Below the pieces are notes generated by a model. It had not been told where the DNA came from. It saw only the letters and a list, made by a program, of their open reading frames with translations, and did no database searches. DNA of 47,747 nucleotides from Paludibacteraceae bacterium (lineage in GTDB: Bacteria; Bacteroidota; Bacteroidia; Bacteroidales; Paludibacteraceae): NCBI GenBank assembly GCA_017444065.1, contig JAFSXJ010000012.1:1-47747 (forward strand), given 5' to 3'. Shown in pieces: positions 1 to 47,747 of this stretch. The position numbers and the translations under genes are program-made. How positions within the stretch are numbered: position 1 is the stretch's first letter; each line of letters starts with the position of its first letter.

Positions 1-1080
1 CGCCGCTACAAGACCTTCAACGGCGACCCGACCAAGGGCTGGATCTTCATGCCGTGCGAACTGATCTTCCTCAACGGTCATCATCTGAAAGACTGCATCC
101 GCAAGTACATCGAACTATGGAAAGACGACTTCGGTGCTGACTATGAAGGCTTCAAAGAGTGGTTTGAGAAGTACAACTACGTCTGCGCGACGCTTGTTGA
201 CCGTATCGTGCCGGGCTTCCCGCGCAAAGATATTGCCACTATTCAGGAGAAAGTCGGCTACAACGACAACCTCGTGGTACAAGCCGAGATCTTCCACCTC
301 TGGGTGATTGAGAAACCCGAGAACATGTCGATTGCCGAACTGGAGGCCGAGTTCCCTGCCAACAAAGCCGGCTTGAACGTGCTCATCGCCGAGAGCGAGA
401 AACCGTACCACGAGCGCAAGGTGACCCTGCTGAACGGTCCGCACACCGTGCTCAGCCCTGTAGCCTATCTGAGCGGCGTGAACATCGTGCGCGATGCCTG
501 CAACCATGAGGTGCTGGGCAAGTACATCAACAAGGTGATGTTCGACGAACTGCTTGAGACCCTCAACCTGCCCAAGGACGAACTCCGCGCCTATGGCGAG
601 TCAGTACTGGAGCGCTTCAACAACCCGTATGTGGATCACGCTGTGACGAGTATCATGCTCAACTCGTTCCCGAAGTTCGAGACGCGCGACCTGCCCGGCT
701 TGAAGACCTATCTGGAGCGCAAGGGCGAACTGCCGAAAGGCCTGGTGCTTGGTCTGGCTGCTATCATCACCTACTACAAGGGCGGTGTGCGTGAGGACGG
801 TGCTCCTATCGAGCCGAACGATGCACAGGAGATTATGGACCTCTTGAAAGACCTCTGGGCTACCGGCGACACACGCAAGGTCGCTGAAGGTGTGCTCGGT
901 GCTACCGACATCATCTGGAAAGAGAGCAAGCAGAACCTCAATGAGATTCCCGGCCTGACCGACCTCGTTGAGTTGTACCTCAATTCTATCGAAGCCATCG
1001 GCATGCTCAACACCGTCCAGGCCATGCTGGCTGTGGATAAGGTAGATGATGTCATCTCCAAGATCAAGAGCCTGTTCTAA
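1..1080 (+). CDS. uxaB: Tagaturonate reductase (altronate oxidoreductase), 5' end cut by the window
   Basis: Reduces D-tagaturonate to D-altronate with NADH in the cytoplasm, the second step of galacturonate breakdown. The frame is open from base 1, so the 359 visible codons are the C-terminal three quarters of a family of about 480 residues; the N-terminal Rossmann fold is mostly outside the window. Family marks are KGWIFMPCELI near the start and the active-site stretch ERKVTLLNGPHT, followed by the long helical C-terminal domain of the mannitol dehydrogenase superfamily. It ends 1 base before uxaA, so the two are surely cotranscribed. A later ATG at 49 exists but the similarity continues upstream of it, so it is not the true start. 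Other polyol dehydrogenases are less likely because of the uxaA neighbour. Confidence 0.93.
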   Translation, partial: RRYKTFNGDPTKGWIFMPCELIFLNGHHLKDCIRKYIELWKDDFGADYEGFKEWFEKYNYVCATLVDRIVPGFPRKDIATIQEKVGYNDNLVVQAEIFHLWVIEKPENMSIAELEAEFPANKAGLNVLIAESEKPYHERKVTLLNGPHTVLSPVAYLSGVNIVRDACNHEVLGKYINKVMFDELLETLNLPKDELRAYGESVLERFNNPYVDHAVTSIMLNSFPKFETRDLPGLKTYLERKGELPKGLVLGLAAIITYYKGGVREDGAPIEPNDAQEIMDLLKDLWATGDTRKVAEGVLGATDIIWKESKQNLNEIPGLTDLVELYLNSIEAIGMLNTVQAMLAVDKVDDVISKIKSLF

Positions 1081-1081
1081 C

Positions 1082-2563
1082 ATGACATCGGTTTTGAAAA
1101 TCAATCCTGCCGACAATGTGGTTGTAGCTTTGCAACCTCAATCGGCAGGTGCCGTTATTGAGGTGGACGGAAGGAAGATAACCGTGCTTGAAGACATACC
1201 TGCCGGTCACAAGATTGCTATCCGTGACTTGGCAGAAGGCGAGAATGTCATCAAATACGGGTTTCCCATCGGTCATGCCAAAGTGGCGAAGGCGACTGGC
1301 AGCTGGATGAACGAGCATAACATCAAGACGAACCTTGCCGGACTGCTCTCTTACGAGTATCATCCTAAGCAGGTAGTGCTCAACATCCCCGACGAGCAGC
1401 GCACCTTCATGGGCTACCGCCGCAAAGACGGACAAGTGGGCATCCGCAACGAGGTGTGGATCATCCCGACCGTAGGCTGCGTGAACGGCATCATTCAGCG
1501 TTGTGCCGAGCGTCTGCGTCAGGAAACGGGCGCAGACAACATCTTCGCTTTCCCGCACAACTACGGCTGCTCGCAGCTCGGAGATGACCATGAGAATACG
1601 AAGAAGATTCTTCGTGACATGATTCATCATCCTAATGCCGGTGCTATCCTTGTCGTATCACTCGGTTGCGAGAACAACCAACCCGATGTGTTCCGCGAGT
1701 TCTGCGGCGAGATAGACGAGGAGCGTGTGAAGTTCGTGGTCACCCAGAAGATCCAAGGCGATGAAGTGGAGTACTGCATGCCCATTCTGCGTGATCTATA
1801 TACTAAGACCGTACACGACAAGCGCGTGGCTGTACCCTTGAGCGAACTGCGTGTCGGACTCAAATGTGGCGGCTCGGATGGATTTTCGGGTATCACCGCC
1901 AACCCGCTGCTCGGTTGCCTGAGTGACTGGCTCGTGGCACAAGGCGGCACAACCGTGCTTACCGAGGTGCCGGAGATGTTCGGCGCGGAGACTATCCTCA
2001 TGGACCGCTGTGCCAATAGAGAACTGTTTGACCAGACGGTGAGTCTCATCAACGACTTCAAAGAATACTTCCTCTCGCATGGCGAACCTGTGGGCGAGAA
2101 TCCCAGTCCGGGTAACAAAGCCGGAGGCATATCCACCCTGGAGGACAAAGCCCTCGGTTGCACGCAGAAGTGTGGCAAGTCATTGGTTCGCGGCGTGATG
2201 CCTTACGGCGAGCGTCTGCAAGTCAAGGGGCTTAACCTGCTCTCTGCACCCGGTAACGACCTCGTGGCATCCACAGCACTGGCTTCATGCGGCTGTCATA
2301 TGGTGCTGTTCACCACCGGCCGCGGCACACCGTTCGGCACGTATGTCCCGACCATGAAGATATCCACCAACTCGAATCTGGCAAAGAACAAGCCCAACTG
2401 GATTGACTTCAACGCGGGCGTGATTGCTGAAGGCGAACCGATGGAGGATGTGGCACGCCGCTTTGCCGACTACGTAATCGATGTGGCCAACGGCAAGCAA
2501 ACCAACAACGAGAAGAACGGTTATCACGAAATAGCCATCTTCAAGAACGGCGTTACCCTGTAA
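1082..2563 (+). CDS. uxaA: Altronate dehydratase
   Basis: Dehydrates D-altronate to 2-keto-3-deoxy-D-gluconate in the cytoplasm. The protein has 493 residues, matching the family length of about 495. An N-terminal SAF domain (about residues 5-85) is followed by the galactarate/altronate dehydratase domains, seen in GYRRKDGQVGIRNEVW, the PTVGCVN segment and CGGSDGFSGITANPLLG. The start is taken at 1082, directly after the uxaB stop, because an ATG upstream at 1046 would overlap the uxaB coding end by 35 bases and add residues that do not look like the family. GH105 follows after 4 bases, so uxaB, uxaA and the pectin genes appear to share one transcript. Confidence 0.95.
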   Translation: MTSVLKINPADNVVVALQPQSAGAVIEVDGRKITVLEDIPAGHKIAIRDLAEGENVIKYGFPIGHAKVAKATGSWMNEHNIKTNLAGLLSYEYHPKQVVLNIPDEQRTFMGYRRKDGQVGIRNEVWIIPTVGCVNGIIQRCAERLRQETGADNIFAFPHNYGCSQLGDDHENTKKILRDMIHHPNAGAILVVSLGCENNQPDVFREFCGEIDEERVKFVVTQKIQGDEVEYCMPILRDLYTKTVHDKRVAVPLSELRVGLKCGGSDGFSGITANPLLGCLSDWLVAQGGTTVLTEVPEMFGAETILMDRCANRELFDQTVSLINDFKEYFLSHGEPVGENPSPGNKAGGISTLEDKALGCTQKCGKSLVRGVMPYGERLQVKGLNLLSAPGNDLVASTALASCGCHMVLFTTGRGTPFGTYVPTMKISTNSNLAKNKPNWIDFNAGVIAEGEPMEDVARRFADYVIDVANGKQTNNEKNGYHEIAIFKNGVTL

Positions 2564-2567
2564 TAGC

Positions 2568-3749
2568 ATGGGCACAAGGCGAAACATATTGGTTAGTCTG
2601 ATAGTAGGCTGCTTGATGTTGGTGGGCTGCTCCAAGCCCAACAACTACTTGCAGTTAGGCGATCAGATTGCCCGCAGTGAGATGATACATCATCCCGAGC
2701 TATGGCAGTGCGACGGTGTGCAGAAGCCCAAATGGGAATACACACCCACTTTGATGGCACGTGCGTTTATTGAACTGTACCAAGCCACGGGTGACACAGC
2801 CTATCTGAATCACGCACAGCGTTTTGCTGACCTGTTCATCGGCGAGGACGGCACTATCCTCACCTACAAGATGAGCTTGTATAACATGGATCGAATTCAG
2901 GGCGGCAACTTCCTCATCCTGCTCAACGCCGTCAATCCGCAGCTGCAATACGTTGCAGCCATAGAGACGCTTCGTGAGCAGCTGCGCCGGCAGCCCCGCA
3001 CCGAGGAAGGCGGTTTCTGGCACAAGCAGGTCTATGAGCATCAGATGTGGCTCGACGGTCTGTTCACCGGTACGACGTTCTATGCCCGTTATGCGGCATA
3101 CAAACCCGAACCCGAAGCCTGGAGTGACATAGCCAACCAGTTCGTTGTTGTGGACAAGCACACGCGCAAAGCCAACGGACTCAACCACCACGGCTGGGAC
3201 GAGAGCCGCCAGATGGCTTGGGCTGACTCCATCACCGGCTGCAGTGCCGAGACATGGGGACGCGCCGAAGGATGGTATGTGATGGCACTATGCGATGTGC
3301 TCGAACTCATGCCTACAGACCAACCCGAGCGAGCGGAACTGGCAGCAATCCTTTCTCGCGTGATGGATGCCCTCATAGCAGTGCAGGATAAAGAGACACA
3401 TCTCTGGTACCAAGTACCCGACCGTGGCAGCGAAGAAGGTAATTATCTCGAATCCACCTGCTCAGCGATGTACGCTTACGCAATGGCAAAAGGTGTGCGC
3501 CTGGGCGTGTTGCCCGGGACATGCCGCGAGGAGGCCAAGCGTGTGATGGAAGGACTCAAAGCAAACAAGCTTCGTACCAACCCAGACGGCACACTGTCAC
3601 TCATCGACTGTTGCGCAGTAGCCGGACTCGGAGGCAATCCATTCCGCGACGGCACCTACGAATATTATATACACGAGCGCATATGCGATGATGACCCGAA
3701 GGGTGTCGCACCTCTTATCCTCGCGTGTGTTGAATTAAGCAAACAATAA
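2568..3749 (+). CDS. GH105-family unsaturated (rhamno)galacturonyl hydrolase, lipoprotein
   Basis: Enzymes of this family remove the 4,5-unsaturated uronate left at the non-reducing end of oligosaccharides by pectate or rhamnogalacturonan lyases. The 393-residue product starts with a lipoprotein signal (LMLVGC, Cys21) and continues as an alpha/alpha-barrel with the family segments QGGNFL, HQMWLDGLFTGTTFYARYA (the Asp is the likely catalytic acid), NHHGWDESRQMAWAD and WGRAEGWYVMALCD. The residues after Cys21 (SKPNN) lack the acidic run typical of surface-exported Bacteroidota lipoproteins, so a periplasmic position is inferred. It lies between uxaA and susC with gaps of 4 and 15 bases. Whether it prefers galacturonyl or rhamnogalacturonyl ends cannot be read from sequence; the context favours homogalacturonan. 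Confidence 0.88.
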   Translation: MGTRRNILVSLIVGCLMLVGCSKPNNYLQLGDQIARSEMIHHPELWQCDGVQKPKWEYTPTLMARAFIELYQATGDTAYLNHAQRFADLFIGEDGTILTYKMSLYNMDRIQGGNFLILLNAVNPQLQYVAAIETLREQLRRQPRTEEGGFWHKQVYEHQMWLDGLFTGTTFYARYAAYKPEPEAWSDIANQFVVVDKHTRKANGLNHHGWDESRQMAWADSITGCSAETWGRAEGWYVMALCDVLELMPTDQPERAELAAILSRVMDALIAVQDKETHLWYQVPDRGSEEGNYLESTCSAMYAYAMAKGVRLGVLPGTCREEAKRVMEGLKANKLRTNPDGTLSLIDCCAVAGLGGNPFRDGTYEYYIHERICDDDPKGVAPLILACVELSKQ

Positions 3750-3764
3750 TTTTTTAACAATATC

Positions 3765-6700
3765 ATGATGAAACGATTATTTTACATTCTATCCGTGGTG
3801 TTACTGCCAATGTTGGCGCAAGCCAAGGTGGTGACAGGACAAGTGATGGACACGAACGGCGAACCGATCATCGGTGCAAACGTGGTGGTCAAAGGCACTA
3901 CAGCCGGCACAATCACCGATTTCGACGGAAACTACTCAATTGATGTGCCCGAAAATGCAACTCTGGTATTCTCGTATTTAGGCATGACCTCCCAAGAGAT
4001 ACCCGTCACAAGTGACTTCATCTCCGTTGTTCTCAAGGAGGACAACCAAGTACTGGAGGAAGTGGTAGTTACCGGTTACGGTACAACCAAGAAACGTGAC
4101 CTCGTTACGGCTGTCAGCTCTGTTAATGCCGACCAGTTGAAGGATGTACCGGTAGCTTCGGCAGCAGAAGCGCTGCAGGGTAAGTTAGCCGGTGTGTCGG
4201 TTACAACAACCGAAGGTAGTCCCGATGCGGATATCAAAATCCGTGTCCGCGGCGGTACATCTCTTACGCAATCCAGCGACCCTCTCTATATCGTCGACGG
4301 ATTCCAGGTGAGCTCTATCTCGGATATATCTCCGAGTGACATCCAATCGATGGATGTATTGAAAGACGCTGCTGCCACAGCTATCTACGGTGCACAAGGT
4401 GCTAACGGTGTTATCATCATCACAACAAAAGATGCGGATAACAACACCGACGACAAGATGCAAATCCATTTTGACTACACCGGTTATATGGGCTGGAAGC
4501 AGATGGCTAAGAAATACGACATGCTGGATGTAGACGACTTCGTACTCATGCAGTACGAGTATGCACACTATAAAGCAAAAGGCAACACCGCCAATATCCC
4601 ATCGAACTTCAACGAGTATTTTGACCCGCAGTACGCTAAAACACAAGATAAAGACCAAGTGATGACCATTCCTGCAATTCAGGACTACTGGCACGGTCAG
4701 AAAGTAACGGATTGGCAGGAAGAAACCTTCGGCCGTCACGGTCTGAACAGCAACCACAATTTCACCGTCAGCGGTGGTAACAAATTAGCCAACTTCTCTC
4801 TCACCTACAACCGCGTGGACGACGAGAGTATAATGTACGGTTCGGATTACGATCGCAACAACTTGAGTTTCAAGGCCAAGTTCAAACCAATCAAGGACCT
4901 CACCATCAGCTTTACGGCGCGATATACCAATACCGTCGTTCTCGGTGCTGGTACCAATACGGCACAAGATGCCGGTTCGAAGACAGAGAGCCGCGTGCGT
5001 AACGCCATCGCGTATTCGCCCATTGAGTTGTTTGCTAAGGACAACGTAGCCGGATTGGATGACTATGAGTCTTTCGGTTCGCTCTACGACCCGATTACCA
5101 CTATCGACCATAATTACCGCAAGAAAACGGAGAACAAATACAACCTGCAGGGTTATGTCAGCTATAAGTTCGCTAAATGGTTCACGTTCAAGACCGAATT
5201 AGGTTACGAAGGCCGTGCCCAGAGTCAGGATCGCTACTACGGACCTACAACCTATTATTCGCGTGCCGGTGACGGCTTCACCTACGCGGAAGGTGCCGGA
5301 TACGGCCATATCATCGCAACCGAGCAGAAGAACAGTCGTTTCAAGAACACCAACACCTTGGAGTTCAAGAAAAAATGGGGTGAGAACCACGACTTGGGTA
5401 TTCTCATCGGTCAGGAGCTCCAGATGATGAAAGGCGAATTGCGCACCACGAACGGTTATGGCTATGATGCCAGCCTGAAGGGGGAGGAAGTGTTCAATTA
5501 TATCGGTTCGGCAAAAGCGTACACCGCCAAGTCGTATGTGGATCCGACCGATAACATGCTCTCGTTCTTCGCTCGCGCTAACTATATCTTGTACAATCGC
5601 TACTACTTCACTGCCACCTTCCGTGCTGATGCTTCAACGCGTTTTGCAAAAGGTAACCAGTGGGGATATTTCCCGTCCGTTGCTGTTGCATGGCGTATCA
5701 TCGATGAGCCATGGATGGAACCTGCACAAGACGTGATGTCCAACTTCAAGCTGCGTCTCTCCTACGGTTCGGTTGGTAACAACAACGTCGATTTGGGTTA
5801 TCTCCGTCCGGAATATCTCGCGTCCTCTACTGCCTACAGCGGTCTGTTTGATACCAAGTTGACGGATGGCGGTGCAGATGTCATTGCTGCCAACAACGAC
5901 CTCAAATGGGAGACCACCGTTACCCGTGACCTCGGTATCGACTTCGGTTTCTTCAACGAGCGTTTGAGCGGAACCGTTGACCTCTATTGGAACAGCACAC
6001 GAGACCTCATCCTCAAGTATGCACTGGGTGGTCTCGGCGGCTATAACTACCAGTATCGCAACATCGGTTCAACCGATAACAAAGGTGTCGAGTTCTCCAT
6101 CACCGGAGTCATCCTGGACAAGAAAGCCAAGAGCTTGAGTTACGGCTTGAGCGTGAATGGTAATATCGCATACAATGTGAACAGAGTGGTTGACCTCGGT
6201 GGTATGGATCAGTATCTCGTATCATCCGCTTGCTTCTCGTCGAACTATGCCAACACCGACTATGAGTTCAAACTCACTCCGGGTTCGAAAGTCGGCAACA
6301 TCTATGGTTACCAGTCTGACGGCTGGTACACAGCTTCCGACTTCGTTTCGTACAATCCGGCTAACAATCGTTGGTACGGCGAGGATGGAAAGGCAATCAC
6401 CACTATCCTCGGCGAGGCTCGGCCGGGTATGGCGAAAATCGTTGACCAGAACGGTGACGGTGTCATCGACGATGCGGACCGCATTGTGCTGGGAAACACC
6501 CAACCTGTCGTTCAGGGCGGTTTTGGTCTGAACTTCAATATCGGCGGCGACAAATGGGGTAAAGTGGACATGAGCGCACAATTCTCCTACAGCGTAGGCA
6601 ACAAGGTGCTCAATCTCTCGGCACTCGACTACGGAACAATCTTCGACAAATCCAAACTCCGCAACAACACCGCGAATGTTTCTTACGGTACGCGCTATTC

Positions 6701-7124
6701 GCTCTTCCGTGCAGACGGCAGTTTCATCCCGTCTGGATTCATCGGCTCGAATGGTACTGTTTCCGGCGAGAACTACTCAGCATTGATTGCCGAACTTGCT
6801 GCTGCCAATGCAGGCGCCAACATCGCCAACCCGATCAGCGACAACATCGCACTCACCGACAAGTATGTGGAGGACGGTTCGTTCCTGCGTCTCTCGTCGC
6901 TCACCATCGGCTACTCGCTGCCCGACGCTTGGCTCAAGAAGGCATACATCAAAACAGCGCGTATCTTCTTCACCGGCTCTAACCTCTTCTGCGCAACCAA
7001 ATATACCGGCGCAGATCCGGAAGTGGACACCCGCTCCAAGATCAACCCGCTGGCTAACAGCGTTGACTTCTCTGCATTCCCGAAGAGCCGTGCGTTTAAC
7101 TTCGGTATCAACCTTTCATTCTAA
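3765..7124 (+). CDS. susC-like: SusC-like TonB-dependent outer-membrane transporter
   Basis: Imports oligosaccharides across the outer membrane using TonB energy, with the SusD lipoprotein as lid. The 1119-residue protein has a signal peptide (residues 1-20), a carboxypeptidase-regulatory-like domain (about 21-105; GQVMDTNGEPIIGANVVVKG), the TonB-box/plug entry EEVVVTGYGTTKKRD, a plug domain with LQGKLAGVSV and SDPLYIVDG, and a long beta-barrel ending in a terminal Phe (GINLSF). No STN domain is present, so anti-sigma-factor signalling through this transporter is not expected. That fits control by the AraC-type regulator nearby. SusD follows after 28 bases. Pectic oligosaccharide as cargo is inferred from the neighbours. 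Confidence 0.96.
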   Translation: MMKRLFYILSVVLLPMLAQAKVVTGQVMDTNGEPIIGANVVVKGTTAGTITDFDGNYSIDVPENATLVFSYLGMTSQEIPVTSDFISVVLKEDNQVLEEVVVTGYGTTKKRDLVTAVSSVNADQLKDVPVASAAEALQGKLAGVSVTTTEGSPDADIKIRVRGGTSLTQSSDPLYIVDGFQVSSISDISPSDIQSMDVLKDAAATAIYGAQGANGVIIITTKDADNNTDDKMQIHFDYTGYMGWKQMAKKYDMLDVDDFVLMQYEYAHYKAKGNTANIPSNFNEYFDPQYAKTQDKDQVMTIPAIQDYWHGQKVTDWQEETFGRHGLNSNHNFTVSGGNKLANFSLTYNRVDDESIMYGSDYDRNNLSFKAKFKPIKDLTISFTARYTNTVVLGAGTNTAQDAGSKTESRVRNAIAYSPIELFAKDNVAGLDDYESFGSLYDPITTIDHNYRKKTENKYNLQGYVSYKFAKWFTFKTELGYEGRAQSQDRYYGPTTYYSRAGDGFTYAEGAGYGHIIATEQKNSRFKNTNTLEFKKKWGENHDLGILIGQELQMMKGELRTTNGYGYDASLKGEEVFNYIGSAKAYTAKSYVDPTDNMLSFFARANYILYNRYYFTATFRADASTRFAKGNQWGYFPSVAVAWRIIDEPWMEPAQDVMSNFKLRLSYGSVGNNNVDLGYLRPEYLASSTAYSGLFDTKLTDGGADVIAANNDLKWETTVTRDLGIDFGFFNERLSGTVDLYWNSTRDLILKYALGGLGGYNYQYRNIGSTDNKGVEFSITGVILDKKAKSLSYGLSVNGNIAYNVNRVVDLGGMDQYLVSSACFSSNYANTDYEFKLTPGSKVGNIYGYQSDGWYTASDFVSYNPANNRWYGEDGKAITTILGEARPGMAKIVDQNGDGVIDDADRIVLGNTQPVVQGGFGLNFNIGGDKWGKVDMSAQFSYSVGNKVLNLSALDYGTIFDKSKLRNNTANVSYGTRYSLFRADGSFIPSGFIGSNGTVSGENYSALIAELAAANAGANIANPISDNIALTDKYVEDGSFLRLSSLTIGYSLPDAWLKKAYIKTARIFFTGSNLFCATKYTGADPEVDTRSKINPLANSVDFSAFPKSRAFNFGINLSF

Positions 7125-7152
7125 TCATCAACCGATATAAATTATAGGGATT

Positions 7153-9093
7153 ATGAAAACGTATCAATATATAGCCTTTGCCTTTGCTGCTGTAGTGATG
7201 GCAGGTTGCAATTTCTTCGATTCGGAATCTCCGTCTGCTATGGACGCTGCTACAGTCTTCTCCAACGAGAACAGCACGGAACAAGTGATCGCCGCTGTGT
7301 ACGAGCAGTTCGGGCAGGACAAGTCTTTCCGTAACCGTCTCGCATGCGGCTATCAAGGAATGAATACCGACGTGGAGCACGGAACGAAGAACTCCGGCAG
7401 AGCGGATTGGAACATCTACGCTATGACGCCTACCAGCGGCGACCTCTCGACCGCCAATGGTAAAGACCCATGGGGATATCTCAACTCCGCTATCGAGAAA
7501 TGCAACAACATCATCGAGGGGGTCGAAGAGTTCGGCACTGGTACTGAAAAGATGAATTACCTGTTGGGAGAGGCATACTTCCTCCGCTCGTTCTGCTACC
7601 TGCAGATGGTACAGCTCTGGGGTGACGTACCTCCGCGTTTCGTGTCTATCTCCAAAGATCCGGAAGGATTGAAGATGCAGAAGGACGACCGAGTAAAAGT
7701 GCTTGCACAGCTCCGCATCGACTTCAAGAAAGCAGCTGAACTGCTGCCCTGGTCAAAAGACTGCCCGGGTTCCGCCAAGAACTCCACATGCCGTCCCAGC
7801 AAGGCTGCTGCGTTGGCTATGCTTGCCCGCACGGACCTGCTCTATTCCGGTAAGGGCGTTCGACCCGCTACATGGAAAAACGGAGCTGAGTTCCTCGTGG
7901 ATGACGCGGCATTGCGTACCGAACTGAATCAGGAAGTTTTATGGGCATGCGCACAAATACTTAATGAAGGAACTGAGCAAACAAAATTCCAAGCCAACTA
8001 CGAGGATATATTCAAGAAGATTTGTGCCGACGAGACCAATTACTACAACTCCGAGGTGTTCTGGGAGATTCCGTTCGCTGACGGTTCACGTGGCCAGGTG
8101 CTGCAGTACAACTGTACGAAGATGGATAAATCGCTTGGCGGTCTTAAGAATAACGAAGGCGGTTCCAGCAACTCGTCGCTGGGCATCGTGCCTACCCTCT
8201 ACTATGACTTCGAGACCGAAGACCTCCGTCGCGACGTGACCATGGCGCGTTATATTTGGGTGTATGACGACGGTTCGGAGTTCAATTCTGACCGCGAGAA
8301 AGTAAAAGCCGCTTTCCCGAATGTGGATGTGGACAACCATGAGAAGTTCCTGTATCAGAAGCGTTCGATGATTGACAGCTGGTATGGCAATAAATATCGC
8401 GTTGAGTGGATGACACGCAACCGTACAGGTAACGATGACGGTGTGAACTTCCCCATCATCCGCTATGCAGACGTCCTGCTCATGGCTGCCGAAGCTTCAC
8501 TCGGCGGTATCGGTGGCGACAAACCTGCTGAAACATATGGCATCAGCGGACAGTCCTGCTTCGATCAGGTGCGTAGCCGCGCTAACGCGTCAGCAAAGAC
8601 ACTCACGATGGAGAACCTCCAGGAGGAACGTAAACTCGAGTTCACCGGCGAGTATCTGCGTAAGTACGACCTCATGCGCTGGGGTATCCTCAAGGAGACG
8701 CTCATCAAGGCACACGAACGTCTGGCGAACATGAATACCCACGCCGGTGAGTTCGAACAGCTGCAGGATACAATCTATTACAACTACAAATACGTAGGTG
8801 ATGAGTATAGCTTTGCATCCGGCATCAAAGGATTCGTCATTGATTCCGTCTATGGATTGGATAAGGGCGAACTGGGTGTTCCCGAACTGCCTGTGTCCGG
8901 GAGAATAAAAGGTTCGTTATACGCAAGCGAATCCAACGGACGTGTTCTCGCGCCGGATAACTTCATGCTCTTCGACCGTGAGTACCCGGATCGTCTCAAC
9001 GGACGTCAGTTCTGGCCGATCTTCGCCGTGAACGTAGGTCAGTCCAACGGCGCCTTGTGGAATGATTATGACTATGTGAACGTAAGCGAATAA
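7153..9093 (+). CDS. susD-like: SusD-like surface glycan-binding lipoprotein
   Basis: Partner of the SusC transporter; captures the oligosaccharide at the cell surface and closes over the barrel. The 646-residue product has a lipoprotein signal (VVMAGC, Cys19) and the acidic residues D and E soon after the Cys (NFFDSES), unlike the other lipoproteins in this operon, which fits export to the outer face. The helical TPR-like scaffold is visible in LLGEAYFLRSFCYLQMVQLWGDVP, shortened here to its core LRSFCYLQMVQLWGD, and in the C-terminal family segments RYADVLLMAAEA and ERKLEFTGEYLRKYDLMRW. It sits 28 bases after susC and 3 bases before the PL1 gene. Confidence 0.95.
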   Translation: MKTYQYIAFAFAAVVMAGCNFFDSESPSAMDAATVFSNENSTEQVIAAVYEQFGQDKSFRNRLACGYQGMNTDVEHGTKNSGRADWNIYAMTPTSGDLSTANGKDPWGYLNSAIEKCNNIIEGVEEFGTGTEKMNYLLGEAYFLRSFCYLQMVQLWGDVPPRFVSISKDPEGLKMQKDDRVKVLAQLRIDFKKAAELLPWSKDCPGSAKNSTCRPSKAAALAMLARTDLLYSGKGVRPATWKNGAEFLVDDAALRTELNQEVLWACAQILNEGTEQTKFQANYEDIFKKICADETNYYNSEVFWEIPFADGSRGQVLQYNCTKMDKSLGGLKNNEGGSSNSSLGIVPTLYYDFETEDLRRDVTMARYIWVYDDGSEFNSDREKVKAAFPNVDVDNHEKFLYQKRSMIDSWYGNKYRVEWMTRNRTGNDDGVNFPIIRYADVLLMAAEASLGGIGGDKPAETYGISGQSCFDQVRSRANASAKTLTMENLQEERKLEFTGEYLRKYDLMRWGILKETLIKAHERLANMNTHAGEFEQLQDTIYYNYKYVGDEYSFASGIKGFVIDSVYGLDKGELGVPELPVSGRIKGSLYASESNGRVLAPDNFMLFDREYPDRLNGRQFWPIFAVNVGQSNGALWNDYDYVNVSE

Positions 9094-9096
9094 TTA

Positions 9097-10536
9097 ATGA
9101 ACGTGCGCGCATATATCTTTTTCCTGACTTGCCTCCCGATGATGGTGGCATGCAATCACGGCAACACACCTGCACAGCCGACCATCGACTCCAATCCGGA
9201 GTTGGTGGCCGCCTGCAGGCATATAGAGGGTGGCGGAGCTGCTGTCACCGGCGGTGACGGCGGAGCTGTCTATCGCGTCAACCGTCTCGACGATGTCACC
9301 GACCCCAATACAGGGCTTCCTCTGGCAGGCACACTCCGATACGCCGTCAATCAGACTGGCGCAAGACGCGTCATCTTCACCGTCTCAGGAACCATCCACC
9401 TTAATAGCGAACTGCGAATCAAGACCGGCAGCATCACTATTGACGGACAATCAGCACCCGGGGATGGAATATGTATCGCCGACTACCCGCTCGTCATCAA
9501 CGGAGCCAGCAACGTCATCATCCGTTTCATCCGCGTTCGCCTCGGCGATGTGAGCAATACCGAATCTGACGCAGTCTCGGTCAACAACGCCACGGGTGTG
9601 GTGCTCGACCACCTCAGTTGCTCCTGGTCGGTGGATGAATGTGTCAGTTGTTACGGCAACACCGGTTTCACCATGCAGTACTGCATGGTCTCCGAGTCAC
9701 TCAAGGAGTCCGTCCATGGCAAAGGCAGTCACGGCTACGGAGGTATATGGGGCGGCACAAACGCCTCCTTCCACCACAACCTGCTCGCGCACCACGACAG
9801 CCGTAACCCGCGTTTCGACCATGACTATGTCAACAGCGTCAACGCCGGTCCTATCGACTTTGTCAATAATGTGGTCTATAACTGGGGTAGTAACTCCGCC
9901 TACGGTGGTGAAGGATCCACCAAAGGGGCAGGCGGACGTCACATCAATTTTGTCAACAACTACTTCAAACCCGGCCCGGCGACCAAATCAAGCGTCAACA
10001 CACGGCTTGTGGATCCGTGGACTTCCTGTTCCAACTGTGCGGACCACCCGGGAGGCACTGTCGTAGCACCTAAGATTTATCTCACCGGCAATTACATGCA
10101 GGGCTCGTCCGATGTGACAGCCGATAACTGGAAAGGCTCCTCCAAATCGAAAAGCATAGCCGGTACGGATGTTCGTTGGACGGACAATCTCACCGCGCTG
10201 GTGAACGAGCAGACGGCAGAAGCTGCCTGTGAGACCGTACTCGCCAAAGCCGGCTGCTCGCTGCACCGCGATGCCATTGACACACGCATCGTCAACGAGG
10301 TACGCAATACTACCGGCAAACTCATCAATACGCAATCCGAGGTAGGCGGTTGGCCCGAACTACAATCGGCAGACAAGCCCACCGACACCGACTACGACGG
10401 CATACCCGATGAATGGGAAACCACATTCGGACTCAGTCCCAATGACCCGCTTGACGCCCGTGCTATCACACTCGTCACCGGATTTACAAACATCGAAGTG
10501 TACATGCGTCATTTGGTACGCAATTTGTATGACTGA
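9097..10536 (+). CDS. PL1-family pectate lyase, lipoprotein
   Basis: Cleaves de-esterified homogalacturonan by beta-elimination with calcium. The 479-residue product has a lipoprotein signal (MMVACN, Cys19) and a right-handed parallel beta-helix. Family marks are the substrate-site strand DHLSCSWSVDE (the usual vWiDH region), GYGGIWGG, HHNLLAHHDSRNPR with the likely catalytic Arg, and a C-terminal DTDYDGIPDEWE segment. That last segment is a calcium-binding thrombospondin type 3-like motif often found at the end of these Bacteroidota lyases. No acidic export signal follows the Cys, so a periplasmic or inner-leaflet location is inferred. It directly follows susD by 3 bases. Confidence 0.88.
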   Translation: MNVRAYIFFLTCLPMMVACNHGNTPAQPTIDSNPELVAACRHIEGGGAAVTGGDGGAVYRVNRLDDVTDPNTGLPLAGTLRYAVNQTGARRVIFTVSGTIHLNSELRIKTGSITIDGQSAPGDGICIADYPLVINGASNVIIRFIRVRLGDVSNTESDAVSVNNATGVVLDHLSCSWSVDECVSCYGNTGFTMQYCMVSESLKESVHGKGSHGYGGIWGGTNASFHHNLLAHHDSRNPRFDHDYVNSVNAGPIDFVNNVVYNWGSNSAYGGEGSTKGAGGRHINFVNNYFKPGPATKSSVNTRLVDPWTSCSNCADHPGGTVVAPKIYLTGNYMQGSSDVTADNWKGSSKSKSIAGTDVRWTDNLTALVNEQTAEAACETVLAKAGCSLHRDAIDTRIVNEVRNTTGKLINTQSEVGGWPELQSADKPTDTDYDGIPDEWETTFGLSPNDPLDARAITLVTGFTNIEVYMRHLVRNLYD

Positions 10537-10557
10537 TAGAAAAAAGCAAAACACACT

Positions 10558-12057
10558 ATGACTCGCAAGTTCATTATCGCCGTTTTGGCGCTCGTCAGCA
10601 CACTCGCCATGGCGCAAACCAAGTATTCGCACTATTACACGAACTTGCCCTGCGCGGTAGAGCAGGTGCAGGAAGTGCATATCCCTGATTACACCGTGAC
10701 GCTCACCGACTTCAATGCCGTAGGAGACGGACAAACGGATTGTTCCGAAGCATTCGCTGCCGCCATCAAGCACCTCAAGAAGCAAGGCGGAGGACACCTC
10801 ATCGTGCCCGACGGCAAGTGGCTCACAGGACCCATCAAACTCATCAGCAATTTTGACCTCCATCTCGCGGACAATGCTACCATCATCTTCTCAACCAACA
10901 AGGAGTTGTACGTGCAGCCTTCCGACACCCTGCGCGACGGCAGCAAGAAATGCTACGCACTCGTACACGGCTCCAAGCTCGAGAACGTGGCCATCACCGG
11001 TCACGGCACACTCGACGGACAAGGCATCTACTGGCGCCCCGTGAAGCAGAAGAAGGTGAACGAAGATATATGGAACACCCTCTTGGAGATGGGAGGTAAA
11101 GTCACAGCGGACGGTAACAGCAAGAACTGGAAAATATGGTACCCGTTCAACCTCAACAAGGACCTGAATATCCCCAACATCGCATCGGACGCTGTCACTC
11201 AGGAGAAGATGCGTCCGCACCTGGTGAACATCACCGACTCCAAGAACGTTCTCATTGAGCACGTACACCTGCTCAACTCGCCTAAGTTCCATCTGGTACC
11301 CACACGCATACAGAACCTCATCATCGACGGCGTCAATATCCGCTGCCCGCACTGGGCACAGAACGGCGACGCCATGGACCCGGGTAATATACAGGTGGCA
11401 CTCATCGTCAATTGTAACATCTCCTGCGGCGACGACGGCATATGTATGAAAGGCGGCGTGGGACAGAAAGGTGTGGACGCCGGTCCGCAACGCGACTTCC
11501 TCATCTGCAATGATACCGTCTATCGCGCACACGGCGGATTCGTCATCGGCTCGGAGTTCAGCGGCGGTATGCAGCGGCTTGTTGTCAAGGATTGCCGCTT
11601 CGAAGGCACAGACATCGGGTGCCGCTTCAAATCGGCTCCGGGACGTGGCGGATGGTGCGAGGATATCTACTGCTATGATATCATCATGAAGGATATCATC
11701 GAATCCGCTTTCCTCATCCAGTCAGGCTATGCCGACCGCGGAGCAGGAGTCAGCGCAACCGACAAGGATAACAAGGATGCCTTCTTCCCTGACTGGTCGA
11801 ACATCACCTTCCGCAACATCACCTGCATCGGCTCCAAGCAAGCCGTGGACATCCAAGGGCTCAAGGGTAAACCCGTTCACGACGTCGTCTTTGACCAGAT
11901 AACAATCATTGGTAACAAAAGCGGTGTAAAAATGGAATGGGCGGAGAACATCAAGTTCATCAATTGTAACATCAACCCCAAGCCGATGCCGATAACGGAC
12001 TACAAGAAGATCAAAAACGTTTTGTATAACGGCAAAGACCCCGATGCCGCAGAATAA
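10558..12057 (+). CDS. GH28 polygalacturonase, probably exo-acting
   Basis: Hydrolyses alpha-1,4-galacturonan. The 499-residue product has a signal peptidase I type leader (cleavage near AMAQ) and a right-handed beta-helix. The GH28 catalytic signatures are present: NGDAMDPG near residue 269 (N-x-D), CGDDGICMKGG near 288 (paired Asp), AHGGFV near 324 and CRFKSAPGRGG near 355 (R-x-K). The KGGVGQKG stretch after the paired Asp and the long N-terminal WLTGPIKL region resemble exo-polygalacturonases, which release monomers or dimers; this is inference. It has no sorting tail and no lipobox, so it is probably soluble in the periplasm. The next GH28 gene starts 37 bases later. Confidence 0.9.
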   Translation: MTRKFIIAVLALVSTLAMAQTKYSHYYTNLPCAVEQVQEVHIPDYTVTLTDFNAVGDGQTDCSEAFAAAIKHLKKQGGGHLIVPDGKWLTGPIKLISNFDLHLADNATIIFSTNKELYVQPSDTLRDGSKKCYALVHGSKLENVAITGHGTLDGQGIYWRPVKQKKVNEDIWNTLLEMGGKVTADGNSKNWKIWYPFNLNKDLNIPNIASDAVTQEKMRPHLVNITDSKNVLIEHVHLLNSPKFHLVPTRIQNLIIDGVNIRCPHWAQNGDAMDPGNIQVALIVNCNISCGDDGICMKGGVGQKGVDAGPQRDFLICNDTVYRAHGGFVIGSEFSGGMQRLVVKDCRFEGTDIGCRFKSAPGRGGWCEDIYCYDIIMKDIIESAFLIQSGYADRGAGVSATDKDNKDAFFPDWSNITFRNITCIGSKQAVDIQGLKGKPVHDVVFDQITIIGNKSGVKMEWAENIKFINCNINPKPMPITDYKKIKNVLYNGKDPDAAE

Positions 12058-12094
12058 AATAACCGGATTTCTGACTTCTGAAAAACTGAGTTCT

Positions 12095-13642
12095 ATGAAT
12101 AAGTTCCTTTCTCTCATCTGCCTGGTGCTCGTCCTTACCGCCTGCGCCGGCAAACCGGAGTATCAGACTACCCGTCAGGCGGACATCGACCGCCTGACCC
12201 GCTCGGCATCGTTCGATATGCCGCGCGTTCAACTCCCGCAGTTCCCCGACCGCACCTTCAATGTCTTGGATTTCGGAGCTGACCCTACGGGTATTGTTCC
12301 CTCTACTGAGGCTATTCAGCAAGCAATCGATGATTGTACTGCCAAAGGTGGCGGCACGGTCGTTATCCCTGAAGGGATATACACCACAGGACCTGTCACT
12401 CTCAAGTCCAACGTCAGATTGTATACCGAGCCTAATTGTTTCGTGCTCTTCAGCCACGACCGCGACTTGTATGACATTCTGGACATCTGGTTCGAAGGCA
12501 TACCTACCAAGCGGTGCACCAGCCCGCTCAACGCCCAGAACGCTGAGAATATAGCCATCACCGGTCATGGCACCTTCAACGGCAACGGTGACTGGTGGCG
12601 GCCTGTCAAGAAAGCCAAGATGACAGATGCACAGTGGAAAAAACATATCAAGGAGAAAGGCGGCATCGTAACGGAAAAGAACATCTGGTATCCGGATTCG
12701 GGGTCGGTTATTGCGCAGACCTACTGCCTCGACCAGAACGTCCCCGTCATCACCGATGAGGCACTCTGGCCGCAAGTCAAGTCGTTCCTCCGTCCGGTAT
12801 TGCTGCACTTCGTGGGCTGTCGTAACATCCTGCTTGAGGGAGTAACCTTCGAGAACTCACCCGCGTGGAATATCCATCCCCTCGGCTGCGAGAATCTCAT
12901 AGTAAACAACCTCACTATCCGCAACCCCTGGTACAGCCAGAACGGTGACGGCATCGATGTGGAATCCTGTAAGAACGTAGTAATCGCCAACTCATCCTTC
13001 GACGTGGGCGACGATGCCATCTGCATGAAGTCCGGCAAGGACAAACCCGGACGCGACCGTGGCATCCCCACCGAAAACGTCGTTGTGGACAACTGCGTGG
13101 TCTATCATGGGCATGGCGGCTTTGTCTGCGGCTCGGAGATGTCCGGTGGAATAAAGAACGTCGAGGTACGCAGCAACCTGTATATCGGCACCGATGTCGG
13201 ACTGCGCTTCAAATCGACCCGCGGACGAGGCGGTGTGGTGGAGAACATCTTCATCCGTGATGTCAACATGGTCAACATCCCCAACGAAGGACTGCTGTTC
13301 GACCTCTTCTATGGTGGGAAGGGAGCCGGCGAAGAAACCGAAGAGGAGATTGCTGCACGCATGAATGCCGAAGCACCCGCCGTGAGCGAAGAGACACCTG
13401 CTTTCCGGAATATCGTTATTGAGAATGTCACGGGATGCAACATCCAGCGCGCCATCTATTTCAACGGCCTGCCGGAGATGAAGATTCAGAACGTGACACT
13501 CCGCGACATCGTCATCACCTCCAACTATGGCGCACTCTTCCGCCAGACGGACGGACTGACTATCCAGAATGTACGCATCTCACCAACCGAAGGCGAAGCT
13601 TTCACCTTTGCCCCATCCGTTGAGAATGTCAAGTTCGACTAA
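12095..13642 (+). CDS. GH28 polygalacturonase (second copy), lipoprotein
   Basis: A second GH28 in the same operon, 515 residues from the start chosen here. An ATG at 12044 is open in frame but overlaps the previous gene; the ATG at 12095 gives a clean lipoprotein signal (VLTACA, Cys17). Catalytic marks: NGDGIDVES near residue 283, GDDAICMKSGKDKPGRD near 305, GHGGFVCGSE near 341 and LRFKSTRGRGG near 371. The KSGKDxxGR segment is typical of exo-type GH28 enzymes. An acidic insert (GEETEEEIAARMNAEA) interrupts the C-terminal helix turns. It shares its core with the preceding GH28 but differs in leader and insert, so the pair probably splits substrates such as plain and substituted oligomers. 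Confidence 0.9.
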   Translation: MNKFLSLICLVLVLTACAGKPEYQTTRQADIDRLTRSASFDMPRVQLPQFPDRTFNVLDFGADPTGIVPSTEAIQQAIDDCTAKGGGTVVIPEGIYTTGPVTLKSNVRLYTEPNCFVLFSHDRDLYDILDIWFEGIPTKRCTSPLNAQNAENIAITGHGTFNGNGDWWRPVKKAKMTDAQWKKHIKEKGGIVTEKNIWYPDSGSVIAQTYCLDQNVPVITDEALWPQVKSFLRPVLLHFVGCRNILLEGVTFENSPAWNIHPLGCENLIVNNLTIRNPWYSQNGDGIDVESCKNVVIANSSFDVGDDAICMKSGKDKPGRDRGIPTENVVVDNCVVYHGHGGFVCGSEMSGGIKNVEVRSNLYIGTDVGLRFKSTRGRGGVVENIFIRDVNMVNIPNEGLLFDLFYGGKGAGEETEEEIAARMNAEAPAVSEETPAFRNIVIENVTGCNIQRAIYFNGLPEMKIQNVTLRDIVITSNYGALFRQTDGLTIQNVRISPTEGEAFTFAPSVENVKFD

Positions 13643-13726
13643 TCTAACAGCGCAGCGATCTATCAGTGAAACGGTCTAACAGGCGATTCATCGCCGGTCT
13701 AACAGTTGCGATAGCAACGATCCTGC
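13641..13726 (+). repeat. Array of 9-mer GGTCTAACA words with 7- or 14-nt spacers
   Basis: Reading from 13641: AATCTAACA, 7 nt, GATCTATCA, 7 nt, GGTCTAACA, 14 nt, GGTCTAACA, 14 nt, GATCCTGCA. Both 14-nt spacers are small hairpins (GGCGA-ttca-TCGCC and GTTGC-gata-GCAAC). The array begins at the stop codon of the GH28 gene, contains the GTG start of the next gene and encodes much of its signal peptide. Confidence 0.8.
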
Positions 13727-14823
13727 AAGGCTGTGCCCCGCGAGTAGCCACCTCATTCTGGCGCATCGGCACACCGGACGACTCAACTCGCGCAGGTTAT
13801 GCCATCTTGCACGAAGGCAAGAAAGTACGCCATTGCTATCCCGTCACGGAGTGGACTGACACAGCCAACAGTCAACGACCAACGGCCAATGGCAAGAATG
13901 ATACCTATCATTCGTTCCATCATCACGGCGTCGCTGTGGAGAGCGAACTGATGGCATACCGCATCTATTTCGACAAGAAGCAGACCATTGACATCTATTG
14001 CAAGCGCACACCACGCATGGAGTTGGCTACCTCGTACTGGTACCCAAACGATAGCCTGCTCGCCCTTGACTACGGCGATGATATACTCCGTGTATCAGGT
14101 ACAGTCGGCCTCGGCTCTGTCAAGTACTGGAACGGAAAGAAGCACGTACATATCGAACCCGTTGCCGAACGCTCGGAGCGTATTGTCCGTCGGTCGCGTA
14201 ACAAAGCCACTGTCGAAGTGGCGGTCAAAGACTGGCAGACGGAAGGCAAAAGCGTCGATATGTCTGTGCAATATACCCTTTGTGCCGGACATCGCGATAT
14301 GCGCTGCGACGTCACCCTCTCCGAGCCTGTCAACGGACTCTGCACCGGCGTACAGTCCATTCCCGCGACAAATGCAACTGTTGAATATCTAACAGGCGAA
14401 GCCGATCTGTCAACGAAGTGGTCTGTCAGTGAAGCGGTCCGACAGCACAGCTATTGGCTGTGCGATCAGCTAACAAACGGAGTCTTGTTAGCAAGTTGGG
14501 GTACGGACTGGCCCGTCAATGACACGGTCAAGTATGCCAAAGAGACGGTTGGTCTGGCGGTGTTCATCCCGAAAGAATATGCCGGCGAGCTGGTGCAGGA
14601 CAAGTCCAACAACCTCTGCCTGCTCCATCTAACTGGCTCTAAAAGAGCTGGTCTAACAGAGAATCGGTCCGACAGCGCAGCGGTCCAACAGCCCGATGGG
14701 CGGTTTTATCGCTGTCATTTCTACCTCACCTGTATCGGTGCTACCAAGGAGATACATCCTGTTGCCACCAATGCGGACGAGTGGCTCGCCTACCTCCGCC
14801 GCTGGGCTGCTCAACTGAAATAA
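13666..14823 (+). CDS. DUF4861-family lipoprotein of pectin loci
   Basis: Recognised as DUF4861 from the segments HHHGVAVESELMAYRIYFDKK, shortened to its core SELMAYRIYFDKK, then LALDYGDDILRVSGTVGLGS, and LLASWGTDWPVND. The family is regularly found beside pectin or ulvan-type uronate enzymes; I do not know a proven reaction and do not assign one. The 385-residue product starts at a GTG and has a lipoprotein signal (TILQGC, Cys23). Much of that signal, and two further stretches around residues 240-270 and 325-345, are encoded by periodic 9-mer/7-nt DNA words (separate entries). Between them the sequence looks like a normal family member, so the gene seems to tolerate these insertions. It is the last gene of the first operon; the next forward gene has its own promoter 160-200 bases away. 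Confidence 0.75.
   Translation: MKRSNRRFIAGLTVAIATILQGCAPRVATSFWRIGTPDDSTRAGYAILHEGKKVRHCYPVTEWTDTANSQRPTANGKNDTYHSFHHHGVAVESELMAYRIYFDKKQTIDIYCKRTPRMELATSYWYPNDSLLALDYGDDILRVSGTVGLGSVKYWNGKKHVHIEPVAERSERIVRRSRNKATVEVAVKDWQTEGKSVDMSVQYTLCAGHRDMRCDVTLSEPVNGLCTGVQSIPATNATVEYLTGEADLSTKWSVSEAVRQHSYWLCDQLTNGVLLASWGTDWPVNDTVKYAKETVGLAVFIPKEYAGELVQDKSNNLCLLHLTGSKRAGLTENRSDSAAVQQPDGRFYRCHFYLTCIGATKEIHPVATNADEWLAYLRRWAAQLK
14385..14480 (+). repeat. Second 9-mer word array inside the DUF4861 gene
   Basis: Words ATCTAACA, GATCTGTCA, GGTCTGTCA and GGTCCGACA follow one another with spacers of 9, 7 and 7 nt. Then comes a 19-nt hairpin spacer (GCACAGC-tattg-GCTGTGC) and GATCAGCTA. The same unit as the array at the gene start, here fully inside the reading frame. 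Confidence 0.75.
14629..14703 (+). repeat. Third 9-mer word array inside the DUF4861 gene
   Basis: Words ATCTAACT, GGTCTAACA, GGTCCGACA and GGTCCAACA with spacers of about 15 (hairpin GGCTCT-aa-AAGAGC region), 7 and 7 nt, ending in a small hairpin GCCC-gat-GGGC. It encodes a Ser/Arg/Ala-rich stretch of the lipoprotein. Confidence 0.75.
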
Positions 14824-14859
14824 TATGGGATATATCGGTTATTTGACGAAAGAAAAAAA

Positions 14860-14891
14860 TTTTTGAATCATTTTTGGACATTTTTGACTAA
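14860..14891 (+). repeat. AT-rich TTTTGGAATCATTTTTGG-type element, copy 1
   Basis: One of five similar elements of about 32 bases in intergenic DNA (others near 28017, 28054, 31286 and 34863). It reads TTTTTGAATCATTTTTGGAC and then ATTTTTGACTAA, and lies about 165-195 bases before the next start codon. Confidence 0.55.
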
Positions 14892-14944
14892 TATGGATTC
14901 TTGACTCATAGGGTGGCATTTTTTGTCAATAATGTGTAATAATT

Positions 14945-14995
14945 CACCTATGTGCGCGGGATATTTGCAAAAGCAAATTTATTTTGCTAACTTTG
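14945..14995 (+). promoter_or_regulatory. Promoter with upstream CACCTATGTGCGCGGG box
   Basis: TTTG at 14964-14967, 20 bases, then TAACTTTG at 14988-14995: a standard Bacteroidota promoter for the gene at 15056. Directly upstream of the -33 element lies CACCTATGTGCGCGGG (14945-14960), which agrees at 13 of 16 positions with the box upstream of the PL1 gene at 18877 and is a candidate activator site. In the leader, ATGTTT-gac-AAACAT (15014-15028) followed by five T could form a small hairpin. Confidence 0.7.
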
Positions 14996-15055
14996 CACCC
15001 GATTTTGTAAATAATGTTTGACAAACATATTTTTAACAATTAAAACTCATCAATC

Positions 15056-15796
15056 ATGAAAAAATCTTTCCTCTTTGCAGCTGCTATCGCCGCAGCTATG
15101 ACAATCAACGCACAGGATGCAACCGTTATTCTGCTTTCTGACGTTGCCAACTACATTGATTTCCAGGCTCTCAGCGTTTCTGATGCAGCCATGACCGAGG
15201 CAACAGTAACCAGTACCGCTCCCTACGAGTTGGCTAACGGCACAAAGCTCGTTGGTCACCTGAAAGAAGACGGAACTGAGGCTACTAATACTTGGAACGT
15301 AAAAGAGTCATACAACACCATGCTGCCGACTCCGGCATGGGAGGGTGTTGACTCGCTGAAGGTGGGTACGATGTTCCGCGCTGCCAGCGGTACGACAATC
15401 GAACTTGGCGATTTCTACACCGACGCAGAAGGCAAACTCGTTGTTTACTATCAGCCGAACGGTGACAGCGAGCGTGGTGTAAGCATCTCTGTTTACGGAG
15501 AAGAAGTAGCCGGTACCAACCTGACCGGTGAAGGTAAGAAAATTGATGGCGTACGTCCCGCTTATGCTGGTGAGATCACTCTGCCGGCTGGTTCGTACGA
15601 TGCAGGTGACGTAGTTATCAAACTGGTTACCAACACCAGCAACATCTTCGGTGTTCGCATTGAGAAGCTGGCTGAGCAGACGGCTGTAGAGAACATCAAC
15701 GCTGCCGTTAAGGCACAGAAGGTTGTCCGCAACGGACAGGTGCTGATCATTAAGAACGGCGTTGAGTACAACGTTCTCGGTACAGTTGCAAAGTAA
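15056..15796 (+). CDS. Small secreted protein with the shared C-terminal tail, function unknown
   Basis: A 246-residue protein with a clear signal peptide (cleavage near INAQ). The body looks like a single all-beta module: alternating hydrophobic strands, TLPAGSYDAGDVVIKL and NIFGVRIEKL near its end, like the small beta-sandwich units appended to pectinases in this group. No catalytic motif is seen. It ends with the tail QKVVRNGQVLIIKNG followed by VEYNVLGTVAK, shared with six other proteins here. It has its own strong promoter and terminator, so it is a monocistronic, probably abundant surface or secreted protein. A glycan-binding role is only an inference from shape and context. Confidence 0.8.
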   Translation: MKKSFLFAAAIAAAMTINAQDATVILLSDVANYIDFQALSVSDAAMTEATVTSTAPYELANGTKLVGHLKEDGTEATNTWNVKESYNTMLPTPAWEGVDSLKVGTMFRAASGTTIELGDFYTDAEGKLVVYYQPNGDSERGVSISVYGEEVAGTNLTGEGKKIDGVRPAYAGEITLPAGSYDAGDVVIKLVTNTSNIFGVRIEKLAEQTAVENINAAVKAQKVVRNGQVLIIKNGVEYNVLGTVAK

Positions 15797-15814
15797 TCAT
15801 TTTCCCTGCTTACT

Positions 15815-15852
15815 AAAAGTCCCATTTGGCAATCACCAAATGGGACTTTTTT
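15815..15852. terminator. Bidirectional rho-independent terminator
   Basis: AAAAGTCCCATTTGG (15815-15829), a 6-base loop and CCAAATGGGACTTTT, then more T: a perfect 15-bp stem with an A tract on one side and a T tract on the other. It sits between two convergent genes and can stop transcription from both. Confidence 0.93.
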
Positions 15853-15925
15853 GTTCGCTACTCTCCTTTTTGTTTATGCTGTAAGTCTTTGTCTTTCAAC
15901 TGCTATACTCCCTACTTTCTCATCA

Positions 15926-15959
15926 ACTCTAAACACTAAACTATAAACACTAAACTCTA
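15926..15959. repeat. TAAACACTAAACT micro-repeat
   Basis: CTAAACACTAAACTATAAAC and the following ACTAAACTC form an imperfect tandem of the word AAACACTAAACT directly behind the regulator's stop codon. One of several short word families dispersed in this window. Confidence 0.6.
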
Positions 15960-18404
15960 TCCTTCCCTGTACTCCGTAGGAGTCTTGCCGGTATTGGCCT
16001 TGAATGATTTGGAGAAGTAACGAGGGTCGCTGAAGCCGCAGGCATAGGCGACCTCTTTGGTTGCCATATCGGTTGACCGCAACAGGTTGCATGCGTGCTT
16101 GATACGTGCTGCCTGTACAAAGTCCTTGGCCGACAGGTTGAACAACTCGTGCATCTTCCTGTTCAGCGACGAACGGCTCATGCAGGTCACCTTGGCGATG
16201 TCGTCTATCGACATGTTGTTGTCGCCTATATGCTGCTCCATGAACACGTGCAGTGTATTCAGGAACTTCTCATTCTCGCTCGTGTATCCGGGTGCCAGAA
16301 TCTCCGGTACAGGTAGCGGCTCGGGCTGCTGACTGTCGGCTACCGGCTGCCTACCGGCTGACGGCTGATTGCTGATGAGCAGATACCGCTCCTGCAAGCC
16401 AAGATAGGCCTCCAGCGTCTCTGCCCGTTGCTTGCGGTGGTAGTGTACGCGCGTGGATTGGATGGTGATAGCGATGGCTATCAGTAGCAGCAATCCGATC
16501 TGTAGTACCCAGCCGGTCGTACTCTCCCAGAACGTGGGTGTCACAGTTATATTCAACCTCCGCGTGTTGTCTTGCCAATGCCCATAGACATTGGTCGAAC
16601 GCACCTCAAACACATACTCTCCCGGATGCAGGTTGGCCAGAACGATGGCATTGGTTTTGGTGGGTGCATCCCACGGATGACCTTCGTCGCCACGTTCAAA
16701 GAAGCGTGTCGAGTAGAGCACTGTACCCGTGCTGCGGTAGTCAAGGGCCGAGTAGATCAGAATAAGGTCGCGCTCATCCGGAGCAAGCGTAATCTGTTGC
16801 AAGCCGTCCACGGCATAGTCGGGCTTCTTGTCGCTGCGACGAATCATGTTCAGCGCTATGCGGATAGATTCATTCTGATGCTTGAGCTCCGATTTGTCCA
16901 GCACCAGCATTCCCGATGCAGGTGCAATCAGCACTCGCCCGCCAGGCAATCCCAACGGAGGAACCTCGCCTAATATCAACTTGCCGTCCGTGCTGCTGCC
17001 GAAGAACGTGCGCCCGTAATTACATATCTTCTGCGCACCTTCGCCCTTGTTCATGGTAACATTGACCACAGTCAACGCAGTATTCCCTTGCAGCAGCAGT
17101 TCGTTGTCCGACCACGGAGCTATCTCATGGACTATATCTGTTTCCAAGCCGTCGCTCATCGTCAGGTTTTCCCATTGCACCTTTTCTGCATGCAGGTCAG
17201 TACCTGTCATCCTGTTGATACCGCCGCCTTCCGTACCCACGTACAACCGGCCTTGGTGCATACAGAGGCACATCACGGCGTTGCTGCTGAGCGAGTGCGG
17301 GTCATTCGCTTCACGCTGATGCCACCTTATACCTTTGGCATCCAGCACCATCAGTCCCGAAGTCGTGGCAGCCAGAACCGTACCGTCATCCGTGACAAGC
17401 AGACGACGGATAAACTTCTTCTCCGTCCCGGGAACGATGGTGAATGCCGGCTGCTGATCGCTCACAGCCGATTGCTGACTCACCCACAATCCGAACCCGT
17501 AGGTGGCTACCCACAACCGGCCGTCTTTATCCTCTTTGATATCGTACGCATTGCGCACTTCGGCATAAGTCTGTACTCTGTCAGGCGGCAGGCCGGTCTG
17601 TGCTCTGTATTCAATCATACACCCAGGTTTGCATCCCAGGAAGATGCGGCCGTCCTTGGTCTCATATACCGAATAAACCATGTTCCCGAAATCTACCGGC
17701 TGCTGGTGAAGTTGACCTACGCTGTCCATATAGCCGCGCAGGTTAAGAGCACTGTCATACACCATCAGCTGCTGCGTGTTGCGAACCGCTGCCCATATAT
17801 CGCCGTTGCTCATGCGGTGCATGCAACGGATCTCTTCGCGGTTGATGCGCTTTCCGTGTGAAACGAGTGGTGTTGCCACATACAGGCCATGATCGTTGAT
17901 CAGCCACAGATTGTCCTGCCTGTCCCTGAACTCTGACCAGATATTGCGCATCTGCAGGTCACCATATCGGCTGATCTTCTCTTTCGGACGCGCGTAGTCG
18001 GGATTGAACGGACGCTGCATCACTTCCTGAGCGGCATACTCTATTTCCGTGGGGAGCGTATCAAAGGTACAGGTACGGGTGTCAAACAGGAATATACGGT
18101 CATCAATGAGGCAGAGCAGGTTGTTGTTCTCTGTCAGGCGCATGCGGCGTATGCGGTCGCCGTGTATGGGCATGCCGTCACCCAGTTCGGGCTTGAACGT
18201 CACAAAACTGTTGCCGTCGAAGCGGTTCAATCCGTTCCACGAGGCAACCCATATCATTCCTGAACTGTCCTGTATGGTCTGAGTCAGATGCCAATGACTC
18301 AACCCGTCGTGGTCGTCATAGAAGTGCAGGGAGTAATCCTCTGCATGAATGCCGGTGCAGACAACGAGTATAAATAGGAGTATAGTATATATGCTATGCT
18401 TCAT
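15957..18404 (-). CDS. Membrane-bound propeller sensor / AraC regulator lacking kinase and receiver
   Basis: Probable pectin-responsive transcription regulator. From the ATG at 18404 it has 815 residues. An upstream in-frame ATG at 18446 is possible, but this start gives the better signal peptide (MKHSIYTILLFILVVCTGIHA). Then comes a large periplasmic region of Reg_prop propeller repeats (for example DSSGMIWVASWNGLNRFDG, KDGRLWVATYGFGLWVS) and a Y_Y_Y domain (HPGEYVFEVRSTNVYGHW). One membrane helix follows at about residues 630-652 (VLQIGLLLLIAIAITI), then a short charged linker, and a C-terminal AraC DNA-binding domain (about 707-815, MSIDDIAKVTCMSRSSLNRK and GFSDPRYFSKSFK). A normal hybrid two-component sensor has HisKA, HATPase and receiver domains between the helix and AraC; none is present. 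Two short word repeats lie in a propeller loop and in the linker. It sits between the two pectin operons. Confidence 0.88.
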   Translation of the reverse strand: MKHSIYTILLFILVVCTGIHAEDYSLHFYDDHDGLSHWHLTQTIQDSSGMIWVASWNGLNRFDGNSFVTFKPELGDGMPIHGDRIRRMRLTENNNLLCLIDDRIFLFDTRTCTFDTLPTEIEYAAQEVMQRPFNPDYARPKEKISRYGDLQMRNIWSEFRDRQDNLWLINDHGLYVATPLVSHGKRINREEIRCMHRMSNGDIWAAVRNTQQLMVYDSALNLRGYMDSVGQLHQQPVDFGNMVYSVYETKDGRIFLGCKPGCMIEYRAQTGLPPDRVQTYAEVRNAYDIKEDKDGRLWVATYGFGLWVSQQSAVSDQQPAFTIVPGTEKKFIRRLLVTDDGTVLAATTSGLMVLDAKGIRWHQREANDPHSLSSNAVMCLCMHQGRLYVGTEGGGINRMTGTDLHAEKVQWENLTMSDGLETDIVHEIAPWSDNELLLQGNTALTVVNVTMNKGEGAQKICNYGRTFFGSSTDGKLILGEVPPLGLPGGRVLIAPASGMLVLDKSELKHQNESIRIALNMIRRSDKKPDYAVDGLQQITLAPDERDLILIYSALDYRSTGTVLYSTRFFERGDEGHPWDAPTKTNAIVLANLHPGEYVFEVRSTNVYGHWQDNTRRLNITVTPTFWESTTGWVLQIGLLLLIAIAITIQSTRVHYHRKQRAETLEAYLGLQERYLLISNQPSAGRQPVADSQQPEPLPVPEILAPGYTSENEKFLNTLHVFMEQHIGDNNMSIDDIAKVTCMSRSSLNRKMHELFNLSAKDFVQAARIKHACNLLRSTDMATKEVAYACGFSDPRYFSKSFKANTGKTPTEYREG
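16326..16379 (-). repeat. CGGCTGACGGCTGATTGC-type word repeat in the regulator linker
   Basis: Iterated words built from CTACCGGCTG, CTGACTG and CTGATTGCTGA encode the linker ISNQPSAGRQPVADSQQPEP between the membrane-proximal helix and the AraC domain. A related stretch at 17446-17484 (CCGGCTGCTGATCG, CCGATTGCTGACTC) encodes a propeller loop. Confidence 0.65.
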
Positions 18405-18448
18405 GCTTGGTGATATATTATGGTGTCCATGTCGCCTGTTGTCCATCT

Positions 18449-18613
18449 AAAATCCCAACAACCCGTCAGGGTTGCCCTAACCGAAAAAGAACCTGCCACG
18501 GTTGTTTTTCGGAGAGCGGAGGCATCGGGGTCCCCACAAGCATGCGCAGTGGGGTGTCAGGTATTTGTGCTCTTTATGTCGCCCGGCGACATCCGATAGC
18601 ACAAATTGCCGAA
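18449..18613. repeat. Composite hairpin repeat, unit 1
   Basis: Order of parts: hairpin AACCC-gtca-GGGTT (from 18459); hairpin CCGAAAAA...TTTTTCGG with inner AACC/GGTT (18481-18512); AGAGCGGAGGC; an extra hairpin CCCCAC...GTGGGG (18532-18555); and a 51-base palindromic block (18563-18613) with arms ATTTGTGCT and AGCACAAAT and inner ATGTCGCC/GGCGACAT. Two blocks of it recur in unit 2 with one mismatch each. Confidence 0.85.
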
Positions 18614-18621
18614 TAGTCCTT

Positions 18622-18740
18622 TCCAAACCCCAAAGGGGTTATCCACCCGAAAAAGAACCTGCCAAGGTTGTTTTTCGGAGAGCGGAGGCATTTGTGCTCT
18701 TTATGTCGCCCAGCGACATCCGATAGCACAAATTGCCGAA
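18622..18740. repeat. Composite hairpin repeat, unit 2
   Basis: Same order as unit 1 without the extra hairpin: AACCCC-aaa-GGGGTT (18626-18640), the 45-base block CCGAAAAAGAACC... (18647-18691, one mismatch to 18481-18525) and the 51-base palindrome (18690-18740, one mismatch to 18563-18613). Between divergent genes. It is not a coding region although short open frames run through it. Confidence 0.88.
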
Positions 18741-18826
18741 CGCTCACGCAAAGGTAGTAAAAATTCGTCAAAAATGCAAAAAAAATCGTCAATATTTTAC
18801 TTTTTTCCATAATTGGGCTGATTTTG

Positions 18827-18858
18827 CACACATATGCGCGGGAAAAAAGATAATTTTG
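18827..18858 (+). promoter_or_regulatory. Promoter with CACACATATGCGCGGG box at the -33 position
   Basis: TAATTTTG at 18851-18858 fits TAnnTTTG. The box CACACATATGCGCGGG starts exactly 24 bases before it, where TTTG is normally found. The promoters at 31446 and 34981 have CACAC at the same distance. Read as an activator-dependent promoter for the PL1 gene at 18877; the leader would be short. Confidence 0.55.
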
Positions 18859-18876
18859 TTCAAAAATTTTAAGATC

Positions 18877-20736
18877 ATGAAAAAACTCTTTATCTTCTCG
18901 TTTATCTTTTGTTCTATTCTGAGTGTCAATGCGGCTGTTCAAATCAAGAGTACAGACGGTTGGCTGGAAAGTGCTTTCGTTGAGTGGACAGCATCTGAGG
19001 CTTATGCTGATTACAATGTCTATGTCCGTCCCGAGAGCGGCGACTATACGTTGCTTGACAAACAACTGATGCGCAGTTACAGCAATTATTTCCGTGCCGA
19101 TGCACTCGGTCTGCCTGCCGGCAACTATCAGCTCAAAGTAGTGCCTATAGTGGATGGAGCAGAGGTGGCAATTGAGGCAAGGGAGACAGGTCTTATGCCT
19201 GTTCAGGCACATGACCGCAACGGCTTTGCACACTTCAACTGGAACAAGGGCGTCGGTGCATACAAGGACAACGGAGAACTCAAGGACGGCGCTAAAGTGC
19301 TGTATGTCTATAAGGGTAACGCCAAGACCGTCTCAATGGATGTGACCGTTGACTCCAAAGGCAAAAAAGAGACCAAGTCCGGTCTGCAAGCCATCATCAC
19401 AGGCTACCAGAAGGGCTATGAGACCACGCCGCTCTGCGTTCGTATTCTCGGCACGCTGGAGGCAAGCGATATGGATGAGTTCGGCAGCTCGTCGGAAGGA
19501 TTGCAGGTCAAGGGCAAGAGCGCCGATGCGGAACTGAACATCACCATCGAGGGCGTCGGTAACGATGCCGTCATTCGCGGATTCGGCATCCTCGTCCGTA
19601 ACAGCAAGAGCGTCGAACTGCGTAACTTCGCCATCATGTCGGCTATGGACGATTGCATCTCGCTCGATACCGATAACAGCAACATATGGATTCATCACCT
19701 CGACGGCTTTTATGGCAAGAAGGGCAGCGGCGACAAGGCAAAAGGCGACGGAACGATTGATGTGAAGAGTGATTCCAAGTATATCACGATTGACAACAAC
19801 CACTTCTGGGATACCGGCAAGTCGTCGATGTGCGGCATGAAGAGCGAGAGCGGACCGAACTACATCACCTACCACCACAACTGGTTCGACCACTCCGACT
19901 CACGCCATCCGCGTGTCCGTACAATGAGCGTGCATGTATATAACAACTACTTCGACGGCGTAGCCAAGTATTGCGTCGGCTCTACCACCGGTTCGTCGGT
20001 CTTTGTGGAGAACAACTACTTCAACAACGCCCACAACCCCATGCTCATCTCCATGCAGGGAGCGGATACCAAGAACGGCACGGACGAGAAGAACTCGCCT
20101 ACTTTCTCCAAGGAGAACGGCGGTATCATCAAGGCATACAACAATGTGTTTGCCGGTTCATCCACCAAGCCGCAGTATTACTCTGCATCGAACACCGTGC
20201 ATTTCGATGCCTATCAGGCTTCTACCCGCAGCGAGCAGGTTCCCTCATCCGTAACAGCCAAGTACGGCGGCACGAGTTATAACAACTTCGACACCAACTC
20301 ATCGCTCATGCCCTCCATCACACCCGATGACCCGAACGATATTCCCGCCATCGTAACGAGCGGACTCGGCGCAGGACGTATGTTCCATAGCGACATCGAG
20401 CTCAGCCTTGCCGGCTACGACCCGACGAACTATGACATCAGCAGCGAACTGTCGAACCTCATTGTCGGCTACAAAAGCGGCTTGCAGGGCATCTTCGGCA
20501 CCGATTGGAACACCCTGCCCGAACCGTCAACGGCTCTCTCGAATGCCGTCATGGACAACACCCTCTCGTTCGACGGCAGCAACCTCTATAACCCGCAGGG
20601 CAAGGTCATCCGCATCTACTCCGTCAGCGGTGCTTGCGCAGGTACCACCAGCCGCGAGACCGTCGCTGTCTCTCACCTGCCCGCCGGCACATACATCGCC
20701 GTCACCCCCGATGGCACCCTGCGCTTCGTAAGATAA
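18877..20736 (+). CDS. PL1-family pectate lyase with type IX-like sorting domain
   Basis: Secreted endo-type pectate lyase. The ATG at 18877 is chosen over an in-frame one at 18733 because it yields a proper signal peptide (MKKLFIFSFIFCSILSVNA). Layout of 619 residues: a fibronectin-like beta module (about 20-110, FVEWTASEAYADYNVYVRPE); a PL1 beta-helix (about 115-470) with NIWIHHLDGF, GTIDVKSDSKYITI, YHHNWFDHSDSRHPRVR (likely catalytic Arg) and VHVYNNYFDG; then a C-terminal domain with IRIYSVSG and LPAGTYIAV, the classic layout of type A sorting domains of the type IX system. Its tail differs from the short tail on seven neighbours. It is transcribed away from the regulator. Confidence 0.92.
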   Translation: MKKLFIFSFIFCSILSVNAAVQIKSTDGWLESAFVEWTASEAYADYNVYVRPESGDYTLLDKQLMRSYSNYFRADALGLPAGNYQLKVVPIVDGAEVAIEARETGLMPVQAHDRNGFAHFNWNKGVGAYKDNGELKDGAKVLYVYKGNAKTVSMDVTVDSKGKKETKSGLQAIITGYQKGYETTPLCVRILGTLEASDMDEFGSSSEGLQVKGKSADAELNITIEGVGNDAVIRGFGILVRNSKSVELRNFAIMSAMDDCISLDTDNSNIWIHHLDGFYGKKGSGDKAKGDGTIDVKSDSKYITIDNNHFWDTGKSSMCGMKSESGPNYITYHHNWFDHSDSRHPRVRTMSVHVYNNYFDGVAKYCVGSTTGSSVFVENNYFNNAHNPMLISMQGADTKNGTDEKNSPTFSKENGGIIKAYNNVFAGSSTKPQYYSASNTVHFDAYQASTRSEQVPSSVTAKYGGTSYNNFDTNSSLMPSITPDDPNDIPAIVTSGLGAGRMFHSDIELSLAGYDPTNYDISSELSNLIVGYKSGLQGIFGTDWNTLPEPSTALSNAVMDNTLSFDGSNLYNPQGKVIRIYSVSGACAGTTSRETVAVSHLPAGTYIAVTPDGTLRFVR

Positions 20737-20862
20737 CCCTACCGTTATCACGTGGTCTTTGTTATTAAAAAGAAAAATGCGGCTATACGGTAAATCAAAA
20801 ATATTCGTTGGTCAAAGGTTACGATGACTAAAAAGAATACAATGACCAAGTTCGACGATTAA

Positions 20863-21333
20863 ATGGCATATAGTATGGATGATAAGAGTGACAACAAGAA
20901 GGTTATACATCAGGTAGCCGAGCCCAAGCGACAGGAGTTGATACAAGCGTGCTATGGTATAATAGGTTGTATGCAGGAGGTGCACAACAATCTGGGTGCC
21001 GGCCTACCGGAGTATATTTATCAAGAGGCCTTGGCTGTCGAACTGCTGTCCAACGGTTACTCGATACATAAAGAGCAGGAGTATCATCCGTTGTACAAAG
21101 GGCAGGAACTGAAGTCTTATCTTAAGATGGATTTGGTCGTTGAAAGTAACGTAGGTAACATAATAGTCGAATGCAAGGCAATCAGCCAACTGACTGAACG
21201 CGAGCACTATCAGACATTCGGCTATCTGCGCGGAACAGGTTGGCAGGTAGCCATATTGGTCAATTTCGGCACTCACCCGAAAGCACAGATCGAGCGCTAT
21301 TATAACAACAACGGAACAATAGAAGTATTTTAA
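20863..21333 (+). CDS. GxxExxY protein
   Basis: Small cytoplasmic protein of the GxxExxY family, 156 residues, named for the motif GAGLPEYIYQEAL seen at about residues 45-58. The middle has KMDLVVE and NIIVECKAI, the pattern of a PD-(D/E)XK nuclease-like fold (Asp, Glu, Lys), followed by GYLRGTGWQVAILVNFG. The family is widespread in Bacteroidota and often lies next to polysaccharide genes; its substrate is not established to my knowledge. The start at 20863 is the first ATG; 20875 is also possible. It stands alone between the PL1 and esterase genes with 126 and 245 bases of flanking DNA. Confidence 0.88.
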   Translation: MAYSMDDKSDNKKVIHQVAEPKRQELIQACYGIIGCMQEVHNNLGAGLPEYIYQEALAVELLSNGYSIHKEQEYHPLYKGQELKSYLKMDLVVESNVGNIIVECKAISQLTEREHYQTFGYLRGTGWQVAILVNFGTHPKAQIERYYNNNGTIEVF

Positions 21334-21394
21334 CGCATTGCCAGCCGCATGGATTTTTGGCATTTTTGTGCGAAGCAATTTTTGTTAGCAGCTG

Positions 21395-21506
21395 GTTGGC
21401 GGGCTATCCAAGCCCGCCAACAGGAGCGAAAGACTATACAGGCGGGCACGGTGCTTGCATCAGGGCGCGACTGAATAGGCTTGCGATCAAGTCCGCATCA
21501 GCGGAC
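21395..21506. terminator. Two hairpins between the GxxExxY and esterase genes
   Basis: GTTGGCGGGCT-atcca-AGCCCGCCAAC (21395-21421) is an 11-bp perfect stem, and GTCCGC-atca-GCGGAC (21491-21506) a second one. Neither has a T tract, so they may be repeats or rho-dependent stops rather than simple terminators. TATTTTTG at 21517-21524 could be the -7 element for the esterase gene. Confidence 0.5.
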
Positions 21507-21578
21507 AAAGGCTGCGTATTTTTGATTTAATAATACACCATTTAAGAAAACACCCCGTCACATGAAAAATCACACGGT

Positions 21579-22979
21579 ATGAACAAGGTTATAGCATCGT
21601 TACTGGTCATTTGTCAATTGTCAATTGTCACCTCGAGCGCAGCGATCCGCGTGCACACCATCGGTGACAGCACGATGGCGGACTATAACCCGTCCGCTAC
21701 CGACAAACGCGGCTGGGGCACGTACCTCGGTTCATTCTTCGACCCGGCTTTCGTCACGGTCAACAACCGCGGCAAGTCCGGTGCCTCCACGCGCACGTTC
21801 TACGACCAACCCGCCTTCTGGACGTCCGTCAAGTCGCAGATGACCGCCGGCGATTATGTCCTCATCCAGTTCGCCCACAACGATGAGAAAAGCAACGGTC
21901 TCGATGTCCTCGAGTACAACGCTTATCTCAAGGCGCAAGGACTGCCCGAACTGACCGACCTGCGCGGCACATGCCCCAACACCACATACAAGGATTACCT
22001 GCGCCGATATATCCGCGAGACGCGCGAACTCGGCTGCACACCCGTCCTCGTGGCGCCTATCTGCCGCAAGTACTTCCTCGGCGACAGCACCATCCGCCGC
22101 AACGGGCAGCACGACCTCGGCGACAAGTTCAACAGGCTGGAGAACGGTGTGCTCTACGAGAATCAGAAAGTGCCCGCCGATGACCACTCGATGGATTACG
22201 TCTATCAGATGCGGCTGGTAGCCGAGGAGATGAATGTGCCTTTCCTGGATATGACCACCGCCACCCGTGAGCTCTATCTCCGATACGGCGATGCCTACTG
22301 CACGCAGAACCTCTTCTGCCAGGGCGACAAGACCCACACCGCCGAACTCGGAGCCATGCTCATCGCGCAGACTGGTGCACGCCTGCTCAAGCAGGCAGGT
22401 ATCCTCGCCGACTACATCACCATCCATGAGGTGTCAGAGATCAGAGATCAGATGTCTGATGTCAGAAATCAGATGTCAGCAGCCGGTGCTCCGCAGGAAA
22501 AATATCATTTATCATTTATAAATTATCAATTGTCCACCCGCAACCTGTGCGTAGCCAAAGGCCGCTACCACAACTCCGACAACGGCACCTCCAAGACCCC
22601 TTGGCCTGCCGATGAGATTGACGAGAACGCTGTCCGCTACATCGACCTTGCCGTGACTGCACCTGCCGATTCGTCCATTCGCATCACCGCCATTGCCATG
22701 GACATCACTGCTTCGGGCTGCGCCACCATGAGCTGCCATATCAACACGGGCTTCGGTGACGCCTTCACCGATGTGCACACCTACTACGAGCGCGTCGGTC
22801 TGCCCAAGGATGAGCCTACGCCGGTCGCCATCGCACCCACGCATCTCACCGTCCCTGCCGGCAAGACGCTGCACATACGCATCCTGCCCTGGCTCAACGG
22901 CGAGACACAACCACGCTCAGGCAAGTACATCAGCCTCAGCAACATACGCATCGAAGGGTACGCCTGCATTCCTAAATAA
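21579..22979 (+). CDS. CE12-type rhamnogalacturonan acetylesterase (SGNH hydrolase) with C-terminal beta module
   Basis: Removes acetyl groups from pectin. The 466-residue product has a signal peptide and an SGNH domain (about 23-285) with block I GDSTMADY (Ser nucleophile), NNRGKSGAS (Gly), FAHNDEKS (Asn) and block V DKTHTAELGA (Asp/His). A repeat-rich linker at about residues 285-320 (MSDVRNQMSAAG, YHLSFINYQLST), encoded by iterated DNA words, leads to a beta-sandwich module (about 335-466, DSSIRITAIAMDI, GKTLHIRILPWLNG) of the kind also found on pectinases. The signal peptide itself contains a (GTCAATT)n word. There is no sorting tail. The following gene starts 2 bases after its stop. Confidence 0.88.
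   Translation: MNKVIASLLVICQLSIVTSSAAIRVHTIGDSTMADYNPSATDKRGWGTYLGSFFDPAFVTVNNRGKSGASTRTFYDQPAFWTSVKSQMTAGDYVLIQFAHNDEKSNGLDVLEYNAYLKAQGLPELTDLRGTCPNTTYKDYLRRYIRETRELGCTPVLVAPICRKYFLGDSTIRRNGQHDLGDKFNRLENGVLYENQKVPADDHSMDYVYQMRLVAEEMNVPFLDMTTATRELYLRYGDAYCTQNLFCQGDKTHTAELGAMLIAQTGARLLKQAGILADYITIHEVSEIRDQMSDVRNQMSAAGAPQEKYHLSFINYQLSTRNLCVAKGRYHNSDNGTSKTPWPADEIDENAVRYIDLAVTAPADSSIRITAIAMDITASGCATMSCHINTGFGDAFTDVHTYYERVGLPKDEPTPVAIAPTHLTVPAGKTLHIRILPWLNGETQPRSGKYISLSNIRIEGYACIPK
21611..21632 (+). repeat. (GTCAATT)n tandem word in the esterase signal peptide
   Basis: GTCAATT repeats with a 7-base period (21613-21632, last unit GTCACCT) and encodes CQLSIVTS inside the signal peptide. The PL10 gene carries the same word in the same place. 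Confidence 0.8.
22431..22536 (+). repeat. Dispersed-word stretch in the esterase linker
   Basis: Words based on ATCAGATGTCTGATGTCAG (22431-22482) followed by ATATCATTTATCATTTATAA and ATTATCAATTGTCC (22502-22536). In frame, between the SGNH domain and the beta module. Confidence 0.75.
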
Positions 22980-22981
22980 CC

Positions 22982-24130
22982 ATGTTGGAAGACTATACCA
23001 TCAACGAGCGTCTGGCATACACCCACCACCACCTGGTAGTGGCGGGTGATGACGACATACGGATTGGCGGCGTGCTCGGCGCAGCTATCCTATGTGCCAT
23101 GCTCGTTGATACCGACGAAGGCAACCGGCGTGCCATTGCCATCGACACCTATCCCGAACAGCGCGCATGGATCACGCGCTACGAACGTGAGGTCAGACGC
23201 GATGAATGGGGACTGCTCAACATCGAGCTACAACTCCTCGCCGATGCGTATATCCAGCAGGCGTCAAGCACCGTCAGATGGCTGGACATATGCCCCAATA
23301 TCCGCCTCATGGACCTGGCGATGCGACTGGTCAGCACCTACATGCAGTACCTCACCGTCGAAGCCTTCGGCACACATATATGGGAATGCGTCGAGTGGCG
23401 GGCACCCTTCGCACAATGGCTCATGGATGCCGCTCATGTCGAGACGCGCAGGCAGCAGTTCCTGCATACCGACTGGATGGAACCCGCACAGGTCACCGAA
23501 CTGTTGGACGTGCCCGACGAACAGGATGAACCGACCTTCATCTTCGAGAACGAAGATACGCAGGACATCATGAAGCGGTACCTCAAATGGGCGTGGAGCA
23601 CCTATCAGGCACAACTGCGACAGATACCCGGCTCACAACCGCGCGCAGCCAAGCACCGCACATTTGTCGTTCAGCAGGAGACCGACTGGGATTTCCTCTA
23701 CCCCGAGAGCCGCAAACTCTCCGACGACAACCAACGCCTCTGGGCGCAATGGATGCTCGATTGGAACGCCTTTGTACGCCGGCAGCTCAAACCGGAGAAA
23801 CCGCTACGGTTCTGGGTGGACGGCGTCAGCGAACTGCAGCAGCGGCAACTCACCCAGTTCCTCCGCCTGCAGGAGAAAGAGTGGGACTACTTCGCCTGCG
23901 TATCAGCATCCGTCTATGCCATGCGCCTGTTGGGCTACGTCAGGCGCGCTTGTACGGTGTCTGACATCACACGCTGGCTGACGGAGCAGCTCACCAACGA
24001 TTACACCACCAAGAACAACCACGACCAGTTCCTCCGCGCATGGAAACACCACGGACGATACACCGATGATGTCAAGCACTTCACCGCCGTACTATTGGAG
24101 CTGGGCGTCGGCAAATTCCGGCAGGAATAA
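22982..24130 (+). CDS. Unrecognised cytoplasmic protein, 382 residues
   Basis: I do not recognise this family. There is no signal peptide or membrane helix. It is mostly helical, rich in Trp, Arg and Gln, with a basic second half (LRFWVDGVSELQQRQLTQFL, AWKHHGRYTDDVKHFTAVLL). The stop of the esterase gene lies 2 bases upstream, so the two are cotranscribed, although one is secreted and this one is not. Codon use looks like the neighbours. The C-terminal layout of paired helices with KHHGRYTDDVKHF hints at a small regulatory or nucleic-acid-binding fold, but this is a guess. Confidence 0.7.
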   Translation: MLEDYTINERLAYTHHHLVVAGDDDIRIGGVLGAAILCAMLVDTDEGNRRAIAIDTYPEQRAWITRYEREVRRDEWGLLNIELQLLADAYIQQASSTVRWLDICPNIRLMDLAMRLVSTYMQYLTVEAFGTHIWECVEWRAPFAQWLMDAAHVETRRQQFLHTDWMEPAQVTELLDVPDEQDEPTFIFENEDTQDIMKRYLKWAWSTYQAQLRQIPGSQPRAAKHRTFVVQQETDWDFLYPESRKLSDDNQRLWAQWMLDWNAFVRRQLKPEKPLRFWVDGVSELQQRQLTQFLRLQEKEWDYFACVSASVYAMRLLGYVRRACTVSDITRWLTEQLTNDYTTKNNHDQFLRAWKHHGRYTDDVKHFTAVLLELGVGKFRQE

Positions 24131-24169
24131 TTAAAAAGTGAAGAATTTTCACACTTTCTGCTGTATTTA

Positions 24170-24201
24170 TTTGCGAATGTCAATAATTTTTCGTAACTTT
24201 G
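24170..24201 (+). promoter_or_regulatory. Standard Bacteroidota promoter
   Basis: TTTG (24170-24173), 20 bases, TAACTTTG (24194-24201), 79 bases before the start of the next gene. The CACAC...GCGCG box of other promoters here is absent. Confidence 0.8.
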
Positions 24202-24279
24202 CAGTTAGTCTGGTGAAAAACGAGCAACAGATAAATGAGATAATCTCACTATTATATTATTAACTTAAGTCAAATTATT

Positions 24280-27200
24280 ATGAGAAAAGTTCTTTCTTTT
24301 TTAATGATGGCACTATTTAGTGCCTCAATGTTTGCAGCAGAGCCTGTAACGGTGAAGAGCACATTCACGAAGGCTACAAAACCTGCTGACAACAAAGTGA
24401 CCGATCTCGAAGGAGTCGTCACATGGAACATCGCAACTACGGTAGGTGCAGGAGAGCCGACTTACGCTGTAGGAGCGGCAAGCTCGGTTGAGGCTATCAA
24501 GTTTGGTGCCTCAAAGTCTGTTTATTACAGTAAAGTTGAATTTTCTACGGATTATTACAAGGATTACAACGTTACATCTGTATCTTTGTATGTAAAAAAC
24601 AATGGTGCCAAAGTCGGAACCTTGACTGCTAAGCAAGGCGAGGTGACCATTGGTTCAAAAGCAAATGCAGCTGCTACCAGTGACTGGAATGTATTGACAG
24701 CTTCCGGAGAAACCGGAGCCGGCGGAAGTCTGGTTGTTTCCTACGAGGTGGAACAGGCTTCGTATATTAGCTACATCGAAGTGACTTATGAAGAGGGTGG
24801 CGGTACTCCTGACCCCGAACCCACAACCCAAACCCTCTATCTGAAACTCAGTTCCGACTGGGCGGGTTGGCCTGCTAAGTATGCAGCATATTATTTTGAC
24901 AATGAGACTAACGGTTGGTCGGCTTTCATGTCCGAAGTTGAAGGGGAAACTAACATCTACACCACCACTATTCCGGTTGATTACAGTTCTGTTATTTTCG
25001 CGCGCTTCAATAGCGAAGCTACTGCTCCCGCTTGGGATAGCAATAAGTGGAGCCAGACAGTCAACCTGACTGTTCCGACTGACGGCAAGAACCTCTTCAC
25101 CGTCACCTCCGGCGGCACAGGCAGCGAATGCGATGGAACATGGTCTGTTTACACACCTTCGGCTCCCGCCGAGGACATCACATTCTATCTGATTAACAAT
25201 CAGGAATGGACTGCTCCTACCGCTTATGTGTTCGCAGGTAGCACAGCCGAGGCTGCATGGCCCGGAAAGGCTATGACAAAGACCGACAACAAGGTCAACG
25301 GATTTGAGGTTTATTCCTATACCTTCAAGGACAACTTCACCTCCATCATATTCAACGATGGCAAGGCTGAAGGCACAACGCAGACTGTTGACTTGGCATG
25401 GGACAAGGCTAAACCTTATTTCGTTCCCGGTTCTCCCAACGGCGAAGGCAAGCTGGAGGGTACATGGTACGCTACTATGGAAGAGATTCCGGCTCCACCG
25501 ACTCCCGTCTATAACATCGCAGGCGCATGGACAAGCTGGGCATTGGTTGAATTAGCCGTTGCTGAAGACGGAAAGACCGCGACCTACGAGGTGGAACTGC
25601 CGAAGGGCGAGTACGAGTTCAAGATCGTTCGCACCTTGGGCGAAGAGAAGACCTGGCTGACCAAAGAGAACGACGGCGCTTACGGATTGCACCGCGACTA
25701 TACAGGCGTTGCAGGCGTCACCAGCACCGCGAACAACAACCTGAAACTGACGGCTGACGAGAACGGCATCTATCTGTTCACATGGACATTTGAGAACGAC
25801 TCTGTCAACATCAAGTTCCCCGCCAAGCACGCACTGAACGAAACATGGAGTGTAGGCGAGAACACCGCTGTAGCTGCCGGTACCGTTTATGCGGACAACT
25901 ACGCTATCAACATCAAGAGCGTATATGCTACTACCCTGCAAAAGAACGCCCGCACATTCGGCGGTTTTGCTTTCACACACGCTATCCAGGTGCGCAACGC
26001 GGCTTATCCTTCAGCTGACGCTCTTGCCGGAACAGAGCAAAGCGGCAGCACTTCGCTCGTTGTTACTGCAAACGAGGATGTCGATATCACGCTCTACTAC
26101 AACCGCCAATCGCCGAACTCTGACGGCAAGGGCGAGCAGAACGACGGCAAGGACCTCAAGGTATTTGACCAGGCTGCGCCGACTACCGCGCTCGAAGGTA
26201 CATTCAAGATTCTTGAGGCTTCGGCTGATAACAAGTACATTAACGTCACCAAGCTCCTGTCGCTCAAGAAGGGACAAGTTTATACCCTCTCTGCCAAGGG
26301 TACAACCATCCAACTCAGCGGTATCCGCTATGCATCCGATGCCGTCGAGCCCGTTGCCAAGTTCTATATCACAGGTAACGACGCGCTCGTTGGCGCTGAA
26401 CTGGCATGGAACGCCAAGGCTATCAAATCGACCGAGGACACCTATACCATCACCGGACTGAAAGCAAACACAGCCTACTGCCTCAAGGTTATCGAGGATG
26501 GCGACTGGGATGGCGGCAAAGTGTATGGCTATAGCAACCTGTCCGAGAAAGCAGAAGGACTGGGTAAGGATAACGACGACAACATCACCTTCAAGCTTGC
26601 CGAGGACGGCGACGTGACCGTGACCTACTACTGGCAGGAGGTTGCAACAGATGATTGGCAGATGGTATTCAAGCTCACCGGCAACTTCTACGTAGCACCG
26701 AAGAAAGACCTGTTCCTCGTGCCTAACCAGTGGGCGGACGGCGATGCCAAGATTGCTGCATGGGTTTGGGATAAGGACGGTAAGATGGATAGCTACTTCA
26801 CCGATTTCTTCGCTCCGAAGGCCGAGAACAACGACACATTGGTTGTCAAGGTGGTTGCCGAGGCAGACTCCATCATCTTCGTTCGATTCAACAAAGATGC
26901 TACCGAGCCCAAGTGGAACGGCGGTGACGGCTACCAGTGGAACCAGACACCGAATGAAGGCATCGATTGGGAGAAGGCTGTATTCACCATCCTCCCGGGC
27001 ACGGAGTACTACACCGACGGAACATGGGATGTTTATACTCCCGAACCTGCTGCCAAGTTCTATATCACCGGCAACGCTGCTCTCGTGGGCGATGAACTTG
27101 CATGGCAACCCAATGCTATCAAATCAATGGAAGACTCCTACAAGCTCAGCCTGAAGGCGGACGTTGACTACATGCTCAAGCTCACGCTCAACGGCACATG

Positions 27201-27840
27201 GGTTGGCGAGAACAACGTCCTTGGTTATGACGCTCTGACCGAGAAAGCCGACGGACTGACACGAGGCACCGGCGCCAACGACGACAACATCTGCTTCAAG
27301 CTTACCGAGGACGGTGACGTAACCGTTACCTACAAGGTAGTGGACGAAGTGGTTACCTTCAAGCTCGAGGGCAAGTTCTACGTCGCTCCCGCACCCGTAC
27401 TCGCTGACGGCTTCTACCTCATCGGCAAGATCGGTGGCGTGGAAGGCTGGGATGCTGCCGGTCTCAAAGCAGAGCACAAGTTCACTCCGAACCTGGACAA
27501 CACGGCTGAGTTCATGCTCAACGTAACTCTCGCCGAAGGTGACCAGATTCAGGTGGTCAATGTGCTCAGCGATGCTATCACCGCTTGGTTCCCCGGAGGC
27601 GAAGGCAACAACTTTATCGTTACGGCTGCATATGCAGGTCAGAAGACCATTTACTTCCGTCCTGACAACCAGGGGGGCGAGGGCTGGCACCACGGCTGCA
27701 TCTACATCGCGCCGAACCCGGAAACCGGTCTGGGCAACCTCTCCGTGGACGGCAAGGCTGTCAAGGCTGTCATCGACGGTCAGCTCTTCATCCGCCGCGA
27801 TGGCAAGACCTACACCATCCAGGGCTGGGAAGTAAGATAA
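24280..27840 (+). CDS. Large multi-module secreted protein, glycan-binding-like, no catalytic domain
   Basis: 1186 residues with signal peptide (MFAAEP) and the shared C-terminal tail (VKAVIDGQLFIRRDGKTY). I see only beta modules: an N-terminal sandwich (about 20-170); a starch-binding-like unit with SSDWAGWPAKYAAYYFDN (about 185-290); a CBM26-like unit (YLINNQEWTAPTAYVFAG, about 300-410); a unit starting YNIAGAWTSWALVEL (about 412-520); a sandwich (about 520-690); two repeats beginning AKFYITGN (residues 693 and 925) flanking a second starch-binding-like unit (LVPNQWADGDAKIAAWVWDK); and a SusE/F-type unit (GFYLIGKIGGVEGW, about 1045-1150). Such units bind glucans in known proteins; in a pectin locus the ligand is unclear. 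It has its own promoter and a hairpin after the stop. Confidence 0.82.
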   Translation: MRKVLSFLMMALFSASMFAAEPVTVKSTFTKATKPADNKVTDLEGVVTWNIATTVGAGEPTYAVGAASSVEAIKFGASKSVYYSKVEFSTDYYKDYNVTSVSLYVKNNGAKVGTLTAKQGEVTIGSKANAAATSDWNVLTASGETGAGGSLVVSYEVEQASYISYIEVTYEEGGGTPDPEPTTQTLYLKLSSDWAGWPAKYAAYYFDNETNGWSAFMSEVEGETNIYTTTIPVDYSSVIFARFNSEATAPAWDSNKWSQTVNLTVPTDGKNLFTVTSGGTGSECDGTWSVYTPSAPAEDITFYLINNQEWTAPTAYVFAGSTAEAAWPGKAMTKTDNKVNGFEVYSYTFKDNFTSIIFNDGKAEGTTQTVDLAWDKAKPYFVPGSPNGEGKLEGTWYATMEEIPAPPTPVYNIAGAWTSWALVELAVAEDGKTATYEVELPKGEYEFKIVRTLGEEKTWLTKENDGAYGLHRDYTGVAGVTSTANNNLKLTADENGIYLFTWTFENDSVNIKFPAKHALNETWSVGENTAVAAGTVYADNYAINIKSVYATTLQKNARTFGGFAFTHAIQVRNAAYPSADALAGTEQSGSTSLVVTANEDVDITLYYNRQSPNSDGKGEQNDGKDLKVFDQAAPTTALEGTFKILEASADNKYINVTKLLSLKKGQVYTLSAKGTTIQLSGIRYASDAVEPVAKFYITGNDALVGAELAWNAKAIKSTEDTYTITGLKANTAYCLKVIEDGDWDGGKVYGYSNLSEKAEGLGKDNDDNITFKLAEDGDVTVTYYWQEVATDDWQMVFKLTGNFYVAPKKDLFLVPNQWADGDAKIAAWVWDKDGKMDSYFTDFFAPKAENNDTLVVKVVAEADSIIFVRFNKDATEPKWNGGDGYQWNQTPNEGIDWEKAVFTILPGTEYYTDGTWDVYTPEPAAKFYITGNAALVGDELAWQPNAIKSMEDSYKLSLKADVDYMLKLTLNGTWVGENNVLGYDALTEKADGLTRGTGANDDNICFKLTEDGDVTVTYKVVDEVVTFKLEGKFYVAPAPVLADGFYLIGKIGGVEGWDAAGLKAEHKFTPNLDNTAEFMLNVTLAEGDQIQVVNVLSDAITAWFPGGEGNNFIVTAAYAGQKTIYFRPDNQGGEGWHHGCIYIAPNPETGLGNLSVDGKAVKAVIDGQLFIRRDGKTYTIQGWEVR
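26356..27408 (+). repeat. Internal duplication encoding AKFYITGN modules
   Basis: The modules starting at 26356 and 27052 are direct repeats of about 115 codons, 696 bases apart. Both begin AKFYITG and end GNFYVAP or GKFYVAP. Confidence 0.85.
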
Positions 27841-27874
27841 CAGCCTTCTGTTCGCTCGCAAATATGCGATTCAA

Positions 27875-27912
27875 CAACAATCACCATCGTACCATTGCGG
27901 TGGTGATTGTTG
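27875..27912 (+). terminator. Hairpin after the multi-module gene
   Basis: CAACAATCACCA, 14-base loop, TGGTGATTGTTG: a perfect 12-bp stem 35 bases after the stop, followed by GCTTTC. Probably a terminator, although the T tract is weak. Confidence 0.7.
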
Positions 27913-28016
27913 CTTTCTAATTGTTGACGAGTTACTTTCGATTTGGCGCACCTCTATCGAATAAGACTTTCCGTCTATTCCGTCCATTCCGTACTCATAT
28001 ATTTATCCTCTCGCAT

Positions 28017-28086
28017 TTTGGATAATTTTGGTAATTGTTGACGATAAAGTAGATTTTGGAATCATTTTTGATAATTTTGGACTAAC
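28017..28086. repeat. Two AT-rich TTTTGG...TTGAC elements
   Basis: TTTTGGATAATTTTGGTAAT (from 28017) running into TGTTGACG, and TTTTGGAATCATTTTTGATA (from 28054) running into ATTTTGGACTAAC. Same family as at 14860, 31286 and 34863, but here not in front of a forward gene. The 313-base gap 27841-28153 holds only the terminator hairpin and these elements. Confidence 0.55.
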
Positions 28087-28153
28087 AAAAAATATTGGTT
28101 TGTATTGGATATATTTGACGAATTATTTTTTGTTATTCAGATTTCAATAATTA

Positions 28154-28528
28154 TCACTCTTTCGCGAGTTCCGCCCGCACGAAGTTCGGGAACTGCTTGC
28201 AGGGAGCGGAGCCGGCGAGCTGCTCGCGCCAGCGCGCGTACATCTCCATATATCGCGGATGCGTCTTGTCCTTCACTATCACTGCCGCTGCACGGCATGC
28301 CTCGCGCCACTTGCTGCGCTGCAGCTGCTCCGCAGGCGTGAGGGGAGCGGTCTTGTAGTCACGCCTATACTGCGCAAAGATTTCTTTCCTTCCGCGCCCG
28401 ACCACTTCGCCGGTCAGCGGATCCCGGACGGATTTGATGCGCGTGATGCATAGACGTTTCTGTTCTTTTTTCTTACTGAGTGCGCCGGTCAGTTCCTTGA
28501 ACTCATCGGCAGGTACATAATGTGCCAT
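28154..28528 (-). CDS. Small Bacteroidales hypothetical protein, 124 residues
   Basis: Basic, helical, cytoplasmic protein. The start at 28528 (MAHYVPADEFKELTGALSKK) is preferred. An upstream in-frame ATG at 28579 would add a proline/lysine-rich stretch encoded by the GGCATAA repeat. The beginning resembles a family of short Bacteroidales proteins of the form MA.YVPA...F.E..G.LSKK that travel with DUF3987 genes in accessory regions, which is the case here. No function is known to me. It is followed on its own strand by nothing before the multi-module gene's end. Confidence 0.7.
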   Translation of the reverse strand: MAHYVPADEFKELTGALSKKKEQKRLCITRIKSVRDPLTGEVVGRGRKEIFAQYRRDYKTAPLTPAEQLQRSKWREACRAAAVIVKDKTHPRYMEMYARWREQLAGSAPCKQFPNFVRAELAKE

Positions 28529-28556
28529 ATTTTTTCTCCTTATAATTTTTTGCTTT

Positions 28557-28618
28557 GGCATAAGTGGCATAAATGGCATAAATCTGACTTTTCTGCCACT
28601 TATGCCACTTCTGCCAGT
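28557..28618. repeat. Inverted GGCATAAGTGGC iterons
   Basis: GGCATAAGTGGC (28557-28568) and then ATAAATGGCATAA form an iterated left side; GCCACTTATGCC (28595-28606, exact reverse complement) and ACTTCTGCCA form the right side. The copies of TGGCA are about 9-10 bases apart on each side. It lies upstream of the 124-residue gene and downstream of the DUF3987 gene. Confidence 0.75.
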
Positions 28619-28714
28619 GCATTTTTTTGTGATTTGGCGAACGCTAACGTTAGTCGTTCTTAGTTGTTCTTGATGATTCGTTATGGATTGCCGAGGGCTT
28701 TCCGTATGCAGATG

Positions 28715-29980
28715 CTATGCAACAGCGGCTTGTTTCATATAGTGTCCCTGTCGGATTTTTATCACTACTCCCTCAGCTACCCATTTGTCATTCCATCTGT
28801 TAGCCGTACGGATAGGCACTCCTTGTGCCTTCGCTTCGTCCAACAAGGTTTTTGTCTCATACTCCTCTGGCAACAGATTCAGCAGTATCTGCTTCTGGTC
28901 CAGCGGCTTAACCGTCGGCACTTCTGTCTTCTCCGTTCCCTTTATCAGCTGATATGCCTCCGCCATGTGCAGTATCAGCTTGTTCCCTATCAGCTCGGCT
29001 GTCTGATAATCCTCATCCACACAAGCTAATGGCAAATGGCTAACGGCTAATGGCGACTGCTCTTCCGTCATCCTCAACGCCGTCAGTATCATAGCGAAGC
29101 GGTAGATATGCACCGCCATCCTCAGCACCACCGAGTGAAAATCCTCACCGAGCAGGCGTATGAGCGTCGGGTAAGCGGTCTCAAGGTGGCTGCCGAGGCG
29201 TGCACGCTGGTCAGGTGTCAGACTGAACTCGCGCGGCTGACCTGACCACAGCTGCTCGTACAACCGGTAGAGCTGCTGTGCGGCTGCGGCGATGATGGCG
29301 GGCGAGGATTCGGCAGGCTCGACATACCTGCTGGAGAACGCCTGACGGTCGTTGACGATGAGCGTGAGCAGACGGGAGAAGTAGCCGTTCTCGATGCTCG
29401 GCACCAATGCCTTGTATTGGCTCAGCGTGCCCGTCAGCACCATGCTGAGCTGCGGGTTCTCAATCACCGAATGCTCCTTGCAGCGGGCACGGGAGATCGG
29501 TTCGTGCTCGGCGGCCTTGCGCAGGGCAGTGTTGTAGTTAGCCGTACCGGAGCGCCACACATCGGTGATGACCGAGCCTTCGCTCTCGTGGATGTAACCG
29601 TGACCGTCCTGACGGGCGAGCGTCTGGTAGAAAGCCGGATAGGTGGCGTCGCCGGCGATGACGAGCGGCATCACCTGGTGAACGGGCTGCACAAGCTCCA
29701 GCGCCAGATTGGCGATACCCTTGCCCGAGGCTGCTGAGCCGACAATGAACAGCTGCAGGTTCGGATAGTAGCGCTTGGCGGCTATGCCGTAGCGGCAATA
29801 CAGGTTCGGCATGCAGCTGCCGGCAGCGGTCAGCAGCGACAGCAGTAGCATGTCCTTCTCCGCATCCGACTGCGCGAGCTGCATGACGGGTTGAAGGATG
29901 GCCGGCAACTGTTCCGGCGCGATGTGTTTGGCAATGTGAAGATCATTCTCTTCAGTTGCCGGAGTGATTGTTGTAATCAT
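28715..29980 (-). CDS. DUF3987-type ATPase of an accessory element
   Basis: 421-residue cytoplasmic P-loop protein with Walker A GSAASGKGI at about residues 78-86 and downstream segments ALRKAAEHEPISRAR and LSMVLTGTLSQYKALVPS of the DUF3987 helicase/primase-like group. Such proteins belong to mobile or prophage-like accessory genes in Bacteroidales. The start at 29980 is an ATG; a TTG two codons upstream is in frame. At 29026-29056 a word repeat (GCTAATGGCAAATGGCTAAC) encodes a loop VSHLPLACVDE. The product lacks an obvious primase domain, so it may be the ATPase half only. With the 124-residue gene and the broken ATPase gene it forms an insert between pectin genes. Confidence 0.7.
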   Translation of the reverse strand: MITTITPATEENDLHIAKHIAPEQLPAILQPVMQLAQSDAEKDMLLLSLLTAAGSCMPNLYCRYGIAAKRYYPNLQLFIVGSAASGKGIANLALELVQPVHQVMPLVIAGDATYPAFYQTLARQDGHGYIHESEGSVITDVWRSGTANYNTALRKAAEHEPISRARCKEHSVIENPQLSMVLTGTLSQYKALVPSIENGYFSRLLTLIVNDRQAFSSRYVEPAESSPAIIAAAAQQLYRLYEQLWSGQPREFSLTPDQRARLGSHLETAYPTLIRLLGEDFHSVVLRMAVHIYRFAMILTALRMTEEQSPLAVSHLPLACVDEDYQTAELIGNKLILHMAEAYQLIKGTEKTEVPTVKPLDQKQILLNLLPEEYETKTLLDEAKAQGVPIRTANRWNDKWVAEGVVIKIRQGHYMKQAAVA

Positions 29981-30046
29981 AAGCAATTGGAGTTAAAGTT
30001 AAACGTTGAATGTTGAGACGCCTCTCTATATATAATAGGAAAACAC

Positions 30047-30122
30047 GCCGGGCTGTGTCGGGAAAGCACAATCTCCGTTAGTCGGGCACCGCAGGAACTC
30101 GCGACAACCTGACGGCACCGGC
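30047..30122 (+). ncRNA. Possible structured RNA between divergent genes
   Basis: Within the 394-base gap 29981-30374 a GC-rich block stands out in AT-rich DNA. Nested pairs: GCCGG (30047-30051) with CCGGC (30118-30122); TGTG/CACA (30054-30070); CCGT (30075-30078) with ACGG (30112-30115); GTCG (30081-30084) with CGAC (30102-30105). It could instead be part of the leader of the DUF3987 gene on the other strand. Stems are short, so confidence is low. It does not read as a tRNA. Confidence 0.22.
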
Positions 30123-30275
30123 GGCCATGACAATCAGCGCCTTACAAAAAGCTGTGAAAGACCTGTCGCATGTGTGCGCGTGTATTGAATATTTGACGAA
30201 CTTTGCTCATCGAAAATGTTTTTTAGGCTTTTGTTTATAAATTTTGAATTTATCCGTCACTTTCTCCTGAAAATA

Positions 30276-30306
30276 TTTGCATAATTCAAAAAAAGTCGTA
30301 TCTTTG
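30276..30306 (+). promoter_or_regulatory. Promoter of the broken ATPase gene
   Basis: TTTG (30276-30279), 19 bases, TATCTTTG (30299-30306), about 68 bases before the ATG at 30375. Confidence 0.7.
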
Positions 30307-30374
30307 CACCGTTTTATAAAATACCACCTTATAAAATCCGCAAATAGTATAAACTATTACTTTATAGAATCGGT

Positions 30375-31179
30375 ATGGAAAAGACTCTTTTGAAGCAGAT
30401 CCTACTGGACCAGAAGCACGCATTGCAGAACTATCAGATCGAGCCGCGCGCATACAGCACGGATCCTCAGTTAAAAGTACCTGCACTGGGGAGGAATGCC
30501 CGAAACGGCGCACGTGATGCAGAAAAGGCAGTATCTGAGCAGCGTCTATCAGAAGATCTACCTCAATGATATAGCTTCGCGTAACAGGATCAGCAACCTT
30601 GCCGCCCTGCGTCTGATGGTCAAGAAAGTGGCGGAAAGCGTCGGGCAGCCCATCTCGTACAACCGGTTGGGGAATATCGTTTCCACTATTAACGGCAAGA
30701 TCTCGGTGCCTACTATCCAGAACTACATCACGTGTGTCGAGGACGCGTGGTTACTGCTGCGTCTGCGGAACATCGCCGCCGGCCTTACGGACAAGGAAAG
30801 TGTATGCAAATATTATTTTGTGGACAACGGCTTTCTCAATCTGTTCCTGTTCGATGGCAGTACAGCCCTGCTGGAGAACCATGTGGCACTGGAGCTGTTC
30901 CGCCGTTTCGGACATGATTGGGAGAACGACACCGTGTATTTCTACCGTGGCGAGATCAAGGTGGACTTTTATGTTCCTGCGGAAGAATGGGCTATTCAGG
31001 TTTGCCACTCCCTCCACGACACGCAAACACTCCATCGGGAGAAGGACGGTTTGTTCAGGATCACGAAAGTCCTGACGTGCCGCCGCCGCACGATCATCAC
31101 CTACGACACTACGGATATGCTGCATGACGATTACGGGGACATCGAGGTTCTGCCGTGTTGGAAGTTCTCACTGCAATAA
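30375..31179 (+). pseudogene. Broken AAA (AAA_14/DUF4143) ATPase gene
   Basis: The 5' part (30375-30460) encodes a typical start, MEKTLLKQILLDQKHALQNY. After about 30 codons the similarity jumps, in another frame, to GGMPETAHVMQKRQYLSSVY and YQKIYLNDIASRN. The latter is the region that follows the ATPase core in this family, and then the DUF4143 nuclease-like C-terminal half (VKKVAESVGQPISYNRLG, YYFVDNGFLNLFLF) runs to 31179. The whole P-loop core of roughly 150-170 codons is missing and the junction is out of frame. A residual 227-residue C-terminal fragment could still be translated from the ATG at 30496 but cannot be an ATPase. The promoter upstream is intact, so the loss looks recent. Confidence 0.8.
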
Positions 31180-31285
31180 GCTTACATGGGGAGAGCATAC
31201 CAACTGATCATCAAACTGTTCACTAATTAGACGAATTGCAATGAGCCAAATATGTCAAATATTACCGATATAAACCAATATTATA

Positions 31286-31322
31286 TTTTGGGGGAACATT
31301 TTTGGTAATTTTTGACCGAACA
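31286..31322 (+). repeat. AT-rich TTTTGG...TTGAC element, copy 4
   Basis: TTTTGGGGGAACATTTTTGG followed by TAATTTTTGACCGAAC, 232 bases before the next start codon. Rest of the gap 31180-31517: AT-rich DNA and the operator/promoter below. Confidence 0.55.
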
Positions 31323-31415
31323 ATAACAAATAGCAATTTTGGTCTGATATTTTATTCATCGCACTGTTTTTTATCGTTTTTTGTTCATCAGCCCTGCAAA
31401 ATTCTCGTCATTTGC

Positions 31416-31477
31416 GTGCAATTCCACGCGTTTGGCAAGAATTTCCACACCCGTGTGCGCGAAAATAAGTACCTTTG
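31416..31477 (+). promoter_or_regulatory. Composite operator and promoter of the 1027-residue protein gene
   Basis: Palindrome GTGCAATTCCAC (31416-31427), 18 bases containing CGTTTGGC, then CACACCCGTGTGCGCG (31446-31461) at the -33 position, then TACCTTTG (31470-31477). The promoter at 34951 has the same parts at the same spacings, with its palindrome as the exact reverse complement. A transcription factor site is inferred. Confidence 0.7.
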
Positions 31478-31517
31478 CGCTCAAAATTATTATTCATTTA
31501 ACAAAAACACTAATGCA

Positions 31518-34500
31518 ATGAAAAACAAATCTCATGTTATTCTCTCAATCATGCTCCTGCTGACGCTGGGGGTTGGACAGGTGTGGGCGGATGATGTTAT
31601 TACCTTTAAGGGCGCGACAACAAAGGATAGCAAAACGACCGCATTAACTCCTTCGATTTCAAGTAGCAATGCAAATATTACTCTTGGAACATGTGTCTCT
31701 ACTTGTTCAGCGGAGAATTATATACTAACCACTGCTGATGGAAAGACAATGGCATTTGGAACAACCACCTACTATCTCTCGCAACCATATCAGAATGAAA
31801 ACAAGAAAGCATGGAATGATGCCGGAGCGAACATATATGGCACATTTACTATTCCCAGTGGATACACATATACTATCAAGGGTATAAGCCATGCTTTTGC
31901 AGCGAATGGCTCAAGTAATTTCACAGCCACAATTTCAGTAAAAGATGCGACTACTTCTAAGTATAGTAGTAGTGCAATCACTGTATCCAAACTTAGTAAG
32001 GATGGTGATAAAATCACATCAACCGCAATTAATCTTGCGGAAGCTAATTGGGTTGTACTTTCGGCAGGCACATATACCATAAATGTAACTCCTTCATCTT
32101 CTGACACTAATACTGGCAAATACTTTGGTATAGCAGAGGTAGCAATAACAGGAGATTTGGAGGCCGTTGGTGGAGAGGAGCCAGAAACACCTGCAGATGA
32201 GACCGCTCCGACGTTGTCGTCATCTGTTCCGGCAAATAGCGCAACAGATGCTGCAGTAGAGGGAACTATTGTTTTGACATTTAGCGAGGCTATCGCAAGT
32301 GTTGATGGGAATAAGTTCTCGCTGAGCGGAGCAACTATCGGTGCTGTTGCCATTGATGGTACTGATTCGAAGAAAGTAAATGTACCTTATTCGGATGCAG
32401 AGAACGAAGCAACAGTAACTTTGAGTGTTGCTGCTGAAGCTGTTGCAGATGCTGCCGGTAATAAGAGTGCAGCATTGAGCGACATCAGTTTTACGACGGT
32501 TGCGGCAGTTGCAAATTATGCAGTAACACATACTTTGACGAATGTGAAAGCGACAAGTGGCGCAACCGGAGCAGATGCTGCTACTGCCGGAACGGCTTAT
32601 GAGGCTGTTTTTGCGCCAACCAAGCTTGGCTACACATTGCCGGCAACAATAGGTGTTACTATTGGCGGTGAGACAGCAGCTGTTGAAACGGATTATACAT
32701 GGAACTCTACGAGCGGAGCGTTCCAAGTACCGGCAGCAAAAGTTACCGGTGCAATAGTTGTGACTATCGCAGGTGTAGCGCCGGTACAAACATTCAAGAG
32801 TGATTTTACGGATTGGACGCAAGTGGGGGAAACGAATGAGTATTATGCCTATTTGTCTCAGACGAACTATACCGCTTTCGCAACTGCAGGTTGGATGGTT
32901 TATGAGGGTGAATCGACGGGAAATGCTAAGCTTTTGATCAATCCGGCTACAGACGAAGCAATTTCGCCAAGTTCGAATACAACATATGGTAAAGTTAAAC
33001 AGGTCGGGACAAGATATATGGAGTTCTATCTAACCGGTATTACGACCGTTAAGTTTTATTTCCATAATGGAGGAAGTGACGAAAGAACTGCAAAATACAA
33101 ACTAAATAATGGAGACGAGACGGATTTAGTTGCAATAACTAAAGCTACAAGTAATTCCGGAAGCATAACTCTCTCCGGTTCTACAAATAATACGATTCGC
33201 GTTTATGCATCTGGAGATGTTTATCTTTGCGCAATGAAAGTAACTTTGTCGGAAACATCTTGTGCGGCGACAGAGCCGGGTGATATAAGCAAAGGATCAT
33301 TGACAGCAGGAAAGATTAAACTGACGGCAGGAACTCCTGTAACCGGAGATACTTGGTATTGGCAGACTGCAGCGGATGCAGAGGCAAAAACCGATGCATA
33401 TGATGCTGAAAATGGAAAAGATGCTACGTCAGCAGGTACTTATTATTTGCGCTCGTACAACACAACCGACGATTGCTGGAGTGATGCGAAGTCGATTGAG
33501 TTGACAGCTGAAGACTTCTTGGCAGCTCCTAAGTTCGTGATTTACGACGGTAGTACCATGAGTGACTATGAAGACAGTGGTTCCGATAGTGACACGGGCT
33601 TTGAATGGACTGTTACCGGCGGAAACCATAGTGCAAAGTCTGTTAATACCACACTGAATGGTAAGACTTATACAAAGGGGCAAAATATCTTTACCAGTGC
33701 AACTAAAGGCCCCAATGAAGGAAATACTCGTTATATTACGATTACTATTCCAAGCGGTTATTTGGCAAAGTTCTATCTTGCTGGTGCTACGAATGGCACC
33801 GATGTGCGCAGTTCGTATATCTCGAAAGAGATTACAGGTACATTGGATGAGTCCATTGCATATGTATCTACTGATCAGTACGACGGGACATTTATGCAAA
33901 GTGGTCTCCAGCTCCCGGGAACGTACTACTACTGCGCAGACAAGAGCATTCGTCTCTACGAATTGAGCGTCCAACTCTATCCTATTGACTACAGCCGCGA
34001 TCTTACCCAGGGTCAGTTGAGCACAACCTGCCTGCCCAATGGCGGTGTGGTTGTCGGAGCATCAATCTTCGAGATCGCCTATATGGATTACGAGGCGGAT
34101 GGCGTAACACCGCATAAGATATTCTTTGACGAAGTGGTGGACGGTGTTATGGAAGCCGGTATGCCTTATGTGGTGCTTGTGGACGAGAACTCGACGGGAA
34201 TGTCGGTATTCTATACGGATAGCGAGAACAAGGCTGCGCAGAGCAAGAATGGTCTGGTAGGTTACATGGGTGCAGGCAGAGCGCTGGTTGAGAATGAATA
34301 CTTCATCTACAACAACCTGTTCTACTATGTGTCGGCTACAGATGGTGCTTCCGGACGTATCAAGATTTCGAACAACCGTGCATATCTGAACCTGGCAGCC
34401 ATTCCCGGCTATTCCTCTTATGATCCCGCTCCGGGGCGTCGCCGCGTATCGATGGGTAACGGCAATGCGCCGAAGGTTCCGACCGCTGTGGACAATGCTC

Positions 34501-34601
34501 TGACTGACAACACACGGTGCACCAAGGTGCTCATTGACGGGCAGTTATTCATCCTCCGCGGTGAGAAGATGTATGACGTTACAGGACAGATTGTAAAATA
34601 A
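31518..34601 (+). CDS. Large secreted Ig-like protein with the shared tail
   Basis: 1027 residues from the ATG at 31518. A longer open frame reaches up to 31302 but runs through the promoter and AT-rich leader. Signal peptide (GQVWADD), a beta module (about 25-210), a Big_5/SbsA-like Ig domain (APTLSSSVPANSATDAAVEG and VLTFSEAI, about 225-325), further beta modules, and a C-terminal module with TQGQLSTTCLPNGGVVVGAS and PAPGRRRVSMG that is common at the end of Bacteroidales surface proteins. The last 26 residues are the shared tail (TKVLIDGQLFILRGEKMY). No catalytic motif is visible. Bases about 31.6-33.5 kb are distinctly more AT-rich than the neighbours, while the last 700 bases are normal. 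Likely a surface adhesion or glycan-binding protein. Confidence 0.8.
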   Translation: MKNKSHVILSIMLLLTLGVGQVWADDVITFKGATTKDSKTTALTPSISSSNANITLGTCVSTCSAENYILTTADGKTMAFGTTTYYLSQPYQNENKKAWNDAGANIYGTFTIPSGYTYTIKGISHAFAANGSSNFTATISVKDATTSKYSSSAITVSKLSKDGDKITSTAINLAEANWVVLSAGTYTINVTPSSSDTNTGKYFGIAEVAITGDLEAVGGEEPETPADETAPTLSSSVPANSATDAAVEGTIVLTFSEAIASVDGNKFSLSGATIGAVAIDGTDSKKVNVPYSDAENEATVTLSVAAEAVADAAGNKSAALSDISFTTVAAVANYAVTHTLTNVKATSGATGADAATAGTAYEAVFAPTKLGYTLPATIGVTIGGETAAVETDYTWNSTSGAFQVPAAKVTGAIVVTIAGVAPVQTFKSDFTDWTQVGETNEYYAYLSQTNYTAFATAGWMVYEGESTGNAKLLINPATDEAISPSSNTTYGKVKQVGTRYMEFYLTGITTVKFYFHNGGSDERTAKYKLNNGDETDLVAITKATSNSGSITLSGSTNNTIRVYASGDVYLCAMKVTLSETSCAATEPGDISKGSLTAGKIKLTAGTPVTGDTWYWQTAADAEAKTDAYDAENGKDATSAGTYYLRSYNTTDDCWSDAKSIELTAEDFLAAPKFVIYDGSTMSDYEDSGSDSDTGFEWTVTGGNHSAKSVNTTLNGKTYTKGQNIFTSATKGPNEGNTRYITITIPSGYLAKFYLAGATNGTDVRSSYISKEITGTLDESIAYVSTDQYDGTFMQSGLQLPGTYYYCADKSIRLYELSVQLYPIDYSRDLTQGQLSTTCLPNGGVVVGASIFEIAYMDYEADGVTPHKIFFDEVVDGVMEAGMPYVVLVDENSTGMSVFYTDSENKAAQSKNGLVGYMGAGRALVENEYFIYNNLFYYVSATDGASGRIKISNNRAYLNLAAIPGYSSYDPAPGRRRVSMGNGNAPKVPTAVDNALTDNTRCTKVLIDGQLFILRGEKMYDVTGQIVK

Positions 34602-34611
34602 CCATATAACC

Positions 34612-34749
34612 ATGAATAATATGAAAAAGCTATATATACAACCACAAACAGAAACGGCAGAAATGATGCCGACAGCCATCATCTGTGTCAGTGGCGGGAA
34701 TGGTGGATCATCTGACGGTATTTCAGGCGCAGAGATCGACCTCCCCTAA
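34612..34749 (+). CDS. 45-residue peptide with YIQPQTE motif and Gly/Ser tail
   Basis: Starts 10 bases after the large Ig-like gene and encodes MNNMKKLYIQPQTETAEMMP then TAIICVSGGNGGSSDGISG and EIDLP. The layout, KK-Y-I-x-P-x-T-E, a hydrophobic step with one Cys, then a Gly/Ser/Asp-rich end, recurs in many short unannotated Bacteroidales peptides placed after surface-protein genes. There is no signal peptide. A terminator follows 57 bases later, so it is the last cistron. The internal ATG four codons in may be the true start. Function is unknown; a processed or secreted peptide is a possibility, not shown. Confidence 0.6.
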   Translation: MNNMKKLYIQPQTETAEMMPTAIICVSGGNGGSSDGISGAEIDLP

Positions 34750-34805
34750 ATTCTCTTTCCCCTCGTGAACGTGAGTTCCTTTCGACTGCGCACGTCAGGG
34801 AACAG

Positions 34806-34848
34806 AACATGGAGGTGTGTCACAAAATATGCACACCTCCATGTTTTA
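34806..34848 (+). terminator. Rho-independent terminator
   Basis: ACATGGAGGTGTG (34807-34819), a 12-base loop, CACACCTCCATGT (34832-34844), then TTTA: a perfect 13-bp stem. It closes the transcript of the large Ig-like protein and the small peptide. Confidence 0.9.
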
Positions 34849-34862
34849 CGTCTAAAATTGCC

Positions 34863-34895
34863 GGCAATTGTTGGTAATTGTTGACTGACAATTTA
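34863..34895 (+). repeat. AT-rich element, copy 5
   Basis: GGCAATTGTTGGTAATTGTT followed by GACTGACAATTTA, 229 bases before the next start codon; same family as 31286 and 14860. Confidence 0.5.
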
Positions 34896-34950
34896 TCCGT
34901 CGTTGTCTTCTGACACGCCCTCATTCGTATAGCCAAATCTGGTCAATGGT

Positions 34951-35012
34951 GTGGAATTGCACCAGTTTGGCGAATTATTACACACGCATACGCGTAATTT
35001 TTTGTACCTTTG
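34951..35012 (+). promoter_or_regulatory. Composite operator and promoter of the second pectin operon
   Basis: Palindrome GTGGAATTGCAC (34951-34962), 18 bases containing AGTTTGGC, CACACGCATACGCG (34981-34994) at the -33 position, TACCTTTG (35005-35012). CACAC lies exactly 24 bases before the -7 element, as at 31446 and 18827. Drives CE8-CE8-GH28-PL10-module protein-uxaC. Confidence 0.72.
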
Positions 35013-35091
35013 CACCCGTAATTTATCTACGCGCCCGCTCGTAGACGGCGATGGGAAAACAAAGACTCTAACAACTCAAAATCTAAATACA

Positions 35092-37857
35092 ATGAAAAAA
35101 ATCTATTCTTTGATGGTTGTGGCTCTGATGAGCTTTACCATGATGGCAGGCGAGAATGACCTGCTGTGGGATTACACGGAAAATGCGCCGGAGGCCAGTC
35201 CGGTAGCTGCTGTCAACAATCCGAATGTTAAACTGACCTACGCCAGCAAGGTGAACGATGCTGCCGGAACGAACAACGGGCTGAAAGGTATCAAACTCGA
35301 CAGCAAAGGCTATGCGTACTTTACCAAAGCCGCTGTGGCAGGCAAACTCAAACTGACCTTTGGTCCGCGCAAGAACGCATCGGAGTGCTCGCTGAAGGTT
35401 TCAACCTGGGCAGGGGAGACGCCCGCTGCTGAGACGGAAATCACAACCACCGCCACGCAGACCGAGAGCAACACGCAAATCGTTGATCTGACGGCTACGC
35501 AGAACAACATCTACATCCAGCGCGGTGCAAGCGTTGAGACCGTGCTCCAGAAAATCGAATTCAAGGAAGAAACAGCACGCAGCTTCGTGGACTTCAAGAT
35601 CGAGTTCCGCGACAATCCGTACACTGTACTTCTTCCGGCAAACGGCGAACTGCCTGCAGGTGTGCTCATCGAGAACACCAGTTATAACGGTGGTCAACAC
35701 GGTATCTTCGGTGGTTCTATTACGGTGCCGGTAGATGGCCCGGTGAAATTCACGATTGGTGCATGCCAGTACAGCGGTACGCCGATTGTCATCAAGAAAG
35801 ACGGTGAGAAACTGCTGGACTTCAGCAATAACGCACCTTGCGGCGAGACTGCCGGAAACTTCGCACAGAACGTAACCTACACCTATACGGGCGATGCGGC
35901 TACACTGACGTTTGAGTTGGCAGGCAACACCTACGTGCCGTATTTCTTCGCAGAGGCAACAGAGGTGACGCCATGTGAGGTGATTTTCAAAGATCAAGCA
36001 GGTGCAGAACTATTCCGCGTACAGACTATCGAAGGCGCTGCGCTGGATACCCTGCCGGACGTAAGCCTGTTGCCGCTTCAAGGGGAGACTTGGCGTTTCC
36101 GCGGATGGTTCTATACGAACGGTAAAAAGGCACACTTGGGTGACATCATCACCGGTAATACCACTATTCAGGCGAAAACGACCGAGGAGGAACATGCGAC
36201 CGTCGGTTCGGTGCAGACCTATGACTTCACGAATCCGTATTTCTATCCCGAAGACCACGAGACGATAGAGATGAATGGAGGTTATTATCACGATGGTCAA
36301 CACGGTTATGCCTTCAAGAACGACGAAGGCTTTACTGTAAAAGTTGCCGGTAACGCGGTCATTGTGCTGGAAATTTGCAACTATGGTACATTCCCCTCTG
36401 CTTGGCAAGCGACCAAGGGTGCAGAAAGTTTAGGAACGCTGAATGCTATCAATGAGGCTGCTGATGGAACGAATGAGGTACTTCGCTATGAGGGCGAGGC
36501 GGCGACATTAACCTTTACGCTTGAAAGCGGTGGTGAGAACTACCTGCACAAAGTAACGGTTTACAACGTAGAGGACTTCCCTGAGAAGGACGAGTCAACC
36601 GGTTATTATATGGTTTCTTCGGGTGACGCAGCAGCCTTTATTCTGACTTTAGCTCAGGCAGAAGCCGGCGACAAGATCTTCCTGCCCAACGGCACCTATG
36701 ACCTCGGCGAGACCGTGCTGACCACCATCAGCAAGAACAACATCTCACTTATCGGTCAGTCGATGGAGAAGACCATCATACGAAACGCACCCGACGCCAA
36801 GACCGAGTCGATCGACAAGACGGCTACACTGCGCATTGCCAAGAACGTCAGCGGTACGTATATCCAGGACCTGACCATCCAGAACGCTCTCGACTACTAC
36901 AAGAACGACGACGGCCGTGCCGTAGCCCTCTGGGATCAGGGAACACAAACCGTTTGCAAGAACGTACGTCTGCTCTCCTACCAGGATACCTACTACAGCA
37001 ACCTGCAAGGTGCTGTCAAGTACTTCGAGGACTGCGAGATCCACGGTACAGTCGATTTCATCTGCGGTGACGGCAGCGTGTACTTCAAGAACAACCTGCT
37101 CTACGCCGAGAAGCGTAAGAAAGACGGCGGTGGTCAGGACGCCTTGACCGCCAGCAACGCCGGCGCACTCGACCGTGGTTATGTATTCGAGGGCTGCACG
37201 CTCAAGAGCGAATGTCCGGTCGTAAGCTTCGGCCGCGCATGGAACTACACGCCGCAAGTAGCCTTCCTCAATACGCTCGTCGATTACAGCGCCGGTGAGT
37301 TCAGTTTCACGGACGGCAACAAGATTGAGCGCTGGACCAAAGAACTCATGAACGCAGGCGCTTGGCCGGTATTCGTTGAGTACAACACCCACCTCGCTGA
37401 CGGCACCGTGCTGACGCCGGATAGCAATATCGTGGAATTTATCGACCCCAAGAGCAACAATGCAACGCAAATACTCGAGACCGTCATTGCAGCAGAAGGT
37501 GCCGCACTCCGCACGATGGAGTACACCCTCGGCGATTGGGCTGCTACCGCAAAGGCGGACGCAGAGCAGGCTGTGGCTCTGCCGGTAGTTGAAGAAGGGA
37601 TCTTTCTGGTGGAGAACCCTGACGGTAATTGCTTCATCACAACAGGTGAGGAACTGAATAGAGCTGACCTGGTACCCGGCGCGACGATTCGCCGTGCCAA
37701 TGCCCGTGGTGGGTTCGGTCAGCCGGTAGGTGAACCGCAAGGCGTAGAGGACGTTCAGCAGTCAGCAGCCGGCGTTCAGAAAGTGATGCGCGACGGACAA
37801 CTGATCATCATCCGCGACGGCATGCAGTACAACACCATCGGACAAACAATCAAGTAA
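35092..37857 (+). CDS. CE8 pectin methylesterase, multi-module, with the shared tail
   Basis: Removes methyl esters from homogalacturonan so lyases and GH28 can act. 921 residues from the ATG at 35092; the frame is open upstream to 34951 but that stretch is the operator. Signal peptide (MMAGEN), N-terminal beta-sandwich modules (about 20-300), an InlB/Listeria-Bacteroides-like repeat (TWRFRGWFYTNGKKAHLGD, about 310-360), a sandwich with YFYPEDHE, then the CE8 beta-helix (about 510-830). The helix carries SYQDTYYSN near residue 630, HGTVDFICGD (catalytic Asp near 655) and FGRAWN (Arg near 713). The end is the shared tail (QKVMRDGQLIIIRDGMQY), preceded by a word-repeat linker DVQQSAAG. The neighbour CE8 is homologous but has no tail. 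Confidence 0.92.
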   Translation: MKKIYSLMVVALMSFTMMAGENDLLWDYTENAPEASPVAAVNNPNVKLTYASKVNDAAGTNNGLKGIKLDSKGYAYFTKAAVAGKLKLTFGPRKNASECSLKVSTWAGETPAAETEITTTATQTESNTQIVDLTATQNNIYIQRGASVETVLQKIEFKEETARSFVDFKIEFRDNPYTVLLPANGELPAGVLIENTSYNGGQHGIFGGSITVPVDGPVKFTIGACQYSGTPIVIKKDGEKLLDFSNNAPCGETAGNFAQNVTYTYTGDAATLTFELAGNTYVPYFFAEATEVTPCEVIFKDQAGAELFRVQTIEGAALDTLPDVSLLPLQGETWRFRGWFYTNGKKAHLGDIITGNTTIQAKTTEEEHATVGSVQTYDFTNPYFYPEDHETIEMNGGYYHDGQHGYAFKNDEGFTVKVAGNAVIVLEICNYGTFPSAWQATKGAESLGTLNAINEAADGTNEVLRYEGEAATLTFTLESGGENYLHKVTVYNVEDFPEKDESTGYYMVSSGDAAAFILTLAQAEAGDKIFLPNGTYDLGETVLTTISKNNISLIGQSMEKTIIRNAPDAKTESIDKTATLRIAKNVSGTYIQDLTIQNALDYYKNDDGRAVALWDQGTQTVCKNVRLLSYQDTYYSNLQGAVKYFEDCEIHGTVDFICGDGSVYFKNNLLYAEKRKKDGGGQDALTASNAGALDRGYVFEGCTLKSECPVVSFGRAWNYTPQVAFLNTLVDYSAGEFSFTDGNKIERWTKELMNAGAWPVFVEYNTHLADGTVLTPDSNIVEFIDPKSNNATQILETVIAAEGAALRTMEYTLGDWAATAKADAEQAVALPVVEEGIFLVENPDGNCFITTGEELNRADLVPGATIRRANARGGFGQPVGEPQGVEDVQQSAAGVQKVMRDGQLIIIRDGMQYNTIGQTIK

Positions 37858-37872
37858 CGCTCCCTTCCAAGG

Positions 37873-39969
37873 ATGCCACGCAGACTATTCATAATCACCC
37901 TCATACTCTGCGCACTGATTAGTGTCAGCGCGTGGAGTGTGACCGTGGATGACCTGATGGCCATCCAAAAGAGTTACACCTTCACGGCGGATGAATATAC
38001 CGACAACGGCACCGGCGAATGGACAGCCGGTACCCTGTATGCCGAGGGACGCATCTTTACCCCTACCGGCAACACGGTAGCCCAATCGAAAGGCAAATCC
38101 GTCATCCACGGTCAGTCCCACCTGAACTGCCTGCGCCTGAAGAACGTGCAGAACCGTCTGGCGTTCCGCGTTGCCGACACCTGCACTATCACATTCTACA
38201 CCGAGCTTCGCGAGGAGCGCGGGCTGATAGTCAGCAAGCACGACCGCACAACGACATCCGACCCGTACTACGCCATGCAGCCGGCAAGCACACCCGTCTG
38301 GAGCATCCATCTGGACGAGGCAGGCACGTACTACCTGTCCGGTTATGGAGGTGACTACTTCGTTGCAGGCTTCAGCATCCTTCTGCCCGACGACGGCTTC
38401 CAGCCCGACCAGCCTGTACTGCGGTACTTCGACACCAACGGCATCCTGCTCGGTCGTGACACCGTGCAGAAAGGCAGCAGACTAACCTACAAGTACACCG
38501 TAGCCGACCTGACCATCCCTGCCGGACAGGCTTTCCGCGGATGGCGCAACGGCGATGAGCTGAAAGTAGCCGAAGGCACACCCGTAATGGCTGACATGAG
38601 CCTGTTCGCCAAGGCGACAGACATCGAGGTGGCAGCCGTGGGCAAGTATTTCTGCTACGACCTCAGTAAAGACTCCTTCTATCCCGAGGACCACGAACTG
38701 CTCACCCTCATCGGCGGTACGATAGCCGTACAGGTGGCAGGCAATGCCGTGGTGCGCCTCATTACCGACGGCGAACCGGTCACCCACCGCTATGAGGGAG
38801 CAGCCACCACACTCACATTCACTCCTCACCAGGGCAAACCTATCCGCTGCGTGATGGTGTATAACGTAGCAAGCATCCCGACGAAGAATGCGGCGGGGTA
38901 CTATGTCATTAGCGCCAACGACGGGGCTGCCCTGCAGCTCATGCTCGCGACCGCACAGGACGGTGACAAGATTTTCCTGCCGAATGGCAGCTACGACTTA
39001 GGGCATGAGACGCTCACGCCCGTTGATGCCGCAATCAGCCTGATAGGGCAGTCCACCGACGGTGTGCTGATAGTCAACCATCCGCTCTATTCGGGCATGA
39101 ACTGCGCCGAGACACTGGTGCTGCGCGCCGATAACATCTACATGCAGGATCTAAGTATCCGCTGCGATGTGTCCTACCCCGGTAGCATCGCTCACGGTGT
39201 AGGCATTGCCGTACAGGTGCAGGGTGACAGGAGCATCTTTCAGTGCGTCAGTCTGCAAGGCAATCAGGACACGTACTACTCCAACGGCGCAGCCACCCAG
39301 CGCGGCTGGTTCGGCAACGGACGGATAGAAGGCACGGTGGATTTTATCTGCGGCGGCGGAGACATATGGTTTGAGAACACCCTGCTCTACCTCAACGACC
39401 GCAAGAACGACGATGTCATCATCGCTCCGGCTACCAGGCCTGAGACCCGCTACGGCTACGTGTTCAACCACTGCACGATTGACGGCGTAGCCAATCAGGC
39501 AGGACGCTGGCACCTCGGCCGCGGATGGCACCACTCGCCTGCCGGCACATGGCTCAACACCACCTGTAAGATTGCTCCGTCCGCACAAGGCTACACCCAT
39601 ATGAACGCCGGACTGCGGGTGCGCTTTCATGAGTCGGGCACACGTCTTGCGGACGGCACGCCAATCACCGGTCACAACCTCAACAATCTGAACTACGCTG
39701 CCGACTCCGACCCCGTCTATCTGAACGACGCTGGCATATATACTTATGACCGTGTGGTGAAACGTTCGGACAACTGGGACGCTGCGGCTATTGCAGCACA
39801 GGTAAAGGCTGACCCCGCCGGGATTGATGCGGATGCCGCCTACCTCGTGGAGGACAACAGTGCATTTGTAGCCATCCTCAAGGGCGAACAACTCACAGCG
39901 GAGCAGAAGGGCAAAACCATCCGGCAGGCGAACAGCCGCGGAGGCTTCGGCGAGGCAGTCGCGTATTAG
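37873..39969 (+). CDS. CE8 pectin methylesterase, second copy, without tail
   Basis: 698 residues with signal peptide (MPRRLFIITLILCALISVSA). Short N-terminal beta module (about 30-170), an InlB-like repeat (FRGWRNGDELKVAEG), a sandwich with FYPEDHE, and the CE8 beta-helix (about 335-650) with GNQDTYYSN near residue 464, EGTVDFICGGGDIWF (catalytic Asp near 490) and LGRGWHH (Arg near 548). It aligns with the preceding CE8 from FYPEDHE to the shared ending IR-AN-RGGFG, then stops at EAVAY, where the other continues into linker and tail. So this copy probably stays periplasmic while the first is exported; that is inference. It starts 15 bases after the first CE8. Confidence 0.9.
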   Translation: MPRRLFIITLILCALISVSAWSVTVDDLMAIQKSYTFTADEYTDNGTGEWTAGTLYAEGRIFTPTGNTVAQSKGKSVIHGQSHLNCLRLKNVQNRLAFRVADTCTITFYTELREERGLIVSKHDRTTTSDPYYAMQPASTPVWSIHLDEAGTYYLSGYGGDYFVAGFSILLPDDGFQPDQPVLRYFDTNGILLGRDTVQKGSRLTYKYTVADLTIPAGQAFRGWRNGDELKVAEGTPVMADMSLFAKATDIEVAAVGKYFCYDLSKDSFYPEDHELLTLIGGTIAVQVAGNAVVRLITDGEPVTHRYEGAATTLTFTPHQGKPIRCVMVYNVASIPTKNAAGYYVISANDGAALQLMLATAQDGDKIFLPNGSYDLGHETLTPVDAAISLIGQSTDGVLIVNHPLYSGMNCAETLVLRADNIYMQDLSIRCDVSYPGSIAHGVGIAVQVQGDRSIFQCVSLQGNQDTYYSNGAATQRGWFGNGRIEGTVDFICGGGDIWFENTLLYLNDRKNDDVIIAPATRPETRYGYVFNHCTIDGVANQAGRWHLGRGWHHSPAGTWLNTTCKIAPSAQGYTHMNAGLRVRFHESGTRLADGTPITGHNLNNLNYAADSDPVYLNDAGIYTYDRVVKRSDNWDAAAIAAQVKADPAGIDADAAYLVEDNSAFVAILKGEQLTAEQKGKTIRQANSRGGFGEAVAY

Positions 39970-39990
39970 AATTGACAATTGATAAATAAT
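39968..39990 (+). repeat. AATTGACAATTGATAAATAAT word between operon genes
   Basis: The AATTGACAATTGATAAAT word fills the short gap between the second CE8 and the GH28 gene. It is the reverse-strand form of the (GTCAATT)n word found in two signal peptides. Confidence 0.6.
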
Positions 39991-39996
39991 AAAGGT

Positions 39997-42057
39997 ATGA
40001 AGCGGATACTGATACTGATGACAGGTGCGATGCTGGGCATGCAAACGATGGCAACGGTTATATCGTTCTCGATGGATGCAGAGGCCTCTGCACAGAACAC
40101 ACCCGACGGCTGGACTGCCGTGCAGCTGCCTGCCGGTCTGCCCGCTATCACGGAGGCGAACACGTTCGTCATAACTGATGCGCCGTACAACGCCTCTACA
40201 TCGTCATCCGACAACACCTCCGCCATCCAGGCAGCACTGGATGCCGCCGCCTCTGCCGGAGGAGGTATGGTGGTCATCCCTGCCGGCACCTACCTGAGCG
40301 GCTACCTCCAGATAGGCGCAAAGACCATCCTGCACCTGAGTGCCGGTGCCACGCTGAAGATGCTGCCAATCACATCGTTCGCTACCGATGGCAACGGCTA
40401 CCATATGATGGACACACCCTTCATCACCGGCAAAAGCAATGCTTCGGATATAGTGATTGAGGGCGAGAGCCGCGAGACATCCGTCATCGACGGACAGGGT
40501 GCACCGTGGTGGGACGAGGTGGAGACTGCCAAAGCAGCGAAGAAGAGCACAACCCGTTCGGCAATGATACGTTTCTGGCAGGGCAACCGATACCTGCTGC
40601 GCAACTTCCGCATCCAGAACACCCCGAACACAAACATCACCATCGGCCGCAGCGGCAAAGGTGCACATGTCACGGCACATGACATAACGATCAAGAACCC
40701 CTCGTCGGATGCCGAGGACCCTTCGCACAACACCGACGGTTTTCCTATCTGGACGCAGTACGTGAACATCTACGACTGCGAGATTGACACGGGTGATGAC
40801 AACATCGTCTGCGACCAGGATGCACAATTCGTGCATGTGTGGAACTGCGACCTCAAGGCGGGGCATGGTGCTTCGTTCGGCAGCTATACGACCAACATGC
40901 ACGACATCATCTACGAGAATCTGACGCTCACCGGCACCGATGCAGGCTTCCGCCTCAAGTCGAACAAAGGCCGCAGCGGCGATGTGTATAACCTCGTCTT
41001 CCGCAACTGCACGATGACGAACGTGGCCAACCCCGTCAGCATCACCTGCTGGTACGACAGCCTGCCTACAAGTCCGGCATACATCGAGGCGCATGCAGAT
41101 GCCTTGACCAGTACGACGCCCGCCTTCCATGACATACTTATTCAGAACGTGACCGCAAGCGGCGACACGCAGTACAAGGTCGGCAGTGCCGATACCGAGA
41201 AAGACCGCAAGTATTTCGGCATCTTCATCTACGGCCGTCCCGAGAGTTATGTGCGCAACGTGACGTTCGACAACGTGAACATCACCCACAGCAAGGGACT
41301 CAAGCTCAACTTCTGCTCGGACATAACGTTCACGAATTGCAGCTACACGGTCTATAACACCAACAAGACCGCCAAGAACGGCTCATCCACCGAGGACGCC
41401 CTGCCCTTGGGACTCATCGAGCAGCAGTACAAAGGCACCTTCACCTGGAACGGACAAAGCGAACAGAAGCAGCCTGCCGTGCTCAGTTGGAACATGGGCG
41501 AGGATGGTGCGGAGGCAACGGCTGCCAATGTCATCACCGGCGCAACCGGCTGCGCGGCGGAGGGTATCACGATAGCCATCACCGATAACACAAGCAAAAA
41601 CTGGACTGCCGGTAACGGCTCTATCGCCTACAACGGCGTCACATACAAGACGCTGAAGAACTCCAACGGTGCACAGAACACCGTCACCCTGCCTGAAGGC
41701 AAGAAGGCGAGCAAGATAGAGTTCTATGCGGTGAACAATCATGACACCAACCATGGCAAACTGTCGGAACTCAACGGCACGACTTATGACGACGAGGTGA
41801 CATCACAGAGGGATTATAACAACCCCACACATATCAGCAAGTCATTTGCTGCCCCTGTCAGCCAATTTACGTTTACGTTTTCCGCAACGCAGGTCTGCTT
41901 TATCGCCGTCATAACGCTGGCGGATGACGATAACCCGACGGAGATAGTGAGCAATCAGATGGCTGAAACCAGATGTCAGAAAGTGGTGCGCAACGGGCAA
42001 CTGTTAATTCTCAATGATGGCAGGACATACAATGCCGCCGGATTAGAAATAAAATAA
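39997..42057 (+). CDS. GH28 polygalacturonase with C-terminal beta module and the shared tail
   Basis: 686 residues from the ATG at 39997, which gives a good signal peptide (MKRILILMTGAMLGMQTMA). The GH28 beta-helix (about 30-480) keeps all four signatures: HNTDGFPIW (N245, D247), DTGDDNIVC (D267, D268), KAGHGASFG near 288 and FRLKSNKGRSG (R-x-K near 318). A full NTD/DD/GHG/RLK set suggests an active enzyme. The C-terminal module (about 490-640, VLSWNMGEDGAEATAANVIT) is homologous to the N-terminal module of the protein at 43951. The end is the shared tail (QKVVRNGQLLILNDGRTY), preceded by a word repeat (ATCAGATGGCTGAAACCAG). Confidence 0.92.
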   Translation: MKRILILMTGAMLGMQTMATVISFSMDAEASAQNTPDGWTAVQLPAGLPAITEANTFVITDAPYNASTSSSDNTSAIQAALDAAASAGGGMVVIPAGTYLSGYLQIGAKTILHLSAGATLKMLPITSFATDGNGYHMMDTPFITGKSNASDIVIEGESRETSVIDGQGAPWWDEVETAKAAKKSTTRSAMIRFWQGNRYLLRNFRIQNTPNTNITIGRSGKGAHVTAHDITIKNPSSDAEDPSHNTDGFPIWTQYVNIYDCEIDTGDDNIVCDQDAQFVHVWNCDLKAGHGASFGSYTTNMHDIIYENLTLTGTDAGFRLKSNKGRSGDVYNLVFRNCTMTNVANPVSITCWYDSLPTSPAYIEAHADALTSTTPAFHDILIQNVTASGDTQYKVGSADTEKDRKYFGIFIYGRPESYVRNVTFDNVNITHSKGLKLNFCSDITFTNCSYTVYNTNKTAKNGSSTEDALPLGLIEQQYKGTFTWNGQSEQKQPAVLSWNMGEDGAEATAANVITGATGCAAEGITIAITDNTSKNWTAGNGSIAYNGVTYKTLKNSNGAQNTVTLPEGKKASKIEFYAVNNHDTNHGKLSELNGTTYDDEVTSQRDYNNPTHISKSFAAPVSQFTFTFSATQVCFIAVITLADDDNPTEIVSNQMAETRCQKVVRNGQLLILNDGRTYNAAGLEIK

Positions 42058-42095
42058 CTCGAAATATCGTAATGACGTCATACCGAAAAACAACA

Positions 42096-43931
42096 ATGAA
42101 GAAACTATTTCTAATAGCACTATTAACTGTCAATTGTCAATTGTCAATTATCCATTCGGCAGTGTCCGACCTGACGTGGTATCAGGTCTGCATGGGGCAG
42201 ATGGGTACCGAGTGGTACGGCTCGGACGAGGCGAAGGAGATAGCCGAAGTTGTCATCGCCGTGCAGAAGACCAACGGCGGCTGGATGAAGAACGACCAGC
42301 TGCACAAGCTCTCGTCCTCCGAGTACCAGCGTCTGTTGAACGAAAAAAGCGGTCGCTCGTGTCTGGACAACGTAGCCACCACCCAGGAGATGCGCTATCT
42401 GGCTAAGGTGTGGAAAGCCACCGGCGATGATACCTACCGTCAGGCGTTCATCCGTGGCCTGCAAATGATTCGTACTGCTCAGAAGGGTTGCGGCGGCTGG
42501 AGTCAGTACCTGCCGCTCAGCAACGACAACGGCTATCAGGACTACATCACCTTCAACGACGACCTGATGCTCAACGTCATGAAGCTGCTGCGTGACATCT
42601 ACAATAACCAAGGCGACTTTGCCGACATCACCGATGCCGCCACACGAACATGGTGCCGGACGGCTTTCGACCGAGCACTGCAATGTATCCTCGACTGCCA
42701 GATCAACATCGACGGCACCTATGCCGCCTGGGGCGCGCAACACGACACCGTAGTTCCCTACCTGCCTGCCGAAGGTCGTCCGCAAGAGTTGCCGTCCGTC
42801 AGCGGCTGCGAATCCGCTAACCTGCTATCGTTCCTCATGTCGATTGAAGACCCTTCGGACGAGCTCAAGGCACGCATCACTGCTGCCGTCACCTGGCTCG
42901 ATGCGCACAAGATTGCCAATCACGCCGTTGAGGACTACACCAATACCGCCGGACAGAAAGACAGACGCATCATCGAGAAGACTGGCACCCACCTCTGGGG
43001 ACGATTTATCCAGATTGGCGGCAACACCGGCACCGAGGTGTATAACAAGTTCTTCGACAAACTGAAGAACCGAGGAAAGAAACGCAGTTACACCTATAAG
43101 GGCGTAACGTACACCTATACCGAAGAGGAACAGGCGCGGGCGAACTACGACCCCGCCAAGGCATACGAACCCGTCTTCGCCATCTACAAGGATTCCATTC
43201 CGCATATGTACTACCGCTTCATATACAACTACGAGGACATGCCCGTAGCGTTCGACGACAAGGGCTGTCCGCACTACACCTCACTGTTTCCTGCCGTCCG
43301 CGTCGGTTACCAGTATGTCGGTTCGTGGTGCCAGCGTGTGATTGAGGTGGAGTATCCTGCCTGGCAGGCGAAGTACAACGGTCATGGCGAAGGAACATAT
43401 GTTCTGTCACCGGAGACCTGCGTGTCGAAGAACGGCGAGCAGACCCTCACCTTCAACAACGCCTTTACGATGACCAATGACGGCGGCTGGGGCTATGTGA
43501 TAGCCAAAAAGATCTACATCAAACTGGCCGCTGACATCACCTACACCATTCATATTCCCGAAGACCTGCAAGTGACCGAAGCGGTGATTCGCGGCTACGC
43601 CAATTACGATGATGCGGATGCCAGCATCATCCTATGGAACAACGTCAGTTATCCCGACGATGCGTACTTCTTCCCGCGTACCGACGCTGAGGGCAAGAAC
43701 ATCATCGTTTCCCACACCATCGATCATAGCGACCGGCCGGTGACAGGCGAACTCCCCTTCAAAATCAAAGGCAAGCAGCTGTGTATGTCAATCACTCTGA
43801 CCTGCTCACGCCGCACAAGCAGCATTGACCATCTATCCGCCACGCCTGGAGCATACAAGGTCTTCCGCAACGGACAGATTGTCTTCATTCGTGACGGACA
43901 GGAATACACCATAACAGGACTAACATATTAA
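42096..43931 (+). CDS. PL10-family pectate lyase with the shared tail
   Basis: Cleaves polygalacturonate by beta-elimination. 611 residues from the ATG at 42096; an in-frame ATG at 42072 adds MTSYRKTT and is less likely. PL10 is an alpha/alpha-toroid fold, seen in VQKTNGGWMKNDQLH (near residue 55), GCGGWSQYLPL, FNDDLMLNVM, YAAWGAQHD and ELPSVSGCES. A C-terminal beta module (about 425-580) precedes the tail YKVFRNGQIVFIRDGQEY. The signal peptide contains the DNA word (GTCAATT)3, giving NCQLSII. The preceding GH28 stop is 38 bases away. Confidence 0.92.
   Translation: MKKLFLIALLTVNCQLSIIHSAVSDLTWYQVCMGQMGTEWYGSDEAKEIAEVVIAVQKTNGGWMKNDQLHKLSSSEYQRLLNEKSGRSCLDNVATTQEMRYLAKVWKATGDDTYRQAFIRGLQMIRTAQKGCGGWSQYLPLSNDNGYQDYITFNDDLMLNVMKLLRDIYNNQGDFADITDAATRTWCRTAFDRALQCILDCQINIDGTYAAWGAQHDTVVPYLPAEGRPQELPSVSGCESANLLSFLMSIEDPSDELKARITAAVTWLDAHKIANHAVEDYTNTAGQKDRRIIEKTGTHLWGRFIQIGGNTGTEVYNKFFDKLKNRGKKRSYTYKGVTYTYTEEEQARANYDPAKAYEPVFAIYKDSIPHMYYRFIYNYEDMPVAFDDKGCPHYTSLFPAVRVGYQYVGSWCQRVIEVEYPAWQAKYNGHGEGTYVLSPETCVSKNGEQTLTFNNAFTMTNDGGWGYVIAKKIYIKLAADITYTIHIPEDLQVTEAVIRGYANYDDADASIILWNNVSYPDDAYFFPRTDAEGKNIIVSHTIDHSDRPVTGELPFKIKGKQLCMSITLTCSRRTSSIDHLSATPGAYKVFRNGQIVFIRDGQEYTITGLTY
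42128..42155 (+). repeat. (GTCAATT)3 tandem word in the PL10 signal peptide
   Basis: GTCAATT three times with a 7-base period, then ATCCATT; encodes NCQLSIIHS within the signal peptide. Same word and same position as in the esterase gene at 21611. Confidence 0.85.
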
Positions 43932-43950
43932 CCCTTTAATGTATATTATT

Positions 43951-45321
43951 ATGAAAAAACTTTTTACAATCCTTTGCGCTGCACTGCTGAGTGCAGGCAT
44001 GTGGGCTGACACAGCCGTATTGTCAATGCAATTAGGTGCTAATGGCGCTGAAGCTGCGGAAGCTAATTCTATCACCGGAGCCGCTGGTTCACAGGCGGAA
44101 GGCTGGACGATAGCCATGACCGGGAACACGGAAAAGAACTTTGCGCATAGCAGTAAGCCTATCTCGTGTGGTAGCGAGAGTTATATTGGCCTCAAGAACT
44201 CCAACGGTGTACAAATCACCGTGACAGCCCCTGCCGGCATTTTTGCTTCCAAAGTGGAGTTCTATGCTCACTCCAATGATAATTCAGTGGATGCCGAACT
44301 CAAGGAGTTTGATGGCAACACATGCAGTGACGCCGTTACAGCTCATAAATCGGATTACGCTAACCCCACCTACATTGCTAAGGAACTGGCTACCCCGAAG
44401 AATCAGTTCACCTTCACCTTTGGTGGCAAACAGGCTTGTTTCGTTGCCATCGTAACCTACGCCGGCAATACCAACCCCAACTGCGCTGAACCGCAAATCG
44501 CGTTCGGCGACTGGAACGATACAGAGGAAGGATTCCCTGTAACCATCACCACCAATGAGGCAGGCGTTACGCTCTCCTACAAAGTTGATGATGCTGACTA
44601 TGTTACATACACCGAGGCATTCTATGTAGGCTCGAAGGCTGTTGTTTCAGCCAAAGCCAGCAAGGAAGGCTACAACGATGCCATCGCTACGGCTACCGCT
44701 CCGCTGCATAGTATTGAGCGTCAGTTGACGGATGACTCATTTGCTTTTGCTGAAGGTGATCCTGTTGCCGAAGGCATGCGCATCATCGCGCCCAGCGTCA
44801 CACTCGTACTCCATGACAACGCATGGAAAAGTCCGACCGCCGAAACCGACATCGAGGCTCCTGAGGACTTCGGATACACAGCATATGTAGCAGGTACGAC
44901 AAACCCGTCACCCAAGGATGGTTCGCTGCCTACCGCAGGATGTTTCTACACCTTCGAGAGCAAAGCCGATGGCGTGCTGAAAGTGGCTGCAAAGATGAAT
45001 GGAGGCAAGGAACTGTGCGTAGCTACAGCTGATGAGCAACTGACGGTGAAGATGAATGGCAGTGAAGTGGCATTCAAGACTGCTGTTGCATCGGCGAGCG
45101 TATATGGATTGATTGAGTTTGCAGTGAAGAAAGATGCGACATACTACGTATGGGCTATCAATTCCAAGATACCTCTCTTTGGCTTTGAGTTTGCCGAAGG
45201 CGAAGATACCGCTGTGGAGAGCACCATGGTATCTACCAAGGCTGTGAAAGCCATCCGCAACGGACAAGTAGTCATCCTCCGCGATGGCGTTGAATACTCG
45301 ATTTTAGGTACACAATTCTAA
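43951..45321 (+). CDS. Module-only secreted protein with the shared tail
   Basis: 456 residues from the ATG at 43951 (MKKLFTILCAALLSAGMWA). The first module (about 22-170, VLSMQLGANGAEAAEANSIT and KNQFTFTFGGKQACFVAIV) is clearly homologous to the C-terminal module of the GH28 enzyme two genes upstream. Then a chitobiase/FN3-like stretch follows (ADYVTYTEAFYVGSKAVVSA), a further beta module (about 265-420), and the tail VKAIRNGQVVILRDGVEY. No catalytic residues are recognised. Placed between PL10 and uxaC with gaps of 19 and 6 bases, it is inferred to bind pectin or the enzymes at the surface. Confidence 0.78.
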   Translation: MKKLFTILCAALLSAGMWADTAVLSMQLGANGAEAAEANSITGAAGSQAEGWTIAMTGNTEKNFAHSSKPISCGSESYIGLKNSNGVQITVTAPAGIFASKVEFYAHSNDNSVDAELKEFDGNTCSDAVTAHKSDYANPTYIAKELATPKNQFTFTFGGKQACFVAIVTYAGNTNPNCAEPQIAFGDWNDTEEGFPVTITTNEAGVTLSYKVDDADYVTYTEAFYVGSKAVVSAKASKEGYNDAIATATAPLHSIERQLTDDSFAFAEGDPVAEGMRIIAPSVTLVLHDNAWKSPTAETDIEAPEDFGYTAYVAGTTNPSPKDGSLPTAGCFYTFESKADGVLKVAAKMNGGKELCVATADEQLTVKMNGSEVAFKTAVASASVYGLIEFAVKKDATYYVWAINSKIPLFGFEFAEGEDTAVESTMVSTKAVKAIRNGQVVILRDGVEYSILGTQF

Positions 45322-45327
45322 GACAAT

Positions 45328-46743
45328 ATGAAAGCATTCATGGATAAAGATTTCCTGCTGCAGACAGAGACCGCACAGGAGTTGTATCACAATCATGCGG
45401 CTAAGATGCCGATTATTGATTATCACTGTCACCTCATCCCGCAGATGGTAGCGGAGAACAAACGCTTCGAATCCATCGCACAGATCTGGCTCATGGGCGA
45501 CCACTACAAGTGGCGCGCTATGCGCAGCAACGGCGTGGACGAGCGTTATTGCACCGGCAAGGACACCACCGACTGGGAGAAGTTCGAGAAGTGGGCGGAG
45601 ACCGTGCCTTACACCTTCCGCAACCCGCTGTACCACTGGACCCATCTGGAGCTCAAGACTGCTTTTGGCATTGAGGAGCGTCTGAACCCCGAGACGGCAC
45701 GCGCTATCTACGACCGTTGTAACGACCTCATCGCCAATGACCCGAAGTTCTGCCCGCGCGGACTGATGAAGCACTACGGCGTGGAACTTGTCTGCACGAC
45801 CGATGATCCGGCTGACAGCCTCGAGTGGCACAAGGTGGTCAAGGAGGACCCGACCGCCGAAGTGCGCATGCTCCCGACCTGGCGCCCCGATGCAGGCATG
45901 AACATAGAGGCCGCAACATGGAAGGCATATATCGAGAAGCTCGCTGCCGTAGCAGGCATGCCAATCGCCACATTTGCTGACCTGGTGGATGCGCTGCAGA
46001 AGCGTCATGACTTCTTCGAGTCGATGGGCTGCCGTCTCTCCGACCACGGTATCGAGGAGTTCTACGACGAACCGTACACCGACGCAAAGATCAACGCTAT
46101 CTTCCAAAAAGCCCTCGCCGGCAAGGAACTCTCCGTCTATGAAATCCGTCAGTACAAGCACGCTTACCTGCATGCACAAGCTGAGATGGACTACGCTTCG
46201 GGGTGGACCCAGCAGTACCACTACGGCGCTATCCGTAACAACAACTCCAAGATGTTCGCAGCCCTCGGCGCAGACACCGGCTTCGACTCCATCGGTGAGT
46301 TCACGACAGCGAAAGCGATGAGTCATTTCCTCGATGAGATGAACAGCGAAGGTCATCTGGCAAAGACCATCCTCTACAACCTCAACCCCTGCGCCAACGA
46401 AGTGATTGCCACCATGCTCGGTAACTTCCAGGACGGCAGTGTGCCCGGCAAGATTCAGTTCGGTTCGGGCTGGTGGTTCCTTGATCAGAAGGACGGTATG
46501 GAGAAGCAGATGATGGCGCTTTCAAATCTCGGTCTGCTAAGCCGCCTTGTGGGTATGCTCACCGACAGCCGTTCGTTCCTCAGCTATCCGCGTCACGAGT
46601 ACTTCCGCCGCACGCTCTGTAACGTCCTCGGCAACGACATCGAGAACGGCATGATCCCCTACACCGGCTACGAGCAGAAGCGCGTACACCAGATGGTAGA
46701 GGATATCTGCTACAACAATGCGAAAAACTACTTCAAGTTCTGA
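45328..46743 (+). CDS. uxaC: Glucuronate/galacturonate isomerase
   Basis: Converts D-galacturonate to D-tagaturonate (and glucuronate to fructuronate) in the cytoplasm, the entry step that feeds UxaB and UxaA at the other end of the window. 471 residues, the usual length. Amidohydrolase-like barrel with metal ligands in IIDYHCHLIP (H33, H35), then WRAMRSNGVDE, LVCTTDDPADSLEWH, ATWRPDAG in the form LPTWRPDAGM, HYGAIRNNN and GSGWWFLDQKDGM. It is 6 bases after the module-only protein, so it shares the operon started at 35012. Confidence 0.96.
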   Translation: MKAFMDKDFLLQTETAQELYHNHAAKMPIIDYHCHLIPQMVAENKRFESIAQIWLMGDHYKWRAMRSNGVDERYCTGKDTTDWEKFEKWAETVPYTFRNPLYHWTHLELKTAFGIEERLNPETARAIYDRCNDLIANDPKFCPRGLMKHYGVELVCTTDDPADSLEWHKVVKEDPTAEVRMLPTWRPDAGMNIEAATWKAYIEKLAAVAGMPIATFADLVDALQKRHDFFESMGCRLSDHGIEEFYDEPYTDAKINAIFQKALAGKELSVYEIRQYKHAYLHAQAEMDYASGWTQQYHYGAIRNNNSKMFAALGADTGFDSIGEFTTAKAMSHFLDEMNSEGHLAKTILYNLNPCANEVIATMLGNFQDGSVPGKIQFGSGWWFLDQKDGMEKQMMALSNLGLLSRLVGMLTDSRSFLSYPRHEYFRRTLCNVLGNDIENGMIPYTGYEQKRVHQMVEDICYNNAKNYFKF

Positions 46744-46752
46744 TAATTCTCT

Positions 46753-46785
46753 CCCGCCTGCTGCTCATTCCGGGTGGCAGGCGGG
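46753..46785 (+). terminator. GC-rich hairpin after uxaC
   Basis: CCCGCCTGC (46753-46761), a 15-base loop and GCAGGCGGG (46777-46785), followed by AATAATT. There is no long T tract, so termination may be partial. Confidence 0.6.
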
Positions 46786-46795
46786 AATAATTGAT

Positions 46796-47653
46796 ATGCG
46801 GTATAAATCATTGATAGTATTGCTGACCTTTGCTACTACGCTGTCCGCGCAGGAGTTCGGCCAGGTGTTCTCCTTGCGCAACTTGCCGGAGTCAGTGGTG
46901 CAAAATATTGTCCGATACAATAGTTTCACCAAGTCCTACGAACGGATTTACATCAATTCGGACTACTGCTCCTATGTGGTCGTTCGCAAAGGGGCAAGAT
47001 ACTACAACGCCGCACCGGGCGAGAATTTAGTGGAGAGCCGGCCTGTACAATCACAGGCGGCAGAAGGTAACTTTACAGCAACCGATTATCACTACTACAG
47101 AGGAGTCTTCCCCTCGAACGAACCTGTTACGGCATATTATGCCTTTCCTTTGGCAGAGGGGGAGAAAATTACCGTTGAGCCGCACTTCATCCGGTTTCGG
47201 GAGAGTGAAAGGGAGGAAAACTACATTGCATTCGGTACTCAAGACAACGACACCGTGTATGCTATGCGTGGAGGAGTTGCATGTATGACCGGTGACAAGA
47301 AGGGAGTAATCATCAATCATATCGACGAGACCTTTGCCGTCTATTATCATATGCGTCGTGCGTTGGTGCAACCCGGCGATGCGGTAGAAGTGGGACAACC
47401 GATTGGGTTGGCTGCCGGTGGAAAGGTGTATGTAAGTTTCCTTTATCTGGACAAGCAGTATTTCAAGCAGAAAGAGGTTGCAGAAGAGTATCCATACACG
47501 CATTTTGTTCCTCAACTGTGGGATGGCACGCAGTACGCGCAATACGAAATGACTGCATCCAAAGTTGTGCCTGCCATCACGGACGAACTGGTGATGCAGG
47601 ACATGAGCAAAGCGCAGAAAAAGCGCTACCTGAAAGCGAAGAATCGAAAATGA
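46796..47653 (+). CDS. Degenerate M23 (LytM-like) secreted protein
   Basis: 285 residues from the ATG at 46796, which gives a signal peptide (MRYKSLIVLLTFATTLSAQ); an upstream in-frame start at 46718 would overlap uxaC. The second half has the outline of an M23 domain: VYAMRGGVACM, VIINHIDETFAVYYHM, ALVQPGDAVEVGQPIGLAAGG. The zinc site is missing, however: no His before the VYA strand and no HxH near the end, where VYVSFLYLD stands instead. Active M23 peptidases need these ligands, so this is probably a non-enzymatic domain, as in some cell-wall regulators. Its place between uxaC and kdgK is unexpected. Confidence 0.75.
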   Translation: MRYKSLIVLLTFATTLSAQEFGQVFSLRNLPESVVQNIVRYNSFTKSYERIYINSDYCSYVVVRKGARYYNAAPGENLVESRPVQSQAAEGNFTATDYHYYRGVFPSNEPVTAYYAFPLAEGEKITVEPHFIRFRESEREENYIAFGTQDNDTVYAMRGGVACMTGDKKGVIINHIDETFAVYYHMRRALVQPGDAVEVGQPIGLAAGGKVYVSFLYLDKQYFKQKEVAEEYPYTHFVPQLWDGTQYAQYEMTASKVVPAITDELVMQDMSKAQKKRYLKAKNRK

Positions 47654-47710
47654 ACATACTATATATGACAACTAATTAACACAATATAAACCATTTATTC
47701 TTTTAATCTT

Positions 47711-47747
47711 ATGGCAAAGATTATTACTTTAGGCGAGATTATGCTTC
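47711..47747 (+). CDS. kdgK: 2-keto-3-deoxygluconate kinase, 3' end cut by the window
   Basis: Only the first 12 codons are visible: MAKIITLGEIML. This is the typical start of PfkB-family KDG kinases in Bacteroidota, and it would carry the product of UxaA on to KDPG, completing the pathway formed by uxaC, uxaB and uxaA. The call rests on this short match plus context; another PfkB sugar kinase is possible. Confidence 0.65.
   Translation, partial: MAKIITLGEIML

Follow-up and report, generated by a model that had tools for sequence, protein, structure and literature searches.

Arrays of DNA mini-hairpins on a short linker in a genus of Bacteroidales, and their possible copying through folded single-stranded DNA

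In this study, we analyzed a stretch of 47,747 nt from a Paludibacteraceae bacterium (hereafter the window), in which a gene for a DUF4861 lipoprotein is threaded by three arrays of a short linker and hairpin-forming spacers. The best explanation, to which we give about an even chance, is that the arrays belong to a family of short interspersed repeats specific to the genus, in which a constant linker alternates with mini-hairpins, and that this family, copied and resized via DNA that folds when single-stranded, is tolerated or put to use in proteins. The observations that support it are a folding grammar, independence from coding, spread through the genus, in-frame translation, one case in which whole units are lost, and turnover with other repeats at the same protein loops. 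No account of such a hairpin-on-linker repeat was found among the open-access papers listed by the literature searches.

The arrays of the DUF4861 gene

The host gene (13666..14823, + strand) encodes 385 aa and matches PF16153 with an E value of 1.8e-56; the gene has matches in 46 of 101 genomes sampled from the genus, with one genome per species. Direct reading gives three clusters with 12 GGTCTAACA-like linkers in all, in agreement with the sequence-only reading, which had placed about 12 inside or at the start of this gene. Array 1 (13641..13722, + strand) has linkers starting at 13641, 13657, 13673, and 13696, the 7-nt spacers GCGCAGC (13650-13656) and GTGAAAC (13666-13672), the longer spacers GGCGATTCATCGCC (13682-13695) and GTTGCGATAGCAAC (13705-13718), and a closing GATC. 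Array 2 (14386..14467, + strand), also closed by GATC, has linkers starting at 14386, 14404, 14420, and 14436 and the spacers GGCGAAGCC, ACGAAGT, GTGAAGC, and GCACAGCTATTGGCTGTGC, in this order. In array 3 (14626..14701, + strand), the linkers start at 14626, 14650, 14666, and 14682, and the spacers are, in order, GGCTCTAAAAGAGCT, GAGAATC, GCGCAGC, and GCCCGATGGGC.

The spacing had been described as mostly exactly 7 nt, which holds for six of the 12 spacers, the other six being 9-19 nt long. Eleven of the 12 are distinct, and all 12 can form a hairpin, ten of them Watson-Crick-perfect and two (GTGAAGC and GGCTCTAAAAGAGCT) with one G-T wobble. Small perfect hairpins had been noticed among the longer spacers; hairpins are found there, that of GGCTCTAAAAGAGCT through its wobble, but those of the 7-nt spacers (2 bp and a 3-nt loop) had been overlooked. 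Between 13600 and 14720, nine linker-linker pairs enclose a stem-forming spacer; 500 Markov shuffles gave 0.014 such pairs on average and never more than 1.

Array 1 contains the GTG start at 13666, extends to codon 19 of the lipoprotein signal peptide MKRSNRRFIAGLTVAIATILQGC (13666..13734, + strand, assigned by eye), and largely encodes it; the sequence-only reading had likewise given this array the start and much of the signal. A heptamer-type tract of a related repeat class, GCCAACAGTCAACGACCAACGGCCAATGGC (13864..13893, + strand), encodes ANSQRPTANG, and these residues are absent or altered in the aligned orthologues.

A repeat family and its folding rule

Searched with up to three mismatches, the pattern GGTCTAACAG-N6-GGTCTAACAG had 17 matches in the source genome and none when reversed, and the unit pair was found in 65 of the 101 sampled genomes of the genus, which answers the proposal of the sequence-only reading to look for the 16-nt unit in the source genome and its relatives. 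The core CAGCGNAGCGGTCT is present in 81 of the 101. It had been argued that the idea of an element would fall if the 9-mer were no more frequent than chance. With one mismatch, the lone 9-mer indeed shows no enrichment (12 in the window against 8.2 expected; 267 in the genome, where the reversed 9-mer has 724), whereas the arrayed pair is enriched; the signal resides in the array, and the 9-mer by itself is uninformative. A chance origin of the arrays is ruled out by the reversed pattern, the genus-wide occurrence, and the Markov shuffles. Phage carriage was also considered and set aside, because a search of viral contigs with one 26-nt pattern gave no exact hit.

The core count per genome spans 0 to 178 across species of this one genus, and pattern matches reach 221 in the genome with 178 cores (G024). 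Such numbers, together with a constant linker, would suit sites at which a protein binds DNA or ssDNA to serve the whole chromosome (in replication restart, segregation, or uptake), and in which hairpins zip up the spacers, bring the linkers side by side, and collapse 7-19 nt to one geometry. However, an essential-site role would be odd because core counts range widely, the linker varies, and sites turn over, and we consider this explanation quite improbable.

The linker occurs as GGTCTTACA, GGTCTATCA, GGTCCTACA, and a 16-nt form, GGTCTTTTCTCTTTCA, and is built of GG followed by either a single heptamer or two of them, TCTAACA and TCTTTCA being examples. Linker lengths of 9 and 16 nt (2+7n) were seen, with unit spacings of 16 and 23 nt in the listed arrays and units mostly of 16-25 nt. 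The pooled loci hold 39 distinct spacers of 7 nt and 80 longer ones, and 127 of 198 arrays lie within genes, counts that are neither independent nor a random sample because orthologues are included and array patterns were used for retrieval. A Bradyrhizobium match (L115), the sole contig match outside Bacteroidales, was excluded from these counts as presumed chance.

Perfect stems are formed by 359 of the 413 pooled spacers, with C-G as closing pair in 272, T-A in 73, and another pair in 14. Among 289 triloops, 227 are GNA and the other 62 mostly ANA, and 288 are closed by C-G or T-A; the same pairs close all 54 GNNA loops among the 70 tetraloops, 34 of these 54 having a pyrimidine as third base. 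The five CNNG loops all have a G-C closing pair. Stem base pairs of distinct spacers number 60 against 35.5 in dealt halves for 7 nt, 36 against 23.4 for 8 nt, and 66 against 27.2 for 14 nt (0 of 500 each), and dealt halves reached the observed value for spacers of 9, 11, 15, and 16 nt in 2, 4, 1, and 8 of 500. Over 204 instances, positions 2 and 6 are paired in 94% against 67.5% expected, with the top mutual information of 21 position pairs, and positions 1 and 7 in 94% against 88%, a small excess. For the 33 distinct spacers, the mutual information of positions 3 and 6 (0.545) is slightly above that of positions 2 and 6 (0.536; paired in 70% against 47% expected). The earlier statement that hairpins differ while 9-mers stay thus needs amending: the hairpin sequences do vary, but the folding rule is kept and the linker varies too.

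Intergenic (151), sense (234), and antisense (28) spacers do not differ in stem perfection, nor do the three frames. The rule therefore acts on the nucleic acid and not on the protein, and protein-only selection on the spacers is ruled out. The GNA share of triloops is 71% in sense arrays against 88% in intergenic ones. Ordinary variable-number repeats, in which heptamers slip and the hairpins are a by-product of ancestry that folds without a role, could give 16- and 23-nt periods from 9- and 16-nt linkers, the tandem 107-nt duplication seen in L173, and the pure heptamer tracts that other species have in the corresponding protein loops. However, stem bases are paired in intergenic arrays too (positions 2 and 6 in 118 of 120, against a dealt mean of 72 and a maximum of 87 in 2000 deals), and slippage alone would not be expected to give matched loops on stems of 2-6 bp; we regard this explanation as unlikely.

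In loop and closing pair, most spacers agree with the criterion for stable DNA mini-hairpins (GNA or GNNA, C-G closed, at least 2 bp). DNA mini-hairpins whose GNA or GNNA loop sits on two or more G-C pairs are reported to be extraordinarily stable, GCGAAGC having a Tm of 78 C (PMC4686876). Against this published value, ViennaRNA gave GCGAAGC no structure, and it gave the 2-bp spacers no stability under DNA or RNA parameters. A dG of -1 or lower was obtained for 14.3% of spacers with RNA parameters and 8.5% with DNA parameters. The case for DNA folding rests on published melting data, the ViennaRNA free energies having given no DNA-over-RNA support.

These scores would favor RNA-level elements, that is, mRNA hairpins that tune translation, stability, or cotranslational folding, as would the orientation of in-gene arrays (107 sense and 20 antisense), which exceeds the open-frame ratio of 63:43; G-A mismatch stems and loops such as GCAA and CTTG would suit RNA equally. 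However, protein composition would be the simpler explanation of the sense bias, antisense and intergenic arrays have the same stem perfection as sense ones, and arrays beside genes have no orientation preference (++ 26, -- 23). The RNA tetraloop rule is GNRA, which the 34 GNNA loops with a pyrimidine break. The window has no Rfam match at gathering scores, and a known RNA family was rejected on this result. An RNA-level role appears very improbable.

Turnover in genes and array-coded signal peptides

DUF4861 orthologues were aligned, as the sequence-only reading had proposed. Window residues at arrays 2 and 3 are absent from all 29 aligned orthologues, which have shorter loops or other repeats instead. 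A conserved protein motif is ruled out on this count, and the idea of an element, which had been staked on array-free orthologues not having the same protein sequence there, survives. At the site of array 3, four of 15 orthologues compared as DNA (L216, L217, L219, and L221) have other hairpin arrays, and the remaining ones have heptamer tracts, palindromes, or other sequence. Array 1 is partly inherited, because it is common to the window gene and, in altered form, its nearest orthologue (L207); between the two, both sides of a stem change together (GTTGC..GCAAC versus GTCGC..GCGAC).

Arrays in genes are translated in frame. In one clear case, L122 is without exactly 36 nt (16+20), or two whole units, that L135 and L100 keep, and length differences are multiples of 3 in 102 of 127 cases in genes against 1 of 10 in intergenic arrays. 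The peptides encoded by 85 sense arrays, located within genes or at gene ends, change with the frame and are for the most part S/N/T/A/K-rich, with no single peptide among them. Of the reading first proposed, an element rather than a protein motif is supported, also by the occurrence of the array across the genome and the genus; a dedicated process that adds units is plausible.

The window segment 13669-13705 matches a signal-peptide cassette found at 20 sites in 14 of 178 genomes, each close to a potential start and all in one frame. This cassette precedes at least 12 unrelated protein groups, as grouped by BLAST with only the second of two neighboring genes used for L270 and L274, and ten hosts tested against Pfam fell into ten different families. 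The arrangement KRSNR-LFIA-GLTALAV may be a ready-made signal peptide, reused in unrelated secreted proteins.

Proposed copying and known systems

We infer a copying step for the arrays. While the linker-bearing strand is single-stranded, in replication or repair, its hairpins would fold and could cause stalling, slippage, or template switching by the copying machinery. Unit duplication, unit loss, and copying between arrays would follow, only folding units would go on being copied, and arrays would persist in genes where their sense translation is harmless, as in loops, tails, and signal peptides. By GC skew, a weak strand proxy, the G-rich strand carries 25 intergenic arrays and the C-rich strand 12, and each carries 19 in-gene arrays.

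In a REP/BIME-like system, a HUH (Y1) transposase of the RAYT/TnpA-REP type would instead work on the hairpins in ssDNA and so move mini-palindromes tagged by GGTC. PF01797 (Y1) has a match in 29 of the 101 genomes, and these have more array cores than the others (median 12 versus 4, p 0.028, uncorrected), a mild association that is retained as a lead. However, at E 0.001 there is no match in the source genome (80.6% complete), G024 (94%), G014, or G026, nor in 23 of the 39 genomes with at least 10 cores, all counted in incomplete genomes. Units with 7- or 8-nt hairpins were found near Y1 genes at none of 11 loci, within 5.7-10.4 kb, the 11 coming from 38 listed matches and leaving out the strongest (G027, L236). 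A Y1 transposase is thus rejected as a necessary partner, and so is a reverse transcriptase of the DGR or retron type: PF00078 is present in 24 of the 101 genomes, but absent from the source genome, G024, and G014 and from 28 of the 39 core-rich ones. REP, BIME, and REPIN with RAYT resemble the arrays in their many short palindromes with a fixed tetranucleotide at the foot and in the ssDNA processing proposed for them (PMC3733652, PMC6006769). Unlike REP, which have a conserved palindrome per genome, the arrays have a free hairpin sequence on a constant linker, lie in many cases in genes, and carry GGTC at the 3' foot and CA on the 5' side, not GTAG or CGTC. A REP/BIME-like origin is therefore rather improbable.

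Cyanobacterial STRR are heptanucleotide repeats and are near the arrays in kind. TAACTGA repeats and LSSR share with the arrays variable length and some Bacteroidetes hosts, and may share heptamer steps (PMC4679880). However, heptanucleotide repeats are uninterrupted tandem heptamers, whereas the listed arrays are broken by a hairpin and GG after one or two heptamers, have covarying mini-hairpin stems, and are in most pooled cases translated within genes. Mini-hairpins of the d(GCGNAGC) and d(GCGNNAGC) types are known as structural motifs and parts of aptamers. Their loop and stem grammar is that of most spacers (PMC4686876), but here they make up the part of a genomic array that is repeated and varies. 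Rickettsia palindromic elements are likewise inserted in frame in unrelated genes, but are about 150 bp long with a conserved peptide (PMC10969869), whereas the units here are short, modular, and variable in number. PARCEL are dyad-symmetric intragenic repeats, found in membrane-targeted proteins as well (PMC2996958); they are a 25-residue amphipathic protein repeat, whereas here DNA folding is conserved and not one peptide.

It is possible, although we hold it with considerable doubt, that the mini-hairpins are a physical code in single-stranded DNA, by which a putative enzyme or replication pathway writes, trims, and transfers arrays between genes. If true, the system would spread by itself and keep building linkers for proteins and signal peptides that can be exchanged. 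Bacterial repeat families usually conserve sequence, whereas linker-hairpin arrays appear to conserve a fold by the stability rules of single-stranded DNA, and would thereby document DNA folding in nature, at some tens to about two hundred sites in each genome. In these gut bacteria, repeats that are non-coding in kind have repeatedly been turned into parts of proteins, apparently also into signal peptides, so that one can follow across 178 genomes of one genus how new linkers and secretion signals arise.

Folding spacers between constant linkers

The window comes from contig C64 of a 2.42-Mb genome that is 80.6% complete. In it, a pectate lyase gene and two GH28 genes (9097-13642) lie directly upstream of the DUF4861 lipoprotein gene (13666..14823, forward strand). 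The second GH28 gene ends with a stop codon (13640-13642) whose last two bases are also the first two of array 1. The DUF4861 gene carries 12 GGTCTAACA-like linkers in three clusters of four (arrays 1 to 3, at 13641..13722, 14386..14467, and 14626..14701). All 12 of its spacers can fold, ten perfectly and two with one wobble; six are 7 nt long (e.g., GC-GCA-GC, GT-GAA-AC, GA-GAA-TC) and the rest 9 to 19 nt. Scoring found nine linker-hairpin-linker pairs in and at the start of this gene, whereas 500 Markov shuffles averaged 0.014. The gene also holds a repeat of another class, the heptamer tract GCCAACAGTCAACGACCAACGGCCAATGGC (13864-13893), which encodes ANSQRPTANG, residues that are missing or different in the aligned orthologues. 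On the reverse strand, an 829-aa ORF (15957-18446), by eye a putative sensor/AraC-type protein, has SNQPSAGRQPVADSQQPEP and SQQSAVSDQQPA stretches that resemble translated heptamer repeats.

We pooled 2.10 Mb of loci found by array patterns, orthologues included, a set that is neither random nor independent. Linker-to-linker gaps measured 7 (275 cases), 8 (56), 9 (15), 10 (3), 11 (16), 13 (2), 14 (26), 15 (14), and 16 nt (6), whereas the reversed sequence gave 0-4 gaps at each of these lengths. When the 3′ halves of distinct spacers were dealt out at random, none of 500 dealings reached the pairing seen at 7, 8, and 14 nt, and few did at 9, 11, 15, and 16 nt; spacers of 10 and 13 nt were too few. 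A perfect stem with a loop of 3 or 4 nt was present in 359 of the 413 pooled spacers, and the remainder included tandem G-A mismatch stems (GC-GA-GC-AAA-GC-GA-GC and variants), wobbles, and true mismatches. Positions 2 and 6 were paired in 94% of the 204 instances of an earlier set (67.5% expected), and their mutual information exceeded that of every other pair of positions; when only the 33 distinct spacers of that set were counted, the figures were 70% and 47%, with positions 3-6 scoring slightly higher. Intergenic arrays alone paired positions 2-6 in 118 of 120 cases (mean 72, maximum 87 in 2000 dealings). The perfect-stem share was 86.8% in intergenic (n = 151), 86.8% in sense (n = 234), and 89.3% in antisense spacers (n = 28), and ranged from 84 to 89% across the three reading frames; the folding rule is not a coding effect.

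Triloops were GNA in 227 of 289 cases, the others being mostly ANA, and tetraloops were GNNA in 54 of 70, with a few CNNG closed by G-C. The RNA tetraloop rule, GNRA, is broken by 34 of the 54 GNNA loops. Both cGNNAg and gCNNGc have reportedly been selected by others as stable DNA tetraloops. Hirao and colleagues state that GNA and GNNA loops on a stem of two or more G-C pairs form DNA mini-hairpins of extraordinary stability, with a melting temperature of 78 °C for GCGAAGC (PMC4686876). ViennaRNA assigned no stability to 2-bp hairpin spacers with either DNA or RNA parameters, and more spacers were scored stable with RNA than with DNA parameters, which counts against a DNA-folding reading. In one locus (L185, ~9997 and ~12056), two near-alike arrays 2 kb apart carry ATGTAAT and GTGCAAC, which differ by a paired change in the stem and one change in the loop.

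Arrays within genes and turnover at their sites

After de-duplication, 127 of 198 arrays lay inside called genes and 71 between them. As the first version of our simple purpose-written gene caller marked 80.5% of the sequence as coding, genes hold less than their share. Within genes, 107 arrays were sense and 20 antisense, against 63:43 for the open frames of intergenic arrays, so selection acts on more than stop codons, probably also on a hydrophilic sense peptide. Among 185 non-independent site pairs, length differences were divisible by three in 102 of 127 cases in genes and 1 of 10 between genes. The difference between two loci (L135 and L100) and a third (L122) amounts to exactly two whole units, 16+20 nt, and the same turnover was seen in genes other than DUF4861. 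An intergenic locus (L173 in genome G085) tandemly repeats a 107-nt unit of hairpin array plus flank.

DUF4861 matches occurred in 46 of 101 genus genomes; we aligned the best 30 loci, including the window's own, and compared 16 as DNA. The residues that the window encodes at arrays 2 and 3 are absent from all 29 aligned orthologues. At the array 2 site, many have a short loop, others heptamer tracts (e.g., L208, L217, L220, L229), and L211 a palindrome. At the array 3 site most hold different insertions: hairpin arrays (L216, L217, L219, L221), heptamers (L220, L227, L229, L235), or CCCTTCCCTT-type palindromes (L207, L211). In other species, palindromic elements of the CCCTTCCCTTNAGGGAGGGG type (L207, L211) are found in these protein loops. 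The nearest orthologue, L207 (77% identity), shares array 1 in a modified version: both bases of one stem pair have changed (GTTGC..GCAAC to GTCGC..GCGAC), and the loops differ. In a modest structure prediction (mean pLDDT 66), numbered from a fragment starting at 13735, much of arrays 2 and 3 falls in low-confidence stretches (residues 212-218, 221-237, 304-315), as do array-free stretches such as 89-125.

Judged by eye, 17 of the 22 sense arrays at N termini code for signal peptides that resemble one another in their core, GLTAKRSNRLFIAGLTALAV; its RLFIA stretch is encoded by the hairpin GGCTATTTATAGCC. The corresponding DNA was found at 20 sites in 14 of 178 genus genomes searched (reversed match, 0), always no more than 37 codons from a possible start and in one common frame. 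BLAST sorted the downstream parts into 12 groups, leaving out the first of two neighbour genes in L270, which went to Pfam; ten representative hosts matched SusD, DUF5715, Peripla_BP_2, DUF2490, Metallophos, Cthe_2159, Peptidase_S41, SusE/SusF, LIP, and 5_nucleotid_C.

Distribution

The source genome had 17 matches to GGTCTAACAG-N6-GGTCTAACAG (at most 3 mismatches) and none to the reversed pattern. Another linker form in this genome, GGTCTTTTCTCTTTCA, is combined with the same hairpins and has a 23-nt period, as if one extra heptamer had been inserted. The pattern was found in 65 of 101 genus genomes (up to 221 matches in one) and, in a family sample, in 21 of 35 genomes inside the genus versus 5 of 165 outside; one of the weak hits outside, in G132, is a genuine array with spacer ACGTAGT. 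The core CAGCGNAGCGGTCT was present in 81 of 101 genus genomes and in 12 of 295 genomes of an order sample, two belonging to this genus and ten with one match each; its reversed control gave one match each in seven genomes of that sample. Scanning named genome contigs for exact matches gave 79 stretches; the titles of 78 name Bacteroidales or Paludibacteraceae, and many mention a ruminant host. Viral contigs gave no match to one exact array pattern.

Known relatives and a possible mode of copying

No description of a linker plus mini-hairpin repeat was found among the open-access matches listed. The closest known elements, namely, heptamer repeats (PMC4679880), tagged palindromes (PMC3733652, PMC6006769), RPE (PMC10969869), and PARCELs (PMC2996958), each lack at least one defining feature of the arrays. 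The nearest known relative is the REP-like system, tagged palindromes with a Y1 transposase (PF01797). The two families tested, Y1 transposase and reverse transcriptase, have so far given no indication of a partner gene. The REP-type transposase family had no match in the source genome or in several array-rich genomes, and no such gene adjoined an array at the 11 loci examined; genomes with the family had somewhat more arrays. Three array-rich species (G044, G085, G093) share an apparently orthologous Y1-transposase-like protein of ~250 aa, with no array adjoining its gene (L277-L279).

Any mechanism has to account for a linker that stays constant, hairpins whose sequence varies freely while the fold is strictly kept, change by whole units, presence at many sites, and the negative result for a partner gene in the two families tested. 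The proposed copying of the arrays through folded single-stranded DNA, by slippage, template switching, or an enzyme that handles single-stranded DNA, would account for these features. Heptamer repeats also occur at array sites and appear to share the seven-base step, and the arrays may have grown out of such a substrate.
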